A DNA stretch of 44,955 nt from a virus: positions 1-44,955 of the IMG/VR virus record IMGVR_UViG_3300048838_000097. One strand, written 5' to 3'. Positions 1 through 44,955 of the stretch are shown piece by piece. How positions within the stretch are numbered: the first letter of the stretch is position 1; each line of letters starts with the position of its first letter. Under the pieces are notes generated by a model. It worked only from the letters and a program-made list of their open reading frames with translations, did no database searches and was not told the origin of the DNA. The translations under genes were made by a program, and so were the position numbers.

Positions 1-127
1 GTGGTAATGCTTCTATAGCAAATTTAATTGCTAACTGCGCCGATATTTTTCTAGAATCTTCCTTAGTTGCCTGTAAGCACCAGAGCATATCTCGAACTCC
101 ATTGGAGTCTAAGATGGTTAAAAGATT
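1..127. repeat. 127-bp terminal direct repeat (left copy)
   Basis: Bases 1-127 are identical to bases 44829-44955. A perfect end duplication of exactly 127 bases is what a de Bruijn assembler leaves when a circular contig closes with k=127, so it most likely marks a complete, circularly permuted or circular genome of 44828 bp rather than a biological terminal repeat. It lies inside the Imm5-like coding sequence, an unlikely place for a natural packaging end. Confidence 0.95.
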
Positions 128-250
128 AATTTCCGTGTTCATGCCATACTTTTTAGCTCCTCCTAGATATTCCACAAGCTTATTATATCCAGAATAGCAA
201 GGCCTAGTATCACGAATAAGCTGTAAAGAGGTCGTTAATCTTACTTTCAT
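1..250 (-). CDS. Alanine-rich Imm5-like putative immunity protein, N-terminal part (continues across circle junction)
   Basis: The ATG is at 250-248 on the minus strand with AGGAG about 10 bases upstream. The frame stays open to base 1 and continues in register at 44828 on the circular genome, giving a 191-residue protein; this piece holds residues 1-83. It begins MKVRLTTSLQLIRDT and contains ILDSNGVRDMLWCLQ, a pattern I associate with the widespread alanine-rich putative immunity proteins (Imm5-like). It is the first leftward gene, behind the promoter at 306-334. Family assignment is from pattern memory; the function in phages is not established. See the C-terminal part at the right end. Confidence 0.75.
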   Translation of the reverse strand, partial: MKVRLTTSLQLIRDTRPCYSGYNKLVEYLGGAKKYGMNTEINLLTILDSNGVRDMLWCLQATKEDSRKISAQLAIKFAIEALP

Positions 251-305
251 TTTTCTTTATCTCCTATCTAAGTTAGTCTATTTGATTTACAGGTATTACA
301 CTCTA

Positions 306-334
306 ATTATAAGCGATCAATTCGATTTATGCAA
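306..334 (-). promoter_or_regulatory. Leftward sigma70-type promoter for the early operon
   Basis: Read on the minus strand: TTGCAT (334-329), 17-bp spacer, TATAAT (311-306). The -10 box is perfect and the -35 box matches four of six consensus bases. An A/T tract lies directly upstream (338-346), resembling an UP element. Transcription would start near 299, 49 bases before the ATG at 250, and run across the circle junction into all leftward genes. Confidence 0.7.
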
Positions 335-337
335 GAA

Positions 338-368
338 AAATTTTTTGATGGCCCGATTGAAAAAATTT
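338..368. repeat. AT-only inverted repeat between divergent promoters
   Basis: AAATTTTTT (338-346) and AAAAAATTT (360-368) are perfect 9-bp inverted copies around a 13-base centre. They sit between the -35 of the leftward promoter and the -10 of the rightward candidate promoter. This could be a regulator site, an UP element serving both directions, or an easily melted segment. Confidence 0.6.
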
Positions 369-373
369 ATGAT
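345..373 (+). promoter_or_regulatory. Candidate rightward promoter, back-to-back with the leftward one
   Basis: TTGATG (345-350), 17-bp spacer, TATGAT (368-373). The boxes match four and five of six consensus bases. Its -35 starts 10 bp from the -35 of the leftward promoter. No gene follows for about 600 bases, but a hairpin with a T run lies at 524-550, so it may drive a short untranslated RNA. Confidence 0.4.
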
Positions 374-379
374 GACCGG

Positions 380-550
380 ACTGCTCCGATTACTCTAATT
401 ACTCCAATAACCTAGATTACTCCAAATCCATCCCCTAGCCCTGATCTGCTTCATTCTGCATCAAGGGTGATTTTCATAGGTATAGTATCTATTCTTCCTG
501 CTATATTCTATTATCCTATAGGTCTTTTATGTATGACCATAAAAGTTTTT
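380..550 (+). ncRNA. Candidate short untranslated RNA
   Basis: Inferred only from a candidate promoter (345-373) and a terminator-like hairpin (524-550), with no coding sequence between them. The transcript would be about 170 nt and pyrimidine-rich, with repeated ATTACTC motifs near its 5' end (388-395, 397-405, 415-423). It matches no RNA family I know. Confidence 0.25.
524..550 (+). terminator. Hairpin with T run (terminator-like)
   Basis: CTTTTATG (524-531), 6-base loop, CATAAAAG (538-545), then TTTTT (546-550). The 8-bp stem is perfect but AT-rich, so termination may be weak. It would stop rightward transcription before the main rightward promoters. Confidence 0.45.
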
Positions 551-693
551 AATTAATCTTTAATACCCCTAGGAGATACTAATTAGACCCTAGCTTATAC
601 CTGATCTAGTTAGTATCTGTCTGTCTATTAGAAGGGATGAAAAATCCGGGTGGGTCTGATTTGGGCCGGATAGGGGTCGGATGACGGATTCCG

Positions 694-720
694 GGTAATC
701 GAGGTAATCGAGGTGATTCA
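694..720. repeat. 9-bp iteron-like tandem repeats
   Basis: GGTAATCGA occurs twice back to back (694-702, 703-711), followed by a degenerate third unit GGTGATTCA (712-720). The third unit overlaps a near-palindrome TGATTCAATCA (714-724). The core GGTAATC is the reverse complement of GATTACC, which is doubled at 1746-1760 ahead of the terminase promoter. Confidence 0.6.
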
Positions 721-734
721 ATCATCCATCAGAC

Positions 735-766
735 CTACTAATCATTCATAGCCAGCTACTAATCAT
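735..766. repeat. 11-bp direct repeat spaced 21 bp
   Basis: CTACTAATCAT occurs at 735-745 and 756-766. The 21-bp start-to-start spacing is two helical turns, so both copies face the same side of the DNA, as binding sites for a dimeric or cooperative protein often do. They lie about 50-80 bp upstream of the promoter at 818. Confidence 0.5.
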
Positions 767-817
767 CCTAGTAAGCTTCTATTCAATCCTCTTATATCGG
801 GTATAAAAATAATCTTC

Positions 818-846
818 TTGCATTTATCTTTATCTTGATCTATACT
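818..846 (+). promoter_or_regulatory. Rightward sigma70-type promoter, distal of a tandem pair
   Basis: TTGCAT (818-823), 17-bp spacer, TATACT (841-846). The -35 hexamer is the same as in the leftward promoter at 306-334. It lies 58 bp upstream of the stronger promoter at 876-904, and both point at the gene beginning at 989. Confidence 0.6.
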
Positions 847-875
847 TGAATCATGGAAGGCTGGATAAAAAAGAT

Positions 876-904
876 TTGACATTCAGCCAGACATGATGTA
901 AGAT
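876..904 (+). promoter_or_regulatory. Strong rightward sigma70-type promoter
   Basis: TTGACA (876-881, perfect consensus), 17-bp spacer, TAAGAT (899-904). The start of transcription would be near 911, giving a leader of about 78 nt that contains the pseudoknot at 929-964 and ends in the ribosome binding site TAAGGAG (973-979) ahead of ATG 989. Confidence 0.8.
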
Positions 905-928
905 GACCTCTCAGTTACAGATGTTGCA

Positions 929-964
929 TAGGTCAAGGATTAGGACCTACATAGAATCTAATCC
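929..964 (+). promoter_or_regulatory. H-type pseudoknot candidate in the leader of the first rightward gene
   Basis: Stem 1 pairs TAGGTC (929-934) with GACCTA (944-949). Stem 2 pairs GGATTAG (937-943, inside the loop of stem 1) with CTAATCC (958-964). Both stems are perfect, and the arm order is that of an H-type pseudoknot; if they cannot coexist they are alternative hairpins. The element ends 8 bases before the ribosome binding site, so it could control translation or protect the 5' end of the mRNA. Folding is deduced by eye. Confidence 0.5.
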
Positions 965-988
965 ATCTTAGCTAAGGAGTTTTGAATC

Positions 989-1588
989 ATGGAAAAGCAA
1001 ATCATTGAAGTCAATAAGAAGGTCGCAGGTAAGTACGAGAAGGTTGGCGAAGTCGCTATCTTTGTGCCGACGTTGGAAGATGCTGGTTTCACAGCGGAAC
1101 GCCAGATGGACAAAGAAGGCAAGCCCGTAGTAGAGGACGGCCTGCCGGTCTATGTCGAAGATAAGCATAACTGGGTGCAAGGCGCTATGCTGGCCGCAGT
1201 TAAAGCTCAAGCTCGTAATAAGCTAGTGCCGGGTTCTGCTACTCTCAAGGATGGCGCTTCTATTGCCGAAGATTGGGATGCTCTGACCGCAGAAGGCGAA
1301 CGCGGTGGCAATGGTGCAGCATTGGCCGCAGTCCGCGAACTCAAGGCGGCTTTTGTTGCTTGGGTTGCTACTCTGGGCAAGTCAGCTACTACTCAGCAAG
1401 TTCTTACTACGCTGTTCGGTAATCGCCAAGCTCTTAGTCTGCAATCTCCTAGCCACAAAGAGAAGATGGAAGCCTATGTTACAGACTTCGCTGCTACGCT
1501 TGATGCTGATGCGCTGGCGAAGGGTGAGCGTTATCTCCAGTCCTTGATCGATGCTTGCAAGGCGGAGACTGAGGCAGAGGACTTCTAA
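989..1588 (+). CDS. Unknown abundant protein, first rightward gene
   Basis: A 199-residue acidic, mostly helical-looking protein without a motif I recognise, signal peptide or membrane segment. ATG 989 is preceded by TAAGGAG at ideal spacing. The gene stands alone: tandem promoters and a leader pseudoknot upstream, a strong terminator 60 bases downstream. Its codons are richer in G/C endings (CTG, GGC, CGC) than most neighbours and resemble those of the major capsid gene, which suggests very high expression. Possible roles are a DNA- or RNA-binding housekeeping protein or a host-takeover factor; these are guesses. The C-terminus is acidic (ends AEDF). Confidence 0.85.
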   Translation: MEKQIIEVNKKVAGKYEKVGEVAIFVPTLEDAGFTAERQMDKEGKPVVEDGLPVYVEDKHNWVQGAMLAAVKAQARNKLVPGSATLKDGASIAEDWDALTAEGERGGNGAALAAVRELKAAFVAWVATLGKSATTQQVLTTLFGNRQALSLQSPSHKEKMEAYVTDFAATLDADALAKGERYLQSLIDACKAETEAEDF

Positions 1589-1650
1589 TATCTAATCTCC
1601 ACCATCAATCAGACTAATTAAATCATCAGTTAGTCTGATTCGATTTCCTA

Positions 1651-1681
1651 AGCCCAGACTGTCCCCCAGTCTGGGCTTTTT
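1651..1681 (+). terminator. Rho-independent terminator
   Basis: AGCCCAGACT (1651-1660), 7-base loop, AGTCTGGGCT (1668-1677), followed by a T run. The 10-bp perfect, GC-rich stem plus T tract is a textbook intrinsic terminator. It isolates the gene at 989 from the packaging operon. Confidence 0.92.
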
Positions 1682-1745
1682 TATTATTCTGGCGCGTCTC
1701 TTTATCAATAGCCTCTATTAAATTTTTCTAAAATTTTTCTGCCCC

Positions 1746-1760
1746 GATTACCTGATTACC
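1746..1760. repeat. Doubled GATTACC motif upstream of the terminase promoter
   Basis: GATTACC occurs at 1746-1752 and 1754-1760, 8 bp apart and ending 11 bp before the -35 box at 1772. Its reverse complement GGTAATC is doubled at 694-709. Placement just upstream of a promoter fits a binding site for a transcription regulator; no regulator has been identified. Confidence 0.4.
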
Positions 1761-1771
1761 TTATATAAAGC

Positions 1772-1800
1772 TTGTATGCAGTTTAAATCTGTGTTAAGAT
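1772..1800 (+). promoter_or_regulatory. Candidate promoter of the packaging and structural operon
   Basis: TTGTAT (1772-1777), 17-bp spacer, TAAGAT (1795-1800). The -10 is the same TAAGAT used by the promoter at 876-904, while the -35 matches four of six consensus bases, so it would be weaker or need activation. Start of transcription near 1807, about 36 bases before ATG 1843. Confidence 0.5.
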
Positions 1801-1842
1801 TGAAGCTATCAACTTAGGCATTTAATTCCTTGAGCTTTTCCT

Positions 1843-2415
1843 ATGGACGAAAAACGCATAGCCTCCTTCTTAGCCCGAGGCTTAAAACCTTCTCAAGTAG
1901 CTGCTATAGTAGGCTGTACTCCAGCTTATATAACCCAGCTTGGTCAGAAAGAAACCTTCAAGGCTTTACTAGATGAAGTTCAAGCAGAGGCTGAAGGCCA
2001 AGATGGCGAGCTGGCGGAAGAAGAAATCTTAGCTACTAAATATCTAGCAGTGGAGCATAAGATCCTTAAGCAAATCGAGGATACTATGCCTTTTGCTGAA
2101 TTTACTCATCTGACTAAAGCTTTAGAAGTTGTGGGTAAGAGACAAGAAGAACGAGCTAAGAGAAAAATGATGAGTAGACTACCAGGGCTCGCTGGGCCGG
2201 CCGGCAGTCTTACAGTAAGTCTGACTGTGCCAATCCATGCAATCCCTGAGTATACTATTAATCCTCAAGGACAGATAACCTCTATCAATGAGAAGGTGTT
2301 AGCTCCTCTATCTTCTCAAGGTGTAAAAGATTTGTTTGATAAGCTACAAGGTAGGGCTGCCCCCGGCCCCGGCGCGGATTTAGAACCTTTGGATGAGGTT
2401 ATAATAGATGGCTAA
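1843..2415 (+). CDS. Terminase small subunit (probable)
   Basis: A 190-residue protein whose first 40 residues form a helix-turn-helix (RIASFLARGLKPSQVAAIVG then TPAYITQL), the usual DNA-recognition domain of small terminases and related homeodomain-like folds. A helical middle (about 60-110) would oligomerise, and the C-terminal third is Pro/Gly-rich. It is the first gene of the packaging operon, two genes before the large terminase. TerS would form a ring that recognises phage DNA and presents it to TerL. It overlaps the next gene by 8 bases. Assignment rests on domain and position. Confidence 0.65.
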   Translation: MDEKRIASFLARGLKPSQVAAIVGCTPAYITQLGQKETFKALLDEVQAEAEGQDGELAEEEILATKYLAVEHKILKQIEDTMPFAEFTHLTKALEVVGKRQEERAKRKMMSRLPGLAGPAGSLTVSLTVPIHAIPEYTINPQGQITSINEKVLAPLSSQGVKDLFDKLQGRAAPGPGADLEPLDEVIIDG

Positions 2416-3433
2416 AGAAGATGAGCAGACTGATCCTGGCCCAGCTCCTAAAGAAGATCCTAGTAATGATCTAGTAAACACTTTACTATCTTTGGCTAAA
2501 GGGGCGGGTCGAGGACTTACTACAGATGCTGTAGGAGCTCCTGTAGACATCATTAATATGCTTCTAGGCGCAGTAGGGCTTCCAGTATCAGAGGAGCCTT
2601 TCGGTGGATCTAAGCATATTAGGGGACTTACTAATCAGCCGAAAGAAGATACTGGTACTGAGACAGTAGGTAATCTCTTATCAGCTTTTGTAAATCCTAC
2701 TACGGCTTCAACTAAAGTAGCTACTATTCTGCCTCTCCTAGGAGGTATCTTCATGGGAGAGAAGTCTAAGACTTTCAGTAAAGGTCTAGCTAAAACTTTC
2801 GAAGAACTAGAGAAGGCTAAGACTCTGCCTACTAAATCCTTCCAACTTACTAATACCCATCGGGGGCCCCTCGATCAGAAGCTTAGACAGGAAATATCCG
2901 ATCTGCCTGCTGAATTAGAAGCAGATCTTAAAGCCCTAGAAGATGCGGGTATAGAAGTAGTCTTGAGGGATGTATTAAAACATGATGACCTTTATGACGC
3001 TTATCCTGATTTAGCGCATATCAATCTAAAGTCCAAAGCAGGCACTGGAGGAAATTATAACAGTGATACGGATACTATTAGGATTGGTCTAAATCAATCT
3101 CCTGACGATATGCTTAATGTGCTTCTACATGAGGTACAGCATGCTATTCAAGGTAAAGAAGGATTTGTTCGGGGAGGCAATCCTTCTATGATGGCAGCTT
3201 CCCCTGCTTTTCAAGAAGCATCTGCTAACCTACCAAAGAATTCTCCTAAAAAACAAGAGGAGGTAGGTTTACTTCTTAATGAGCTCTATATGCGTCTAGG
3301 AGGAGAAGCAGAGGCTAGGGCAGTTCAGCGTAGATGGCTAGATGAAAAAGCAATCCCCGGATCTACCATCAATAAGAATCCTCTGTTCTCTTATGATCGT
3401 CAAATATCGGATCTTCTATGGCCCCCTCAGTAA
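2408..3433 (+). CDS. Zincin-like metallopeptidase-domain phage protein
   Basis: 341 residues. Residues 35-75 contain GAPVDIINMLLGAVGLPV followed by a GGSKHI pattern that recurs in large polyvalent/ejected phage proteins. The C-terminal half has the zinc motif HEVQH (H241, E242, H245), then EGFVRGG (251-257) and GEAEAR (299-304), whose Glu could be the third ligand. Similar HExxH/GGN/EAR domains occur in phage large polyvalent proteins. It may be carried in the virion or act during capsid maturation; no substrate is evident. It lies between small and large terminase and overlaps the latter by 16 bases. GAGG sits 9 bases before ATG 2408. Confidence 0.7.
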   Translation: MAKEDEQTDPGPAPKEDPSNDLVNTLLSLAKGAGRGLTTDAVGAPVDIINMLLGAVGLPVSEEPFGGSKHIRGLTNQPKEDTGTETVGNLLSAFVNPTTASTKVATILPLLGGIFMGEKSKTFSKGLAKTFEELEKAKTLPTKSFQLTNTHRGPLDQKLRQEISDLPAELEADLKALEDAGIEVVLRDVLKHDDLYDAYPDLAHINLKSKAGTGGNYNSDTDTIRIGLNQSPDDMLNVLLHEVQHAIQGKEGFVRGGNPSMMAASPAFQEASANLPKNSPKKQEEVGLLLNELYMRLGGEAEARAVQRRWLDEKAIPGSTINKNPLFSYDRQISDLLWPPQ

Positions 3434-4983
3434 CAGAAGCTTCTAGCTCAGTATCCTTATCTGCTCCTATACTGAATACAGTAGAGCTGGTAGATATCGG
3501 GGTAGATCCGAAGGAGGCTTATAATAGAGGATTTGTAGATATAAATTTCTTCGCTTCTATGGCTCTACCAGAAGTCTTTATCTTCTCCTTGCCGAATTTT
3601 TATGTCACTACTTGGCAGATTCTGATTAATCGTAAACCAGAGGATGTGGGTCGAATCATTAGATTCGCTCTGGGGCTACCGCGAGGCCATGCTAAGACTA
3701 CTTTTATCAAGCTTCTGATCTCTTGGCTTATAGTTTATGACTACATCGAATTCTGTTTAATCATCTGTGCTAATGAGGATCTAGCCGAACAGCTTCTAGC
3801 TGACGTAAGCGATATCTTAGGCTCAGAGAATATGGAAGCTATATACGGCCCATGGACTGCTTTCTTAGCTACTGATACTAAGGAACTTAAGAAAGCCGCC
3901 TATCATAATAAGTCTATTGTCTTAGCAGCTAAGGGCGCGGGGTCATCGCTACGCGGCCTTAACATTAAACATAAGCGCCCTGACTTCATCTTCCTAGATG
4001 ATGCACAGACTAGGGAAAATGATGAATCTCCTACTGAGTCAGCCCGCTTCTTGCGTTGGCTAATTGCTACTCTATTCAAAGTAATTGCTCCACGTGGCAA
4101 TCGTTGGATAGTCTATGTAGGCAATATGTACTCTGAGGAATGCGTTCTCAAAAAGCTCCAAGATAATCCGGGTTGGATCAGTCTAATTACTGGAGCTATC
4201 TTAGATACAGGCGAGCCACTCTGGCCTGAGCTTCATTCATTAGAAACCTTGATGGAATCCTTCTATCATGATGAAGCTTTAGGACATGCTGATCTTTGGT
4301 TCGCAGAGATAATGAATGATCCTAAGTCAGCAGCAGTGAGTCTTCTACATGACGGGTTGCCTGCTTGTCCTTATAAGGCTGAAGGCCTAGTACCTGATGG
4401 AGTATTTATTACTATAGATCCTGCAGGCTTCCGCGATAATTCAGACGATAATGTTATTGTAGTACATTATGTGCATGAAGGAAAAGGTCTAGTCGCTCAG
4501 ACTACTAGAGGCATTCTGAAGCCTGATGAACTTATTAAAGAAGCTTTATCCCTGGCTCTGTATCATGGGGCTTCTCTAATAGGCGTAGAGGATGTAGGCT
4601 ATCAACAGACTCTACAGTTCTGGATCAATCATTTTATGATCGAATTTCAGATTACAGGAATAGCCGTAGTCGGTCTATCTCCGCATGGTAGATCAAAAGA
4701 AGCTAGAATTAAACAATTCGTGCATGAGCTTTATGCAGGTAATTATTATCATCTAACTCCTGCTACTAGGGCTGACTTCGTATGGCAGGCTCAGAAGTAT
4801 AAGATAGGCGCCAAGAAGAATAAGGATGACTTGCTGGATGCTGAAGCTTATGGCTTAGATGTAAGAAATGAATACTGGCACTTGGTAACTAATCTGAGAA
4901 CTAAAGGTATAACTCAGATAGAAGGTGCTCATGTGGTGGCAGCTAATACCCCGATTTCTTTTATAGGACGAAAGGCAGGCTAG
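3418..4983 (+). CDS. terL: Terminase large subunit (DNA packaging ATPase/nuclease)
   Basis: 521 residues, a normal TerL length. The ATPase half has Walker A GLPRGHAKTT (86-95) and Walker B FIFLDD (190-195). The C-terminal nuclease half shows an RNase H-like triad: D334 in IDPAG, E391 in GVED, and D471/D474 in DDLLDAEAYG. It pumps DNA into the prohead and cuts it. Walker B ends in Asp-Asp instead of the commoner Asp-Glu. No good ribosome binding site precedes ATG 3418, which lies inside the previous gene, so translational coupling is likely. Confidence 0.95.
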   Translation: MAPSVTEASSSVSLSAPILNTVELVDIGVDPKEAYNRGFVDINFFASMALPEVFIFSLPNFYVTTWQILINRKPEDVGRIIRFALGLPRGHAKTTFIKLLISWLIVYDYIEFCLIICANEDLAEQLLADVSDILGSENMEAIYGPWTAFLATDTKELKKAAYHNKSIVLAAKGAGSSLRGLNIKHKRPDFIFLDDAQTRENDESPTESARFLRWLIATLFKVIAPRGNRWIVYVGNMYSEECVLKKLQDNPGWISLITGAILDTGEPLWPELHSLETLMESFYHDEALGHADLWFAEIMNDPKSAAVSLLHDGLPACPYKAEGLVPDGVFITIDPAGFRDNSDDNVIVVHYVHEGKGLVAQTTRGILKPDELIKEALSLALYHGASLIGVEDVGYQQTLQFWINHFMIEFQITGIAVVGLSPHGRSKEARIKQFVHELYAGNYYHLTPATRADFVWQAQKYKIGAKKNKDDLLDAEAYGLDVRNEYWHLVTNLRTKGITQIEGAHVVAANTPISFIGRKAG

Positions 4984-4987
4984 AGTC

Positions 4988-5179
4988 ATGGCTAATGAAG
5001 TAGATGAGGAACTGAGAAGGCTCCATCAAGCTCGTAGAGGAACTGTAGCTGATAATGCTATGCCCTTTGTCGATAAGCTCTTTGAAGGAGTCTTTGGTAA
5101 GTACAAGAAAGAAAAAGATCAAGGCGAAGCTGAAAGAGAAGCCGTTGAGAAGAAGCGCAAAGACGAAGATGAAGATTAA
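4988..5179 (+). CDS. Small charged protein between terminase and portal
   Basis: 63 residues, highly charged, with a Lys/Glu/Asp-rich helical C-terminal half. It lies 4 bases after terL and 12 before the portal gene. No family is recognised. Similar small helical proteins between TerL and portal are common in podovirus-like operons, where they may help head assembly. Confidence 0.7.
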   Translation: MANEVDEELRRLHQARRGTVADNAMPFVDKLFEGVFGKYKKEKDQGEAEREAVEKKRKDEDED

Positions 5180-5191
5180 GATAGGAGCAAA

Positions 5192-7129
5192 ATGATGGCT
5201 AAACTACCCGCCCCGGCTTTTAGAATCTCCAAAGATGCTGAGAAGAAGATTCTCAGTTATCTTCAGGGAGTTATGACTGCTCATAGGGCTTCCTGTGAGA
5301 TTCATACTAAGATGGAAGCCATTGATAAAGCCTATGCTCGGTATGTAGAAACTGGGTCAGAGGATGATGGCAAGACAGAATGTAATGTCTTTGGCCAAGA
5401 TAACATCATAGCTCCTATCGTAGTTTCACAAGTAGATTCTTTGGTAGGCTATCTATCAGAGATCTTCCTGTCAGGCTATCCTCTTTTCCCTGTAGTATCT
5501 ACTCCTAAGAAGCGTAAATGGGCAGAACAATTAGAAACTCTGATTGACGATCATGCTATCTTAGGTGGATATGCTCGGCAACTCCTGCTCTTTCTACGAG
5601 ATGGAGTTAAGTATAATGTGGCTGCTATAGAAGCTGATTGGCAGCCCATCGAGCAATTTTCTGTTATAGGAGATTATACAGCAGAAACAGCTAGATCCAT
5701 AGATCGAGATTCTAAGTATCTAACTAATATTAAGCGTTTAGATCCCTATAATTTGATCTGGGATAAAACAATATCTCCTGGTGATGTAGCGAAAGAAGGC
5801 GATCATGCAGGCTATATTGATGTTCTCAGTAGGCTTAAACTTAAGCGTCTTCTTAATCGTTATACTAAAACTAGGGAAGTGTATAATGCGCAGGAAGCCC
5901 TTGCCTCTACTATGGGTAGGACTTCTTCTAGTCCAGTCAGCAATGAGTATCATATTCATCCTACTGTATCTAATTATGTTACTCCTCGTAGGCCTGATGA
6001 CAGGGTAGATTGGGAGCGGTATATTACAGGTAAGCGGCAGACTTCCGCAGGTATAGCTGGAGTAGATAATTTTGAAGTAATTACTCTTTATGCTAGGATT
6101 CTTCCTGGTGACTTTGGTATAGCAGGGCCGCAACAGAACACTCCCCAGATATGGAAGTTCGTAGTAGTCAATGGAGCAGTAGTAATCCATGCTAAGCGCA
6201 TTATCTCTGCTTATGACTATCTTCCTATCCTTATGGGGCAGCCCATCGAAGACGGATTAGGTTATCAGACTCAATCAGTAGCAGAAGGTTCTATTCCTAT
6301 CCAAGAAGGCGCCACTTCTTTGTTCAATATTAGGTTTGCTGCTGCTAGACGAGCTGTCTCTGATCGTGCTCTATATGATGCAGGACAAATCAGCCCCTCA
6401 GATATTAACTCGCCTGTAGCCTCTGCTAAGATTCCAGTTAAATGTAATCCAATGCTACAGCAGTCTATCGAGTCTGCATATAAACAGATACCTTTCGATA
6501 TGAAAGGAACAGAGACTACTATCCAAGATGCAGCAGTCCTAGTAGATTTCTCTAAGCAACTCTCAGGTTTGAATAATGCACAGCAGGGTCAGTTCCAGAA
6601 AGGTAATAAATCAGTAGTTGAATATACTGATGTTATGGGAGCTTCTGATTCTAGGCTTCGACTGCCAGCCCTGACTTTAGAACATCAGGTCTTTATTCCT
6701 CTGAAAGCTATCATTACCCTTAATATCTTCCAGTATGGCTCTGATACTGTAGTGGTATCTCAGAAAACTGGAGAGGTTCTAGATGTTAAGCTAGATGAAC
6801 TTAGGAAGCATACCATGAGCTTTAGGATTGCTGATGGATACTCTCCGAAGTCTAAGCTAGCTTCTACAGATATGATAGTCCAAGGACTCAATGTTATTAT
6901 GAATTCTCCTCAACTACAGCAAGCTTATGGATCTTCTTTACCTTCTCTCTTTGCTCATATGATGCAGCTAGGCGGAGTAAGAGGTTTAGAAGAGTATGCT
7001 CCGGAGAATCAGATGCAAGGAGAAGGAGGGCCACCGGGACTAATAGACCAAGGACTACAAGGTCAGCCTCCGCTTGCTCCTGCTTCTGCCGCTGATGCTG
7101 CACCGCCTGCTCAACAACCTATAATCTAA
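5192..7129 (+). CDS. Portal protein
   Basis: 645 residues, soluble, directly after the terminase and before scaffold and capsid genes, the standard place for a portal. The protein forms the ring at the capsid vertex through which DNA passes. The C-terminal 60 residues are low-complexity Gly/Gln/Pro/Ala-rich, which is frequent in podovirus portals. AGGAG precedes two adjacent ATGs; the second (5195) has the better spacing. Called mainly from length, order and overall character. Confidence 0.85.
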   Translation: MMAKLPAPAFRISKDAEKKILSYLQGVMTAHRASCEIHTKMEAIDKAYARYVETGSEDDGKTECNVFGQDNIIAPIVVSQVDSLVGYLSEIFLSGYPLFPVVSTPKKRKWAEQLETLIDDHAILGGYARQLLLFLRDGVKYNVAAIEADWQPIEQFSVIGDYTAETARSIDRDSKYLTNIKRLDPYNLIWDKTISPGDVAKEGDHAGYIDVLSRLKLKRLLNRYTKTREVYNAQEALASTMGRTSSSPVSNEYHIHPTVSNYVTPRRPDDRVDWERYITGKRQTSAGIAGVDNFEVITLYARILPGDFGIAGPQQNTPQIWKFVVVNGAVVIHAKRIISAYDYLPILMGQPIEDGLGYQTQSVAEGSIPIQEGATSLFNIRFAAARRAVSDRALYDAGQISPSDINSPVASAKIPVKCNPMLQQSIESAYKQIPFDMKGTETTIQDAAVLVDFSKQLSGLNNAQQGQFQKGNKSVVEYTDVMGASDSRLRLPALTLEHQVFIPLKAIITLNIFQYGSDTVVVSQKTGEVLDVKLDELRKHTMSFRIADGYSPKSKLASTDMIVQGLNVIMNSPQLQQAYGSSLPSLFAHMMQLGGVRGLEEYAPENQMQGEGGPPGLIDQGLQGQPPLAPASAADAAPPAQQPII

Positions 7130-7148
7130 TTACCCAAGGAGCGTAGAA

Positions 7149-7421
7149 GTGAATATCTTTCCAGATACTAAATTATCAGAAACAGAGGAAGTACTCTTAG
7201 CCGAGATTTTTGCTAATTCTACAGTTAAGAAGTATCTTCATATATTAGCTCATGACATAGGCAGGAATCTAGCTGTAGCTATACCAGCTCCCGGTGTGTC
7301 AGATGAGCAATTCATTAGAGGTCTAATAGCAGAGAAAGGTAAATTACAATTACTTGAAATGCTATTAGGTATCGCTAATAATGCAGCACAGCAAAATCAG
7401 TCTAATCCTAATCAATCTTAA
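7149..7421 (+). CDS. Small protein between portal and scaffold
   Basis: 90 residues starting at GTG 7149 with AAGGAG 7 bases upstream. Acidic and helical, ending in an Asn/Gln/Ser-rich tail. No family recognised. Its position suggests a head-assembly accessory protein. Confidence 0.75.
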   Translation: MNIFPDTKLSETEEVLLAEIFANSTVKKYLHILAHDIGRNLAVAIPAPGVSDEQFIRGLIAEKGKLQLLEMLLGIANNAAQQNQSNPNQS

Positions 7422-7441
7422 TCCACTTAAGGAGAATTATC

Positions 7442-8143
7442 ATGGGTCTTATGGATATGTTTCGCAATGCTACTTCCTCAGATGCTCCGGCACCTGCTAC
7501 TAATCAGCCTCCTGCTTCTACTGCTACTAATGCTCCTCCTGGAGGGGTCGGGGCGGATGGCAAAATGCCTGGGTCTAATCAAGAGCCGGTAAATCCTCTT
7601 GACGCCTATTCTAAATTATGGGATACTGCCGGTAAAGCTAATTCAGATGTTCCTCCGGCTTTTAATATTGACCCTAAGGTTCTCTCAGAAGTATCTAGTA
7701 CGCTGGACTTTACTCAGGGTATTCCCGCTGAGACAATGACAGCAGCTATGTCGGGAGATTCTAAGGCACTCATGGAAGTTATCAAGCTTTCAGGACAGCA
7801 GGCTTATAAAGCTGCCCTGCACCACAATACGAGCCTTACTGACAAGTTCATTAATGCTCGCTCCCAGTTTGATTCTAAGCAGTTAGGCTCTAGTGTTCGT
7901 AAAGAGCTTACTAATTCAGCCCTCGACGCTATCCCTAACGCATCGCATCCTGTAATTAAAGCGCAATTGAAGATGACTGCTGATGCTATGGCCGCAGCTA
8001 ATCCTGATGCAAGGCCAGAAGAAATTGCAAAAGCCGCTCAAAAATACGTGCTGGATCTTGCTAATGCCATGAATCCTGATACTAAGGATACTGGAGATAA
8101 GAAAGGCGAAGAGATCGACTGGGCGCAGTACATGCAGTCTTAA
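7442..8143 (+). CDS. Scaffolding protein (probable)
   Basis: 233 residues immediately upstream of the major capsid gene. The first 60 residues are Pro/Ala/Thr/Asn-rich and disordered-looking; the rest is alpha-helical with little aromatic content, ending in a charged tail. This composition and position are typical of phage scaffolds, which guide capsid assembly and then leave. AAGGAG precedes ATG 7442. No sequence motif proves it. Confidence 0.75.
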   Translation: MGLMDMFRNATSSDAPAPATNQPPASTATNAPPGGVGADGKMPGSNQEPVNPLDAYSKLWDTAGKANSDVPPAFNIDPKVLSEVSSTLDFTQGIPAETMTAAMSGDSKALMEVIKLSGQQAYKAALHHNTSLTDKFINARSQFDSKQLGSSVRKELTNSALDAIPNASHPVIKAQLKMTADAMAAANPDARPEEIAKAAQKYVLDLANAMNPDTKDTGDKKGEEIDWAQYMQS

Positions 8144-8184
8144 GTTTTTAATCTAGTCTTTAATCTTTTTGAAAGGAAATACTA

Positions 8185-9384
8185 ATGGCACTCTCTACTG
8201 GGCTTTTTAATGCCTCCCTTAACCCGGCAGAACTTAATCAGAAATCATTTGCAGCTACTATTCTGCGACTGTTTCCGAATGGCTCTGCTCCTATGTTTGC
8301 TATGACTAGCCAGTCAGGTAAGTCCAAGGCTAAGTCTGCTACACACGGCTACTTTAGTAAGACTATGGCCTTTGTGCGGCAGGTACTTGCTGCGGAGCAT
8401 TTGGCTGCGGTTACGGCTTTTACTGTTCCTTCTACTGCTGGTATGGTAGCCGGTATGGTGCTGTTCAATGCTAGGACTCGTGAGAACATTCTGATCTCTA
8501 GTGTTGACTCTGCTACTGATATCACTGTAGTGCGTGGCTTTGGTCGTGTTGCTGCTGCTACTATGAATGCGACTGATGTTCTTATCGCTATTGGTACTGC
8601 TCATATCGAAGGCTCTGTCCGTCCTACTCCTCGTAGGCTGACTACTGTGTATGTTGCTAACTATACACAGATCTTCCGTAATGCTTGGGCACTTACTGAT
8701 ACTGCTCGTGCTAGTATGGCTGAAGCCGGCTATTCTAACATCGCAGAAGATCGCAAGGACTGCGCTATGTTCCACTCGGTTGATATCGAGTCTGCTATCA
8801 TCTGGGGTCAGCCTAAGATGGATACCTCTGGTGAAGCACCTATCCACGCTACTCAAGGTGTGATTGATGCTATGGAACAGTATGCTCCGGCTAATACCAA
8901 TCCGGCTAATTCTACTACGACCTTTGCTCAGTTGGTTACTCTGTGTGAGCCTGCTTTCCAGTATAGCACGGATATGAGCGATCCTAAGACGCGGGTTCTC
9001 TTTGGAGATTCTACGGCTATCAAGGTTCTTAATGATGTGGGCCGTCTGTCTGGTCAGGTTCAGATTACCCAGAATGAGACTAGCTTCGGTATGCACTTTA
9101 CGAAGTTTAAGTTCTACAAGGGTACTATCAACATGATTGAGCATCCTCTGCTTAATGGCCTGCAGCAGTCTGGTATGGCGCTTATTATGGATATGCCGGC
9201 TCTTAAACTTGCTTATCTGGAAGGGCGTGATACTAAGCCAGAAGAGTATGGTACTGGTGGTAAGGTAGTAGAGAATGGGGTTGATGCTGTCGGCGGTTCG
9301 CTTACTACGGAATGCGCTGTGGAGCTTATCAATCCCTTCGCCTGCGCTCTGATCACCGGGCTTACCGCTGGCGCTGCTAGCTAA
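8185..9384 (+). CDS. Major capsid protein (SU10/DUF5309-type HK97 fold)
   Basis: 399 residues, Ala/Thr-rich. The order scaffold then capsid, the length, and the NYTQIFRNAWALTDTA segment resemble the SU10-like (DUF5309) major capsid family. The gene has the most biased codons in the window (frequent CTG, GGT, CGT), as expected for the most abundant virion protein. AAAGGA precedes ATG 8185. A long open frame on the opposite strand is a by-product of this codon bias. Confidence 0.88.
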   Translation: MALSTGLFNASLNPAELNQKSFAATILRLFPNGSAPMFAMTSQSGKSKAKSATHGYFSKTMAFVRQVLAAEHLAAVTAFTVPSTAGMVAGMVLFNARTRENILISSVDSATDITVVRGFGRVAAATMNATDVLIAIGTAHIEGSVRPTPRRLTTVYVANYTQIFRNAWALTDTARASMAEAGYSNIAEDRKDCAMFHSVDIESAIIWGQPKMDTSGEAPIHATQGVIDAMEQYAPANTNPANSTTTFAQLVTLCEPAFQYSTDMSDPKTRVLFGDSTAIKVLNDVGRLSGQVQITQNETSFGMHFTKFKFYKGTINMIEHPLLNGLQQSGMALIMDMPALKLAYLEGRDTKPEEYGTGGKVVENGVDAVGGSLTTECAVELINPFACALITGLTAGAAS

Positions 9385-9427
9385 TCCATAATTAGCCCTA
9401 TCTCTATCTTTAAGAAAGGAACTTACT

Positions 9428-9847
9428 ATGTGGAATATTATGCCGCAGCGTCTCAAGAATAAAGTTCTTGATACCTGTACTTTCGTTGGTGAGCTTATAG
9501 CTACCAGTGTGGCAATTAATAAATCGCGTCACCCGTCTGTGGTATATGCAGACGACGGTGCGATTGATCCTTCTGTTGATTTGGCTATTCTGACTAAGGG
9601 GTCTGCTGGAGCTTACACTCTTGCTGCTCCTACGACTGCTCAGGACGGTCATATTATTCGGATCGTATCAGCTAGTGCCTATGCTCACGTAGTCACTTCT
9701 ACTGATCTAATCGAAGACGGCGTTACAGGAGGTCCGAAGGATAAAGGAACCTTCGGAGCTTTCAAAGGCGCTTCTATTGAGTTGGTAGCTTACAACCAAC
9801 TTTGGCATGTTCTTGCCAAGAATGTTGTAACTGTGGCCGCTGTTTAA
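9428..9847 (+). CDS. Capsid decoration or head-fibre-like protein (probable)
   Basis: 139 residues, beta-rich after residue 50 (AILTKGSAGAYTLAAPTTAQ and following), resembling the small beta domains of head-decoration or fibre proteins. It follows the capsid gene by 43 bases with AAGGA before ATG 9428, and shares high-expression codon use. Its C-terminal domain resembles that of the protein at 11155 (a TLA-PT segment, then an Ile-rich strand). Its TAA stop is part of TAAGGAGGTGG, which begins the structured RNA at 9845. Confidence 0.65.
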   Translation: MWNIMPQRLKNKVLDTCTFVGELIATSVAINKSRHPSVVYADDGAIDPSVDLAILTKGSAGAYTLAAPTTAQDGHIIRIVSASAYAHVVTSTDLIEDGVTGGPKDKGTFGAFKGASIELVAYNQLWHVLAKNVVTVAAV

Positions 9848-9990
9848 GGAGGTGGTCTAGATTCTGGAGGAGCTTATCTTTAAAAGGTAGGTTCCTCTGG
9901 AATATAGAATCACAGGAGCTAGTTTTCTACTTTCAAGCTTATTGATCTTGGGCCACTCCTCCCTAACAAAAGATCAGTAAGCGCTTTTTA
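9845..9990 (+). promoter_or_regulatory. Structured intergenic RNA with a sequestered Shine-Dalgarno-like arm
   Basis: After the head-protein stop, three pairings are visible. GATTCT (9860-9865) pairs with AGAATC (9906-9911) and encloses a 12-bp hairpin, 9867-9878 with 9886-9897, allowing G-U pairs. A second hairpin pairs 9937-9949 with 9970-9982. The loop of this second hairpin contains CCACTCCTCC (9953-9962), complementary with a 2-base bulge to GGAGGTGG (9848-9855), making a long-range pseudoknot. TAAGGAGGTG (9845-9854) perfectly matches the 16S anti-Shine-Dalgarno tail, yet no start codon follows at useful distance. Confidence 0.5.
9937..9989 (+). terminator. Terminator-like hairpin downstream of capsid genes
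   Basis: A 13-bp stem (9937-9949 with 9970-9982, one G-U pair) is followed two bases later by a T run (9985-9989). The 20-base loop is long for an intrinsic terminator. It would partly end the abundant capsid transcript and reduce expression of the tail genes downstream. Confidence 0.5.
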
Positions 9991-10005
9991 TAATTAGGAG
10001 ATATC

Positions 10006-10317
10006 ATGTCAGATCTAGCCAGTCAGATCAAAGCAAAGAAGGATGCTCAAGCAGAACCTGTAATGAAATCCGTCTATCCTCCGTCGTCTACTAAGACTGA
10101 GCGCCCTTCGAATAATATCGACACTTCTAAGTTAGCTGCCCAGACTCCTAAAAAGCAAGGTCTGTTCAAGGCTATACGCTGCAATTATATCATTAAGGCG
10201 GATGGCTCTAAGGTCATGCCTAATAGAGAAGGTATCTTTGAGACTCAGGACAAGGAGGTTCTTGAGATTTTGGAATACTTTGCTACCCATAGATATGGTC
10301 TAGTAGAGAAGATCTAA
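10006..10317 (+). CDS. Head or connector accessory protein, unknown family
   Basis: 103 residues. The first 55 are Lys/Pro/Ser/Thr-rich and probably disordered; the rest forms a small alpha/beta domain (CNYIIKADGSKVMPNREGIF and a helix). TAGGAG lies ahead of ATG 10006, 15 bases after the structured RNA. It sits between capsid-decoration and tail-adaptor genes, a usual slot for head-completion proteins. No family is recognised. Confidence 0.75.
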   Translation: MSDLASQIKAKKDAQAEPVMKSVYPPSSTKTERPSNNIDTSKLAAQTPKKQGLFKAIRCNYIIKADGSKVMPNREGIFETQDKEVLEILEYFATHRYGLVEKI

Positions 10318-10332
10318 ACCAAAGGATTAAAG

Positions 10333-10908
10333 ATGAACTTCACTGAAGTAGTAGCTGAAGTAATCAGTATAGTCAAACGACCCGATAAGCTTCTTGATAT
10401 TCGTCGAGAGGTTAACAAAGCTATCTCCTTCTGTTGTCTTGGAGCAGATTTCGCTAGGGATTTAGAAGAGGCTTCGATAGCTATAGATTCTACGCTTTTT
10501 GCACAGAATATCGATTTGACTACTCTTACTAGATTCAGGAAGTTCGAGTATATCAAGCCACCGGGCCGTGCTAAATTCTTGCGTCATCTAACTCCAGATA
10601 AAATCTTTGCTAAAGGAAGAGAAGACGTAGATGTTTACTATATTGCAGGAGATCAAGCAAACTTTAAGCTCTGTAAATTATCTTCCACTCTACTGGTGGG
10701 CTATTTTAAATTTCCTCCTACTTTATCCGATGCTTCTCCTACTTTCTGGCTCTTAGATATTGCCCCTTATATGATCATAGATAAAGCAGCTTCTGCTATC
10801 TTTAGAAATATTGGGGATGATGCTTCTTCTAAACGCCATGAAGATGAATTCGCACTTCAGTATGTAGTGGCTACCAGGGACTTCAAATATGGAGCTACTC
10901 CGGGATGA
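10333..10908 (+). CDS. Head-tail adaptor / tail tubular A-like protein (probable)
   Basis: 191 residues with a helical N-terminus (EVVAEVISIVKRPDKLLDIR, then REVNKAISFCC), a beta-rich middle and a C-terminal helix. Size, fold pattern and location after the head genes match podovirus adaptor proteins (gp4 of P22 or gp11 of T7 type), which join portal to tail nozzle. AAAGG precedes ATG 10333. It overlaps the following gene by 4 bases. Assignment is by context and general character. Confidence 0.55.
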   Translation: MNFTEVVAEVISIVKRPDKLLDIRREVNKAISFCCLGADFARDLEEASIAIDSTLFAQNIDLTTLTRFRKFEYIKPPGRAKFLRHLTPDKIFAKGREDVDVYYIAGDQANFKLCKLSSTLLVGYFKFPPTLSDASPTFWLLDIAPYMIIDKAASAIFRNIGDDASSKRHEDEFALQYVVATRDFKYGATPG

Positions 10909-11165
10909 GCTTAGTAGCTGAAGGAGCCATCTACTGGCGCTTTGCTTCTGAGGTACAAAGGCTGGCCTTAACCCCGGCCTTAAATCAGTATAATCGAATT
11001 GCTCTACAAGAGGACACAGGTTCCTTTTATCTATCTGATCCTTCTGGCTGGCTTCCTCTTGGTTCAGGAGGAGCTGGCGGAGATGAGAATATAGATGGAG
11101 GGACAGCCTTTACCGTCTACGGTGGTAGTCTAGTCGTCGAAGGAGGTAATGCAAGTGGCAGTTAA
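10905..11165 (+). CDS. Small fibre-associated protein
   Basis: 86 residues; it contains ALQEDTGSFYLSDPSGWLPL, a motif common to short beta domains of phage fibres (tolerance to linker position before a fibre shaft), and a Gly-rich C-terminal tail. The ATG overlaps the stop of the adaptor gene, and its own end overlaps the next fibre gene by 11 bases, suggesting coupled translation. Confidence 0.7.
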   Translation: MSLVAEGAIYWRFASEVQRLALTPALNQYNRIALQEDTGSFYLSDPSGWLPLGSGGAGGDENIDGGTAFTVYGGSLVVEGGNASGS

Positions 11166-11877
11166 AATACAGTTTAGACGTGATACTGCTGCTAATTGGA
11201 CTTCTGTTAATCCCGTCTTATCTAATGGTGAGATGGGATTAGAGACTGATACAGCCAAGTTTAAATTAGGCGATGGAGCTACTGCCTGGAATTCATTAGG
11301 CTATAGTCCTGATGGACGCACTATCTTAAATGGAGCAGTAGATCCTACTACAGAAGGTGTTAATGGTGATTTCTATATTAACACAGTCTCTACTACTATC
11401 TTTGGGCCTAAAGCCGGTGGTTCATGGCCTGCTGGAGTTAGCCTAGTAGGTCCTACGGGTGCAACAGGAGCCACTGGAGCCACGGGGGCTACCGGCCCGA
11501 CAGGGGCTACTGGTGCAACTGGAGCTACTGGACCTACGGGGCCACTTGATCCTGATGTCACAGATACTCTAACAGTGGGCTACGCTACTACTCCTAGTGA
11601 TCAGGGTACTAAATCTACTGGAACTTTTACTCCATCTGAAGCTAATGGAGCTATGCAGTATTATGTTAATGGTGGAGCCCATACCCTAGCTCCTCCTACA
11701 AATAATACTACCTTAGTAATTCAGATTACCAATAATGCTTCTGCTGGAGCTATTACTACTTCTGGATTTACTATTGTAACAGGAGATACTCCTGGAACAG
11801 TAAATGGAGATGATTTCATAGCTTATATAACTAAGATCAATGGCTTTAGTCATCTTCACTGGCAGGCGCTCCAGTAA
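11155..11877 (+). CDS. Tail fibre protein with Mtd_N-like head and collagen-like shaft
   Basis: 240 residues from GTG 11155, preferred over ATG 11149 because AGGAGG (11141-11146) is 8 bases before GTG but only 2 before ATG. Residues 5-45 match the N-terminal domain of Bordetella phage Mtd-type fibres (FRRDTAANW, GEMGLETDT, FKLGDGATAWNSLGY). A collagen-like Gly-X-Thr/Ala run is encoded at 11449-11544, 32 residues, and a small beta domain ends the protein. It probably forms a trimeric fibre. No variable repeat or reverse transcriptase accompanies it. Confidence 0.8.
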   Translation: MAVKIQFRRDTAANWTSVNPVLSNGEMGLETDTAKFKLGDGATAWNSLGYSPDGRTILNGAVDPTTEGVNGDFYINTVSTTIFGPKAGGSWPAGVSLVGPTGATGATGATGATGPTGATGATGATGPTGPLDPDVTDTLTVGYATTPSDQGTKSTGTFTPSEANGAMQYYVNGGAHTLAPPTNNTTLVIQITNNASAGAITTSGFTIVTGDTPGTVNGDDFIAYITKINGFSHLHWQALQ

Positions 11878-13466
11878 TGTTTCCTCTACCTACTTTCATG
11901 CCTAGTGCGGTAATACCAGAGATAGCAAAGTCCCTGCGCTGTGATGCTGTGGATAATTCTTATCTACATCGTACTCCCGGTAGTGCAGGAAATCTAAAGA
12001 AATGGACTTGGAGTGGGTGGGTAAAAGCTACTACTCTTGGAACTTCTAAATTCTTCTTCTGTGTATTTGATTATGCAGGTGGAGGATCTACTAATAAACA
12101 ACATGCTATTTGTTTTCGTGCAGACAATACCCTAGAATTCTATCATTTTTCTAACACGGGATATACCGGTAGAAAGATATCTACGGCAGTATTTAGAGAT
12201 CCTACTGCTTGGTATCATATAGTGGCTGTATGGGATACTGATAATGCCACTGCCGCAGATAGGATGAAGTTATATGTAAATGGGACAAGAATAACCTCCT
12301 TTGGAACTTCCTCTGATCCATCTAGTGGTACTAATGGAGATGTGAATAGGGCTTTCCTACATACTATGGGAGGTTCTTATGATCCTGATTATGCTTTAGG
12401 TAATCTTCATGATGGCAACCTAGCAAGAATCTGTTTTGTAGATGGTCAAGCTCTAGATGCTTCTTCATTTGGATATACTGATTCTAAAGGGCAATGGCGA
12501 ACTAAACCCCTTTCTACTCTTAAGACTTTAGTAGAATCTGGGGGAGTTACTAGTTTCTTAGAAGAATTCAATAATGGTACATCTACTACCACACTAGGTT
12601 ACGATTATTCAAGTAAAGGAAATAATTGGACTCTAAATAATTTTACTCGATCAGTCGGGGCTACTGATGATTGGTTTGAAGATACTCCTACCAATAATTT
12701 CTGTACTTTAAATCCTTTAGATCATTTAAATACGAATGCTCCTACTAATGGGGGACTTAAGATAGTTACAGGAGTATCTACTTCTTATGGAGCTACTAGT
12801 ACTTTCCGAATTCCTACTACTGGTAAATGGTTCTGGGAGTTTGTTTATACAGCAGGAGCCTATTGTTTCTCTGGTATAGTTAACCCGCCGGCATGGCCTA
12901 ATTACGTAGTTTATTATACTAACGGCCAGAAGTATATTAATGGCACGGGTAGTGCCTATGGAGCATCCTATACTATTAATGATATTATAGGTGTTCTGGC
13001 TGATGCCGATGCCGGTACTTTAACTTTCTATAAGAATGGTGTATCTCAAGGAGCTATTACAGTAGATTTCTCTAGCGGAGACTGGGCAGCATGGGCTGCA
13101 GATGGATCTTCTGGAAATTCTACTACTCAGATATTTAACTTTGGGCAGAGGGCCTTTGCTTACTCGATACCTTCTGGAGCTAAGAAGCTTTGTACTAAGG
13201 ATTTGCCTGAGGGTACAGTAGTTATATCTGGTTCTTTTACTGGCAATGCTAATGCTAATGGGCCTATGGTAGTGCTTAATGGAACTCCTACTGCTATGAC
13301 CATTAATGGAAATGCTGTAACCTTCGGTACACACGCAGATAAATTAGCTAATGGCTTTAAGCTTCGTACCAGTTCTGCTAGCTATAATACAGCAGGCTCT
13401 AATACCTACTCTGTAAGTACTAATGCAGGGGTCTTTAAATATAATAATGCTGAGGTAAATCCTTAA
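11877..13466 (+). CDS. Receptor-binding fibre/adhesin with LamG-like and SPRY-like domains
   Basis: 529 residues, beta-rich. Residues about 25-190 resemble a concanavalin/LamG fold (KKWTWSGWVKA, TAWYHIVAVWDT, KLYVNGTRI). Residues about 300-430 resemble a SPRY domain (GKWFWEFVYTAG, DIIGVLADADAGTLTFYKNG). Both folds bind carbohydrate or protein ligands, so a host-surface adhesin is likely. The ATG overlaps the stop of the Mtd_N fibre gene by one base (TAATG), and the end overlaps the holin-like gene by one base. Confidence 0.8.
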   Translation: MFPLPTFMPSAVIPEIAKSLRCDAVDNSYLHRTPGSAGNLKKWTWSGWVKATTLGTSKFFFCVFDYAGGGSTNKQHAICFRADNTLEFYHFSNTGYTGRKISTAVFRDPTAWYHIVAVWDTDNATAADRMKLYVNGTRITSFGTSSDPSSGTNGDVNRAFLHTMGGSYDPDYALGNLHDGNLARICFVDGQALDASSFGYTDSKGQWRTKPLSTLKTLVESGGVTSFLEEFNNGTSTTTLGYDYSSKGNNWTLNNFTRSVGATDDWFEDTPTNNFCTLNPLDHLNTNAPTNGGLKIVTGVSTSYGATSTFRIPTTGKWFWEFVYTAGAYCFSGIVNPPAWPNYVVYYTNGQKYINGTGSAYGASYTINDIIGVLADADAGTLTFYKNGVSQGAITVDFSSGDWAAWAADGSSGNSTTQIFNFGQRAFAYSIPSGAKKLCTKDLPEGTVVISGSFTGNANANGPMVVLNGTPTAMTINGNAVTFGTHADKLANGFKLRTSSASYNTAGSNTYSVSTNAGVFKYNNAEVNP

Positions 13467-13759
13467 TGTCTAATCCTACCTTAGAATCAGAATTTCGTCG
13501 TCAAGATGATAGGCTCATTCCTGGCTTACAACAACAACTAGACGAGCATATAGCGAAAGAAAAAGAAATGATGAAAGAGATAAAGGAGGACATAGCTACG
13601 ATTAAGTCTAATCTAGAAGAACTCTTGGATCTCTGGAATAACACTAAAGGATTTATCAAGATTATGTCAGTACTAGGTAGAGTAGTTAAGTGGGCTAGCG
13701 CAGTCTTGCTATCTATTGCTGCTATCTATTATGCTATCACTGGGCGGCCTTTTAAGTGA
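13466..13759 (+). CDS. XhlA-like holin or holin-associated membrane protein
   Basis: 97 residues: a charged coiled coil (about 20-60, KEMMKEIKEDIATIKSNLEE) followed by one C-terminal membrane segment (about 70-90, WASAVLLSIAAIYYAITG). This is the architecture of XhlA-type hemolysin/holin proteins. It is followed by the lysis-enzyme candidate 7 bases later. It would permeabilise or anchor at the inner membrane during lysis. Confidence 0.7.
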   Translation: MSNPTLESEFRRQDDRLIPGLQQQLDEHIAKEKEMMKEIKEDIATIKSNLEELLDLWNNTKGFIKIMSVLGRVVKWASAVLLSIAAIYYAITGRPFK

Positions 13760-13766
13760 GATGGTT

Positions 13767-14189
13767 ATGCGCGCTGATCTAGTAAGATACGAGACAGGCT
13801 TACAAGGTACCTTCGGAAAGCTTCGAGTGCCTTCGTTGGGCTTCTCTTGCTTTACATTAGAGCTGCCTTGGCAAGATAATAAACGTCAAGTATCTTGTAT
13901 TCCTGTAGGCGGCTATGAGTGCCGGAAAGTGCAAAGCCCTAGATTTGGGAATGTCTACGGACTCAAGCAAGTACCCGGAAGATCGAATATACTGATTCAT
14001 TGGGGTAATTATGCAGGAAATGTATTATCAGGTTTTAGGACTCATTCTTATGGCTGTATCTTACTAGGAAGGTCTAAAGGTATTCTAGTGGATCAAAAAG
14101 CTATCTTGACTTCTCTAAATACTGTAAGAAAGCTACATAAGGTACTTGAAGGGCGGCCCTTCGATCTTATCATTCAGGAGATTTACTAA
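13767..14189 (+). CDS. DUF5675-like probable lysis enzyme
   Basis: 140 residues from ATG 13767 (13761 is an alternative; the purine-rich site ending at 13760 favours 13767). It resembles DUF5675: TLELPWQDNKRQVSCIPVG near the start, HWGNYAGNVLSG and SYGCILLG later. The His/Ser-x-Gly-Cys pair recalls the L,D-transpeptidase (YkuD) active site, with H and C as catalytic candidates. It sits between two membrane proteins, as an endolysin would. No other lysozyme, amidase or transglycosylase is recognisable, so this may be the phage's endolysin. Confidence 0.7.
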   Translation: MRADLVRYETGLQGTFGKLRVPSLGFSCFTLELPWQDNKRQVSCIPVGGYECRKVQSPRFGNVYGLKQVPGRSNILIHWGNYAGNVLSGFRTHSYGCILLGRSKGILVDQKAILTSLNTVRKLHKVLEGRPFDLIIQEIY

Positions 14190-14190
14190 A

Positions 14191-14727
14191 ATGGACTTTA
14201 TCTCAGGTATTGCTTCTATCTTCACTGGAGGCCTGACAGGTCTTATCGGTGCGGGTATTACTAAATTCATGGAGTATAAGAATAAGCAACTAGACTATGC
14301 TCATGAAGTAGCTATGCGTCAGAAGGATATGGAATTGCTTGATAGAGAGATAGCAGGCCGAGTTCGAGTAGCTGAAGTAGAAGGAGCCTCTGCTGAAGCT
14401 GTAGCAGCTAATGAAGCTTTGGCTTCCTCTTATGGGCAAGATCGCGCTACTTATTCATCCAGTAAAGATTCTATCTGGTTTACCTTAGTAGATGTAGTCC
14501 GAGGCTTGATTCGCCCTGTGCTTACTATTTATTTTGTAGTATTTACTACCTACATCTATTGGGTTGTAACTAATCAGCTAGAAGAAATGCATATCTCTTT
14601 TAATACTGAACTAGCCTTTCAGCTTTATTGGTATATTATTCTATGGGTACTGTATACTGCTGCTGTAGTGGTAGGCTGGTGGTTCGGTACTCGCTCTGAA
14701 GTTAAGGCTCCTCAGTTTAAGATGTAA
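14191..14727 (+). CDS. Membrane protein of the lysis cassette (holin-like)
   Basis: 178 residues from ATG 14191, with CAGGAG 10 bases upstream; an in-frame earlier start would run into the previous gene and lacks support. Residues 5-25 are Gly/Ile-rich and membrane-active (GIASIFTGGLTGLIGAGITK), the middle (25-80) is a charged helix, and two further membrane segments lie at about 110-130 and 145-170. Holin-like and three-segment proteins of this kind are common next to endolysins in podovirus genomes. The exact role is not certain. Confidence 0.7.
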   Translation: MDFISGIASIFTGGLTGLIGAGITKFMEYKNKQLDYAHEVAMRQKDMELLDREIAGRVRVAEVEGASAEAVAANEALASSYGQDRATYSSSKDSIWFTLVDVVRGLIRPVLTIYFVVFTTYIYWVVTNQLEEMHISFNTELAFQLYWYIILWVLYTAAVVVGWWFGTRSEVKAPQFKM

Positions 14728-14742
14728 GGATAGGAGACTAGA

Positions 14743-14916
14743 ATGGCGGCCTATGATGGAGATTATATCCGTAAGCTAGATTCTCAGCTTCTTTCAGGAG
14801 ATCCTGAGCTGGCTGAAGGTATAAGATACTATGCTCCGATGTATATAGCCCATGATCCTGTGCTCTCTATCGAGGGCGATATTATGTTAGGATTGGTGAT
14901 CCAAGATGTTACATAA
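14743..14916 (+). CDS. Small unknown protein, 57 residues
   Basis: ATG 14743, preceded by TAGGAG, encodes MAAYDGDYIRKLDSQLLSGD and on to TAA 14914-14916. It is acidic with no membrane segment and no recognised family. Its last 11 bases overlap the start of the following fibre gene, and it follows the holin-like gene by 15 bases, so it belongs to the same transcript and is probably real. Confidence 0.7.
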   Translation: MAAYDGDYIRKLDSQLLSGDPELAEGIRYYAPMYIAHDPVLSIEGDIMLGLVIQDVT

Positions 14917-15508
14917 AGACGCAGTAGTTGGAGATATACATAAGATCCAGAATTGGGCCGTAGCCGATGAAGCTGAAAGATTAGCTTTGACGGTCATAGA
15001 GGCTGATGAAGGAAAAGTATGTCTACAGCTTGATACTCCCGATTTCTTTATTTTACTAGATCACTCTGTGCCTACTTGGGCTCCTTGGACTGGTCCTATT
15101 GGCCCGCAAGGTGTACAGGGAGATCAAGGAATACAAGGCCCTCAAGGTGTACCAGGCCCTGAGGTAATCATAGTAGCTGCTTCTGATGAAGCTACCACCC
15201 TTACAGCAGGTACTAGCTATGTAACCTTCAGAATGCCTTTTGCTATGACTCTGACTTCTGTTAGGGCTTCGCTGACTACTGCCTCTACTTCAGGAGCTGT
15301 AACAGTAGATATCAATGAAGGCGGAGCAACTCTGCTGTCTACTAAGCTTACAATAGACCAAGATGAAAAGACTTCTACTACAGCAGCTACTCCTGCTGTA
15401 ATCTCAGACTCTGCTTTAGCAGATGATGCTGAGATATCTATAGACGTAGATGGAGCTGGTACTGGAGCTACTGGCTTGAAGATTACCTTGATCGGAACTA
15501 GGGTTTAA
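14906..15508 (+). CDS. Short fibre protein with collagen-like segment
   Basis: 200 residues. Residues 1-60 resemble the small domain seen in the 10905 protein (WAVADEAERLAL, then a DTPDFFILLD segment). A 23-residue Gly-X-Y collagen-like run is encoded at 15092-15160, followed by a beta-rich C-terminal domain (TSVRASLTTASTSGAVTVDI). This plan is typical of a trimeric phage fibre or fibre-attached adhesin. Confidence 0.75.
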   Translation: MLHKDAVVGDIHKIQNWAVADEAERLALTVIEADEGKVCLQLDTPDFFILLDHSVPTWAPWTGPIGPQGVQGDQGIQGPQGVPGPEVIIVAASDEATTLTAGTSYVTFRMPFAMTLTSVRASLTTASTSGAVTVDINEGGATLLSTKLTIDQDEKTSTTAATPAVISDSALADDAEISIDVDGAGTGATGLKITLIGTRV

Positions 15509-15517
15509 AGATTTATC

Positions 15518-16849
15518 ATGGCCGTCACTATTATAAATAATAAATTAGGCTCCTATGCTCCTGTAGGCTATGCAGGCTGGATAGGAGAAGGTAATATAGC
15601 AGTAAACTCCCCTGCCGGCAAATATTCTGATGAAGACATAGCAATAGCCTCTGGTGTAGCTAATTATCCACAGAATAGAACAGATTTTCACCTGGCTAGA
15701 CTATCTGAATTAGGTATTATAGAATGGAAAAAACTTTTCTCTATTATTCCAGTAGGCGCTACTTTCGGCGCTGCTTGGGTAGATTCTTCTGGTAATCTGT
15801 ATATAGTAGGCTCTCAATCTGCAGCAGGACTCAGTGGTTCAGAAGCATGGCTAGCTAAGTTTAATTCCTCTGGAGTATTTCAGTGGCGTCGTAGATTATA
15901 TAAAGAAGGCACAGGAGATGCAGCAGGGTCTAGTGTAGCCCCTTTGTTCTATGCGCTTACTACTGACTCCTCTGGCAATGTCTATATAGCAGGAAATGGA
16001 TACGACACTACCGGAAATTATGTCTGTATTGCTCTATGTAAATATAATACCTCTGGTGCGCTACAATGGCAAAGAGCTCTTTATTATGCTTCCTCTAACG
16101 CTCCTTCTGCGACAGCTATCAAGGTAGATAGTTCAGGGAATGTATATATTCTAGCTGTTAATCATATTATTAAGTATAATTCTTCAGGTACCTTGCAATG
16201 GCAAAAGACTATAGGAAGAACCGGCCCTCAATCATTATATGGAAGATCTTTAATAATAGATGGTAGTGATAATTTATATATCTTCGGAGACTACTCTTAT
16301 TACTACAGTGAATCTAAGATAGTTGTACTTAAGATGAATTCTTCTGGTACTATTCTTTGGGAAAAATTTATCTATAAAAGCGGAGTTTATAGTACATTCA
16401 TTGCTACTTCAGGCGACATAGATTCAGAAGGTAAATTGTATGTAGTGGGGCTTCGTTGGGAAATTATAGAAAGTGTGGGTACCTATACCTCTAGTATAGC
16501 CAAGTTCGATTCGGACGGAGCACTAATTTTTCAACGAGATTTACAGGTTAATCCAGTAACACAGGGAGGGGATCCTTATATTATAGTACATAGTAGATTA
16601 TATGTATGCTTTTCCCTTTATACTACTCCTGTTGCAATATTAGCTCTCCCCAAAACGGGGGCAGGATTAGGAACTTATAATGAGCTAATTACATATGCTG
16701 AGGGAACTCATACAATAGCTGCTGGAGATAGTACAACTGCTGCTGGCTCCTTAACTTCTGCCACTGGAGTTACTAATGAAGGCGCGGATTCGAGTCTTAC
16801 TCTCTCAGATTCTTCTTTAACTTTAGATATTACAGCAGGGCCTTCCTGA
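15518..16849 (+). CDS. Beta-propeller (SBBP-repeat) adhesin or tail protein
   Basis: 443 residues built from about six repeats pairing a DSSGNVYI-like strand (VDSSGNLYIVG, TDSSGNVYIAG, VDSSGNVYILA, IDGSDNLYIFG, IDSEGKLYVVG) with a KxNSSGxxxWxK-like strand. These are SBBP beta-propeller repeats and should fold into one ring of six blades. The last 70 residues are Thr/Ser-rich. It lies among fibre genes, so host-surface binding is the best guess. The stop overlaps the next start (TGATG). Confidence 0.75.
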   Translation: MAVTIINNKLGSYAPVGYAGWIGEGNIAVNSPAGKYSDEDIAIASGVANYPQNRTDFHLARLSELGIIEWKKLFSIIPVGATFGAAWVDSSGNLYIVGSQSAAGLSGSEAWLAKFNSSGVFQWRRRLYKEGTGDAAGSSVAPLFYALTTDSSGNVYIAGNGYDTTGNYVCIALCKYNTSGALQWQRALYYASSNAPSATAIKVDSSGNVYILAVNHIIKYNSSGTLQWQKTIGRTGPQSLYGRSLIIDGSDNLYIFGDYSYYYSESKIVVLKMNSSGTILWEKFIYKSGVYSTFIATSGDIDSEGKLYVVGLRWEIIESVGTYTSSIAKFDSDGALIFQRDLQVNPVTQGGDPYIIVHSRLYVCFSLYTTPVAILALPKTGAGLGTYNELITYAEGTHTIAAGDSTTAAGSLTSATGVTNEGADSSLTLSDSSLTLDITAGPS

Positions 16850-17232
16850 TGGCTACTCCTAATACCTTATATCCCTTTGCTACTCAAGACGGCAAAGCGA
16901 TTCCTCTAGATATCATTAAATCTTCTGGTTTAATGCTGCGAACATTTGGTGTATCTGCCGCCTCTTTTACTATTCCTGCTGGAGTAGCTGTAGCGGCTCT
17001 AATAGCTTCTAATCCTTGTGTTCTTCGATTTGGAACTACCTTACCGGATAATCTAGTAGAGGACGAACTTTACTCTGATACTATCCTAATTCCAAAAGAT
17101 ATGGTAGTAACGGCATCTGTGGTACCTGGTACTGCTTACGTGAAAGGATTAACTTCAACAGGTAAGCTCTACTTGCAATTCTTCGAAAAGTGGGCAGGTC
17201 TTGCTCTTGATAGACAGTTTAGTACTAAGTAA
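16849..17232 (+). CDS. Unknown tail-operon protein, 127 residues
   Basis: Begins MATPNTLYPFATQDGKAIPL; compact, beta-rich and soluble. It overlaps the propeller gene and precedes the 958-residue tail hub gene by 12 bases, so it is likely a tail or fibre-attachment component. Family not recognised. Confidence 0.7.
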   Translation: MATPNTLYPFATQDGKAIPLDIIKSSGLMLRTFGVSAASFTIPAGVAVAALIASNPCVLRFGTTLPDNLVEDELYSDTILIPKDMVVTASVVPGTAYVKGLTSTGKLYLQFFEKWAGLALDRQFSTK

Positions 17233-17244
17233 AGGTCTATAGCT

Positions 17245-20121
17245 ATGAAACAAATTACAAAGAAGATAGATGGCACTAGGACATTTGTTCCTATTGATCC
17301 AGATGCTTTTCCTGAAAGCTTACATGCTACAGACGGAGAAGATAAGCCAGAGGAGCGAGTTCCAGTTATGGCCTATGAAGGCTATAATTTCATGCCTACC
17401 TCCTATGGCTATAAGTCTTATTTCGGTACTCAAGCTCAGGCTCTATTCGACGCTTTAGATGCTAGGGTAGATGAAATCTTTGTAATTCAGACTACCTCTT
17501 TTATTAATATCCTAATCGCTCTTTGTGAAGATGGTATCTGGACTAAGCAGGGCAATATAGACGGAGCTTGGGAGCATCCTATTGTCTTAGCTGAAGCAGC
17601 AGAAGGCGCTCATTATGAATGGACTTATACTATTATAGGCGGAAGCCTTTATTGCTATCGAGCTACAGGAGCCAGCTATTACGAAATCTCTTTTGCTACC
17701 TCCTATGTACCTACGGCCAGAACTCCTAATTTCTTGAATATGGCAGGGCAGCAAGGGATATATAAAGCAGGTAATAGGCTAGGATTTTGGGATTCAGCTA
17801 ATAGTACTTCTTGGTCTAACCTAGATGATTTCGAAGATTTTGTGCCTAGCCTAGAAACTCTAGCAGGCTCTGCAGTATTCGGAGATATTAATGGACGTAT
17901 AGTAAATATTCTTCCGCATGGAGAGGGCTTCATTATTTATGCTACTAAGTCGATCGTCCATATTCGACAGAATGTAGAAGCTACTTTCCAGTGGGATCCT
18001 AAAGTATTGATATCCAATGCAGGGATTACTTATCTTCGACAGGCTGTATCTGCTGCTGGAGACAAGACCCATTTCGCTTGGACTACTATTGGGTTATATA
18101 AGATTGAATCCGGCCAAGAGCAGCTTATAGTCCCAGAGATTACAGACTTCCTAAAAGAGAATCAAGACCCGATTGCCCTTCGAGTCTTAGAAGGGCGCTA
18201 TCTATTCATTGAGATTATAAATTCTGAATATATAGTAGGTAAAACTAAGATTTATTCTGAGCTAGTGCCGGCCTACACTTATAAATTCCCAGGTGGAACT
18301 ATTAGTCTAAACGATGTAGTTCCTGAGACTTTAGTAGGAGAGGCTCTTAATCAGCATTTACAGATATTTAATGCCGGGGGTTATTCTGAGCAACAATTGC
18401 TAGCTCAGCAAGCCTGGGATGTGGCTAAGGGGCTTGATCCTGGCCTTCCTGCTCCTGAGGGAGATACTTTATTTACTCCAGTATGGAAATATAATTTCTC
18501 TGTAGGTACTAGTAAACATACCTCAGTACCTCTTTGGACTAATACTCCCTGTGCTACAGTAGATCCTAATGGCGCAGACCTTAATATGTGCCCGCATCCT
18601 AAAGAAGAATTAGGATTGCTTCCTATTGCTGCTACTACTCCTTTGGCGATAACCGATACTATTATTCCTGCTAGAGATGAGTTGACTGTATACGACTATA
18701 TGCAGCTCCAGAAAGCTTTATGGGATAGTGATACTATAGGCCGTAGAGCTATCATCAATGAAATCCTATGGAGAACTGGAGGCCCAGTATCAAAGACTAC
18801 GGTAGTAGATACCTGTGTTGATACTGGAGGCTGGCAAGAAGAAGAATGCAATATGGGACGCTATGTAAAGGAAGCTTCCTTAATGGACTTCACTTTTACA
18901 GCTTGTGCTGTTTGCTGCTCTAGATATATCACTAAGGCTATAGATATCTATCGGGTTAAGATAAGTAGGACAGACTGCGAGGATATTACTCCAGAGCCTA
19001 GTGTCTTAGGTTGGGGCGTGACTGGAGGAGGATATGCAAGTAGTCCTTTAGAAGCCGCACAGGCTTCTGTGACTTATCATATAAATGAAAGTATAGCCCC
19101 TTGGGTAGGAGCTAATTTTGGTGATGTAGAATTTACTGTCCTCTCATCTAATTGGTCTGATGCTACTGTGCGCGCCTTACTTACAGTAGCTCCATTTACT
19201 TTAGTGGATTATAGTGTTACTCTATTTTGGGATTGTGGTACTCAAGGAATTCTTCAAGGAAATCCAGGAGGAGCTTATACAGGCCCTTGGTGCTATACTA
19301 AGTACAGCAAGACTGAGATAGTCAAAGCTAAAAATATCTCTAAGCCTTATATTGCTCCTGATTCTAATCCTATCATTGAGCAGGATAATTCTCGTGCGGA
19401 GATTATAGCCTGGAAGTTTATAGGAACCGACGAAGCCGTTCATGAGATTCCAGCCGCAGTATGTGGGGGCTGCTCAGATGCACTGCCTTCTGTTCGTATG
19501 GGAAATGAAGGTACATTAGCTTCTCAGCCTTTCACTCCTATGACTTACCCTCTGACTATCTCTTGGCCTGATACAGAGATAGTCTTGCCCCCTTCTACTT
19601 TTTTATTACAAGATGGCTCGATTGGCCCGATCTATCCTACCTACGAAGGGGCGATAGTATATGATCTTCAATTAAAGAAATGGGGAAAAATGAAACTCCA
19701 GTATAAACAATTACTGGACTATTCTCCCATAAACAATGCCTCAGATGATACAATACCATATGAAACATTTGGAATGCAAGCAGGTGCTTTAAGAGGTGAT
19801 GGTTATATCTATCTATTCGATAAGTATCCTACTGACTCTTACATCAAATACGGCAAGATAGGTTATTACAGATTAGGTATGACTTCTACCGAAGAAGCTA
19901 CTGTCCACTTTAGAACACCTAGTACTGGAGTAATGGAAGTAGAAACTAGCCTAGATGGAAGAAATCCAGAAGCTAGTTTAGTAAAAGCAGAAGTCTTTGA
20001 GAATGCATTCAATCATACGTTGACTTACGGATTCTCTGGAAAGTGGCATAATATCACTATCAAGGGAATATATGATATTCAATACTTAGAGTACAAAGGT
20101 GTACTCGCTGGACGGAGATAA
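17245..20121 (+). CDS. Tail hub/nozzle protein (gp12 of T7 or gp10 of P22 type)
   Basis: 958 residues. The N-terminal 360 residues carry beta-propeller signatures of podovirus tail nozzle/stabilisation proteins: NRLGFWDSANSTSW, GSAVFGDINGRIVNILPHGE and FIIYATKSIVHIRQ. The middle (about 430-720) holds Cys-rich stretches (CMDTG-like pairs, FTACAVCC, CGGC) that look like inserted domains and may bind metal or form disulfides. The product would close the tail tube below the adaptor. AAAGG precedes ATG 17245. Length is greater than T7 gp12 (about 790). Confidence 0.75.
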   Translation: MKQITKKIDGTRTFVPIDPDAFPESLHATDGEDKPEERVPVMAYEGYNFMPTSYGYKSYFGTQAQALFDALDARVDEIFVIQTTSFINILIALCEDGIWTKQGNIDGAWEHPIVLAEAAEGAHYEWTYTIIGGSLYCYRATGASYYEISFATSYVPTARTPNFLNMAGQQGIYKAGNRLGFWDSANSTSWSNLDDFEDFVPSLETLAGSAVFGDINGRIVNILPHGEGFIIYATKSIVHIRQNVEATFQWDPKVLISNAGITYLRQAVSAAGDKTHFAWTTIGLYKIESGQEQLIVPEITDFLKENQDPIALRVLEGRYLFIEIINSEYIVGKTKIYSELVPAYTYKFPGGTISLNDVVPETLVGEALNQHLQIFNAGGYSEQQLLAQQAWDVAKGLDPGLPAPEGDTLFTPVWKYNFSVGTSKHTSVPLWTNTPCATVDPNGADLNMCPHPKEELGLLPIAATTPLAITDTIIPARDELTVYDYMQLQKALWDSDTIGRRAIINEILWRTGGPVSKTTVVDTCVDTGGWQEEECNMGRYVKEASLMDFTFTACAVCCSRYITKAIDIYRVKISRTDCEDITPEPSVLGWGVTGGGYASSPLEAAQASVTYHINESIAPWVGANFGDVEFTVLSSNWSDATVRALLTVAPFTLVDYSVTLFWDCGTQGILQGNPGGAYTGPWCYTKYSKTEIVKAKNISKPYIAPDSNPIIEQDNSRAEIIAWKFIGTDEAVHEIPAAVCGGCSDALPSVRMGNEGTLASQPFTPMTYPLTISWPDTEIVLPPSTFLLQDGSIGPIYPTYEGAIVYDLQLKKWGKMKLQYKQLLDYSPINNASDDTIPYETFGMQAGALRGDGYIYLFDKYPTDSYIKYGKIGYYRLGMTSTEEATVHFRTPSTGVMEVETSLDGRNPEASLVKAEVFENAFNHTLTYGFSGKWHNITIKGIYDIQYLEYKGVLAGRR

Positions 20122-20124
20122 GAA

Positions 20125-20940
20125 ATGGCAGAGAGCAGATACGGAGCAGTACAGCAGAATAGTTTTAATACTCCTGTAGCTACGAGTATGAATTCGTCTG
20201 GATCTAGTGTTGGATCTTCTTCCAGCATGACTAATCAGTCGGGTTCATCTAGTACTAATACTACTACAGCTTCCCAGAATATGGATCAGCAGAGCTTTAA
20301 GGCTTTGCAGGAGCTTATTAGTGTACTGCAAGGAGGTGGTACTGCTGATATGCAGAGGGCTGATGCACAGCGACAGCAAGAGATTGAAGCTAACAGAGTA
20401 GCTCGAGGAGGCTATAGTAAGGAAGCCGGTTTCCTAGATGCTCAAGGAGCTATGGCTCAACAACTTAGAACTGTATTAGAGAAGCTGGTGCCTACTATCA
20501 CTCGTGCTGCAGAAGGGGCTGGTACTAGTCAGAACTCTATGCGAGCCTTACTGACGCAGGATGCCGCTAATCGAGCAGCTGAATCTTCTGCAGCTTTAGG
20601 TCTTAATGCAGCTACAGCTTATGGAGGTCTGCAAGCTCAGTTCGGCTCTATCTTAGAAAAGCTTACTCAGGGCGATGATCCCGCTACTAAAGCTTTACTG
20701 GATGCCTTGAATATTGCTAAAGGGGCTATGACTAATAGTCAGCAGCAAAGTCATACTACCTCGCAAGGTACTTCTAGTACTAATAGCACACAGCAATCTA
20801 CTCAGAATCAAACTCAGAATCAAGTCAGAGGGCCTGTGAGTGTATCTGCTCCTGCTGAGCCTGGTATATACGGATTCAGTGTTACTCCTAATGAGCTTCA
20901 GAATGAGGGGCTCGCTTGGACTGATCCGTATAGTTTCTAA
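20125..20940 (+). CDS. Internal/ejection protein, Ser/Thr/Gln-rich
   Basis: 271 residues. Both ends are low-complexity (Ser/Asn/Thr at 10-55, Gln/Ser/Thr at 205-240) flanking a helical Ala-rich core. First of three genes after the tail hub, a position where podoviruses encode proteins packed in the head and ejected with the DNA. GGAG lies ahead of ATG 20125. Assignment by position and composition. Confidence 0.6.
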   Translation: MAESRYGAVQQNSFNTPVATSMNSSGSSVGSSSSMTNQSGSSSTNTTTASQNMDQQSFKALQELISVLQGGGTADMQRADAQRQQEIEANRVARGGYSKEAGFLDAQGAMAQQLRTVLEKLVPTITRAAEGAGTSQNSMRALLTQDAANRAAESSAALGLNAATAYGGLQAQFGSILEKLTQGDDPATKALLDALNIAKGAMTNSQQQSHTTSQGTSSTNSTQQSTQNQTQNQVRGPVSVSAPAEPGIYGFSVTPNELQNEGLAWTDPYSF

Positions 20941-20954
20941 TAGAGGATACTAGC

Positions 20955-22592
20955 ATGGCTAATGAAATTACTGATTTTGATTCTTTCTTTAAATCACTAG
21001 CAGCTCCTTCTAATGATCTTCCGGAAGGTTTTGATACTCCTTCATCCGCTCCTACTTTAGCCACTCAGAAGAAAGTTGATGCTTTGCAGACTAAGTGGGG
21101 TAAACAAGGATTTAAGTTTGAGTTAGATGAAAAAGGGCAGATGGTTATTAGTAATACTCCAGAAACTAGACAAGCTCAAGCTCCTACTATTACTGCTCCC
21201 ACAGAAGATCAACGTCTGGTAGGTAAAAATCTCCAAGCTCAGATTAATGCTATTCAAACAGAGGCTAGCCCAGAAGCCCGTCAACAGCTCTATCAGAATC
21301 TTCAAGTATCAGCAGCTTCTGAGAAAGCTAGATACTGGAATGAAGCTATGGCCCAAGCGGGAGTTAAACTTCAAGTTCCTCAATTAGAGGCAGCTTTAGC
21401 TCAGAATGAGGCTTTAGATAGACAAGATCCTCGTTGGGCAGAATTTCAGTCAGACTCTCCTATCACAGCTAAATTAAGAACCCAGCTTCAAGCTGCTAGA
21501 AGTCAGGTAGATAATGAGGCTAAGAATATGCTGGCAGGTAATGTAGGTCTAGCTGCTTTGACTACTCAGTTAGCTGCTATGAGCAAGCTTATGGAGCGCA
21601 AAGAGCGCCTAGGTGAGCAGCTAGATATTTGGAAAGAGCAGAAAGAATTTACTAAAGAACTTCAGGCAGAAGCAGAGAAAGAACGGCTTCTTGAGACAGT
21701 ATCTCCTGAAATGATTGCTAGGGCAAGTATCCTGGATCCTTCTCTTAACGGTAAGCCTGCTGAAGTCATTGCTCGACATATAGTCAAGGGAGTGAAAGAT
21801 AATGCTATGAAGGCAGTCCTAGCAGCTCCTGATGAAGCCCTATCTCTGCTTACTTTCGGAGAGGATAATAAGCATGCTGCTAAGGTTCTGATGAAGAAAG
21901 AAGAAGAAAGAACAGGTAGAACTTCTGCTGATGTAGCAGATCAGATGAAGGCTATCGGCAGAACTATGACAGACGAGAAGCAGCTTAGGAAAGATCTTAG
22001 CATCGTTTATAGAGGAGATAAGAAGGCTCAAGAGGAATATCTAGCTGCTGTAACTAGGGCTAAAGTAGGCGGTACTAAAGCTGACAAAGAGGCTGCTCAT
22101 GGAGCTAGAGTACAGGTAGCTTTAGCAGTACAGGCTAGAATGGCTGAGGCTAGATTTACTAAAGACCTTCGTCAATGGAGAGGGTACGCTGATCCTATGA
22201 TGCAGCCTGCTATTGAGAAATCAATGATTAATACAGGCAAGGCTGATCTTGAGAATGTCCTAGCTGCTTATATTGGAGATGCTACAGGCCAAGAACGCAG
22301 AGTCCTAGTAGACTCCTTTATTGCTGCTATGAAAGTATCAGGAGATGCTGGTCCAAGCAAGAGCTTGATAGCGCCTGTAGATACTCAACAGATAGCTACA
22401 GTAATTCAACGACTGGCAGTAGAGAAAAGCTTAGCCGGTCAACTAGGTTCTGATTTTAATAAGTGGCTTACAGGTTCATTAGATGAACGAGGATTAAAGA
22501 GTAGAATGATTCCTGCTCCGTATAATGTTCCTATTGAGGGCGCTACTGATGCTATCTCTGATTTCTTTGGAGTAAAGAATAATGGCGAATAA
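20955..22592 (+). CDS. Internal/ejection protein, helical
   Basis: 545 residues, almost wholly helical and charged, with long predicted coiled coils (about 70-250, including MSKLMERKERLGEQLDIWKE). No enzymatic motif is seen. The second of three ejection-type genes; the end overlaps the next start by 11 bases. By analogy with T7 gp15/gp16 or P22 gp16/gp20 it may form part of the trans-envelope DNA channel. Confidence 0.65.
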   Translation: MANEITDFDSFFKSLAAPSNDLPEGFDTPSSAPTLATQKKVDALQTKWGKQGFKFELDEKGQMVISNTPETRQAQAPTITAPTEDQRLVGKNLQAQINAIQTEASPEARQQLYQNLQVSAASEKARYWNEAMAQAGVKLQVPQLEAALAQNEALDRQDPRWAEFQSDSPITAKLRTQLQAARSQVDNEAKNMLAGNVGLAALTTQLAAMSKLMERKERLGEQLDIWKEQKEFTKELQAEAEKERLLETVSPEMIARASILDPSLNGKPAEVIARHIVKGVKDNAMKAVLAAPDEALSLLTFGEDNKHAAKVLMKKEEERTGRTSADVADQMKAIGRTMTDEKQLRKDLSIVYRGDKKAQEEYLAAVTRAKVGGTKADKEAAHGARVQVALAVQARMAEARFTKDLRQWRGYADPMMQPAIEKSMINTGKADLENVLAAYIGDATGQERRVLVDSFIAAMKVSGDAGPSKSLIAPVDTQQIATVIQRLAVEKSLAGQLGSDFNKWLTGSLDERGLKSRMIPAPYNVPIEGATDAISDFFGVKNNGE

Positions 22593-25500
22593 CGAATCTC
22601 TGTATGATCCTTCAGTTAACCTAGACTACATGGATAGATACGATCAGCAATCTAATATCGTATCTGATTTAGCTGGTGGTACTGTAGCTTCTGTAGTTGA
22701 TTTCGGAGCTTCTGTATGGAATTCGCTTCCAGGGACTGAGGAAGTAGATACTGCTGATTTGCTGTCTAGAGTATCCAGTAATGCCCTGCGAGTCTACGAA
22801 GAGCATCCTGATGCTGTGCAAGCTGCTTCTTTCATTGGAGGTATCTTTGCTCCTGCTGGTTTAGCTATGAAGGGCATGAACGCTCTTAGAGCTGGAACCA
22901 AAGGAGCTACTTGGTTCAATGATGCAGGTAAAGCAAGTAGACTTAAAGAGATGGATGAACTCTTTGCTAAGGGCGGTAAAGCTACTGCTGAATACAGAGC
23001 TGCTAGAAATGCTCATTTAGCTAAGACTGCTGCTAATCAAATGGTAGACTCTTTTGCTATTGAAGGAGCTATCATTGGTGCTATGAATGCTCACCCTTTC
23101 ATGGAAGATTACATGAAAGACCCAGTATCTAACTTTTTGATTTGGGGTGCTGTGGGTGGAGTAATAGGAGGTGGTATAGGAGCTATCGGCGAGAATTATC
23201 TAATGAAGCAAGGAGCAGGTAATATTGCTGCCAAAGCTGTTAAGACTGTAGTAGATGATATTCGAGTAGTGCCTGAAGGGCTGCCGATGGTCAGTAAGCT
23301 ACAAGTCCGTCAGCAGAATATCCAGAATTTGGAAGCCCTGCTCGGTCATGCTTCTGAAGTAGGCCCAAGAGCAGAACTCAATGAGCTTACTAAAGATGTC
23401 GCAGAGAAGATTCTGTTGAAAGAGAAAGCTAGGCAGGTAGAAGATTTCGAGAAGATGTCTTCTACTATGATTCAAGGCCTAGAGAAAGCTGATCAAGATC
23501 TAATCATGCAGAGATTGATAGACGATCCTAGGTTCGCGGGAGTCGATGCTATCAGCCTTTTAAGAATAGAAGAGAAGAATGTATCTCCTTTCCAAGCTGC
23601 TAAGGCTGCTTTAGCGGATACCTTCGACTTTCAGGCTGCGATGAATAAAAAGACTCAGACAGCCTTTCTTAAAGAGCAAGTCTTATTTACTGAATTTAAT
23701 AAAGCAGGCTCAAGGGCTCATGCAGCTCATTATGCTAGGGCTAATGCTTTAGGTCTCAAAGAAGCCGATATTGGTAAGCTTGGTAAACAGTATACTAAAG
23801 TACCTCATACCGATGCTTCCTTGGAGCTAGCCTTCAAAGATACTGCCCATGTGGATAAGCTCTACTTAGATGCTCTTAAGCATGTGGATGAATTAGATGC
23901 TAAAGCTCTGGCTAAAGTAGTAGTTGATCCCGATGATATACCTACCTTACAGGCTCTCTTTGCTCGGATCCAAAAAGATCCTGAAGCTTTTGAGAAAGCT
24001 AAGATTATTCTTACTAAATCAGAGCCTAACTACGGAGCTATCGAGCAAGCAGTATTTAAGGCAGGAGGAGTCAGTGCGGATCATCTCACTAAGATAACCA
24101 AGATGACATCAGGAGATGACCGATATAATATCGTAGCTAGTCGCGGTCTTAGTGAGGATGCTAGGACTATGCTAGATGACTGGGTAGGCGGAAATCCTTC
24201 TGCTAAAGATGCCTTTAGAAGGGCCTTCGATGCCTTCTTTCGTGAAGCTAGTTTAAGTAAGAATAAGGGCATAGCAGAAGAAATATATAATTCTACTGGG
24301 TCTAGGGCCTTTAGGGAAGAATTAAGAAAGCTAGCAGATGCTGACGGTAATATATATCTTTATCGTGGTATTAGGGGACAAGCTAAAGGCCACTCTGCTG
24401 TAGAATCCTATACTCCTTCAGCCTCAGTAGCAGCATCTTTTGGAGGTAAGAAGCTATATAAAGTCCATGTAGATGATGTGATAGGCACAGTCAGAATTAG
24501 CCTCAGAGAATTTGAAGTGCTGGTAGGCTCCCCCGCCAGACAAGTAGAAGCTACCTTGCCTATCATGAATGAGGCAGGTAAAGTAGCATCTGTGACTAAG
24601 CTCTCTACTACGCACAAAGAGATCACTCCTATCGAACTCTCTGCTCATTTGATGGCAAAGAAAGAAGAAGCTATCCGGGCTTATGTAGCTCAGGGTATGC
24701 CTATGGAGACTATTGCTATTCGTACTAATACTCCTCTAGATGCGGTGCAGGCTTTTGTTCTGTCTAATGCAGATAGCTTAATGGATATAGAGAAATCTTG
24801 GATTAGCTACAATGAAGCTTCTAAGATTGCTGAATATCTTTCACCTCAACTTCAGCCTTTGGTATTGAAAGCTAATATCAATAAGGTGCCCTACGCTACT
24901 CTTTCAGCTAATCTGGATGCTAGGGCTACAATGAATATCAATCAGCAGATCATTGAAGCTTTTACTCTAGGCTCTCAATCTCAGACTGCTAGAGAGTTTG
25001 GAGCTGCTGTATTTGGTGAATGGCGCTATGCTTTGGATATCCTAAGATCAGAAGTGTCCAATGCTGTAAATCAGAAGGCAGGTAATAAGTTCTTTACTTC
25101 TACTGATTTCTTTGTCCGAGACATGGGAGACTTTGGTCAGATAGCTAATGTGGTAGGCAAGAAGATTCAGCATATTGCGAACCAAGCCGAGAAAAGATTG
25201 ATTCAGCCTCTGACTGAACATATGAATAAGATTGCCCCTAATGAGCTTTCTAGGGTAGAGATCAATACAGCTTTGAAGCTTAATGCAGAATTGACTGGCC
25301 CCCGGGCTTATAAGGATCGTCAGTTCTGGCAGATGGAAGAAGTTATTAGAGATGGCAAGAAGGTACAAGAAGCTGTACCTGTGAGATTCCAAGGCAAGGA
25401 ATTTAAGGTAGTCTTAGATGATGTAGATGCTTTGCTGCAAGAGCTTGATAAATCAGGCAGAGAGCTTTATAACCTTAAGAATACTATTAACGAGATTCTT

Positions 25501-27765
25501 GGTAAACCTAATGTCAATGACCTAGGTTTCTGGGTTCCGGCCTTCAATCCTACTGGCAAGCATATTTCTTATGTCTGGAATAAGCTAGATGATTCTACTC
25601 AGATTCTTTGGGGAAATACAGCAGAAGAATTGGCTACAGCAGAGAAAGCTTATGGCGCAGCCTTTGCTGATAAAATCGCTAGGAAAGAAATTCTGATTGT
25701 TACTAAGTCGGATCAAGAGCTACATAATAAACTTAATGGGCGGCTTGATCCTCTTACTATGGCAATTGCGAACGTAGAAAGAATGCATACAGGAGCATCT
25801 AGCCCAGCTATCGTAAAAGCTAATGTAGACATCTTCGGAGAGATCGCAGGAGGTTATCAGCATTACATTAACTCTCATGTGCGCTCTTTGGCTGAACTCT
25901 CGATGCACGATATTACTGATATCCTAGATAAGATGTCAGCAGTTAATAAGCATTACTTTGAGAATCAGCCTTTGTCTATTGTAGGTAAGCTTACCCATAA
26001 GCCAGAAGATGCGGCCCGAGTAATGAAGAATACCTTAATAGGTAATTCTAATCTGACTGAGTATACTAATTGGAAGCAGGTTAATCAATCCTTTGAAACA
26101 GGAATGAACTGGGCTATAGGTAAGATGCAGGCTGCTTGGAAGGAAGCTACTAAGCTAGTCAAGAAGCCTGATGATTTATCTAAGCTTGATTATGAAAAGC
26201 TGGCTAAAGAACTAGATGCTGCCGGCATTCATAATCCCTGGGCCGTATTCGATCAAGAGGCAGCTAATCTGTTCAAGGTAGCTAAGTTAACAGAAGCCAC
26301 CAATGTATCACCTAGGATGATCTATACCTCTAATGCACTAGCTGCTACAGTAGCTTTGAGGTTTGGTGAATTAGCCCAGCCTATAGTTAATGCTATAAGC
26401 CTGCCTATCCTTACTACCTCTGCTATTGTAAATAGGATGCCTAGTACTTTCATGGGAGTGCAGAAAGGTACAGCTAAGTTTAATCCTGTGCAGGTTATGT
26501 ATGAAGGTGCTAGAGCTTCTAACTCTCAGCATTGGAAAAAGTTAGATGATCTCTGGGCTAAGGAAGGATACTATGAGCCCTTCGTATCAGAAGCTACTGC
26601 TGTAATGAGACAATCTAGAAGCTTTGAACCCGGCTCCTTAGCTAAAGTAGAGAAAGCCCTTGATTCTAATCTAGTTCAATGGATGTCCTGGACTGCGGAT
26701 AAATCAGAATCTATGGTACGTCGCCAGGCTATGTTCACTGGTGGAGTTCTTGCTAAAAGACTCTATCCGGAGCTAGATGATGTAGGAGTTACTATCTTTG
26801 CCAGAGACTTCATGGATAAAGCTATTGGTAACTATCATGCTTCTCAGCGTCCTGTATTCTTCCAAGGTACTTTAGGTACTGCGATGGGCTTGTTCCAGAC
26901 TTATATGCTCACTATGGGACAGAGTATGTACCGTCATCTGGAATTAAAGAATTATAAAGCTTTGGGTAAGATGATGCTAGCTCAGTCTAGTATCTTCGGA
27001 GCAGGCTCTCTGCCGGGATTTAGTATTGTATCTAAGACAATAGGAGAGCATTTCTCCGATGATAATGTGGATTTGACTACAGGAACTTTTCGGGCTTTAG
27101 GGGATAAGACAGCTAGCCTAGTTCTCTACGGTCTACCTTCTAATCTCGGGCCGGCATTCTATTCCCGAGGCGAGATTGCTCCTAGAGTTCCTAGCGGGTT
27201 GACTGGTCTGCCTACTGTATCTATGGTAGGTCAGACTTTGCAATCAGCTTTGCAGCTTACTCAAGCCCTCAGTAAGGACTATCCCGATGTATCCCGAGCC
27301 TTTGGGGAAGCTCTTTCTATGCAGTCTATGAGCAGACCTCTAGCTCGTGGAGCAGAATTGCTTACTGGCTATAGTGTAACTAGGCAAGGAAATACTATAG
27401 CCAGTCCTGATGAAGTCTGGACAACTACTGGAATTATGGCAAGGATTCTAGGCACTAGGCCGCTAGAAGAAGCTAAGTTGCGGGAGGCGATTCATCTTAA
27501 TCATTATTACTCAGCTTTGGATCATGATGCTAGACAGAAGGTGACAGAAGAACTTAAGATAGCTATTAGGAATAATGAGCTGACAGATAGTAAATTAAGC
27601 AGACTGGCTGAGGAGTATATGAGGACTGGAACGCCTCAAGGATGGAGAGCAGCTTTGAATACTGCTATAGGACAATCTAATGTTTCTGGTAAGTATGCTT
27701 TAATGAAGAAGCTCCGTCCAGATGATCCTCTGAACTTTATGATAGATCAGATGGACGGAGAGTGA
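22582..27765 (+). CDS. Giant internal/ejection protein with ADP-ribosyltransferase domain
   Basis: 1727 residues. Residues 60-110 and 180-205 (NFLIWGAVGGVIGGGIGAIG) are membrane-active. At about 520-660 an ADP-ribosyltransferase (ART) domain is visible: R595 in YRG (594-596), an S-T-S-like segment YTPSASVAASF (610-620), and the E-x-E pair E643/E645 in EFEVLV. The long C-terminal part is helical, with hydrophobic segments near 1430-1460. It is the last structural gene, in the slot of T7 gp16-like proteins. An ART moved into the host with the DNA could modify host proteins at once, as T4 Alt does. The ART call is from motifs; the role is inferred. Confidence 0.75.
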   Translation: MANNESLYDPSVNLDYMDRYDQQSNIVSDLAGGTVASVVDFGASVWNSLPGTEEVDTADLLSRVSSNALRVYEEHPDAVQAASFIGGIFAPAGLAMKGMNALRAGTKGATWFNDAGKASRLKEMDELFAKGGKATAEYRAARNAHLAKTAANQMVDSFAIEGAIIGAMNAHPFMEDYMKDPVSNFLIWGAVGGVIGGGIGAIGENYLMKQGAGNIAAKAVKTVVDDIRVVPEGLPMVSKLQVRQQNIQNLEALLGHASEVGPRAELNELTKDVAEKILLKEKARQVEDFEKMSSTMIQGLEKADQDLIMQRLIDDPRFAGVDAISLLRIEEKNVSPFQAAKAALADTFDFQAAMNKKTQTAFLKEQVLFTEFNKAGSRAHAAHYARANALGLKEADIGKLGKQYTKVPHTDASLELAFKDTAHVDKLYLDALKHVDELDAKALAKVVVDPDDIPTLQALFARIQKDPEAFEKAKIILTKSEPNYGAIEQAVFKAGGVSADHLTKITKMTSGDDRYNIVASRGLSEDARTMLDDWVGGNPSAKDAFRRAFDAFFREASLSKNKGIAEEIYNSTGSRAFREELRKLADADGNIYLYRGIRGQAKGHSAVESYTPSASVAASFGGKKLYKVHVDDVIGTVRISLREFEVLVGSPARQVEATLPIMNEAGKVASVTKLSTTHKEITPIELSAHLMAKKEEAIRAYVAQGMPMETIAIRTNTPLDAVQAFVLSNADSLMDIEKSWISYNEASKIAEYLSPQLQPLVLKANINKVPYATLSANLDARATMNINQQIIEAFTLGSQSQTAREFGAAVFGEWRYALDILRSEVSNAVNQKAGNKFFTSTDFFVRDMGDFGQIANVVGKKIQHIANQAEKRLIQPLTEHMNKIAPNELSRVEINTALKLNAELTGPRAYKDRQFWQMEEVIRDGKKVQEAVPVRFQGKEFKVVLDDVDALLQELDKSGRELYNLKNTINEILGKPNVNDLGFWVPAFNPTGKHISYVWNKLDDSTQILWGNTAEELATAEKAYGAAFADKIARKEILIVTKSDQELHNKLNGRLDPLTMAIANVERMHTGASSPAIVKANVDIFGEIAGGYQHYINSHVRSLAELSMHDITDILDKMSAVNKHYFENQPLSIVGKLTHKPEDAARVMKNTLIGNSNLTEYTNWKQVNQSFETGMNWAIGKMQAAWKEATKLVKKPDDLSKLDYEKLAKELDAAGIHNPWAVFDQEAANLFKVAKLTEATNVSPRMIYTSNALAATVALRFGELAQPIVNAISLPILTTSAIVNRMPSTFMGVQKGTAKFNPVQVMYEGARASNSQHWKKLDDLWAKEGYYEPFVSEATAVMRQSRSFEPGSLAKVEKALDSNLVQWMSWTADKSESMVRRQAMFTGGVLAKRLYPELDDVGVTIFARDFMDKAIGNYHASQRPVFFQGTLGTAMGLFQTYMLTMGQSMYRHLELKNYKALGKMMLAQSSIFGAGSLPGFSIVSKTIGEHFSDDNVDLTTGTFRALGDKTASLVLYGLPSNLGPAFYSRGEIAPRVPSGLTGLPTVSMVGQTLQSALQLTQALSKDYPDVSRAFGEALSMQSMSRPLARGAELLTGYSVTRQGNTIASPDEVWTTTGIMARILGTRPLEEAKLREAIHLNHYYSALDHDARQKVTEELKIAIRNNELTDSKLSRLAEEYMRTGTPQGWRAALNTAIGQSNVSGKYALMKKLRPDDPLNFMIDQMDGE

Positions 27766-27777
27766 GAAGAGTAAAGA

Positions 27778-27966
27778 CTAAGATTCTACATGAATGCTAT
27801 CTACTAATTCAGCTATCTTTAGATTGATAGCTTTAATAGGTTTCATATAATCACCGTCTTCATAAGAGGTTACTCTATCCAGCATACGAGACTTTGAGAC
27901 TTCTGTAATATTAATAAGGACATTATTCAAAGAATGAATGGCTTCAATTGTTTCTTTTGTGTTCAT
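27778..27966 (-). CDS. Small unknown protein, last leftward gene
   Basis: 62 residues, helical and charged. AAAGGAG precedes ATG at 27966, which shares a base with the stop of the gene before it. It ends 12 bp from the end of the converging structural operon, with no evident terminator between. No family recognised. Confidence 0.75.
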   Translation of the reverse strand: MNTKETIEAIHSLNNVLINITEVSKSRMLDRVTSYEDGDYMKPIKAINLKIAELVDSIHVES

Positions 27967-28286
27967 TATAAATCTCCTTTCAGCTTTCTAAGTTCATAGT
28001 TATCTGGCAAGACTTCTTCCAGACAGAATACTTCTTCATAGGCTTTATTAATCGCTAAAGGATCTAAAGCTACCTCTGCAAAAGTTACTGTCTTTCGTAT
28101 CTCTCCTTCTATCCAAATCTCTGCTGAATCTGTGATTGAGTTATGCCTTAAACCAGTGAATCTAGCTTTCTTCAGTTCAGAAGAATCCATGAAGTCATAA
28201 TGATTAGGACGTTTAAAGTCCTCCATAGTTCCTTCTGGAATTACGATCTTAGATTTATCTACAGGTCTATTCTTGGCATCAGTCAT
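27966..28286 (-). CDS. Unknown protein, 106 residues
   Basis: The start ATG at 28286 is chosen because GGAG sits 8 bases upstream; a longer open frame to 28391 lies in the preceding gene and lacks such a site. The protein is acidic alpha/beta (SKIVIPEGTMEDFKRPNHYD near the start). It follows two paralogous small genes and may be functionally linked to them. No family recognised. Confidence 0.7.
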   Translation of the reverse strand: MTDAKNRPVDKSKIVIPEGTMEDFKRPNHYDFMDSSELKKARFTGLRHNSITDSAEIWIEGEIRKTVTFAEVALDPLAINKAYEEVFCLEEVLPDNYELRKLKGDL

Positions 28287-28566
28287 TAGCTGATCTCCAA
28301 GGGGAGAGTCCAAAGAGCTTTGCTGTATTAAAATCATAGATAAGCGGAACTCCTCCCACAGATATCTTAATAGAAGCAATATTAGGCCCATAAGGTAATT
28401 TCCCTGTACGGAATACTTCTACGATATCAGTTTTAGAAATACCTATATCATACCACTTACCTCCCTCCTCAAATGTAACTTCGTAATAGAAGTACCAAGG
28501 CCGTACTTTATATGAACGAAAGGGTACCTTTGTATTCTCTTTGTCAGCTTCCATTTGACCACCCAT
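28279..28566 (-). CDS. Unknown protein, paralogue of its upstream neighbour
   Basis: 95 residues from ATG 28566; ATG 28554 is an alternative. The core (YEVTFEEGGK, ISKTDIVEVFRTGKL, LIYDF) aligns with the neighbouring 82-residue protein (YIVKFFDEGE, LSGDDLVELLRTGEW, IRYNF), so the two arose by tandem duplication. The fold looks like a small beta sheet with one helix. Function unknown. It overlaps genes on both sides. Confidence 0.7.
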   Translation of the reverse strand: MGGQMEADKENTKVPFRSYKVRPWYFYYEVTFEEGGKWYDIGISKTDIVEVFRTGKLPYGPNIASIKISVGGVPLIYDFNTAKLFGLSPWRSAND

Positions 28567-28792
28567 AATCTTTCTTCTCGCCTTCTTCCCTATCAAGAAA
28601 GTTATAGCGAATAAGGTTCTCGTTAATAGGCAAGTAGATTTCCGAGACAGCTTGTCCTTCCCATTCTCCTGTCCTGAGAAGTTCTACAAGGTCATCCCCA
28701 CTAAGAAGAAAAGCACTATGCTCTCCTTCATCAAAGAACTTAACAATGTATTCATCAAGTTCATTGCTGCTAGTTACTGATTGCTTAGCCAT
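28544..28792 (-). CDS. Unknown protein, 82 residues, tandem paralogue
   Basis: Starts at ATG 28792 with GAGGAG upstream; the stop of the helicase gene overlaps this start (TAATG). It shares a Y-x-V-x-F ... S-x-x-D-[IL]-V-E-x-x-R-T-G ... I-x-Y-x-F pattern with the next gene. Acidic and soluble. Transcribed directly after polymerase and helicase, so it may be a replication accessory protein; that is inference. Confidence 0.72.
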   Translation of the reverse strand: MAKQSVTSSNELDEYIVKFFDEGEHSAFLLSGDDLVELLRTGEWEGQAVSEIYLPINENLIRYNFLDREEGEKKDYGWSNGS

Positions 28793-30024
28793 TATAATTT
28801 CTCCTCGGCTGTTAGCCACGACTCCATGATTAAATGATCTTTCCACTTTACTGATTCTTCATGTAAGGGTAGAAAGCCTTGTTTGCCACTAATACTTACC
28901 GCTTGAATCTTACCTGCTAATTGAAGGTTCTTCATTACTTCTGCCAACTCTGTTACTTTTGCTAGATCATTTGCTACTTTCTTCCAAAGCTGATTTAAAG
29001 TCATTGGATGATGAGAATCATTTAAGACTGCTAGGATAGTATTTGATATATCTGAATACTTGGATTTACCATACTCTCCTAGAGCCTTCGGCATCTTAGT
29101 CTCCGTATAATGCAATAAGGTATTAGCCTTTAGAACGTGATCCTCTTTGATCATTAGACTCATATCTGAGGCTGCTATAATCATAGAGAGCTTAAGCAAG
29201 TGGGTGAAGCGCCTAGTACTATAATGCTTAAATCTATGGTCATCTATCCCTTTGAATTGGCCGTAAATCTCAGTGAATAGAGGATCTAATCCAGGCGCTA
29301 TCTGTGCTTCTCCTCTTACATGCTTCTTTATAGATTTCAATCTTTCTGCTAAAGTAGCTTTAACTAAAGCATCAGGCTGAGGTGGGAAGGTTACTTTTCT
29401 TCCTGTAGTCTCTCCATGCACAAAAATTAGTCTAGATAAAAAGCCGTTACCGATAGCTTCGGGTGGAAAGGCTAGACTGAATCCTTGCGCTGTATTACCT
29501 GATATTATATTCACAGTAGGCTGATGAACTAAGACTGATTTACCATGTATCTTAGGATGTTTATATTCCGAGGGATTATCCCAGAGCTTAGTTAAGCAAG
29601 TGATAAAATCCATATTATTATTACCTACGAAATCAGTGAATTCTTCTGCGACTACAAAGATTTCAGCGGGTTCATCTAAGGTCAGAATATCTAAATTCTC
29701 CTCGTCTAAAGCTCCTTCATCTACTTGCTTCATGTCTATCAAGAAGCGTTCTTTACTGGTTCTATCTGCCGCAAAACGATTATAGCCTGCCGCCTTGAGG
29801 AGCTTGACTCCAGTGTTGATAGCAGTAGACTTTCTAGAGCCAGGAGAACCCATAAACATGATATACTGATTAGGATATATCTCACTATGTCCAAAGGGAA
29901 AGTGGAATTGCCGTCCCAGTAAAGCTCCTATTATAGCCACGGAAGTCCATCGATGGAAGATAGTAGGAGCTTCTCCTATACCTACTCCTGCATATTCAAA
30001 GTAAAGCTCGAAATAATCTTCCAC
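28792..30024 (-). CDS. DUF3987-like replicative helicase / primase-associated ATPase
   Basis: 410 residues from GTG 30024 with AGGAG 7 bases upstream. Walker A is MGSPGSRKST (residues 58-67), and a Walker B-like stretch is EIFVVAEEF. Upstream is an N-terminal region with FHRWTSVAIIGALLGRQF, a pattern of DUF3987-type ATPases, which I take as helicase partners of phage primases. No separate primase domain is visible, so priming may depend on the host or on an unrecognised protein. It follows the DNA polymerase gene by 2 bases. Confidence 0.7.
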   Translation of the reverse strand: MEDYFELYFEYAGVGIGEAPTIFHRWTSVAIIGALLGRQFHFPFGHSEIYPNQYIMFMGSPGSRKSTAINTGVKLLKAAGYNRFAADRTSKERFLIDMKQVDEGALDEENLDILTLDEPAEIFVVAEEFTDFVGNNNMDFITCLTKLWDNPSEYKHPKIHGKSVLVHQPTVNIISGNTAQGFSLAFPPEAIGNGFLSRLIFVHGETTGRKVTFPPQPDALVKATLAERLKSIKKHVRGEAQIAPGLDPLFTEIYGQFKGIDDHRFKHYSTRRFTHLLKLSMIIAASDMSLMIKEDHVLKANTLLHYTETKMPKALGEYGKSKYSDISNTILAVLNDSHHPMTLNQLWKKVANDLAKVTELAEVMKNLQLAGKIQAVSISGKQGFLPLHEESVKWKDHLIMESWLTAEEKL

Positions 30025-30026
30025 CC

Positions 30027-32318
30027 TTAGACTCCTGTGGGTTTAATCATATCCTTCCAATTAGGCCCCACCTTAGCATCTACGGGAATTCTTAATTCTC
30101 TCCCATGTACTATGACAGGATTCTGCATAAGCTCTTTCATCTTTGGTAGATAGTATTCGCGTTTATCTTTAGGATATTGAGCTAGAATCGAGTCATGTAC
30201 TTGAGCTTTTAATCTGTATTCACCAGCAGAAGGAAGAACTAATCCTTTATAAACTCTCCATAGTCCCCTATTTACTATAGCTACAGAAAGGTTCTGAGGT
30301 TGATGCGCTACAGCTCCTCGAAGGAGAGAGTGATTCTTCTTGATATCTCCGAAGAAAACTCTAGTATGTCCTAGAGGACTAACCAGCCGCCCTGTGGTTA
30401 AAACTTCATTATAGATTTCTTTATACCATTCACGAACCCTAGGAAAAGGTATATGATAAGCATCCAGCAATTCTTTAGCGAATACTTTAATAGTCTTTTC
30501 CTCAGGATGATTCTTAGTCGGTATAGGTACAAGTTTATATCCCAGAGTAGAAGCAGTCTCATGTAGAATTCTTACTCCGATATTCTCAATGAATGTCCCG
30601 GCTCCCATCATATAGTTAGTACCATGCACAATCTTCTTAAGAACCTTATTCCGGAAAAAGTCTGATACTTCTTCATAAGGAATACGAAAGAATAGAGTAC
30701 CTAGTTGTTTGTAGAAGTCGTGCGTAGCGGATTCCAAGGCCGCGATAAGAGCTTCTTCTTGGCTACAATATGCGGTACATCTGGCCTCACTTTGACTATT
30801 ATCAATCTCAACCAACTCGTAGCCTTCATCAGCCACCAACATAGGTTTAGCATACCTCGGGATATTCTGAACCTGCGTTCCGACCCAAAGAGAAGAAGCT
30901 CTACAAGCCATTCTGTCAGTCTCTGTTCCAAATGGATCAAGAGAATATAGCAATCTACTGTTAAGTTGCTGAAAGTCATAGTAAGTTCCTATAGCTTTTT
31001 GAGCGCCTCGGTAGGTTAAAATCTGGTCAGTCAATCTAGCCAGTAAAGGGTGCTGCTCTGCTACTGCATTGAGATTCTTCTCGTCAGTACAAGATTTAGA
31101 TTTACCTATCTTTGGACGTTTAGCTCCGAATACTCTATAGATATACTTCTCTACTTGCTTCCATGAGCCAGGATTAAAGTTAGGATCAGCGAACATTGTT
31201 TGAAGTAAAGCTAGACTAGATTCAAGCTCTACCTGACTAGAGGCTCGAAGGGTTTTCCGCTTCTGATTATCTATCTTGATTCCTTCAAAAGCGCAATAGA
31301 TAGCAGGATAGACAAACTTAAATTGCTCTCTGTAGTTAGCTCTAGCATAAGCAGGCATAGTCATAACCTGACTTATAGCTATTCTCATTGTATTCCAAGA
31401 ATCCTTCGCATTGTACGCCCAATACTTCTTAATATCTTTACCAGCTTTCGCCGCATCTGCATCATCCTTCCAATAGATATAATCATATAAGTGATAAGAG
31501 GCTATGAAATCTAGGGTCTGGGGTAGCTCAGCGTAAGTACAATGAGCAAGGCCCATTGTATCCAGAACCCAATTCCTAGGTTCTGCGTGATAACGTATAG
31601 AATGAATAGAGTCATAGGTTCCATTCTGCATTACCTTAGGTTGAGGTAAGCTATTGATAGTCTGCATGAATCGAATGGCTTGAGCATACTCAGAAGCTGT
31701 CAGCCAGTGATCTTCTCTGAAAGATACAAAAGGAAGCACAAAGGTAGATAGACTATGATCTTGATTTAAGCAAGTCCAAGCTACGCAAGTTATGATAGAG
31801 TCCCCGCCTTTGATTATAAGATCGAGATCAGTTTCTTTAGGTGAAGGCTGATTGAGAATATCTGTTTCGATATCATAAGAGATAAGCAAGGATTTATTTA
31901 ATGTCTGATGAACTTTCTCAAACTTATCTACTGAATCAAGGACAGTGAAATCAAAGGGCTGAGGAGCCTTATGAATATGCTTGAACTTAGATAAGTCTTG
32001 CTCTAAGAGCCATTTGCCATAAGAGACAGTATGAACATGGTCTAGTCTATTACAGACTATCGCAGGTATAGAGAAATTAAGTCTTGACCCTCTATACTTA
32101 TCTAAGGAGGGCTTAGTTCCTGGAGCTATATTCCGTAAGGTGTATTCATTACAAAGCAAGATAGCCTCACACTTAGCTCCTTTAGCTTTATGCAGAAGCT
32201 CTCCTATCTGTAACTCTTGAGAAGTAGAGACAGCTTGAATCCCGGCCTGCTTAAGATAATAAGCGAGCACAGGAAGATAGTCTTTATCTTGAGGCTGGTA
32301 ATTAACTAGGATTTTCAT
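30027..32318 (-). CDS. DNA polymerase, family A, with 3'-5' exonuclease
   Basis: 763 residues. About 130 N-terminal residues are unassigned. The exonuclease motifs follow: Exo I D149-I-E151, Exo II N232-G-T-Y-D236, Exo III Y302 to D306. The polymerase domain has motif A EIDNSQSEARCTAY (usually DYSQIELR), motif B with KKIVHGTNYMMGAG, and motif C VHDS (H708, D709, S710). The usual motif C is HDE; here the Glu is Ser. It replicates the phage genome and should proofread. No strong ribosome binding site precedes ATG 32318. Confidence 0.93.
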   Translation of the reverse strand: MKILVNYQPQDKDYLPVLAYYLKQAGIQAVSTSQELQIGELLHKAKGAKCEAILLCNEYTLRNIAPGTKPSLDKYRGSRLNFSIPAIVCNRLDHVHTVSYGKWLLEQDLSKFKHIHKAPQPFDFTVLDSVDKFEKVHQTLNKSLLISYDIETDILNQPSPKETDLDLIIKGGDSIITCVAWTCLNQDHSLSTFVLPFVSFREDHWLTASEYAQAIRFMQTINSLPQPKVMQNGTYDSIHSIRYHAEPRNWVLDTMGLAHCTYAELPQTLDFIASYHLYDYIYWKDDADAAKAGKDIKKYWAYNAKDSWNTMRIAISQVMTMPAYARANYREQFKFVYPAIYCAFEGIKIDNQKRKTLRASSQVELESSLALLQTMFADPNFNPGSWKQVEKYIYRVFGAKRPKIGKSKSCTDEKNLNAVAEQHPLLARLTDQILTYRGAQKAIGTYYDFQQLNSRLLYSLDPFGTETDRMACRASSLWVGTQVQNIPRYAKPMLVADEGYELVEIDNSQSEARCTAYCSQEEALIAALESATHDFYKQLGTLFFRIPYEEVSDFFRNKVLKKIVHGTNYMMGAGTFIENIGVRILHETASTLGYKLVPIPTKNHPEEKTIKVFAKELLDAYHIPFPRVREWYKEIYNEVLTTGRLVSPLGHTRVFFGDIKKNHSLLRGAVAHQPQNLSVAIVNRGLWRVYKGLVLPSAGEYRLKAQVHDSILAQYPKDKREYYLPKMKELMQNPVIVHGRELRIPVDAKVGPNWKDMIKPTGV

Positions 32319-32352
32319 TAGCAGATACCAAGTGATGCGGGTTAATGTTTAT

Positions 32353-32382
32353 ACCCTAGCCCTCGATGAAGAAGGCTAGGGT
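32353..32382 (-). other. Hairpin between small basic gene and polymerase gene
   Basis: ACCCTAGCC (32353-32361) and GGCTAGGGT (32374-32382) form a perfect 9-bp stem with a 12-base loop. No T run follows on either strand, so it is more likely an mRNA-processing, stability or attenuation element than a full terminator. It lies 35 bases upstream of the polymerase start. Confidence 0.5.
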
Positions 32383-32409
32383 GAAACACTAAGGAAGATA
32401 GCTAGAGAC

Positions 32410-32550
32410 TTAAGATTGGTCAGAACCCGGCTTCTCTTGCTTCTTCCTTTTACCCTCTATCCACCAGCCCTGCTTTCTAGTCTTATTGAAGTTAGACAGA
32501 TTGAAAGGCTGCTGGTGAGGATAGCGGCTACGCTCCTGATTCTGAGCCAT
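32410..32550 (-). CDS. Small basic protein, 46 residues
   Basis: ATG 32550 follows the SSB-like gene by 3 bases, with AAGGCGG upstream. The product, MAQNQERSRYPHQQPFNLSN and on, is strongly basic (Arg/Lys/Gln-rich) with a GWW and a KGKRKK-like cluster near residues 28-38. Probably nucleic-acid-binding or a partner of SSB or polymerase. No family recognised. Confidence 0.65.
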   Translation of the reverse strand: MAQNQERSRYPHQQPFNLSNFNKTRKQGWWIEGKRKKQEKPGSDQS

Positions 32551-32553
32551 AGC

Positions 32554-33021
32554 TTAAGCCGCCTTGGGCGGGACTACACGAACTTGAGCATTCTCATAAT
32601 CCACTCCATTCTTACTGGATTTGCGGATAGTGATCTTAGCATCAAATTCTGCTCCTGCCAAGCTAGCAAAGACTTCACGAATAGCTACGCCATTCAGATC
32701 AGTCACATTAAGAATAGCCTTAGCCTTAGCTTTGAAGTAGCTAAGACCATCCTCAGTTGCTTGGAAAGTCTCCGAGAACATAGAGCCGTCCGGCACAGGA
32801 GCGTCTGTTTCAGCGATCTGGACAGTATTCACAACGGAATACATCATCTTGATACGCGAACCATAAACTCCTTCTTTGTTCATATAGTGATCTACCGCAG
32901 CAGACTTAACTGCCAGACGATAAAGACCAGCCGGAGGATTCATAAACTCAGGAGCTTCTGGGATTGCGTCGAGTGTATCATCCATCATTGCGTCAAGATC
33001 AAGGATAGTCTGTTCAGCCAT
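32554..33021 (-). CDS. SSB-like single-stranded DNA-binding protein (probable)
   Basis: 155 residues with an acidic N-terminus followed by a beta-rich body (GLYRLAVKSAAVDHYMNKEG, a KIMMYSVV-like strand, and FDAKITIRKSSKNG). Size, OB-fold-like strand pattern and location between a Sak4-like ATPase and the polymerase suggest a phage SSB. It has more G/C-ending codons than its neighbours, fitting high expression. AAAGG precedes ATG 33021. No canonical C-terminal acidic tail is seen; the chain ends in Lys-Ala-Ala. Confidence 0.6.
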   Translation of the reverse strand: MAEQTILDLDAMMDDTLDAIPEAPEFMNPPAGLYRLAVKSAAVDHYMNKEGVYGSRIKMMYSVVNTVQIAETDAPVPDGSMFSETFQATEDGLSYFKAKAKAILNVTDLNGVAIREVFASLAGAEFDAKITIRKSSKNGVDYENAQVRVVPPKAA

Positions 33022-33068
33022 TTTATGATACCTTTCAGATTAAATTAAATGGATACTGCGTACCTGCA

Positions 33069-33926
33069 TTACTTAGATGCTTCTACTGCTTTAAGAATAC
33101 CGCCTTCTACAAGAATATCCCTCATAGATGGATTGGCACTCTTTTCTAGGAGAGCATTGACCCTAGAGCCTGTAAGAGTATCTCCTTTATACGTCGAAGA
33201 GGATCCTCCTGCATGCTTTCCTAGCTTCATATGAAGATAAGCGACAGTACCGAAATACTTAGCTACCTTCATACAGAAGTTCTTAGTTCCCATTAGCGGG
33301 AAAATCTTATCTCGCTTAACCCCATTGACTTCTTCTTCTACTACAATCTCATGAGTTAAGACTACGAAATTCGTAAAGTAAGCTTGCTGAATAGTAGATA
33401 GTAAATCACCCAGCCACTTGCCTTGGAAGGCATACTCATCCCAGCCTGCTTTATAGTCTAATGGCTTACCTTTACAAGCTCCATTCAAAGCGGAGTCTCC
33501 TAGCTGCGAGCCGGAGTCGATGACTACTAGGTCATCATGAGTAAGCTGTGCAAGACAGAAGGAGATAGAAGGAGCCTTAGCATTCTTGCATTCTACACAA
33601 GCCACCTTACCATGCGCTTCGCAAATATCTATCGGAGTCTTAGAGGAAAAAGCCTTAAGCATAGTCTCGATAGCTATAGGATTCTCTCTGGTGTCCGGGA
33701 GCCTAATGAGTTCTATCTTAGCTAACTCAGCTTGGCTTAAGCCCATATGAAGCAAGGTCTCAGCACCATTCTCTAGATCAAACCAGAAGATTCTCTTGAT
33801 CTCTGGTATCTGAGCAGCAGTACCTGCTAGCTTAGTCTTGCCTGTTTTAGGAGAGCCGTAGATTAAGATAGAATGATTTTTAGTCTGTTCTTTCTTTACT
33901 GCGTCAGCGAGTTCTGATAATTTCAT
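33069..33926 (-). CDS. Sak4-like RecA-fold recombination ATPase
   Basis: 285 residues. Walker A is YGSPKTGKT (23-31) and Walker B LVVID (133-137), in the layout of phage Sak4/AAA_24 proteins that assist single-strand annealing and recombination. Between them is a C-x2-H-x4-C-x2-C cluster (C102, H105, C110, C113) resembling an inserted zinc site, which I do not recall as standard for the family. It is next to the SSB-like gene, the partner expected for Sak4. AGGA precedes ATG 33926, overlapping the previous stop. Confidence 0.75.
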   Translation of the reverse strand: MKLSELADAVKKEQTKNHSILIYGSPKTGKTKLAGTAAQIPEIKRIFWFDLENGAETLLHMGLSQAELAKIELIRLPDTRENPIAIETMLKAFSSKTPIDICEAHGKVACVECKNAKAPSISFCLAQLTHDDLVVIDSGSQLGDSALNGACKGKPLDYKAGWDEYAFQGKWLGDLLSTIQQAYFTNFVVLTHEIVVEEEVNGVKRDKIFPLMGTKNFCMKVAKYFGTVAYLHMKLGKHAGGSSSTYKGDTLTGSRVNALLEKSANPSMRDILVEGGILKAVEASK

Positions 33927-34225
33927 TTTGAGAGTTCCTCGTATAGTTCATCTGTAGCTAAAGAGGCTAGATCTTCATCCAATTCCTTAGCTTTCATTCT
34001 AATTTCTTGCTTATATTTAACTGCCCTTTGAAGGATTATGAGGGCAGCCAAGGCTTCAGAATACACATACCGTAAGCTCTTTGCAGCTACTGTATCTCTG
34101 AGATGTCTTATATTCTCTATACTTGAAGTTATTTGCATAAGTTGATAATTTTCTTGCCAGGCTATATATTGGGCGTCTGTCAACTCTTTGCTCCTTAATC
34201 CTCTTTGGGCTCTTGTAGATTTCAT
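33923..34225 (-). CDS. Unknown helical protein, 100 residues
   Basis: ATG 34225 is chosen because AGGAG lies 8 bases upstream; an in-frame TTG at 34243 would precede that site. Basic N-terminus (MKSTRAQRGLRSKEL), then helices and an acidic end. It overlaps the Sak4-like gene by 4 bases and the previous gene by 4. Possibly a recombination accessory protein, judged only from position. Confidence 0.7.
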   Translation of the reverse strand: MKSTRAQRGLRSKELTDAQYIAWQENYQLMQITSSIENIRHLRDTVAAKSLRYVYSEALAALIILQRAVKYKQEIRMKAKELDEDLASLATDELYEELSK

Positions 34226-34449
34226 TTTAAATCTCCTAACCAATTGGATATATCAGCATCTTTCTTAATCTTACATTTATGGACTTCATTAGTCTTAATA
34301 CTAACTAATATCCATTTACCGTTAGTCTCTTGCTCCCAATAGAGTCCCCCAGCCCTGCATCTTTTACAAATAACAGGCTTAGGATTATCTTCATCCTGTA
34401 AATCTTCGTAAGAATCAAATAGAGGATCTTTAGGATCTGATGCTGACAT
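34222..34449 (-). CDS. Small putative zinc-binding protein
   Basis: 75 residues with CKRC (28-31) and HKC near residue 57-59, a possible C-x2-C/H-x-C zinc site around short beta strands (GLYWEQETNGKWILVSI). Acidic N-terminus. AAGGAGG precedes ATG 34449. No family recognised. Confidence 0.7.
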   Translation of the reverse strand: MSASDPKDPLFDSYEDLQDEDNPKPVICKRCRAGGLYWEQETNGKWILVSIKTNEVHKCKIKKDADISNWLGDLK

Positions 34450-34470
34450 GATAGCCTCCTTCTACTTTAA

Positions 34471-34662
34471 TCATTTTAGATAAAGCTCCATCATAGAATC
34501 AATCCAAGCCCGGCTTTCGGGAGATAGAATCTTACGCTGAGTAAGATCCATTGCATGTTCCTTAGTATATCTACCCATGATTCTGTTGCTTGCTATGAGC
34601 CGTGCTAATTTCTCACGATACCTTGCTTGAATATTAGCTGCCCTAGTCTGTGCTTGAGTCAT
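34471..34662 (-). CDS. Small unknown basic protein, 63 residues
   Basis: Helical, Arg/Lys-rich (AANIQARYREKLARLIASNR). TAGGAG precedes ATG 34662, 2 bases after the nuclease gene. May bind nucleic acid; no family recognised. Confidence 0.7.
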   Translation of the reverse strand: MTQAQTRAANIQARYREKLARLIASNRIMGRYTKEHAMDLTQRKILSPESRAWIDSMMELYLK

Positions 34663-34664
34663 CT

Positions 34665-35555
34665 TTAAGCTTCTCCTACCCTAGCAATATGATCTCTCAT
34701 TAATTCTCCTAGATCATAGGTGAATGAGTAATCTACTAAATCAGGTTCAGGCTCTTTAGGTCTGTCCATAGCATGAAGCTGGCAAGTACCAAAATACATG
34801 CAAGGTCTATTAAATGCTACACAGGAATTTCCTCTCATAGGGTAGATATTAAGTTCTTTCATTTCTTCTAAATGCTTAACATCTAAACCCAGAGTAATGA
34901 ACCAATGGAGCCTATCTGTGATAGTCTTATCATAGAACAAAGTATGTATTTTAGGCTGATAGTCTTTACCCACCTGAGCTACGAAATAAAGAACTCCGTA
35001 GCTGGATAGAGCCTGCCCTGTAATTCTATCTAGTACGATAGAATATCCTAGAGCCTGCCCTGAATTCTTATATAAAGGATCAAGGTCTGTGAGATTAGAG
35101 CCAGTATGCTTACACTCGAATACTACATGGATACCGGAATAACGATGCTTTAAGATAGCATCTATATGCCCTACAAAATAATAGTCAGCATTGATATTCA
35201 GTCGGAAAGATAATTCCACAGCAGGCTTAGAATTAAAGCTGACTAGCTCGTAGTCATCCAGCAGGGAGTCTAAATGAGCGAAGGAGGCCATCAAAGCCGC
35301 CAAACATTTAGTAAGTGATTTAGTTTTATACTCTAGTTCAGGGTAGTAAGCTAGCCAACAAGCCAGTAATGCTCTGTCCTGATCTTGATAGGTCAGATAG
35401 GAGGCCACTCCTACTCCATAAGCAGTACCGAAAGTAAGATGCGCTGATTCCTCTTTATCATCATCCCCTGCTAGAAGTTTACGAAGTTGTAGCTTCCGTT
35501 CACAGGAATGAAGTAATAGAAGGGTAGAGTGAGATAGCCGGAGAGGCTTAAGCAT
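34665..35555 (-). CDS. Cas4-like PD-(D/E)XK nuclease with probable Fe-S cluster
   Basis: 296 residues from ATG 35555, preferred over an upstream in-frame TTG because it forms TAATG with the previous stop. Catalytic residues: E114 (VELSF), D132 (GHIDAIL), E147-x-K149 (FECK) and Q167, the PD-(D/E)XK set. Four cysteines, C18 near the N-terminus and C245, C252, C258 near the C-terminus, match the Fe-S arrangement of Cas4 and AddB. Phage Cas4-like exonucleases process DNA ends for recombination or replication. No CRISPR array or other cas gene is present. Confidence 0.82.
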   Translation of the reverse strand: MLKPLRLSHSTLLLLHSCERKLQLRKLLAGDDDKEESAHLTFGTAYGVGVASYLTYQDQDRALLACWLAYYPELEYKTKSLTKCLAALMASFAHLDSLLDDYELVSFNSKPAVELSFRLNINADYYFVGHIDAILKHRYSGIHVVFECKHTGSNLTDLDPLYKNSGQALGYSIVLDRITGQALSSYGVLYFVAQVGKDYQPKIHTLFYDKTITDRLHWFITLGLDVKHLEEMKELNIYPMRGNSCVAFNRPCMYFGTCQLHAMDRPKEPEPDLVDYSFTYDLGELMRDHIARVGEA

Positions 35556-35776
35556 TAAATTAGATCCCCAGGCCAAGGGGACTGCTCCATCATAAGCTCA
35601 TCTCCATAGACTTCTTCTAGGATGGAAGTGATAGCTTCTTCACCCATCCAGAATTCTTCTACTATAGTGGAGCCGTCCTCGAATTTCTCTTTCATAGCAT
35701 CTATATTAGGTGCTAAGACAAGAGTGTAGAAATCCTGTGGATAGCCTTCGGTCTTTGATCTAACTAGATATAGCAT
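35555..35776 (-). CDS. Small acidic unknown protein, 73 residues
   Basis: AAAGGAG lies upstream of ATG 35776. Acidic alpha/beta protein (MLYLVRSKTEG, later FWMGEEAITSILEEVYG). Its stop overlaps the nuclease start. No family recognised. Confidence 0.72.
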   Translation of the reverse strand: MLYLVRSKTEGYPQDFYTLVLAPNIDAMKEKFEDGSTIVEEFWMGEEAITSILEEVYGDELMMEQSPWPGDLI

Positions 35777-35791
35777 GATGGAGAGGCTCCT

Positions 35792-35977
35792 TTAATTGCA
35801 GGTATGAAGGTTATTTAATATTCTTTTAAGAGAAGCTTTAGCCCTTTTAGCTTCTTTTTCAACGTCTAATCTATCATCATAAGCTAAGAGACTTTCTTTA
35901 TGAGAATCTCCTACTTCCGCTCTAACATGACGATTGATAGCTCGCTGCAATTGAGTTCTTTGTTTAGTATTTAGCAT
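35792..35977 (-). CDS. Small basic unknown protein, 61 residues
   Basis: Helical and Arg/Lys-rich (LNTKQRTQLQRAINRHVRAE), with AAAGGAG before ATG 35977. It begins 42 bases downstream of the tRNA. Probably nucleic-acid-binding or regulatory; no family recognised. Confidence 0.7.
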   Translation of the reverse strand: MLNTKQRTQLQRAINRHVRAEVGDSHKESLLAYDDRLDVEKEAKRAKASLKRILNNLHTCN

Positions 35978-36018
35978 GATAGATAAGCTCCTTTATAAAT
36001 AGAAGATTAGACAGCATT

Positions 36019-36107
36019 TGGTACCTGAGGCCGGACTTGAACCGGCATAGCCACTTAAGGCTGAGGGATTTTAAGTCCCTTGTGTCTACCAATTTCACCA
36101 CCCAGGC
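36019..36107 (-). tRNA. tRNA-Leu (anticodon UAA)
   Basis: Cloverleaf on the minus strand: acceptor GCCTGGG (36107-36101) pairs with CTCAGGT, followed by discriminator A and an encoded CCA (36021-36019). The anticodon arm is GGGACTTAAAATCCC with UAA in the loop, the variable arm is long as expected for leucine, and the T arm carries GGTTCAAGTCC. It reads UUA/UUG, and UUA is used freely in the AT-rich phage genes. It lies inside the early operon between two protein genes and is probably cut from the long transcript. Confidence 0.95.
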
Positions 36108-36153
36108 TTTCTACAACTTACGATTTAAAGCTTATAGATTACAGATTATTCCA

Positions 36154-36178
36154 TAAGGCACTATAGGATAATGCCTTA
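36154..36178 (-). other. Hairpin between secreted-protein gene and tRNA
   Basis: TAAGGCA (36154-36160) and TGCCTTA (36172-36178) form a perfect 7-bp stem with a further 3-bp pairing inside an 11-base interior. No T tract follows. It may protect the 3' end of the secreted-protein mRNA or guide processing of the tRNA precursor. Confidence 0.4.
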
Positions 36179-36207
36179 CAGGCTAATCTTTTCTAAGCTC
36201 TATCTGC

Positions 36208-36885
36208 TTAGCACTGCTCTCCAGTACGAGCGCAGATAAAGGGATCTTTGGCTACACGACTAGCCGACTTAGTGCCTTGCACATTAGCTGGCATAGCTTC
36301 GCCAGTAGCACTTACTTTAGCAGGCTTAGCGCAAGCAGGAGTAACAGAAGCTACTTCAGCATTCAGACAAAGCAAAGCAACAGCAGCTCCAGTCTGTCCA
36401 AGATCACGAAGCGCACGACTATAGGCACGACGATTACACTCTACCGATTCAATGGTAGAACCTCCCCCAATAGAAAAGAAACCTGTGCCAACAGAAGCAG
36501 AAGCCGAGCCAAGGCAGTTATCAGTACCTACTGAAGTAAGTGCGATATTAGGAGCTGAGGCCGCCGGTCGATTCGATTCATGATTGATAGAGACAGATTG
36601 CGAATTACCCTGAGACAGCTTATTACCACCTGAATTAGAAACAGCCATAGCACCAGCAGCAGCACCTGCAATAGAGGTACTAGAGCTATGATTAGAATTC
36701 AGATTCAGGTTAGTATTGCGATTATCATTCTCGTTGCGATTAGAGGATGACTGAGATTGATTTTGACTCTGTTGCTGGCTTTGGCTTTGATCTCCCCCAC
36801 TATTATTGGAGTTAGAATTACCGCCAGCATAAGCAGATAGAGAGAAAGCACAAGCCATTACTGCGAGAATAAGATTCTTCTTCAT
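36208..36885 (-). CDS. Secreted Ser/Asn/Gln-rich phage protein
   Basis: 225 residues. The start MKKNLILAVMACAFSLSAYA is a clear Sec signal peptide with cleavage expected after residue 20. Residues 21-110 are Ser/Asn/Gln-rich and disordered. A C-terminal domain with several cysteines (DNCLGSASASVGTGFFSIGG, then ECNRRAYSRALRDLGQTGAA) looks folded. AAGGAG precedes ATG 36885, and codons are richer in G/C endings than its neighbours. It would be exported to the periplasm or cell surface early in infection; superinfection exclusion is one possible role. Confidence 0.8.
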   Translation of the reverse strand: MKKNLILAVMACAFSLSAYAGGNSNSNNSGGDQSQSQQQSQNQSQSSSNRNENDNRNTNLNLNSNHSSSTSIAGAAAGAMAVSNSGGNKLSQGNSQSVSINHESNRPAASAPNIALTSVGTDNCLGSASASVGTGFFSIGGGSTIESVECNRRAYSRALRDLGQTGAAVALLCLNAEVASVTPACAKPAKVSATGEAMPANVQGTKSASRVAKDPFICARTGEQC

Positions 36886-36943
36886 GATTGATACTCCTTA
36901 GATAGATAAAAGCCAGGAGAGCCGTCCTAGCAGCGGTACTGCA

Positions 36944-37132
36944 TTATTCTTCTACATCAGATTTCTTAGGCTGCACTGTCCAAGACTTGATTCCTACTAG
37001 CATACTAATAGTTTTCAAGCAATCTTGTCTATCCTCATAGCCTTCTGACTGTGCTACAATCTTATGATTCTTGGCTTTAAGATGGAAGTACCACTTAGAA
37101 TTGCGAGTGGATTGCCAGTATTCGATCTTCAT
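36944..37132 (-). CDS. Small unknown protein, 62 residues
   Basis: A compact alpha/beta protein (EYWQSTRNSKWYFHLKAKNH, then SEGYEDRQDCLKTI) resembling the YegP/DUF1508 single repeat (W-Y/F-H-L-K-A-x-N, S-E-G-Y). That resemblance is by eye. AAGGAG precedes ATG 37132, which overlaps the upstream stop by 4 bases. Confidence 0.7.
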   Translation of the reverse strand: MKIEYWQSTRNSKWYFHLKAKNHKIVAQSEGYEDRQDCLKTISMLVGIKSWTVQPKKSDVEE

Positions 37133-37521
37133 GATTTAATCTCCTTAGCATAGTCCATAAGTAGATCGGCTAATTCTATTAGCCATGTAGGAGGTACAGC
37201 CTCATCAGCTTGGATATAACGACTTACAGCTTCTGCGATTTCCTTTATCCTCTCATTACGAGCGTCCTGCCTAGAACGTAGACCGACAGGAGTAAGCCGA
37301 TTAATAGGAGTAGGATGATCTGAAATAGAAAGAGCTAAGGCCTTCTTAATTTGTAGTAGATATTCAGGTTGTTGACATAGGTATTTAAGATCGTCTGCAT
37401 CAAGTAGTACATTATTGGGGCGAAGTCCTGCTTTATGTAGTCCTACTATCTGACTGCCGCATCTTTGATAATGAGCATGTCTCGCAAGACCTGTTATAGG
37501 TTCTATCCATTGGAATAGCAT
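37129..37521 (-). CDS. Unknown protein, 130 residues
   Basis: AAAGGAG precedes ATG 37521. Mixed helical protein with a His-rich start (LARHAHYQRCG) and Arg/Lys-rich middle (SRQDARNERIKEIAEAVS). It follows the LQDILAAK-motif gene. No family recognised. Confidence 0.72.
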   Translation of the reverse strand: MLFQWIEPITGLARHAHYQRCGSQIVGLHKAGLRPNNVLLDADDLKYLCQQPEYLLQIKKALALSISDHPTPINRLTPVGLRSRQDARNERIKEIAEAVSRYIQADEAVPPTWLIELADLLMDYAKEIKS

Positions 37522-37533
37522 TTTTTATCTCCT

Positions 37534-37980
37534 TTACAATTCATCAAAAGCTGCTTGAAGTTCATCCCCTGTAAGCTGTTTAGACTTAGTTTTTCTTTCT
37601 TTAGGAGCAGAAGCCGCAGCGATAGCTTCACCTACAATTCTTCGTAGATTCTCTACCATCAGACCTATATCCTCTGGCAGCATAAGTTCTACTGCTGCAG
37701 GATTAGCCAGTAAAGCTACCTTAAGCTGATTCATCTCTGTTTTTAGATCAGCTTCTGGTACTTCAGATAGATGACGGATTTTAGTAAGAAGCTCGGAATG
37801 CTCTTGAGAAATAGATGAAGGGGTGGAAGTTACCTCAGTAGTAAGGGACTGACCCACAGTAGAAGTTGAGGGAGAAGAACTTTCTACTGAAGTCTCTGAG
37901 GTAGCTTCCGAAACTGGTTGAGTAGGTACAGGCGATTGCTTCTTAGCTTTAGCAGCTAGTATATCTTGTAGAGAGGCCAT
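37534..37980 (-). CDS. Unknown protein with N-terminal SLQDILAAK motif
   Basis: 148 residues. It starts MASLQDILAAKAKKQ, nearly the same as the start of the SF1B helicase (MSSLQDILAAKKAAQQ). A Ser/Thr-rich linker (about 18-60) follows, then a helical domain (ELLTKIRHLSEVPEADLKTE onward) and a basic patch KERKTKSK before an acidic end. The shared N-terminus suggests that both bind the same partner. AAAGG precedes ATG 37980. Confidence 0.75.
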   Translation of the reverse strand: MASLQDILAAKAKKQSPVPTQPVSEATSETSVESSSPSTSTVGQSLTTEVTSTPSSISQEHSELLTKIRHLSEVPEADLKTEMNQLKVALLANPAAVELMLPEDIGLMVENLRRIVGEAIAAASAPKERKTKSKQLTGDELQAAFDEL

Positions 37981-37991
37981 GATTTAATCCT

Positions 37992-38180
37992 TTAAGGATG
38001 CAGGGTATTATAAAGCTGCTCAAGCGCAGTTACTTCTGCAAAAGATAGAGTCTGTTCAGCTTTAATCTTATCTTGCATTCCTAGAATAAAATAAGAGTCT
38101 ATCGTATGCACTTTATTCTCCTTGACCTTTTCTACTAACTGTTCTAGCTTACGATCAATTGAGGTAGGTTGATATGACAT
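37992..38180 (-). CDS. Small helical protein, 62 residues
   Basis: Charged helical protein (DRKLEQLVEKVKENKVHTID and on). No strong ribosome binding site is seen before ATG 38180, though GGA lies 13 bases upstream; the gene is 3 bases from the previous stop, so translational coupling is plausible. No family recognised. Confidence 0.65.
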   Translation of the reverse strand: MSYQPTSIDRKLEQLVEKVKENKVHTIDSYFILGMQDKIKAEQTLSFAEVTALEQLYNTLHP

Positions 38181-38183
38181 AGG

Positions 38184-38513
38184 TTAAAATTCCTTATCTG
38201 GAGTAGAGATACTGAGAACTCTAATACTGGTTCGCTTGGCTAGAGTAATCTGCACATCAACAGAATCTTTGCCAGCGGAGCCGGGCGAGGTAGTCTGATA
38301 AGAGAGCGAAGAAGGATCAGGCTGTAAGCCTTGCTCTTTAATCTTTGCATTCTGTTTAGCTTTTACAGAGGCTAAACCTTTACGCAAAGTAGCTTCTTGC
38401 TCTAAAGGGATAGTTAGAATAAGCTCTCCATGTTCCTGAAGCTTATTGTAGATGTCAGATAGAGAAAGCTCTGTATCTGCTTCATCATCCAAAGATTCGA
38501 TATTATTAGACAT
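38184..38513 (-). CDS. Unknown protein at the head of an internal early transcript
   Basis: 109 residues from ATG 38513, MSNNIESLDDEADTELSLSD. A longer start at 38540 would leave only about 9 bases of leader after the promoter at 38556-38584, so 38513 is preferred, although neither has a clear ribosome binding site. Acidic N-terminus, basic middle (KAKQNAKIKEQG), beta-rich end. No family recognised. Confidence 0.65.
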   Translation of the reverse strand: MSNNIESLDDEADTELSLSDIYNKLQEHGELILTIPLEQEATLRKGLASVKAKQNAKIKEQGLQPDPSSLSYQTTSPGSAGKDSVDVQITLAKRTSIRVLSISTPDKEF

Positions 38514-38555
38514 GATGCTAGTACCGTGAGAGAAAAACATTATTTAATAGAAGGT

Positions 38556-38584
38556 AGTATAACAAAAATTCCGCGATTTGTCAA
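38556..38584 (-). promoter_or_regulatory. Strong internal leftward sigma70-type promoter
   Basis: On the minus strand: TTGACA (38584-38579), 17-bp spacer, TATACT (38561-38556). A perfect -35 and near-perfect -10 at optimal spacing. It lies in a rare gap and would boost transcription of everything downstream from 38513 to 27778, including tRNA, nuclease, SSB, polymerase and helicase. Confidence 0.82.
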
Positions 38585-38872
38585 TCAAAAATTTTTCTTG
38601 TTTAAAGAATCAAAGAAGTCTATTATATCTATCTCATGTACATTAAGTAGAATAGACAACCTCTGAAGTTCATAGTTGATCTTATACCAAGGACAAGGCG
38701 GCCCATTGGTTAGTCTTTCCTGTGTATAGGCATGATAGACAGGTAATCCTAGCCAGTCTATCAGAAGCCTCACTCCTTCCATATAGTCTAAATACAGACT
38801 ATGAGGAGAGGAGCGGGCTTGATGATATAGGGCTAGGATTAGACAAATCTTAGAGTTCAAGAGAGGGATCAT
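38585..38872 (-). CDS. Unknown protein, 95 residues
   Basis: Starts at ATG 38872, inside the end of the upstream gene (23-base overlap). Helical with several aromatic residues (ARSSPHSLYLDYMEGVRLLI), no membrane segment. Its stop abuts the internal promoter. No family recognised. Confidence 0.65.
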   Translation of the reverse strand: MIPLLNSKICLILALYHQARSSPHSLYLDYMEGVRLLIDWLGLPVYHAYTQERLTNGPPCPWYKINYELQRLSILLNVHEIDIIDFFDSLNKKNF

Positions 38873-39221
38873 CCATATCTTCTGCTATGCAAGCCAGTAA
38901 TTCTAGAATCATGAAACGGATTTCTTGTAGTTCTGCAGAGGATAACACAGGAGCTAATAAATCCATTGTCCACGGATACTCATCCTTAAGTAGACTTTCA
39001 GGTTTAATATACTCGTCTAATAAAGTAATAGCTTTATTTTTTAATTCAACGGTTTCTGTTAAATGGAGATGAGCGAGGAAAATAGCTGTACAAGAATATT
39101 TCACCTTACGCACAGCTCCAGGAGATGAATATATTAGACCTGAAGACATATATTCATCATAAGCAAGATAATTTTGTGCTTCTCTGTATAACCTGCTTAA
39201 CCTATTCTCAAATTTATTCAT
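38850..39221 (-). CDS. Unknown helical protein, 123 residues
   Basis: AGGAG precedes ATG 39221. All-helical, with acidic end (AEDMDDPSLEL). It overlaps the next gene. No family recognised. Confidence 0.7.
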   Translation of the reverse strand: MNKFENRLSRLYREAQNYLAYDEYMSSGLIYSSPGAVRKVKYSCTAIFLAHLHLTETVELKNKAITLLDEYIKPESLLKDEYPWTMDLLAPVLSSAELQEIRFMILELLACIAEDMDDPSLEL

Positions 39222-39223
39222 AA

Positions 39224-39493
39224 TTAATTCTCCTCTACTCTAATAGTAGCTACTTTAGGCCAGATCAATTCTTCTCCGGGTATAAAATAGCAAGTACCTT
39301 TTATCACATTAGCTATCAATACTTGTCCCCTATCTATACTATCCACCACTAGGGAGGAATTAAGGATATAAGAAGTAGGCTTAAGTCGAATGCATAGACC
39401 TTCTGTATTATTACGAAGGAAAGCATCACCTGCTGCTAGGCTTCTGACTGGGATAGCTTCCTCTACAATCCTAGGTGCAAAGGTAACTCGCAT
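39224..39493 (-). CDS. Small beta-rich unknown protein, 89 residues
   Basis: AAAGGAG precedes ATG 39493. Beta-rich (AGDAFLRNNTEGLCIRLKPT, then GQVLIANVIKGTCYFIPG). Two bases separate it from the next gene. No family recognised. Confidence 0.7.
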   Translation of the reverse strand: MRVTFAPRIVEEAIPVRSLAAGDAFLRNNTEGLCIRLKPTSYILNSSLVVDSIDRGQVLIANVIKGTCYFIPGEELIWPKVATIRVEEN

Positions 39494-39494
39494 T

Positions 39495-39830
39495 TTATTT
39501 AATCTCCTTTAGTGGTGAAAGAATATCAGTATTAGCACTGATAGAAGGATGGGTGTCATCCTGCTTAAGATAAACAGTCCAAGGTTCATCGTCTATCCCT
39601 GTATATACAGCTTCACAGAAGAAATACTTACCTTGAAGATTCCAATAGCCTCTTTTTATTAGACATATCTCCATTAGATGCTCTAACTCAGATACTCTAG
39701 TCTTGAGCCTATCTTTCTCGATGGCCGCCCCTGCTAAAGAGGCTCCTAGAGTAATAGATAATAGAGCGGTGCAGAAGATAAAGACGAAGCCTGTGAGAGG
39801 TTTAAAAGGTATATAATTTAGCTGTGTCAT
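39495..39830 (-). CDS. Small membrane-anchored protein
   Basis: 111 residues: an N-terminal membrane segment (about 12-37, GFVFIFCTALLSITLGASLA) followed by a charged helix (EKDRLKTRVSELEHLM) and a soluble C-terminal part. The plan (single N-terminal anchor, coiled coil outside) resembles an inner-membrane spanin, but its place in the early operon argues against a lysis role. It overlaps the previous gene by 4 bases. Confidence 0.65.
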   Translation of the reverse strand: MTQLNYIPFKPLTGFVFIFCTALLSITLGASLAGAAIEKDRLKTRVSELEHLMEICLIKRGYWNLQGKYFFCEAVYTGIDDEPWTVYLKQDDTHPSISANTDILSPLKEIK

Positions 39831-40036
39831 CTATGTACTCTTATCCAAGGACGCCCACATTTATCACAAGAGAGCCAAGGATAAAATACTGTTTTAGTAT
39901 TTACTCCCTTATCTGTGAATTGATAAAAGTATCGAAGTTGATAGGTAGAAGAAGTAGCCTTGCAAGAACAGTTTTTCTCCCATTCCTCTGTTATTACCCT
40001 ATCTGTAGTATCTGATTTACCCACAGAGTCTGTCAT
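39827..40036 (-). CDS. Small putative zinc-ribbon protein, 69 residues
   Basis: Cysteines are paired as CSC near residue 23 and CDKC near residue 57, a candidate zinc ribbon around a beta-rich middle (YQLRYFYQFTDKG). Its ATG at 40036 overlaps the stop of the upstream membrane peptide (ATGA). No family recognised. Confidence 0.68.
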   Translation of the reverse strand: MTDSVGKSDTTDRVITEEWEKNCSCKATSSTYQLRYFYQFTDKGVNTKTVFYPWLSCDKCGRPWIRVHR

Positions 40037-40152
40037 TTATCTGCTCCTCCAGCTAGAAACCAGCCTATCATGATACAAGATAAGCAAATCAGTAGAAAAT
40101 CTATAGTAGGCAAGGTGATGATAGCCTCTAGATAAGAGAAATTAGTCTGCAT
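40033..40152 (-). CDS. Tiny membrane protein, 39 residues
   Basis: AAAGGAG precedes ATG 40152. The product begins MQTNFSYLEA and has one hydrophobic segment (about 10-35, including LLICLSCIMIGWFLAGG). It ends at TGA overlapping the next start by 4 bases. Ribosome site, coupling and membrane profile support a real gene; its function is unknown. Confidence 0.65.
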   Translation of the reverse strand: MQTNFSYLEAIITLPTIDFLLICLSCIMIGWFLAGGADK

Positions 40153-40171
40153 TGAGTTCTCCTTTCTTTGT

Positions 40172-41971
40172 TTACTTAGTAGCTCTAATCATCCCTAAAG
40201 GATCAATGATACCTGAGTTAAAGTATTCAATCTTTTCCTCTAAGGAATTCCCTTTGATTCTTTGAGTCTTGATAGCTTTACTGATTACAGGGTCTTTAGC
40301 AAAAAGAATAACTTCTTCTCTAGCCCTAGTAACTGCTGTGTAGAAAAGCTCTCTAAAGAGCAGTACAGAATGATCTTTGTGGGCTATAATATAGACCTTG
40401 CGCCATTCGCAGCCTTGCGCTTTATGAACAGTCAATACATAGCCTAGACTAAAGACCTGTGGGGCAAATTGTCCGGCGCTAGATAAAGATACTACCTCTC
40501 CTGTTTCTAAGGTGACATCTACTACATGAGAGGCTTGCTGCTTACGCTCTATATCTTCATCTTCATCCAGACTGAAATTAGAGTAATTCAAGATAACAGA
40601 ATCTAAATCTACATCTTCTCCATCTTGATCTTGATTATCTCCATTCTTGCCAATTATTCTAACACCGAAACGGCTAAGATCAGTTCCTTGTATCTGTGGG
40701 GGAGTACCATGATATTGATAATTAACACTAATCTTAGATATTATACCATCCTGCTTATTGAACATCACCTTATCACCTACGGCCAGATAGAGCTTAGTAA
40801 AGCCTGCTTGAATCTCATGGACTACTGCATTCCTCTTCTCTCCTAGGAATTGAGCTATCCATTTATTCATATTATCTGTGCCTAAATCTTGCTTATTGAA
40901 AGGAGACAGAATAATATCCTGTTCAGGATCATAAGAGCCATTAGCTTCCCATGCTTTAAACATAGAGCCTAATGCTTGAGCCATCTTATGTTGACCTACC
41001 TGTATCTTAGACTTGCCTCGGATGATACTAAATCCTTTGGCCGGATCTTCGATCAAGTCTTGCCCTGCTAGGATTCTATGAGCATTCTCAAGCACTAGAC
41101 TATCTGCTTCTTGCCTATATACATGAGTAAGCTCAATGACTGGAAGCTGCACTAGAGCATAATTTAGAATAGATGATCCAAATACAGGCGGAAGCTGATT
41201 GATATCTCCTATGAAGATAATCTGTACTCCCGGCATTAGGGCATCATAAAGCTTATCCCAGAGATCAAGTCCTAGCATAGAAGCCTCCTCTATCACTAGA
41301 TGGGTGATAGTTAGGGGATTCTTAGAGTCTCGCTTAGGTACAAACCTAAACTTCTCTTTTTCTTCTACATCATCCCAATAGGTTTCAGGTTCGTATTCTA
41401 AGAGATTATGAATAGTCATCACATTGAATCTTAGGGCTTCTTCGAGTCTAGGATTCTTATGGATAGCTCTCTGGAGATTAGCAGTAGCCCGTCTAGTATA
41501 GGCTACAAAAGCTATAGAAGGAGCAGTCACTCTTTCTCTTTGTCCTTGGACTTTAAAAACTGCGGTCTGTAACTTGCCTTGCTCTAGCAAGCTCTCAGCT
41601 ACTGCTCTTTGTGCTGTAGTCTTTCCTGTACCTGCTGCTCCTATCAGACAGAAGGATTTATCAGCAAAAGCATATTCTTTAGCCAGAAGCTGCTTTTCGT
41701 TAAGCTGAATAGATAAGCTGAAAGCTCCTTCATAATGAGCCTCTGGGGTAGGCTCAGAAGCTATCTCAGGCGGAAGTCGATCTTCAGAAGGCTCAGCTAC
41801 TAAAGCTGTTGCTTCTTTAGCCTCCTTAGCTTCTTTAGCTAATCTTAGTTTTTCAGCTAAGGATAGCTTAAGAGGGGCAGAGCTGGCAATAGACTCTATC
41901 TTAGGTGGCTCTATCTTAGGTGGTTGCTGCGCTGCCTTCTTAGCAGCTAATATATCTTGTAATGAACTCAT
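40172..41971 (-). CDS. SF1B helicase, RecD2/Dda-like
   Basis: 599 residues. The N-terminal 80 residues are linker-like, opening with MSSLQDILAAKK and with short PPKIE and AKE repeats. Motifs follow: Walker A GAAGTGKT (111-118), DExx-type LVIEEASML, GDINQLPP, LTHVYRQ, TVHKAQGCEW, and the final YTAVTRARE. This order is that of RecD2/Dda helicases, which open replication forks and displace proteins from DNA. The first ten residues match another early protein (37534-37980). AGGAG precedes ATG 41971. Confidence 0.9.
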   Translation of the reverse strand: MSSLQDILAAKKAAQQPPKIEPPKIESIASSAPLKLSLAEKLRLAKEAKEAKEATALVAEPSEDRLPPEIASEPTPEAHYEGAFSLSIQLNEKQLLAKEYAFADKSFCLIGAAGTGKTTAQRAVAESLLEQGKLQTAVFKVQGQRERVTAPSIAFVAYTRRATANLQRAIHKNPRLEEALRFNVMTIHNLLEYEPETYWDDVEEKEKFRFVPKRDSKNPLTITHLVIEEASMLGLDLWDKLYDALMPGVQIIFIGDINQLPPVFGSSILNYALVQLPVIELTHVYRQEADSLVLENAHRILAGQDLIEDPAKGFSIIRGKSKIQVGQHKMAQALGSMFKAWEANGSYDPEQDIILSPFNKQDLGTDNMNKWIAQFLGEKRNAVVHEIQAGFTKLYLAVGDKVMFNKQDGIISKISVNYQYHGTPPQIQGTDLSRFGVRIIGKNGDNQDQDGEDVDLDSVILNYSNFSLDEDEDIERKQQASHVVDVTLETGEVVSLSSAGQFAPQVFSLGYVLTVHKAQGCEWRKVYIIAHKDHSVLLFRELFYTAVTRAREEVILFAKDPVISKAIKTQRIKGNSLEEKIEYFNSGIIDPLGMIRATK

Positions 41972-41992
41972 GCTTTATTTACTCCTAATGTC

Positions 41993-42259
41993 CTAATGTC
42001 TTTTCATTATAAAAGGATTGCCTGTCTCATTAACCTTGATATGCTGATCTATCTTATCTTGACCTCCAGCACGCATCAAGGCTATCAAAGATTCTAGCAT
42101 CTGTACTATAGATCCTACCGGAGAGCCATCAGCCCGATAGTAATTAGCATAAGGTACATCTGCTATACTTATCTCTATATAAACTGGTGCAAGTACAGGC
42201 TTATCTGGCTCTCCTTCCGGAGCAAAAGGACATTCTTCTAGGCTTTTCTTCTGGTTCAT
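41993..42259 (-). CDS. Unknown protein, 88 residues
   Basis: AAAGGAG precedes ATG 42259. Acidic alpha/beta protein (PVLAPVYIEISIADVPYANY, then a helix). No family recognised. Lies just upstream of the helicase gene. Confidence 0.72.
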   Translation of the reverse strand: MNQKKSLEECPFAPEGEPDKPVLAPVYIEISIADVPYANYYRADGSPVGSIVQMLESLIALMRAGGQDKIDQHIKVNETGNPFIMKRH

Positions 42260-42571
42260 TTAGACTGCTCCTTTCATATCTTTGTATAGCCGACAGACCA
42301 CAGCATTGCCCCATTCATAAACTTGAAAGGAACAAATAGCCTTAACAGGCCAGAGGGATTCTAGAACTGCACGCCTAAGATCAGGATTAGCATAGAGTAT
42401 CCATTCAGTGCCGTCCTCTAAGCTAATATAACCATTGATAATATCTTCTTCTGTGATCTTAATAGTACGAAGAAAGGCTTTCTTTATCTCAGGTTTGATA
42501 GTCAAGTCAGATCGAAAGATAGTAAAGTCTAATTCTTCTGGAGCGGCTTCCAGCAATTTAGTATCAGGCAT
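42260..42571 (-). CDS. Unknown protein, 103 residues
   Basis: GGAGG precedes ATG 42571. Acidic N-terminus, then mixed alpha/beta (EDIINGYISLEDGTEWILYA). Directly abuts the next gene. No family recognised. Confidence 0.72.
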   Translation of the reverse strand: MPDTKLLEAAPEELDFTIFRSDLTIKPEIKKAFLRTIKITEEDIINGYISLEDGTEWILYANPDLRRAVLESLWPVKAICSFQVYEWGNAVVCRLYKDMKGAV

Positions 42572-42573
42572 GA

Positions 42574-43608
42574 TTAGAAGTCCTCCAATGGGTCGATATA
42601 AGCTTCCTCAGAGTCCTGCTCGAAATCTTCATCATCAGTATTATCTTCCCCTGCTGCTAGTCTGGCTTCTCTAGCCTGCTTCTCTCTTTTATCAGCTAGA
42701 ATCTCAGCCAAAGTTTTCTTAGGCCTAGTTGCTCCTGTAAAGCTATCAGAAGCACGCTCTAGTGCATCATCCACAGAGGCAAAGATATCATAGGGATTAT
42801 GAGATGCTTTGATTATCTCAGCCAGTATATCTATTTGAGTATTGCCTATCTGGCTAAGACGATCATATATCTTTCCTCTTAAGCCCTCATTAATAGCAAT
42901 CAAGTTGCGCCCTGCAATCAACTGCTTCAGGAAAGCTAGGAAAGGAGCATCTATCAAACTGACTACTTCAGAAGAATTAAGCAAGTCTTTAGCTTTCCTC
43001 TTACCTGCTTGAAATTCAGCTTCAAATTCTCTTTCTACATCAGACAAAGTAAGCTTACCTGCTTTAGTGCGCTTTAGTTCGCCCTTAGTAAGCTTAATTG
43101 AGGATACTTGGATAGTGTCTTGATTAGAAGGAACATAGGCGGGGGGTGCTACGATATCTCGGACAGTTCTAGTAAATGAATAAAGACTAGAAGTTAATGA
43201 AGCCGCGTCTTTATGGGTTGCCCAATCTAAGCTAAAGGCCGGCAGCAAATCTTTATTATCATGGGTAATCTGTAAGCCTACCCTGATAGCTTGTATTAGC
43301 TGTTCATAGCCTGCTGATTGCAGAAGCTTATTTTGCTCTATAGCAGACATCTTGCAAGGTGCTACTAGCTCATAGTGCCGGTAGATTGTCAGCCATATGC
43401 CAGCTAAGATTTCTAGATTAAGCTTCGATAAATAGGCAATACCTTCTTCTGCTATCTCTTTAGCTGGCTGGAATGCTGATAGTGGATGACGGTAGGATAA
43501 GCATCTGCCATTAATAGCTGGTATCATGATCTGGCAGACTATTCCGGTGGATTCACAAACTAAAGGAATAGTAGTCTGTGAGCTGGATTTAATAGGGCGT
43601 ATTTTCAT
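42574..43608 (-). CDS. Unknown replication-region protein with C-terminal LAEILADK motif
   Basis: 344 residues, soluble and helical, with one Cys pair early (CESTGIVC) that could be part of a metal site. Near residue 300 it carries KKTLAEILADKREKQ, like the SLQDILAAK N-termini of the SF1B helicase and the 148-residue protein. The last 35 residues are strongly acidic. AAGG precedes ATG 43608. A role as a replication organiser that shares a partner with the helicase is a hypothesis. Confidence 0.72.
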   Translation of the reverse strand: MKIRPIKSSSQTTIPLVCESTGIVCQIMIPAINGRCLSYRHPLSAFQPAKEIAEEGIAYLSKLNLEILAGIWLTIYRHYELVAPCKMSAIEQNKLLQSAGYEQLIQAIRVGLQITHDNKDLLPAFSLDWATHKDAASLTSSLYSFTRTVRDIVAPPAYVPSNQDTIQVSSIKLTKGELKRTKAGKLTLSDVEREFEAEFQAGKRKAKDLLNSSEVVSLIDAPFLAFLKQLIAGRNLIAINEGLRGKIYDRLSQIGNTQIDILAEIIKASHNPYDIFASVDDALERASDSFTGATRPKKTLAEILADKREKQAREARLAAGEDNTDDEDFEQDSEEAYIDPLEDF

Positions 43609-43629
43609 TTAGAAGAACCTTTCAAGGCT

Positions 43630-43657
43630 GATTTAGGATTTAGGATTTAAGATTTAA
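43630..43657. repeat. Four 7-bp tandem repeats in an early leader
   Basis: GATTTAG, GATTTAG, GATTTAA, GATTTAA in direct tandem, 22 bases upstream of the start of the 344-residue gene and inside its untranslated leader. In the mRNA it reads as repeated CUUAAAUC/CUAAAUC, suited to binding a repeat-recognising protein or to replication slippage. Confidence 0.65.
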
Positions 43658-43673
43658 GTTAGGCTAATCCAGA

Positions 43674-43910
43674 TTAGTCAGTATAATTAATCCTATAAGT
43701 ATGGTAATTATCTACCGCTACTTTAAGATTAATAAGCTTTATAGCTGTTGCTGGACTATTAGAACTATAGATAACTGTTTCAGCTATGTATTTAATAGCT
43801 CGAAGGTATTCTATCTCTTTTCTAGCTTCTTGCAATATCTTTATAGCTTCTATATCGTTAGAAGAATGATTCTCTAGTAATTGCAGCATAACTAATATAT
43901 CATGCTTCAT
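43674..43910 (-). CDS. Small helical unknown protein, 78 residues
   Basis: Begins MKHDILVMLQLLENHSSNDI; helical with a Lys/Glu-rich middle. A GGAG-like site (AGGAGCTGATCTAAA) precedes ATG 43910. No family recognised. Confidence 0.7.
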   Translation of the reverse strand: MKHDILVMLQLLENHSSNDIEAIKILQEARKEIEYLRAIKYIAETVIYSSNSPATAIKLINLKVAVDNYHTYRINYTD

Positions 43911-43928
43911 TTTAGATCAGCTCCTATA

Positions 43929-44378
43929 TCAAAAGTCAGAAGGCATTATACCTGCTGCTAATGCGCTACGTTTCTTATACTGTATTTCATGATGCTGCAA
44001 TGGCTCAGGGCAAAGACGTTTAAAGGCTTTCATAAAGAGTGCCCCATGCTGCATATCACCTTCTCTAGCTGCTTCTATATGAGCTACCTCATGAGCTAAA
44101 TAATAGATACTATAACCTTCATCAGCTTCGCCCGGACGATCTTTCCTGATAGCCCACATAGGAATGGTGACTTGCTTAGCCTGATACTTACAGTATCCAC
44201 GCCTTTGTTCAGTAGGATAAAATGTCCATCCCTCTGCGCTAGCTAAGATGATAGCTGCCCGCAAAGGCGGATAGTCTATTCCATCTAACCATTCTGCAAA
44301 GTTTAGAAGGTAATTGATAGCTATTTTCTTAGGCTCTTTAAAACTACTTACTTCGCTACTATTTAGATTTAAGATCAT
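43929..44378 (-). CDS. Zincin-like putative metallopeptidase
   Basis: 149 residues. HEVAH (H96, E97, H100) followed by H111 in HGALF gives the H-E-x-x-H ... H set of SprT/WLM-type zincins. Two tryptophan-rich strands precede it. Such small early metallopeptidases are found in phages, but substrates are mostly unknown; host-protein cleavage or repair of DNA-protein crosslinks are possibilities. No clear ribosome binding site at ATG 44378. Confidence 0.75.
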   Translation of the reverse strand: MILNLNSSEVSSFKEPKKIAINYLLNFAEWLDGIDYPPLRAAIILASAEGWTFYPTEQRRGYCKYQAKQVTIPMWAIRKDRPGEADEGYSIYYLAHEVAHIEAAREGDMQHGALFMKAFKRLCPEPLQHHEIQYKKRSALAAGIMPSDF

Positions 44379-44406
44379 CTTAAATTATCCTATCTTCTAT
44401 CTATCT

Positions 44407-44487
44407 TTAGACCATCAGAAGCCAAGCAATTAGTAATCCCACAATGAAAGCTAAGAAATTAATTACTTCACGATATGACTGGTACAT
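44407..44487 (-). CDS. Tiny membrane protein, 26 residues
   Basis: ATG 44487 has TAGGAG 8 bases upstream. The product, MYQSYREVINFLAFIVGLLI and a short tail ending WLLMV, is mostly one membrane helix. It is the second gene of the leftward early operon, 15 bases after the Imm5-like gene. Small membrane peptides expressed first in infection often target host envelope proteins; that role is inference. Confidence 0.6.
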   Translation of the reverse strand: MYQSYREVINFLAFIVGLLIAWLLMV

Positions 44488-44502
44488 GGTAGAATCTCCT
44501 AT

Positions 44503-44955
44503 TTAAATTAAGATTGAATGAATTATAGCTACTTGGGGATGCATAGCATCAGTAGTAGCACAGGCAGCACAGGCAGCATAAGCCGCGTAAGCCGCGTAAG
44601 TAGCATCAATAGCAGCATCAATAGCATCAATAGCAGCATAAGCAGCAGCATAAGCAGCAGCATAAGCAGAATACGCCGCATGAGTCGCACTAGCTGCGGA
44701 ATAAGCAGAATAAGCAGCCTCTCTGGATTCTTTTAATTTAGACAAAGATATTTTTCCATCTAAATAATCTTGGGCGGCTTTTAAAGAATCACTTATTCTG
44801 GTATCATTAGGATACACTATTTCATATCGTGGTAATGCTTCTATAGCAAATTTAATTGCTAACTGCGCCGATATTTTTCTAGAATCTTCCTTAGTTGCCT
44901 GTAAGCACCAGAGCATATCTCGAACTCCATTGGAGTCTAAGATGGTTAAAAGATT
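44503..44955 (-). CDS. Alanine-rich Imm5-like putative immunity protein, C-terminal part
   Basis: Residues 42-191 of the 191-residue protein whose start is at base 250. It holds LDSNGVRDMLWCLQ and the YPNDTRISDSLKAAQDYL stretch, followed by an alanine-rich region of about 60 residues with AAY/AAYAA repeats, and ends HSILI. This plan matches the Imm5-like putative immunity family as I recall it. In polymorphic-toxin loci its relatives sit beside toxins; no companion toxin is seen here. The repeats are DNA-level too (AGCAGCATA units at 44580-44690). Confident gene; uncertain function. Confidence 0.8.
   Translation of the reverse strand, partial: NLLTILDSNGVRDMLWCLQATKEDSRKISAQLAIKFAIEALPRYEIVYPNDTRISDSLKAAQDYLDGKISLSKLKESREAAYSAYSAASATHAAYSAYAAAYAAAYAAIDAIDAAIDATYAAYAAYAACAACATTDAMHPQVAIIHSILI
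44829..44955. repeat. 127-bp terminal direct repeat (right copy)
   Basis: Identical to bases 1-127. Removing one copy gives a 44828-bp circle in which the Imm5-like frame is continuous and in phase, which supports correct closure. Confidence 0.95.

What the first reader, a model, noticed from the sequence alone, without database searches (positions are those of the whole stretch)
24280..24560. ADP-ribosyltransferase domain embedded in a giant ejected virion protein
Seen: in the 1727-residue last structural protein, YRG (R595), YTPSASVAASF (610-620) and E643-x-E645 occur in the order and rough spacing of the R-S-E class of ADP-ribosyltransferases. Known: T4 injects Alt, an ART that modifies host RNA polymerase, and ARTs also occur as toxin domains in phage MuF-type proteins. 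Inference: this phage, which has no RNA polymerase of its own and relies on sigma70-type promoters, may deliver a host-modifying enzyme with its DNA as part of the ejection machinery itself. The ART is flanked by helical ejection-type sequence instead of sitting at a terminus.
Basis: partly seen in the sequence, partly recalled or inferred. Interest (0 to 1): 0.65.

Follow-up and report, generated by a model that had tools for sequence, protein, structure and literature searches.

The report
Optional ADP-ribosyltransferase cassette in phage protein
A short-tailed bacterial virus carries, inside the middle of its largest virion protein, a compact enzyme domain of the kind that attaches ADP-ribose to other proteins; related viruses carry or lack this same cassette at exactly the same spot, which suggests an optional enzyme that is shipped into the host together with the viral DNA.

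Summary
Residues 595, 609, 643 and 645 of the 1727-aa protein (window 22582-27765) form an R-S-ExE array. A loose form of that motif turns up in 85% of shuffles, so it proves nothing alone. Stronger evidence: (i) in 22 homologous domains R is kept 20/22, S 21/22, catalytic E645 21/22; E643 is not conserved (9 E, 9 N); (ii) an AlphaFold model of the core (pLDDT 86) matches ADP-ribosyltransferases (ARTs) as its six best PDB hits (weak E-values, best 0.023); (iii) its profile aligns with phage T4 ModA/ModB in register at R, S, A..F and E-x-E (P = 1e-4; 0 of 200 shuffled controls as good). The ART lies in a ~197-residue cassette (residues ~480-676) that is cleanly absent, with nearly the same borders, from at least five related lineages, including ones about 80% identical elsewhere. 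No database names it (PHROG 16165 'unknown function'; no Pfam hit). Best reading: an optional R-S-E-clade mono-ADP-ribosyltransferase delivered by a podoviral ejection-type protein. Ejection, activity and target are inferred. New variant of a known kind (virion-packaged phage ARTs), with a delivery arrangement I did not find described.

The parts
22582..27765 (+). gene of the 1727-aa giant virion (ejection-type) protein, homologue of PaP2/119X p25, PaMx41 structural protein, Tiera gp22, EBPR podovirus 3 gp20 (PHROG 16165)
   Evidence: ORF; PHROG 16165 E=2.7e-278; 17 phage records covering at least 80% at 35-41% identity
24019..24609 (+). optional cassette, residues ~480-676, absent with nearly the same borders from slot-empty relatives
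   Evidence: deletions 479-676 (L009), 484-675 (L038), 479-676 (L044), 481-671 (L024, L036), 479-669 (L060) relative to the window protein; borders are alignment estimates, +/- about 10 residues
24145..24567 (+). ART core: four helices followed by the beta core, residues 522-662
   Evidence: AlphaFold model pLDDT 86.3, pTM 0.79; Foldseek PDB top six hits all ART folds
24364..24366 (+). R595, first-strand arginine of the R-S-E array (YRG)
   Evidence: R in 20 of 22, K in 2; aligned with the invariant R72 of ModA/ModB
24406..24441 (+). S609-Y-T-x5-A617-x-x-F620, the S-x-[ST] strand and following helix
   Evidence: S 21 of 22, F620 19 of 21; same spacing as S-F-T-x5-A-C-S-F of T4 ModB
24508..24516 (+). 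E643-F-E645, ARTT motif; E645 is the presumed catalytic glutamate
   Evidence: E645 in 21 of 22; position 643 is E in 9, N in 9; aligned with E163-x-E165 of ModA in the global profile alignment
24628..24765 (+). helix-turn-helix-like segment just after the cassette (residues ~683-728, IAIRTNTPLDAV), kept also in slot-empty relatives
   Evidence: three helices in the model; Foldseek small hits to NarL, sigma region 4 and RIIB-type HTH; present in empty members
20955..22592 (+). 545-aa protein just upstream, overlapping the giant gene; its positional counterpart p24 in PaP2 is annotated virion structural protein
   Evidence: ORF; PaP2 annotation

Best explanation
The region is a compact NAD+-dependent mono-ADP-ribosyltransferase domain of the R-S-E clade, nearest among the families tested to T4 ModA/ModB, carried as an optional internal cassette of a giant podoviral virion protein. 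Most likely the giant protein travels with the DNA during ejection, and the ART then ADP-ribosylates one or more host macromolecules at the start of infection, before any phage gene is expressed, as T4 Alt does. The cassette is dispensable for the basic role of the giant protein, because several relatives have lost it (or never had it). Shown by computation: the domain, its conserved catalytic array, its fold class, its presence/absence. Inferred: ejection, activity, a host protein as target (RNA polymerase is one candidate only).
For: Conservation of R595, S609 and E645 in 22 domains that are 25-46% identical to the window domain. AlphaFold core model pLDDT 86.3/pTM 0.79 with helices then strands 69-76 (R), 86-90 (S), 101-108, 112-117, 123-128 (ExE); PDB Foldseek ranks 1-6 are ExoS ART (best prob 0.91), the ART-like D4 of CNFy (best 0.87; CNF D4 called ART-like in PMC9426531) and CDTa, with iota Ia and the RCD1 PARP domain lower down. 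Profile-profile match to ModA/ModB, P=1.1e-4, 0 of 200 column-shuffled controls as good, reversed profile 0.15%; of 64 windows along the whole giant family the four best against ModA/ModB all lie in 521-676. Clean presence/absence: L029 with the ART versus L024/L036 without, 79-82% identical elsewhere; at least 6 changes forced on the tree; same borders in at least five lineages. Slot-empty genomes have no ART elsewhere in their records, while six ART-bearing genomes ring at E 1e-39 or better. Purifying selection on the ART, dN/dS 0.12-0.25 in the two informative pairs. Virion class: last gene of the structural block; structural-protein annotation in PaMx41 and Tiera.
Against: No structure hit reaches E<=0.001 and TM-scores are 0.3-0.4; no Pfam, NCBIfam, PADLOC or PDB sequence hit; hhalign with the Alt profile found only the YRG stretch, and the local ModA/ModB alignment covers only 29-34 columns. 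The expected last strand is modelled with low confidence (pLDDT ~52), so the domain is unusually small. Two relatives have decayed catalytic residues (L028 R->K; L093 R->K, S->T, E->Q) while keeping the domain, so some members may be non-enzymatic. Ejection rests on position, size and family annotation; no proteomics was available to me.
Confidence: 0.77

Rival explanations
1. The domain has the ART fold but is a pseudo-enzyme: a structural or binding element of the giant protein that no longer uses NAD+.
For: Two relatives, L028 and L093, keep the domain with a broken R-S-E array; position 643 is not conserved; the last strand is poorly modelled.
Against: R, S and E are together intact in 20 of 22 domains at low overall identity, and L093, the one that lost E, lost R and S too, as expected when catalysis is dropped; a purely structural element would hardly be dispensable with its whole cassette.
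Confidence: 0.13
2. An active ART that acts inside the virion or on phage products (self-modification of the ejection complex or the DNA) and not on host proteins.
For: It is embedded in the machinery with no separating linker recognised; ART automodification is common (own knowledge); an HTH-like segment follows directly.
Against: Repeated loss of the cassette without loss of the giant protein shows the machinery works without it; the known precedent, Alt, acts on host proteins (PMC9503650).
Confidence: 0.12
3. A NADase or NAD+-dependent counter-defence enzyme that depletes or remodels NAD+ or its signals rather than modifying a protein.
For: Nine of 22 domains have N-x-E instead of E-x-E, and position -2 of the catalytic E influences acceptor choice in R-S-E ARTs (own knowledge); NAD+-based defence is common and early injected enzymes would be well timed (PMC9503650).
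Against: The window domain has E-x-E, as in T4 ModA/ModB; packaged enzymes come in few copies, which suits modification of a protein better than emptying the NAD+ pool (inference).
Confidence: 0.1
4. Not an ART at all: chance likeness of a small alpha/beta domain.
For: No family-library hit and no Foldseek E-value under 0.001; the bare motif is common by chance.
Against: Six of six top PDB hits are ART folds, and the ModA/ModB profile match is in register at all catalytic positions with 0 of 200 controls as good.
Confidence: 0.06

Closest known systems
T4 ModA/ModB (early-expressed phage ADP-ribosyltransferases of the Alt/VIP2, R-S-E clade)
   Same: Same array in the same order: [LW]YRG-type strand, V-x-S-[FYA]-[ST]-x5-A-x-x-F, E-x-E; profile match P=1.1e-4
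   Different: ModA/ModB are ~200-aa stand-alone proteins made after infection, with R and catalytic E 93 residues apart in ModA; here 50 residues, inside a 1727-aa virion protein
T4 Alt (virion-packaged, injected ART)
   Same: R-S-E array and the presumed delivery with the DNA (PMC9503650, PMC5512222)
   Different: Alt is a separate head protein of a myovirus with the ART near its C terminus and a long insert after STS; profile comparison with Alt gave only the YRG piece. Here the ART is an internal cassette of a podoviral ejection-type protein
ARTs of phage polyvalent proteins (H-Y-D, Tox-ART-HYD2 clade), e.g. in the N4-like vRNAP of Roseovarius Plymouth podovirus 1 (PMC5512222)
   Same: ART inside a giant podoviral virion protein thought to be injected
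   Different: Different active-site class (H-Y-D against R-S-E); [quoted passage not shown]
   Same: Virion protein fused to an ART
   Different: There the enzyme is fused to a MuF head domain; here it is internal to an unrelated giant protein, with no MuF domain recognised by Pfam
ExoS ART domain / CNFy D4 (structural neighbours only)
   Same: Best PDB fold matches, prob 0.91 and 0.87
   Different: Toxins of other delivery systems; 12-19% identity; no statement of common function

Membership tests
ADP-ribosyltransferase superfamily, R-S-E clade | Arg in strand 1, S-x-[ST] strand, catalytic Glu in the [EQ]xE motif | tested here: met
   R 20/22, S 21/22, E645 21/22; in the window domain the motif is E-F-E, in the family the -2 position is E or N, not E/Q only
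ADP-ribosyltransferase superfamily, R-S-E clade | split beta-sheet ART fold | tested here: met
   model strands and helices in ART order, top six PDB hits ART; weak E-values, last strand uncertain
ADP-ribosyltransferase superfamily, R-S-E clade | NAD+ binding and transfer activity | not testable with these tools
   needs biochemistry
Alt/ModA/ModB (Alt/VIP2) family | sequence-profile relationship | tested here: inconclusive
   ModA/ModB P=1.1e-4 with controls, hhalign probability only 56%; Alt profile no; no Pfam PF03496 match
Packaged and injected phage ART (Alt-like delivery) | present in the virion and delivered to the cell | not testable with these tools
   position in the structural block and 'structural protein' annotation of homologues only
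Polyvalent-protein ART (H-Y-D, HYD2 clade) | H-Y-[EDQ] active site | tested here: not met
   the array is R-S-E
MuF-ART | MuF domain fused to the ART | tested here: not met
   no MuF domain by Pfam in the protein

The most novel reading that the evidence does not exclude
The PaP2-like giant ejection proteins have a fixed internal cargo slot for an enzyme: an R-S-E ART with two acceptor-specificity types (E-x-E and N-x-E) that is lost repeatedly as a whole cassette, so that the DNA-ejection protein doubles as a delivery vehicle for an optional effector acting on the host before any phage gene is read.
Probability: 0.5. Interest if true: 0.75.

Novelty: new variant of a known kind. Interest (0 to 1): 0.6.

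Why it matters
[quoted passage not shown] A conserved but unannotated R-S-E ART inside the giant virion protein of a podovirus lineage that includes cultured Pseudomonas phages (PaP2, 119X, PaMx41) suggests that such counts miss divergent domains. Natural pairs of phages about 80% identical in this protein, with and without the cassette, give a direct way to ask what an injected ART is for.

Tried and rejected
Pfam, NCBIfam, PADLOC and PDB-sequence searches gave no ART, so family membership could not be read off a library. A first structure model with flanks (residues 440-735) gave PDB hits dominated by the HTH-like tail; trimming to the core solved this. T4 Alt profile: only the YRG stretch aligned. 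Genome-contig scans found no relatives of the giant protein or of the ART; plasmids none. Idea that slot-empty relatives carry a different enzyme in the slot: rejected for the close clade (25-50 residues remain); the 'filled' slots of the distant clade look like misaligned backbone, not shown to be cargo. Idea that slot-empty phages carry the ART elsewhere: no match in their records (control 132), some of which are fragments. Horizontal spread of the cassette: cassette and backbone distances correlate (Mantel r=0.71, against 0.93 for the two backbone halves), so mostly vertical with losses, some exchange not excluded. dN/dS for very close pairs is uninformative. No DNA repeats were obvious at the cassette border in L029/L024/L036 (by eye). 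Tiera paper: no mass spectrometry or SDS-PAGE found in the text; the PaMx41 paper is not held.

Full report
What was checked. The 1727-aa ORF at 22582-27765 (+) is real and closes the structural block of a podovirus-like genome (SU10-type portal and major capsid protein by Pfam; terminase large subunit); the replication genes follow on the minus strand (family A DNA polymerase, primase, helicase). It belongs to PHROG 16165, 'unknown function', and is homologous over its length to p25 of Pseudomonas phages PaP2 and 119X, to the PaMx41 structural protein, to Polaromonas phage Tiera gp22 and EBPR podovirus 3 gp20, and to many IMG/VR contigs.

The motif. The motif in loose form is nearly expected by chance: 85% of shuffled versions of the protein contain it. 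So the claim needs independent support.

Conservation. Across 22 domains (25-46% identical to the window domain) R595 is R in 20 and K in 2, S609 is S in 21, E645 is E in 21; E643 is E in 9, N in 9, otherwise T, A or K. The catalytic glutamate is thus most likely E645, and the residue two before it has switched type. L028 (R to K) and L093 (R to K, S to T, E to Q) look like decayed copies. dN/dS of the ART in two informative pairs is 0.12-0.25 (rest of the protein 0.06-0.14), purifying but faster than the backbone.

Fold. AlphaFold2 on the core (residues 522-666, 22 sequences) gives pLDDT 86.3 and pTM 0.79: four helices, then strands carrying R and S, a short helix with A..F, two strands and the E-x-E strand. 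Foldseek against the PDB puts ART folds at ranks 1-6: ExoS (twice; best prob 0.91, E 0.023), CNFy D4 (three times; best prob 0.87) and CDTa; iota Ia and the RCD1 PARP domain follow lower down. CNF D4 is described as an ART-like domain in PMC9426531. E-values are weak and TM-scores 0.3-0.4, so the statement is 'ART-like fold', not a close match. The larger first model was diluted by an HTH-like tail.

Relation to known ARTs. A profile of ten ModA/ModB proteins has as invariant residues R, G, V-x-S, A..F and E-x-E. The window domain has YRG, VES, A..F and EFE, with the same S-to-F spacing (ModB SFTTSLHTACSF, window SYTPSASVAASF). hhalign on the cores gives P=1.1e-4, probability 56%, 0 of 200 column-shuffled controls as high; forced global alignment puts E643/E645 on E163/E165 of ModA. 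A reversed profile scores nothing, and of 64 windows along the whole giant-protein family the four best against ModA/ModB are all within residues 521-676. The Alt profile alone aligned only the YRG part.

A cassette. In L009, L010, L024, L036, L038, L044, L046/L060 and L049 the stretch corresponding to residues ~480-676 is replaced by 25-50 residues. The borders coincide to within about 10 residues in at least five lineages. The sharpest case is L029 (ART) against L024 and L036 (empty), 79-82% identical elsewhere. On a tree of residues 740-1720 the ART label needs 8 changes, at least 6 forced by well-supported branches. Cassette distances follow backbone distances (Mantel r 0.71), so repeated loss is the simplest account. 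Slot-empty records have no ART elsewhere while six ART-bearing records are found at once by the same search.

Interpretation. I conclude that this is an R-S-E-clade ART carried as an optional module of a giant ejection-type protein (domain identity about 0.9; ejection plus action on a host molecule about 0.75; RNA polymerase as the target about 0.2). The steps shown by computation are domain, catalytic residues, fold class and presence/absence. Delivery, activity and target are inferred from position, from homologues annotated as structural, and from T4 Alt as precedent. Optionality argues against the ART being a necessary part of the ejection machine.

Literature. PMC9503650 reports ARTs in 30% of myoviruses but only 3% of siphoviruses and podoviruses and describes MuF-fused Alt/VIP2 and N4-ART enzymes. 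[quoted passage not shown] I found no paper describing an ART in the PaP2-like giant protein, but the library is incomplete and the PaMx41 genome paper is not held.

Noticed in passing
window 2408-3433 (+): 341-aa protein with an HEVQH metallopeptidase motif (DUF6782-like, E=8.5e-6) next to the terminase gene; in L002 a homologue sits directly after the giant gene and weakly matches a polyvalent-protein-associated domain (LPD23, E=0.036).
   Followed up: partly
window 24628-24765: HTH-like helices directly after the ART cassette, kept in slot-empty relatives; a possible DNA-binding element in the virion protein.
   Followed up: partly
L049 11214-11681: A 156-residue insert at the position equivalent to window residue 1229 in a slot-empty giant protein; acetyltransferase-like by eye, no Pfam support. 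A second possible cargo site.
   Followed up: partly
L021, L081 (and similar distant homologues): Giant proteins of a distant clade carry HExGH motifs of metallopeptidase type near the slot region (L021 YHEKGH, L081 HEEGH); no Pfam hit.
   Followed up: partly
ART domains of L003, L005, L007, L012, L015, L029, L040, L048, L095: N-x-E in place of E-x-E at the catalytic motif, seen in two separate clades; may mark a different acceptor.
   Followed up: partly
window 36019-36107 (-): tRNA-Leu (anticodon taa) within the early gene region.
   Followed up: no
window 11149-13466 (+): Receptor-binding-type genes: Mtd_N plus collagen-like repeats (11453-11546), then a Laminin_G_3/SPRY protein; possible diversity-generating context not examined.
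   Followed up: no
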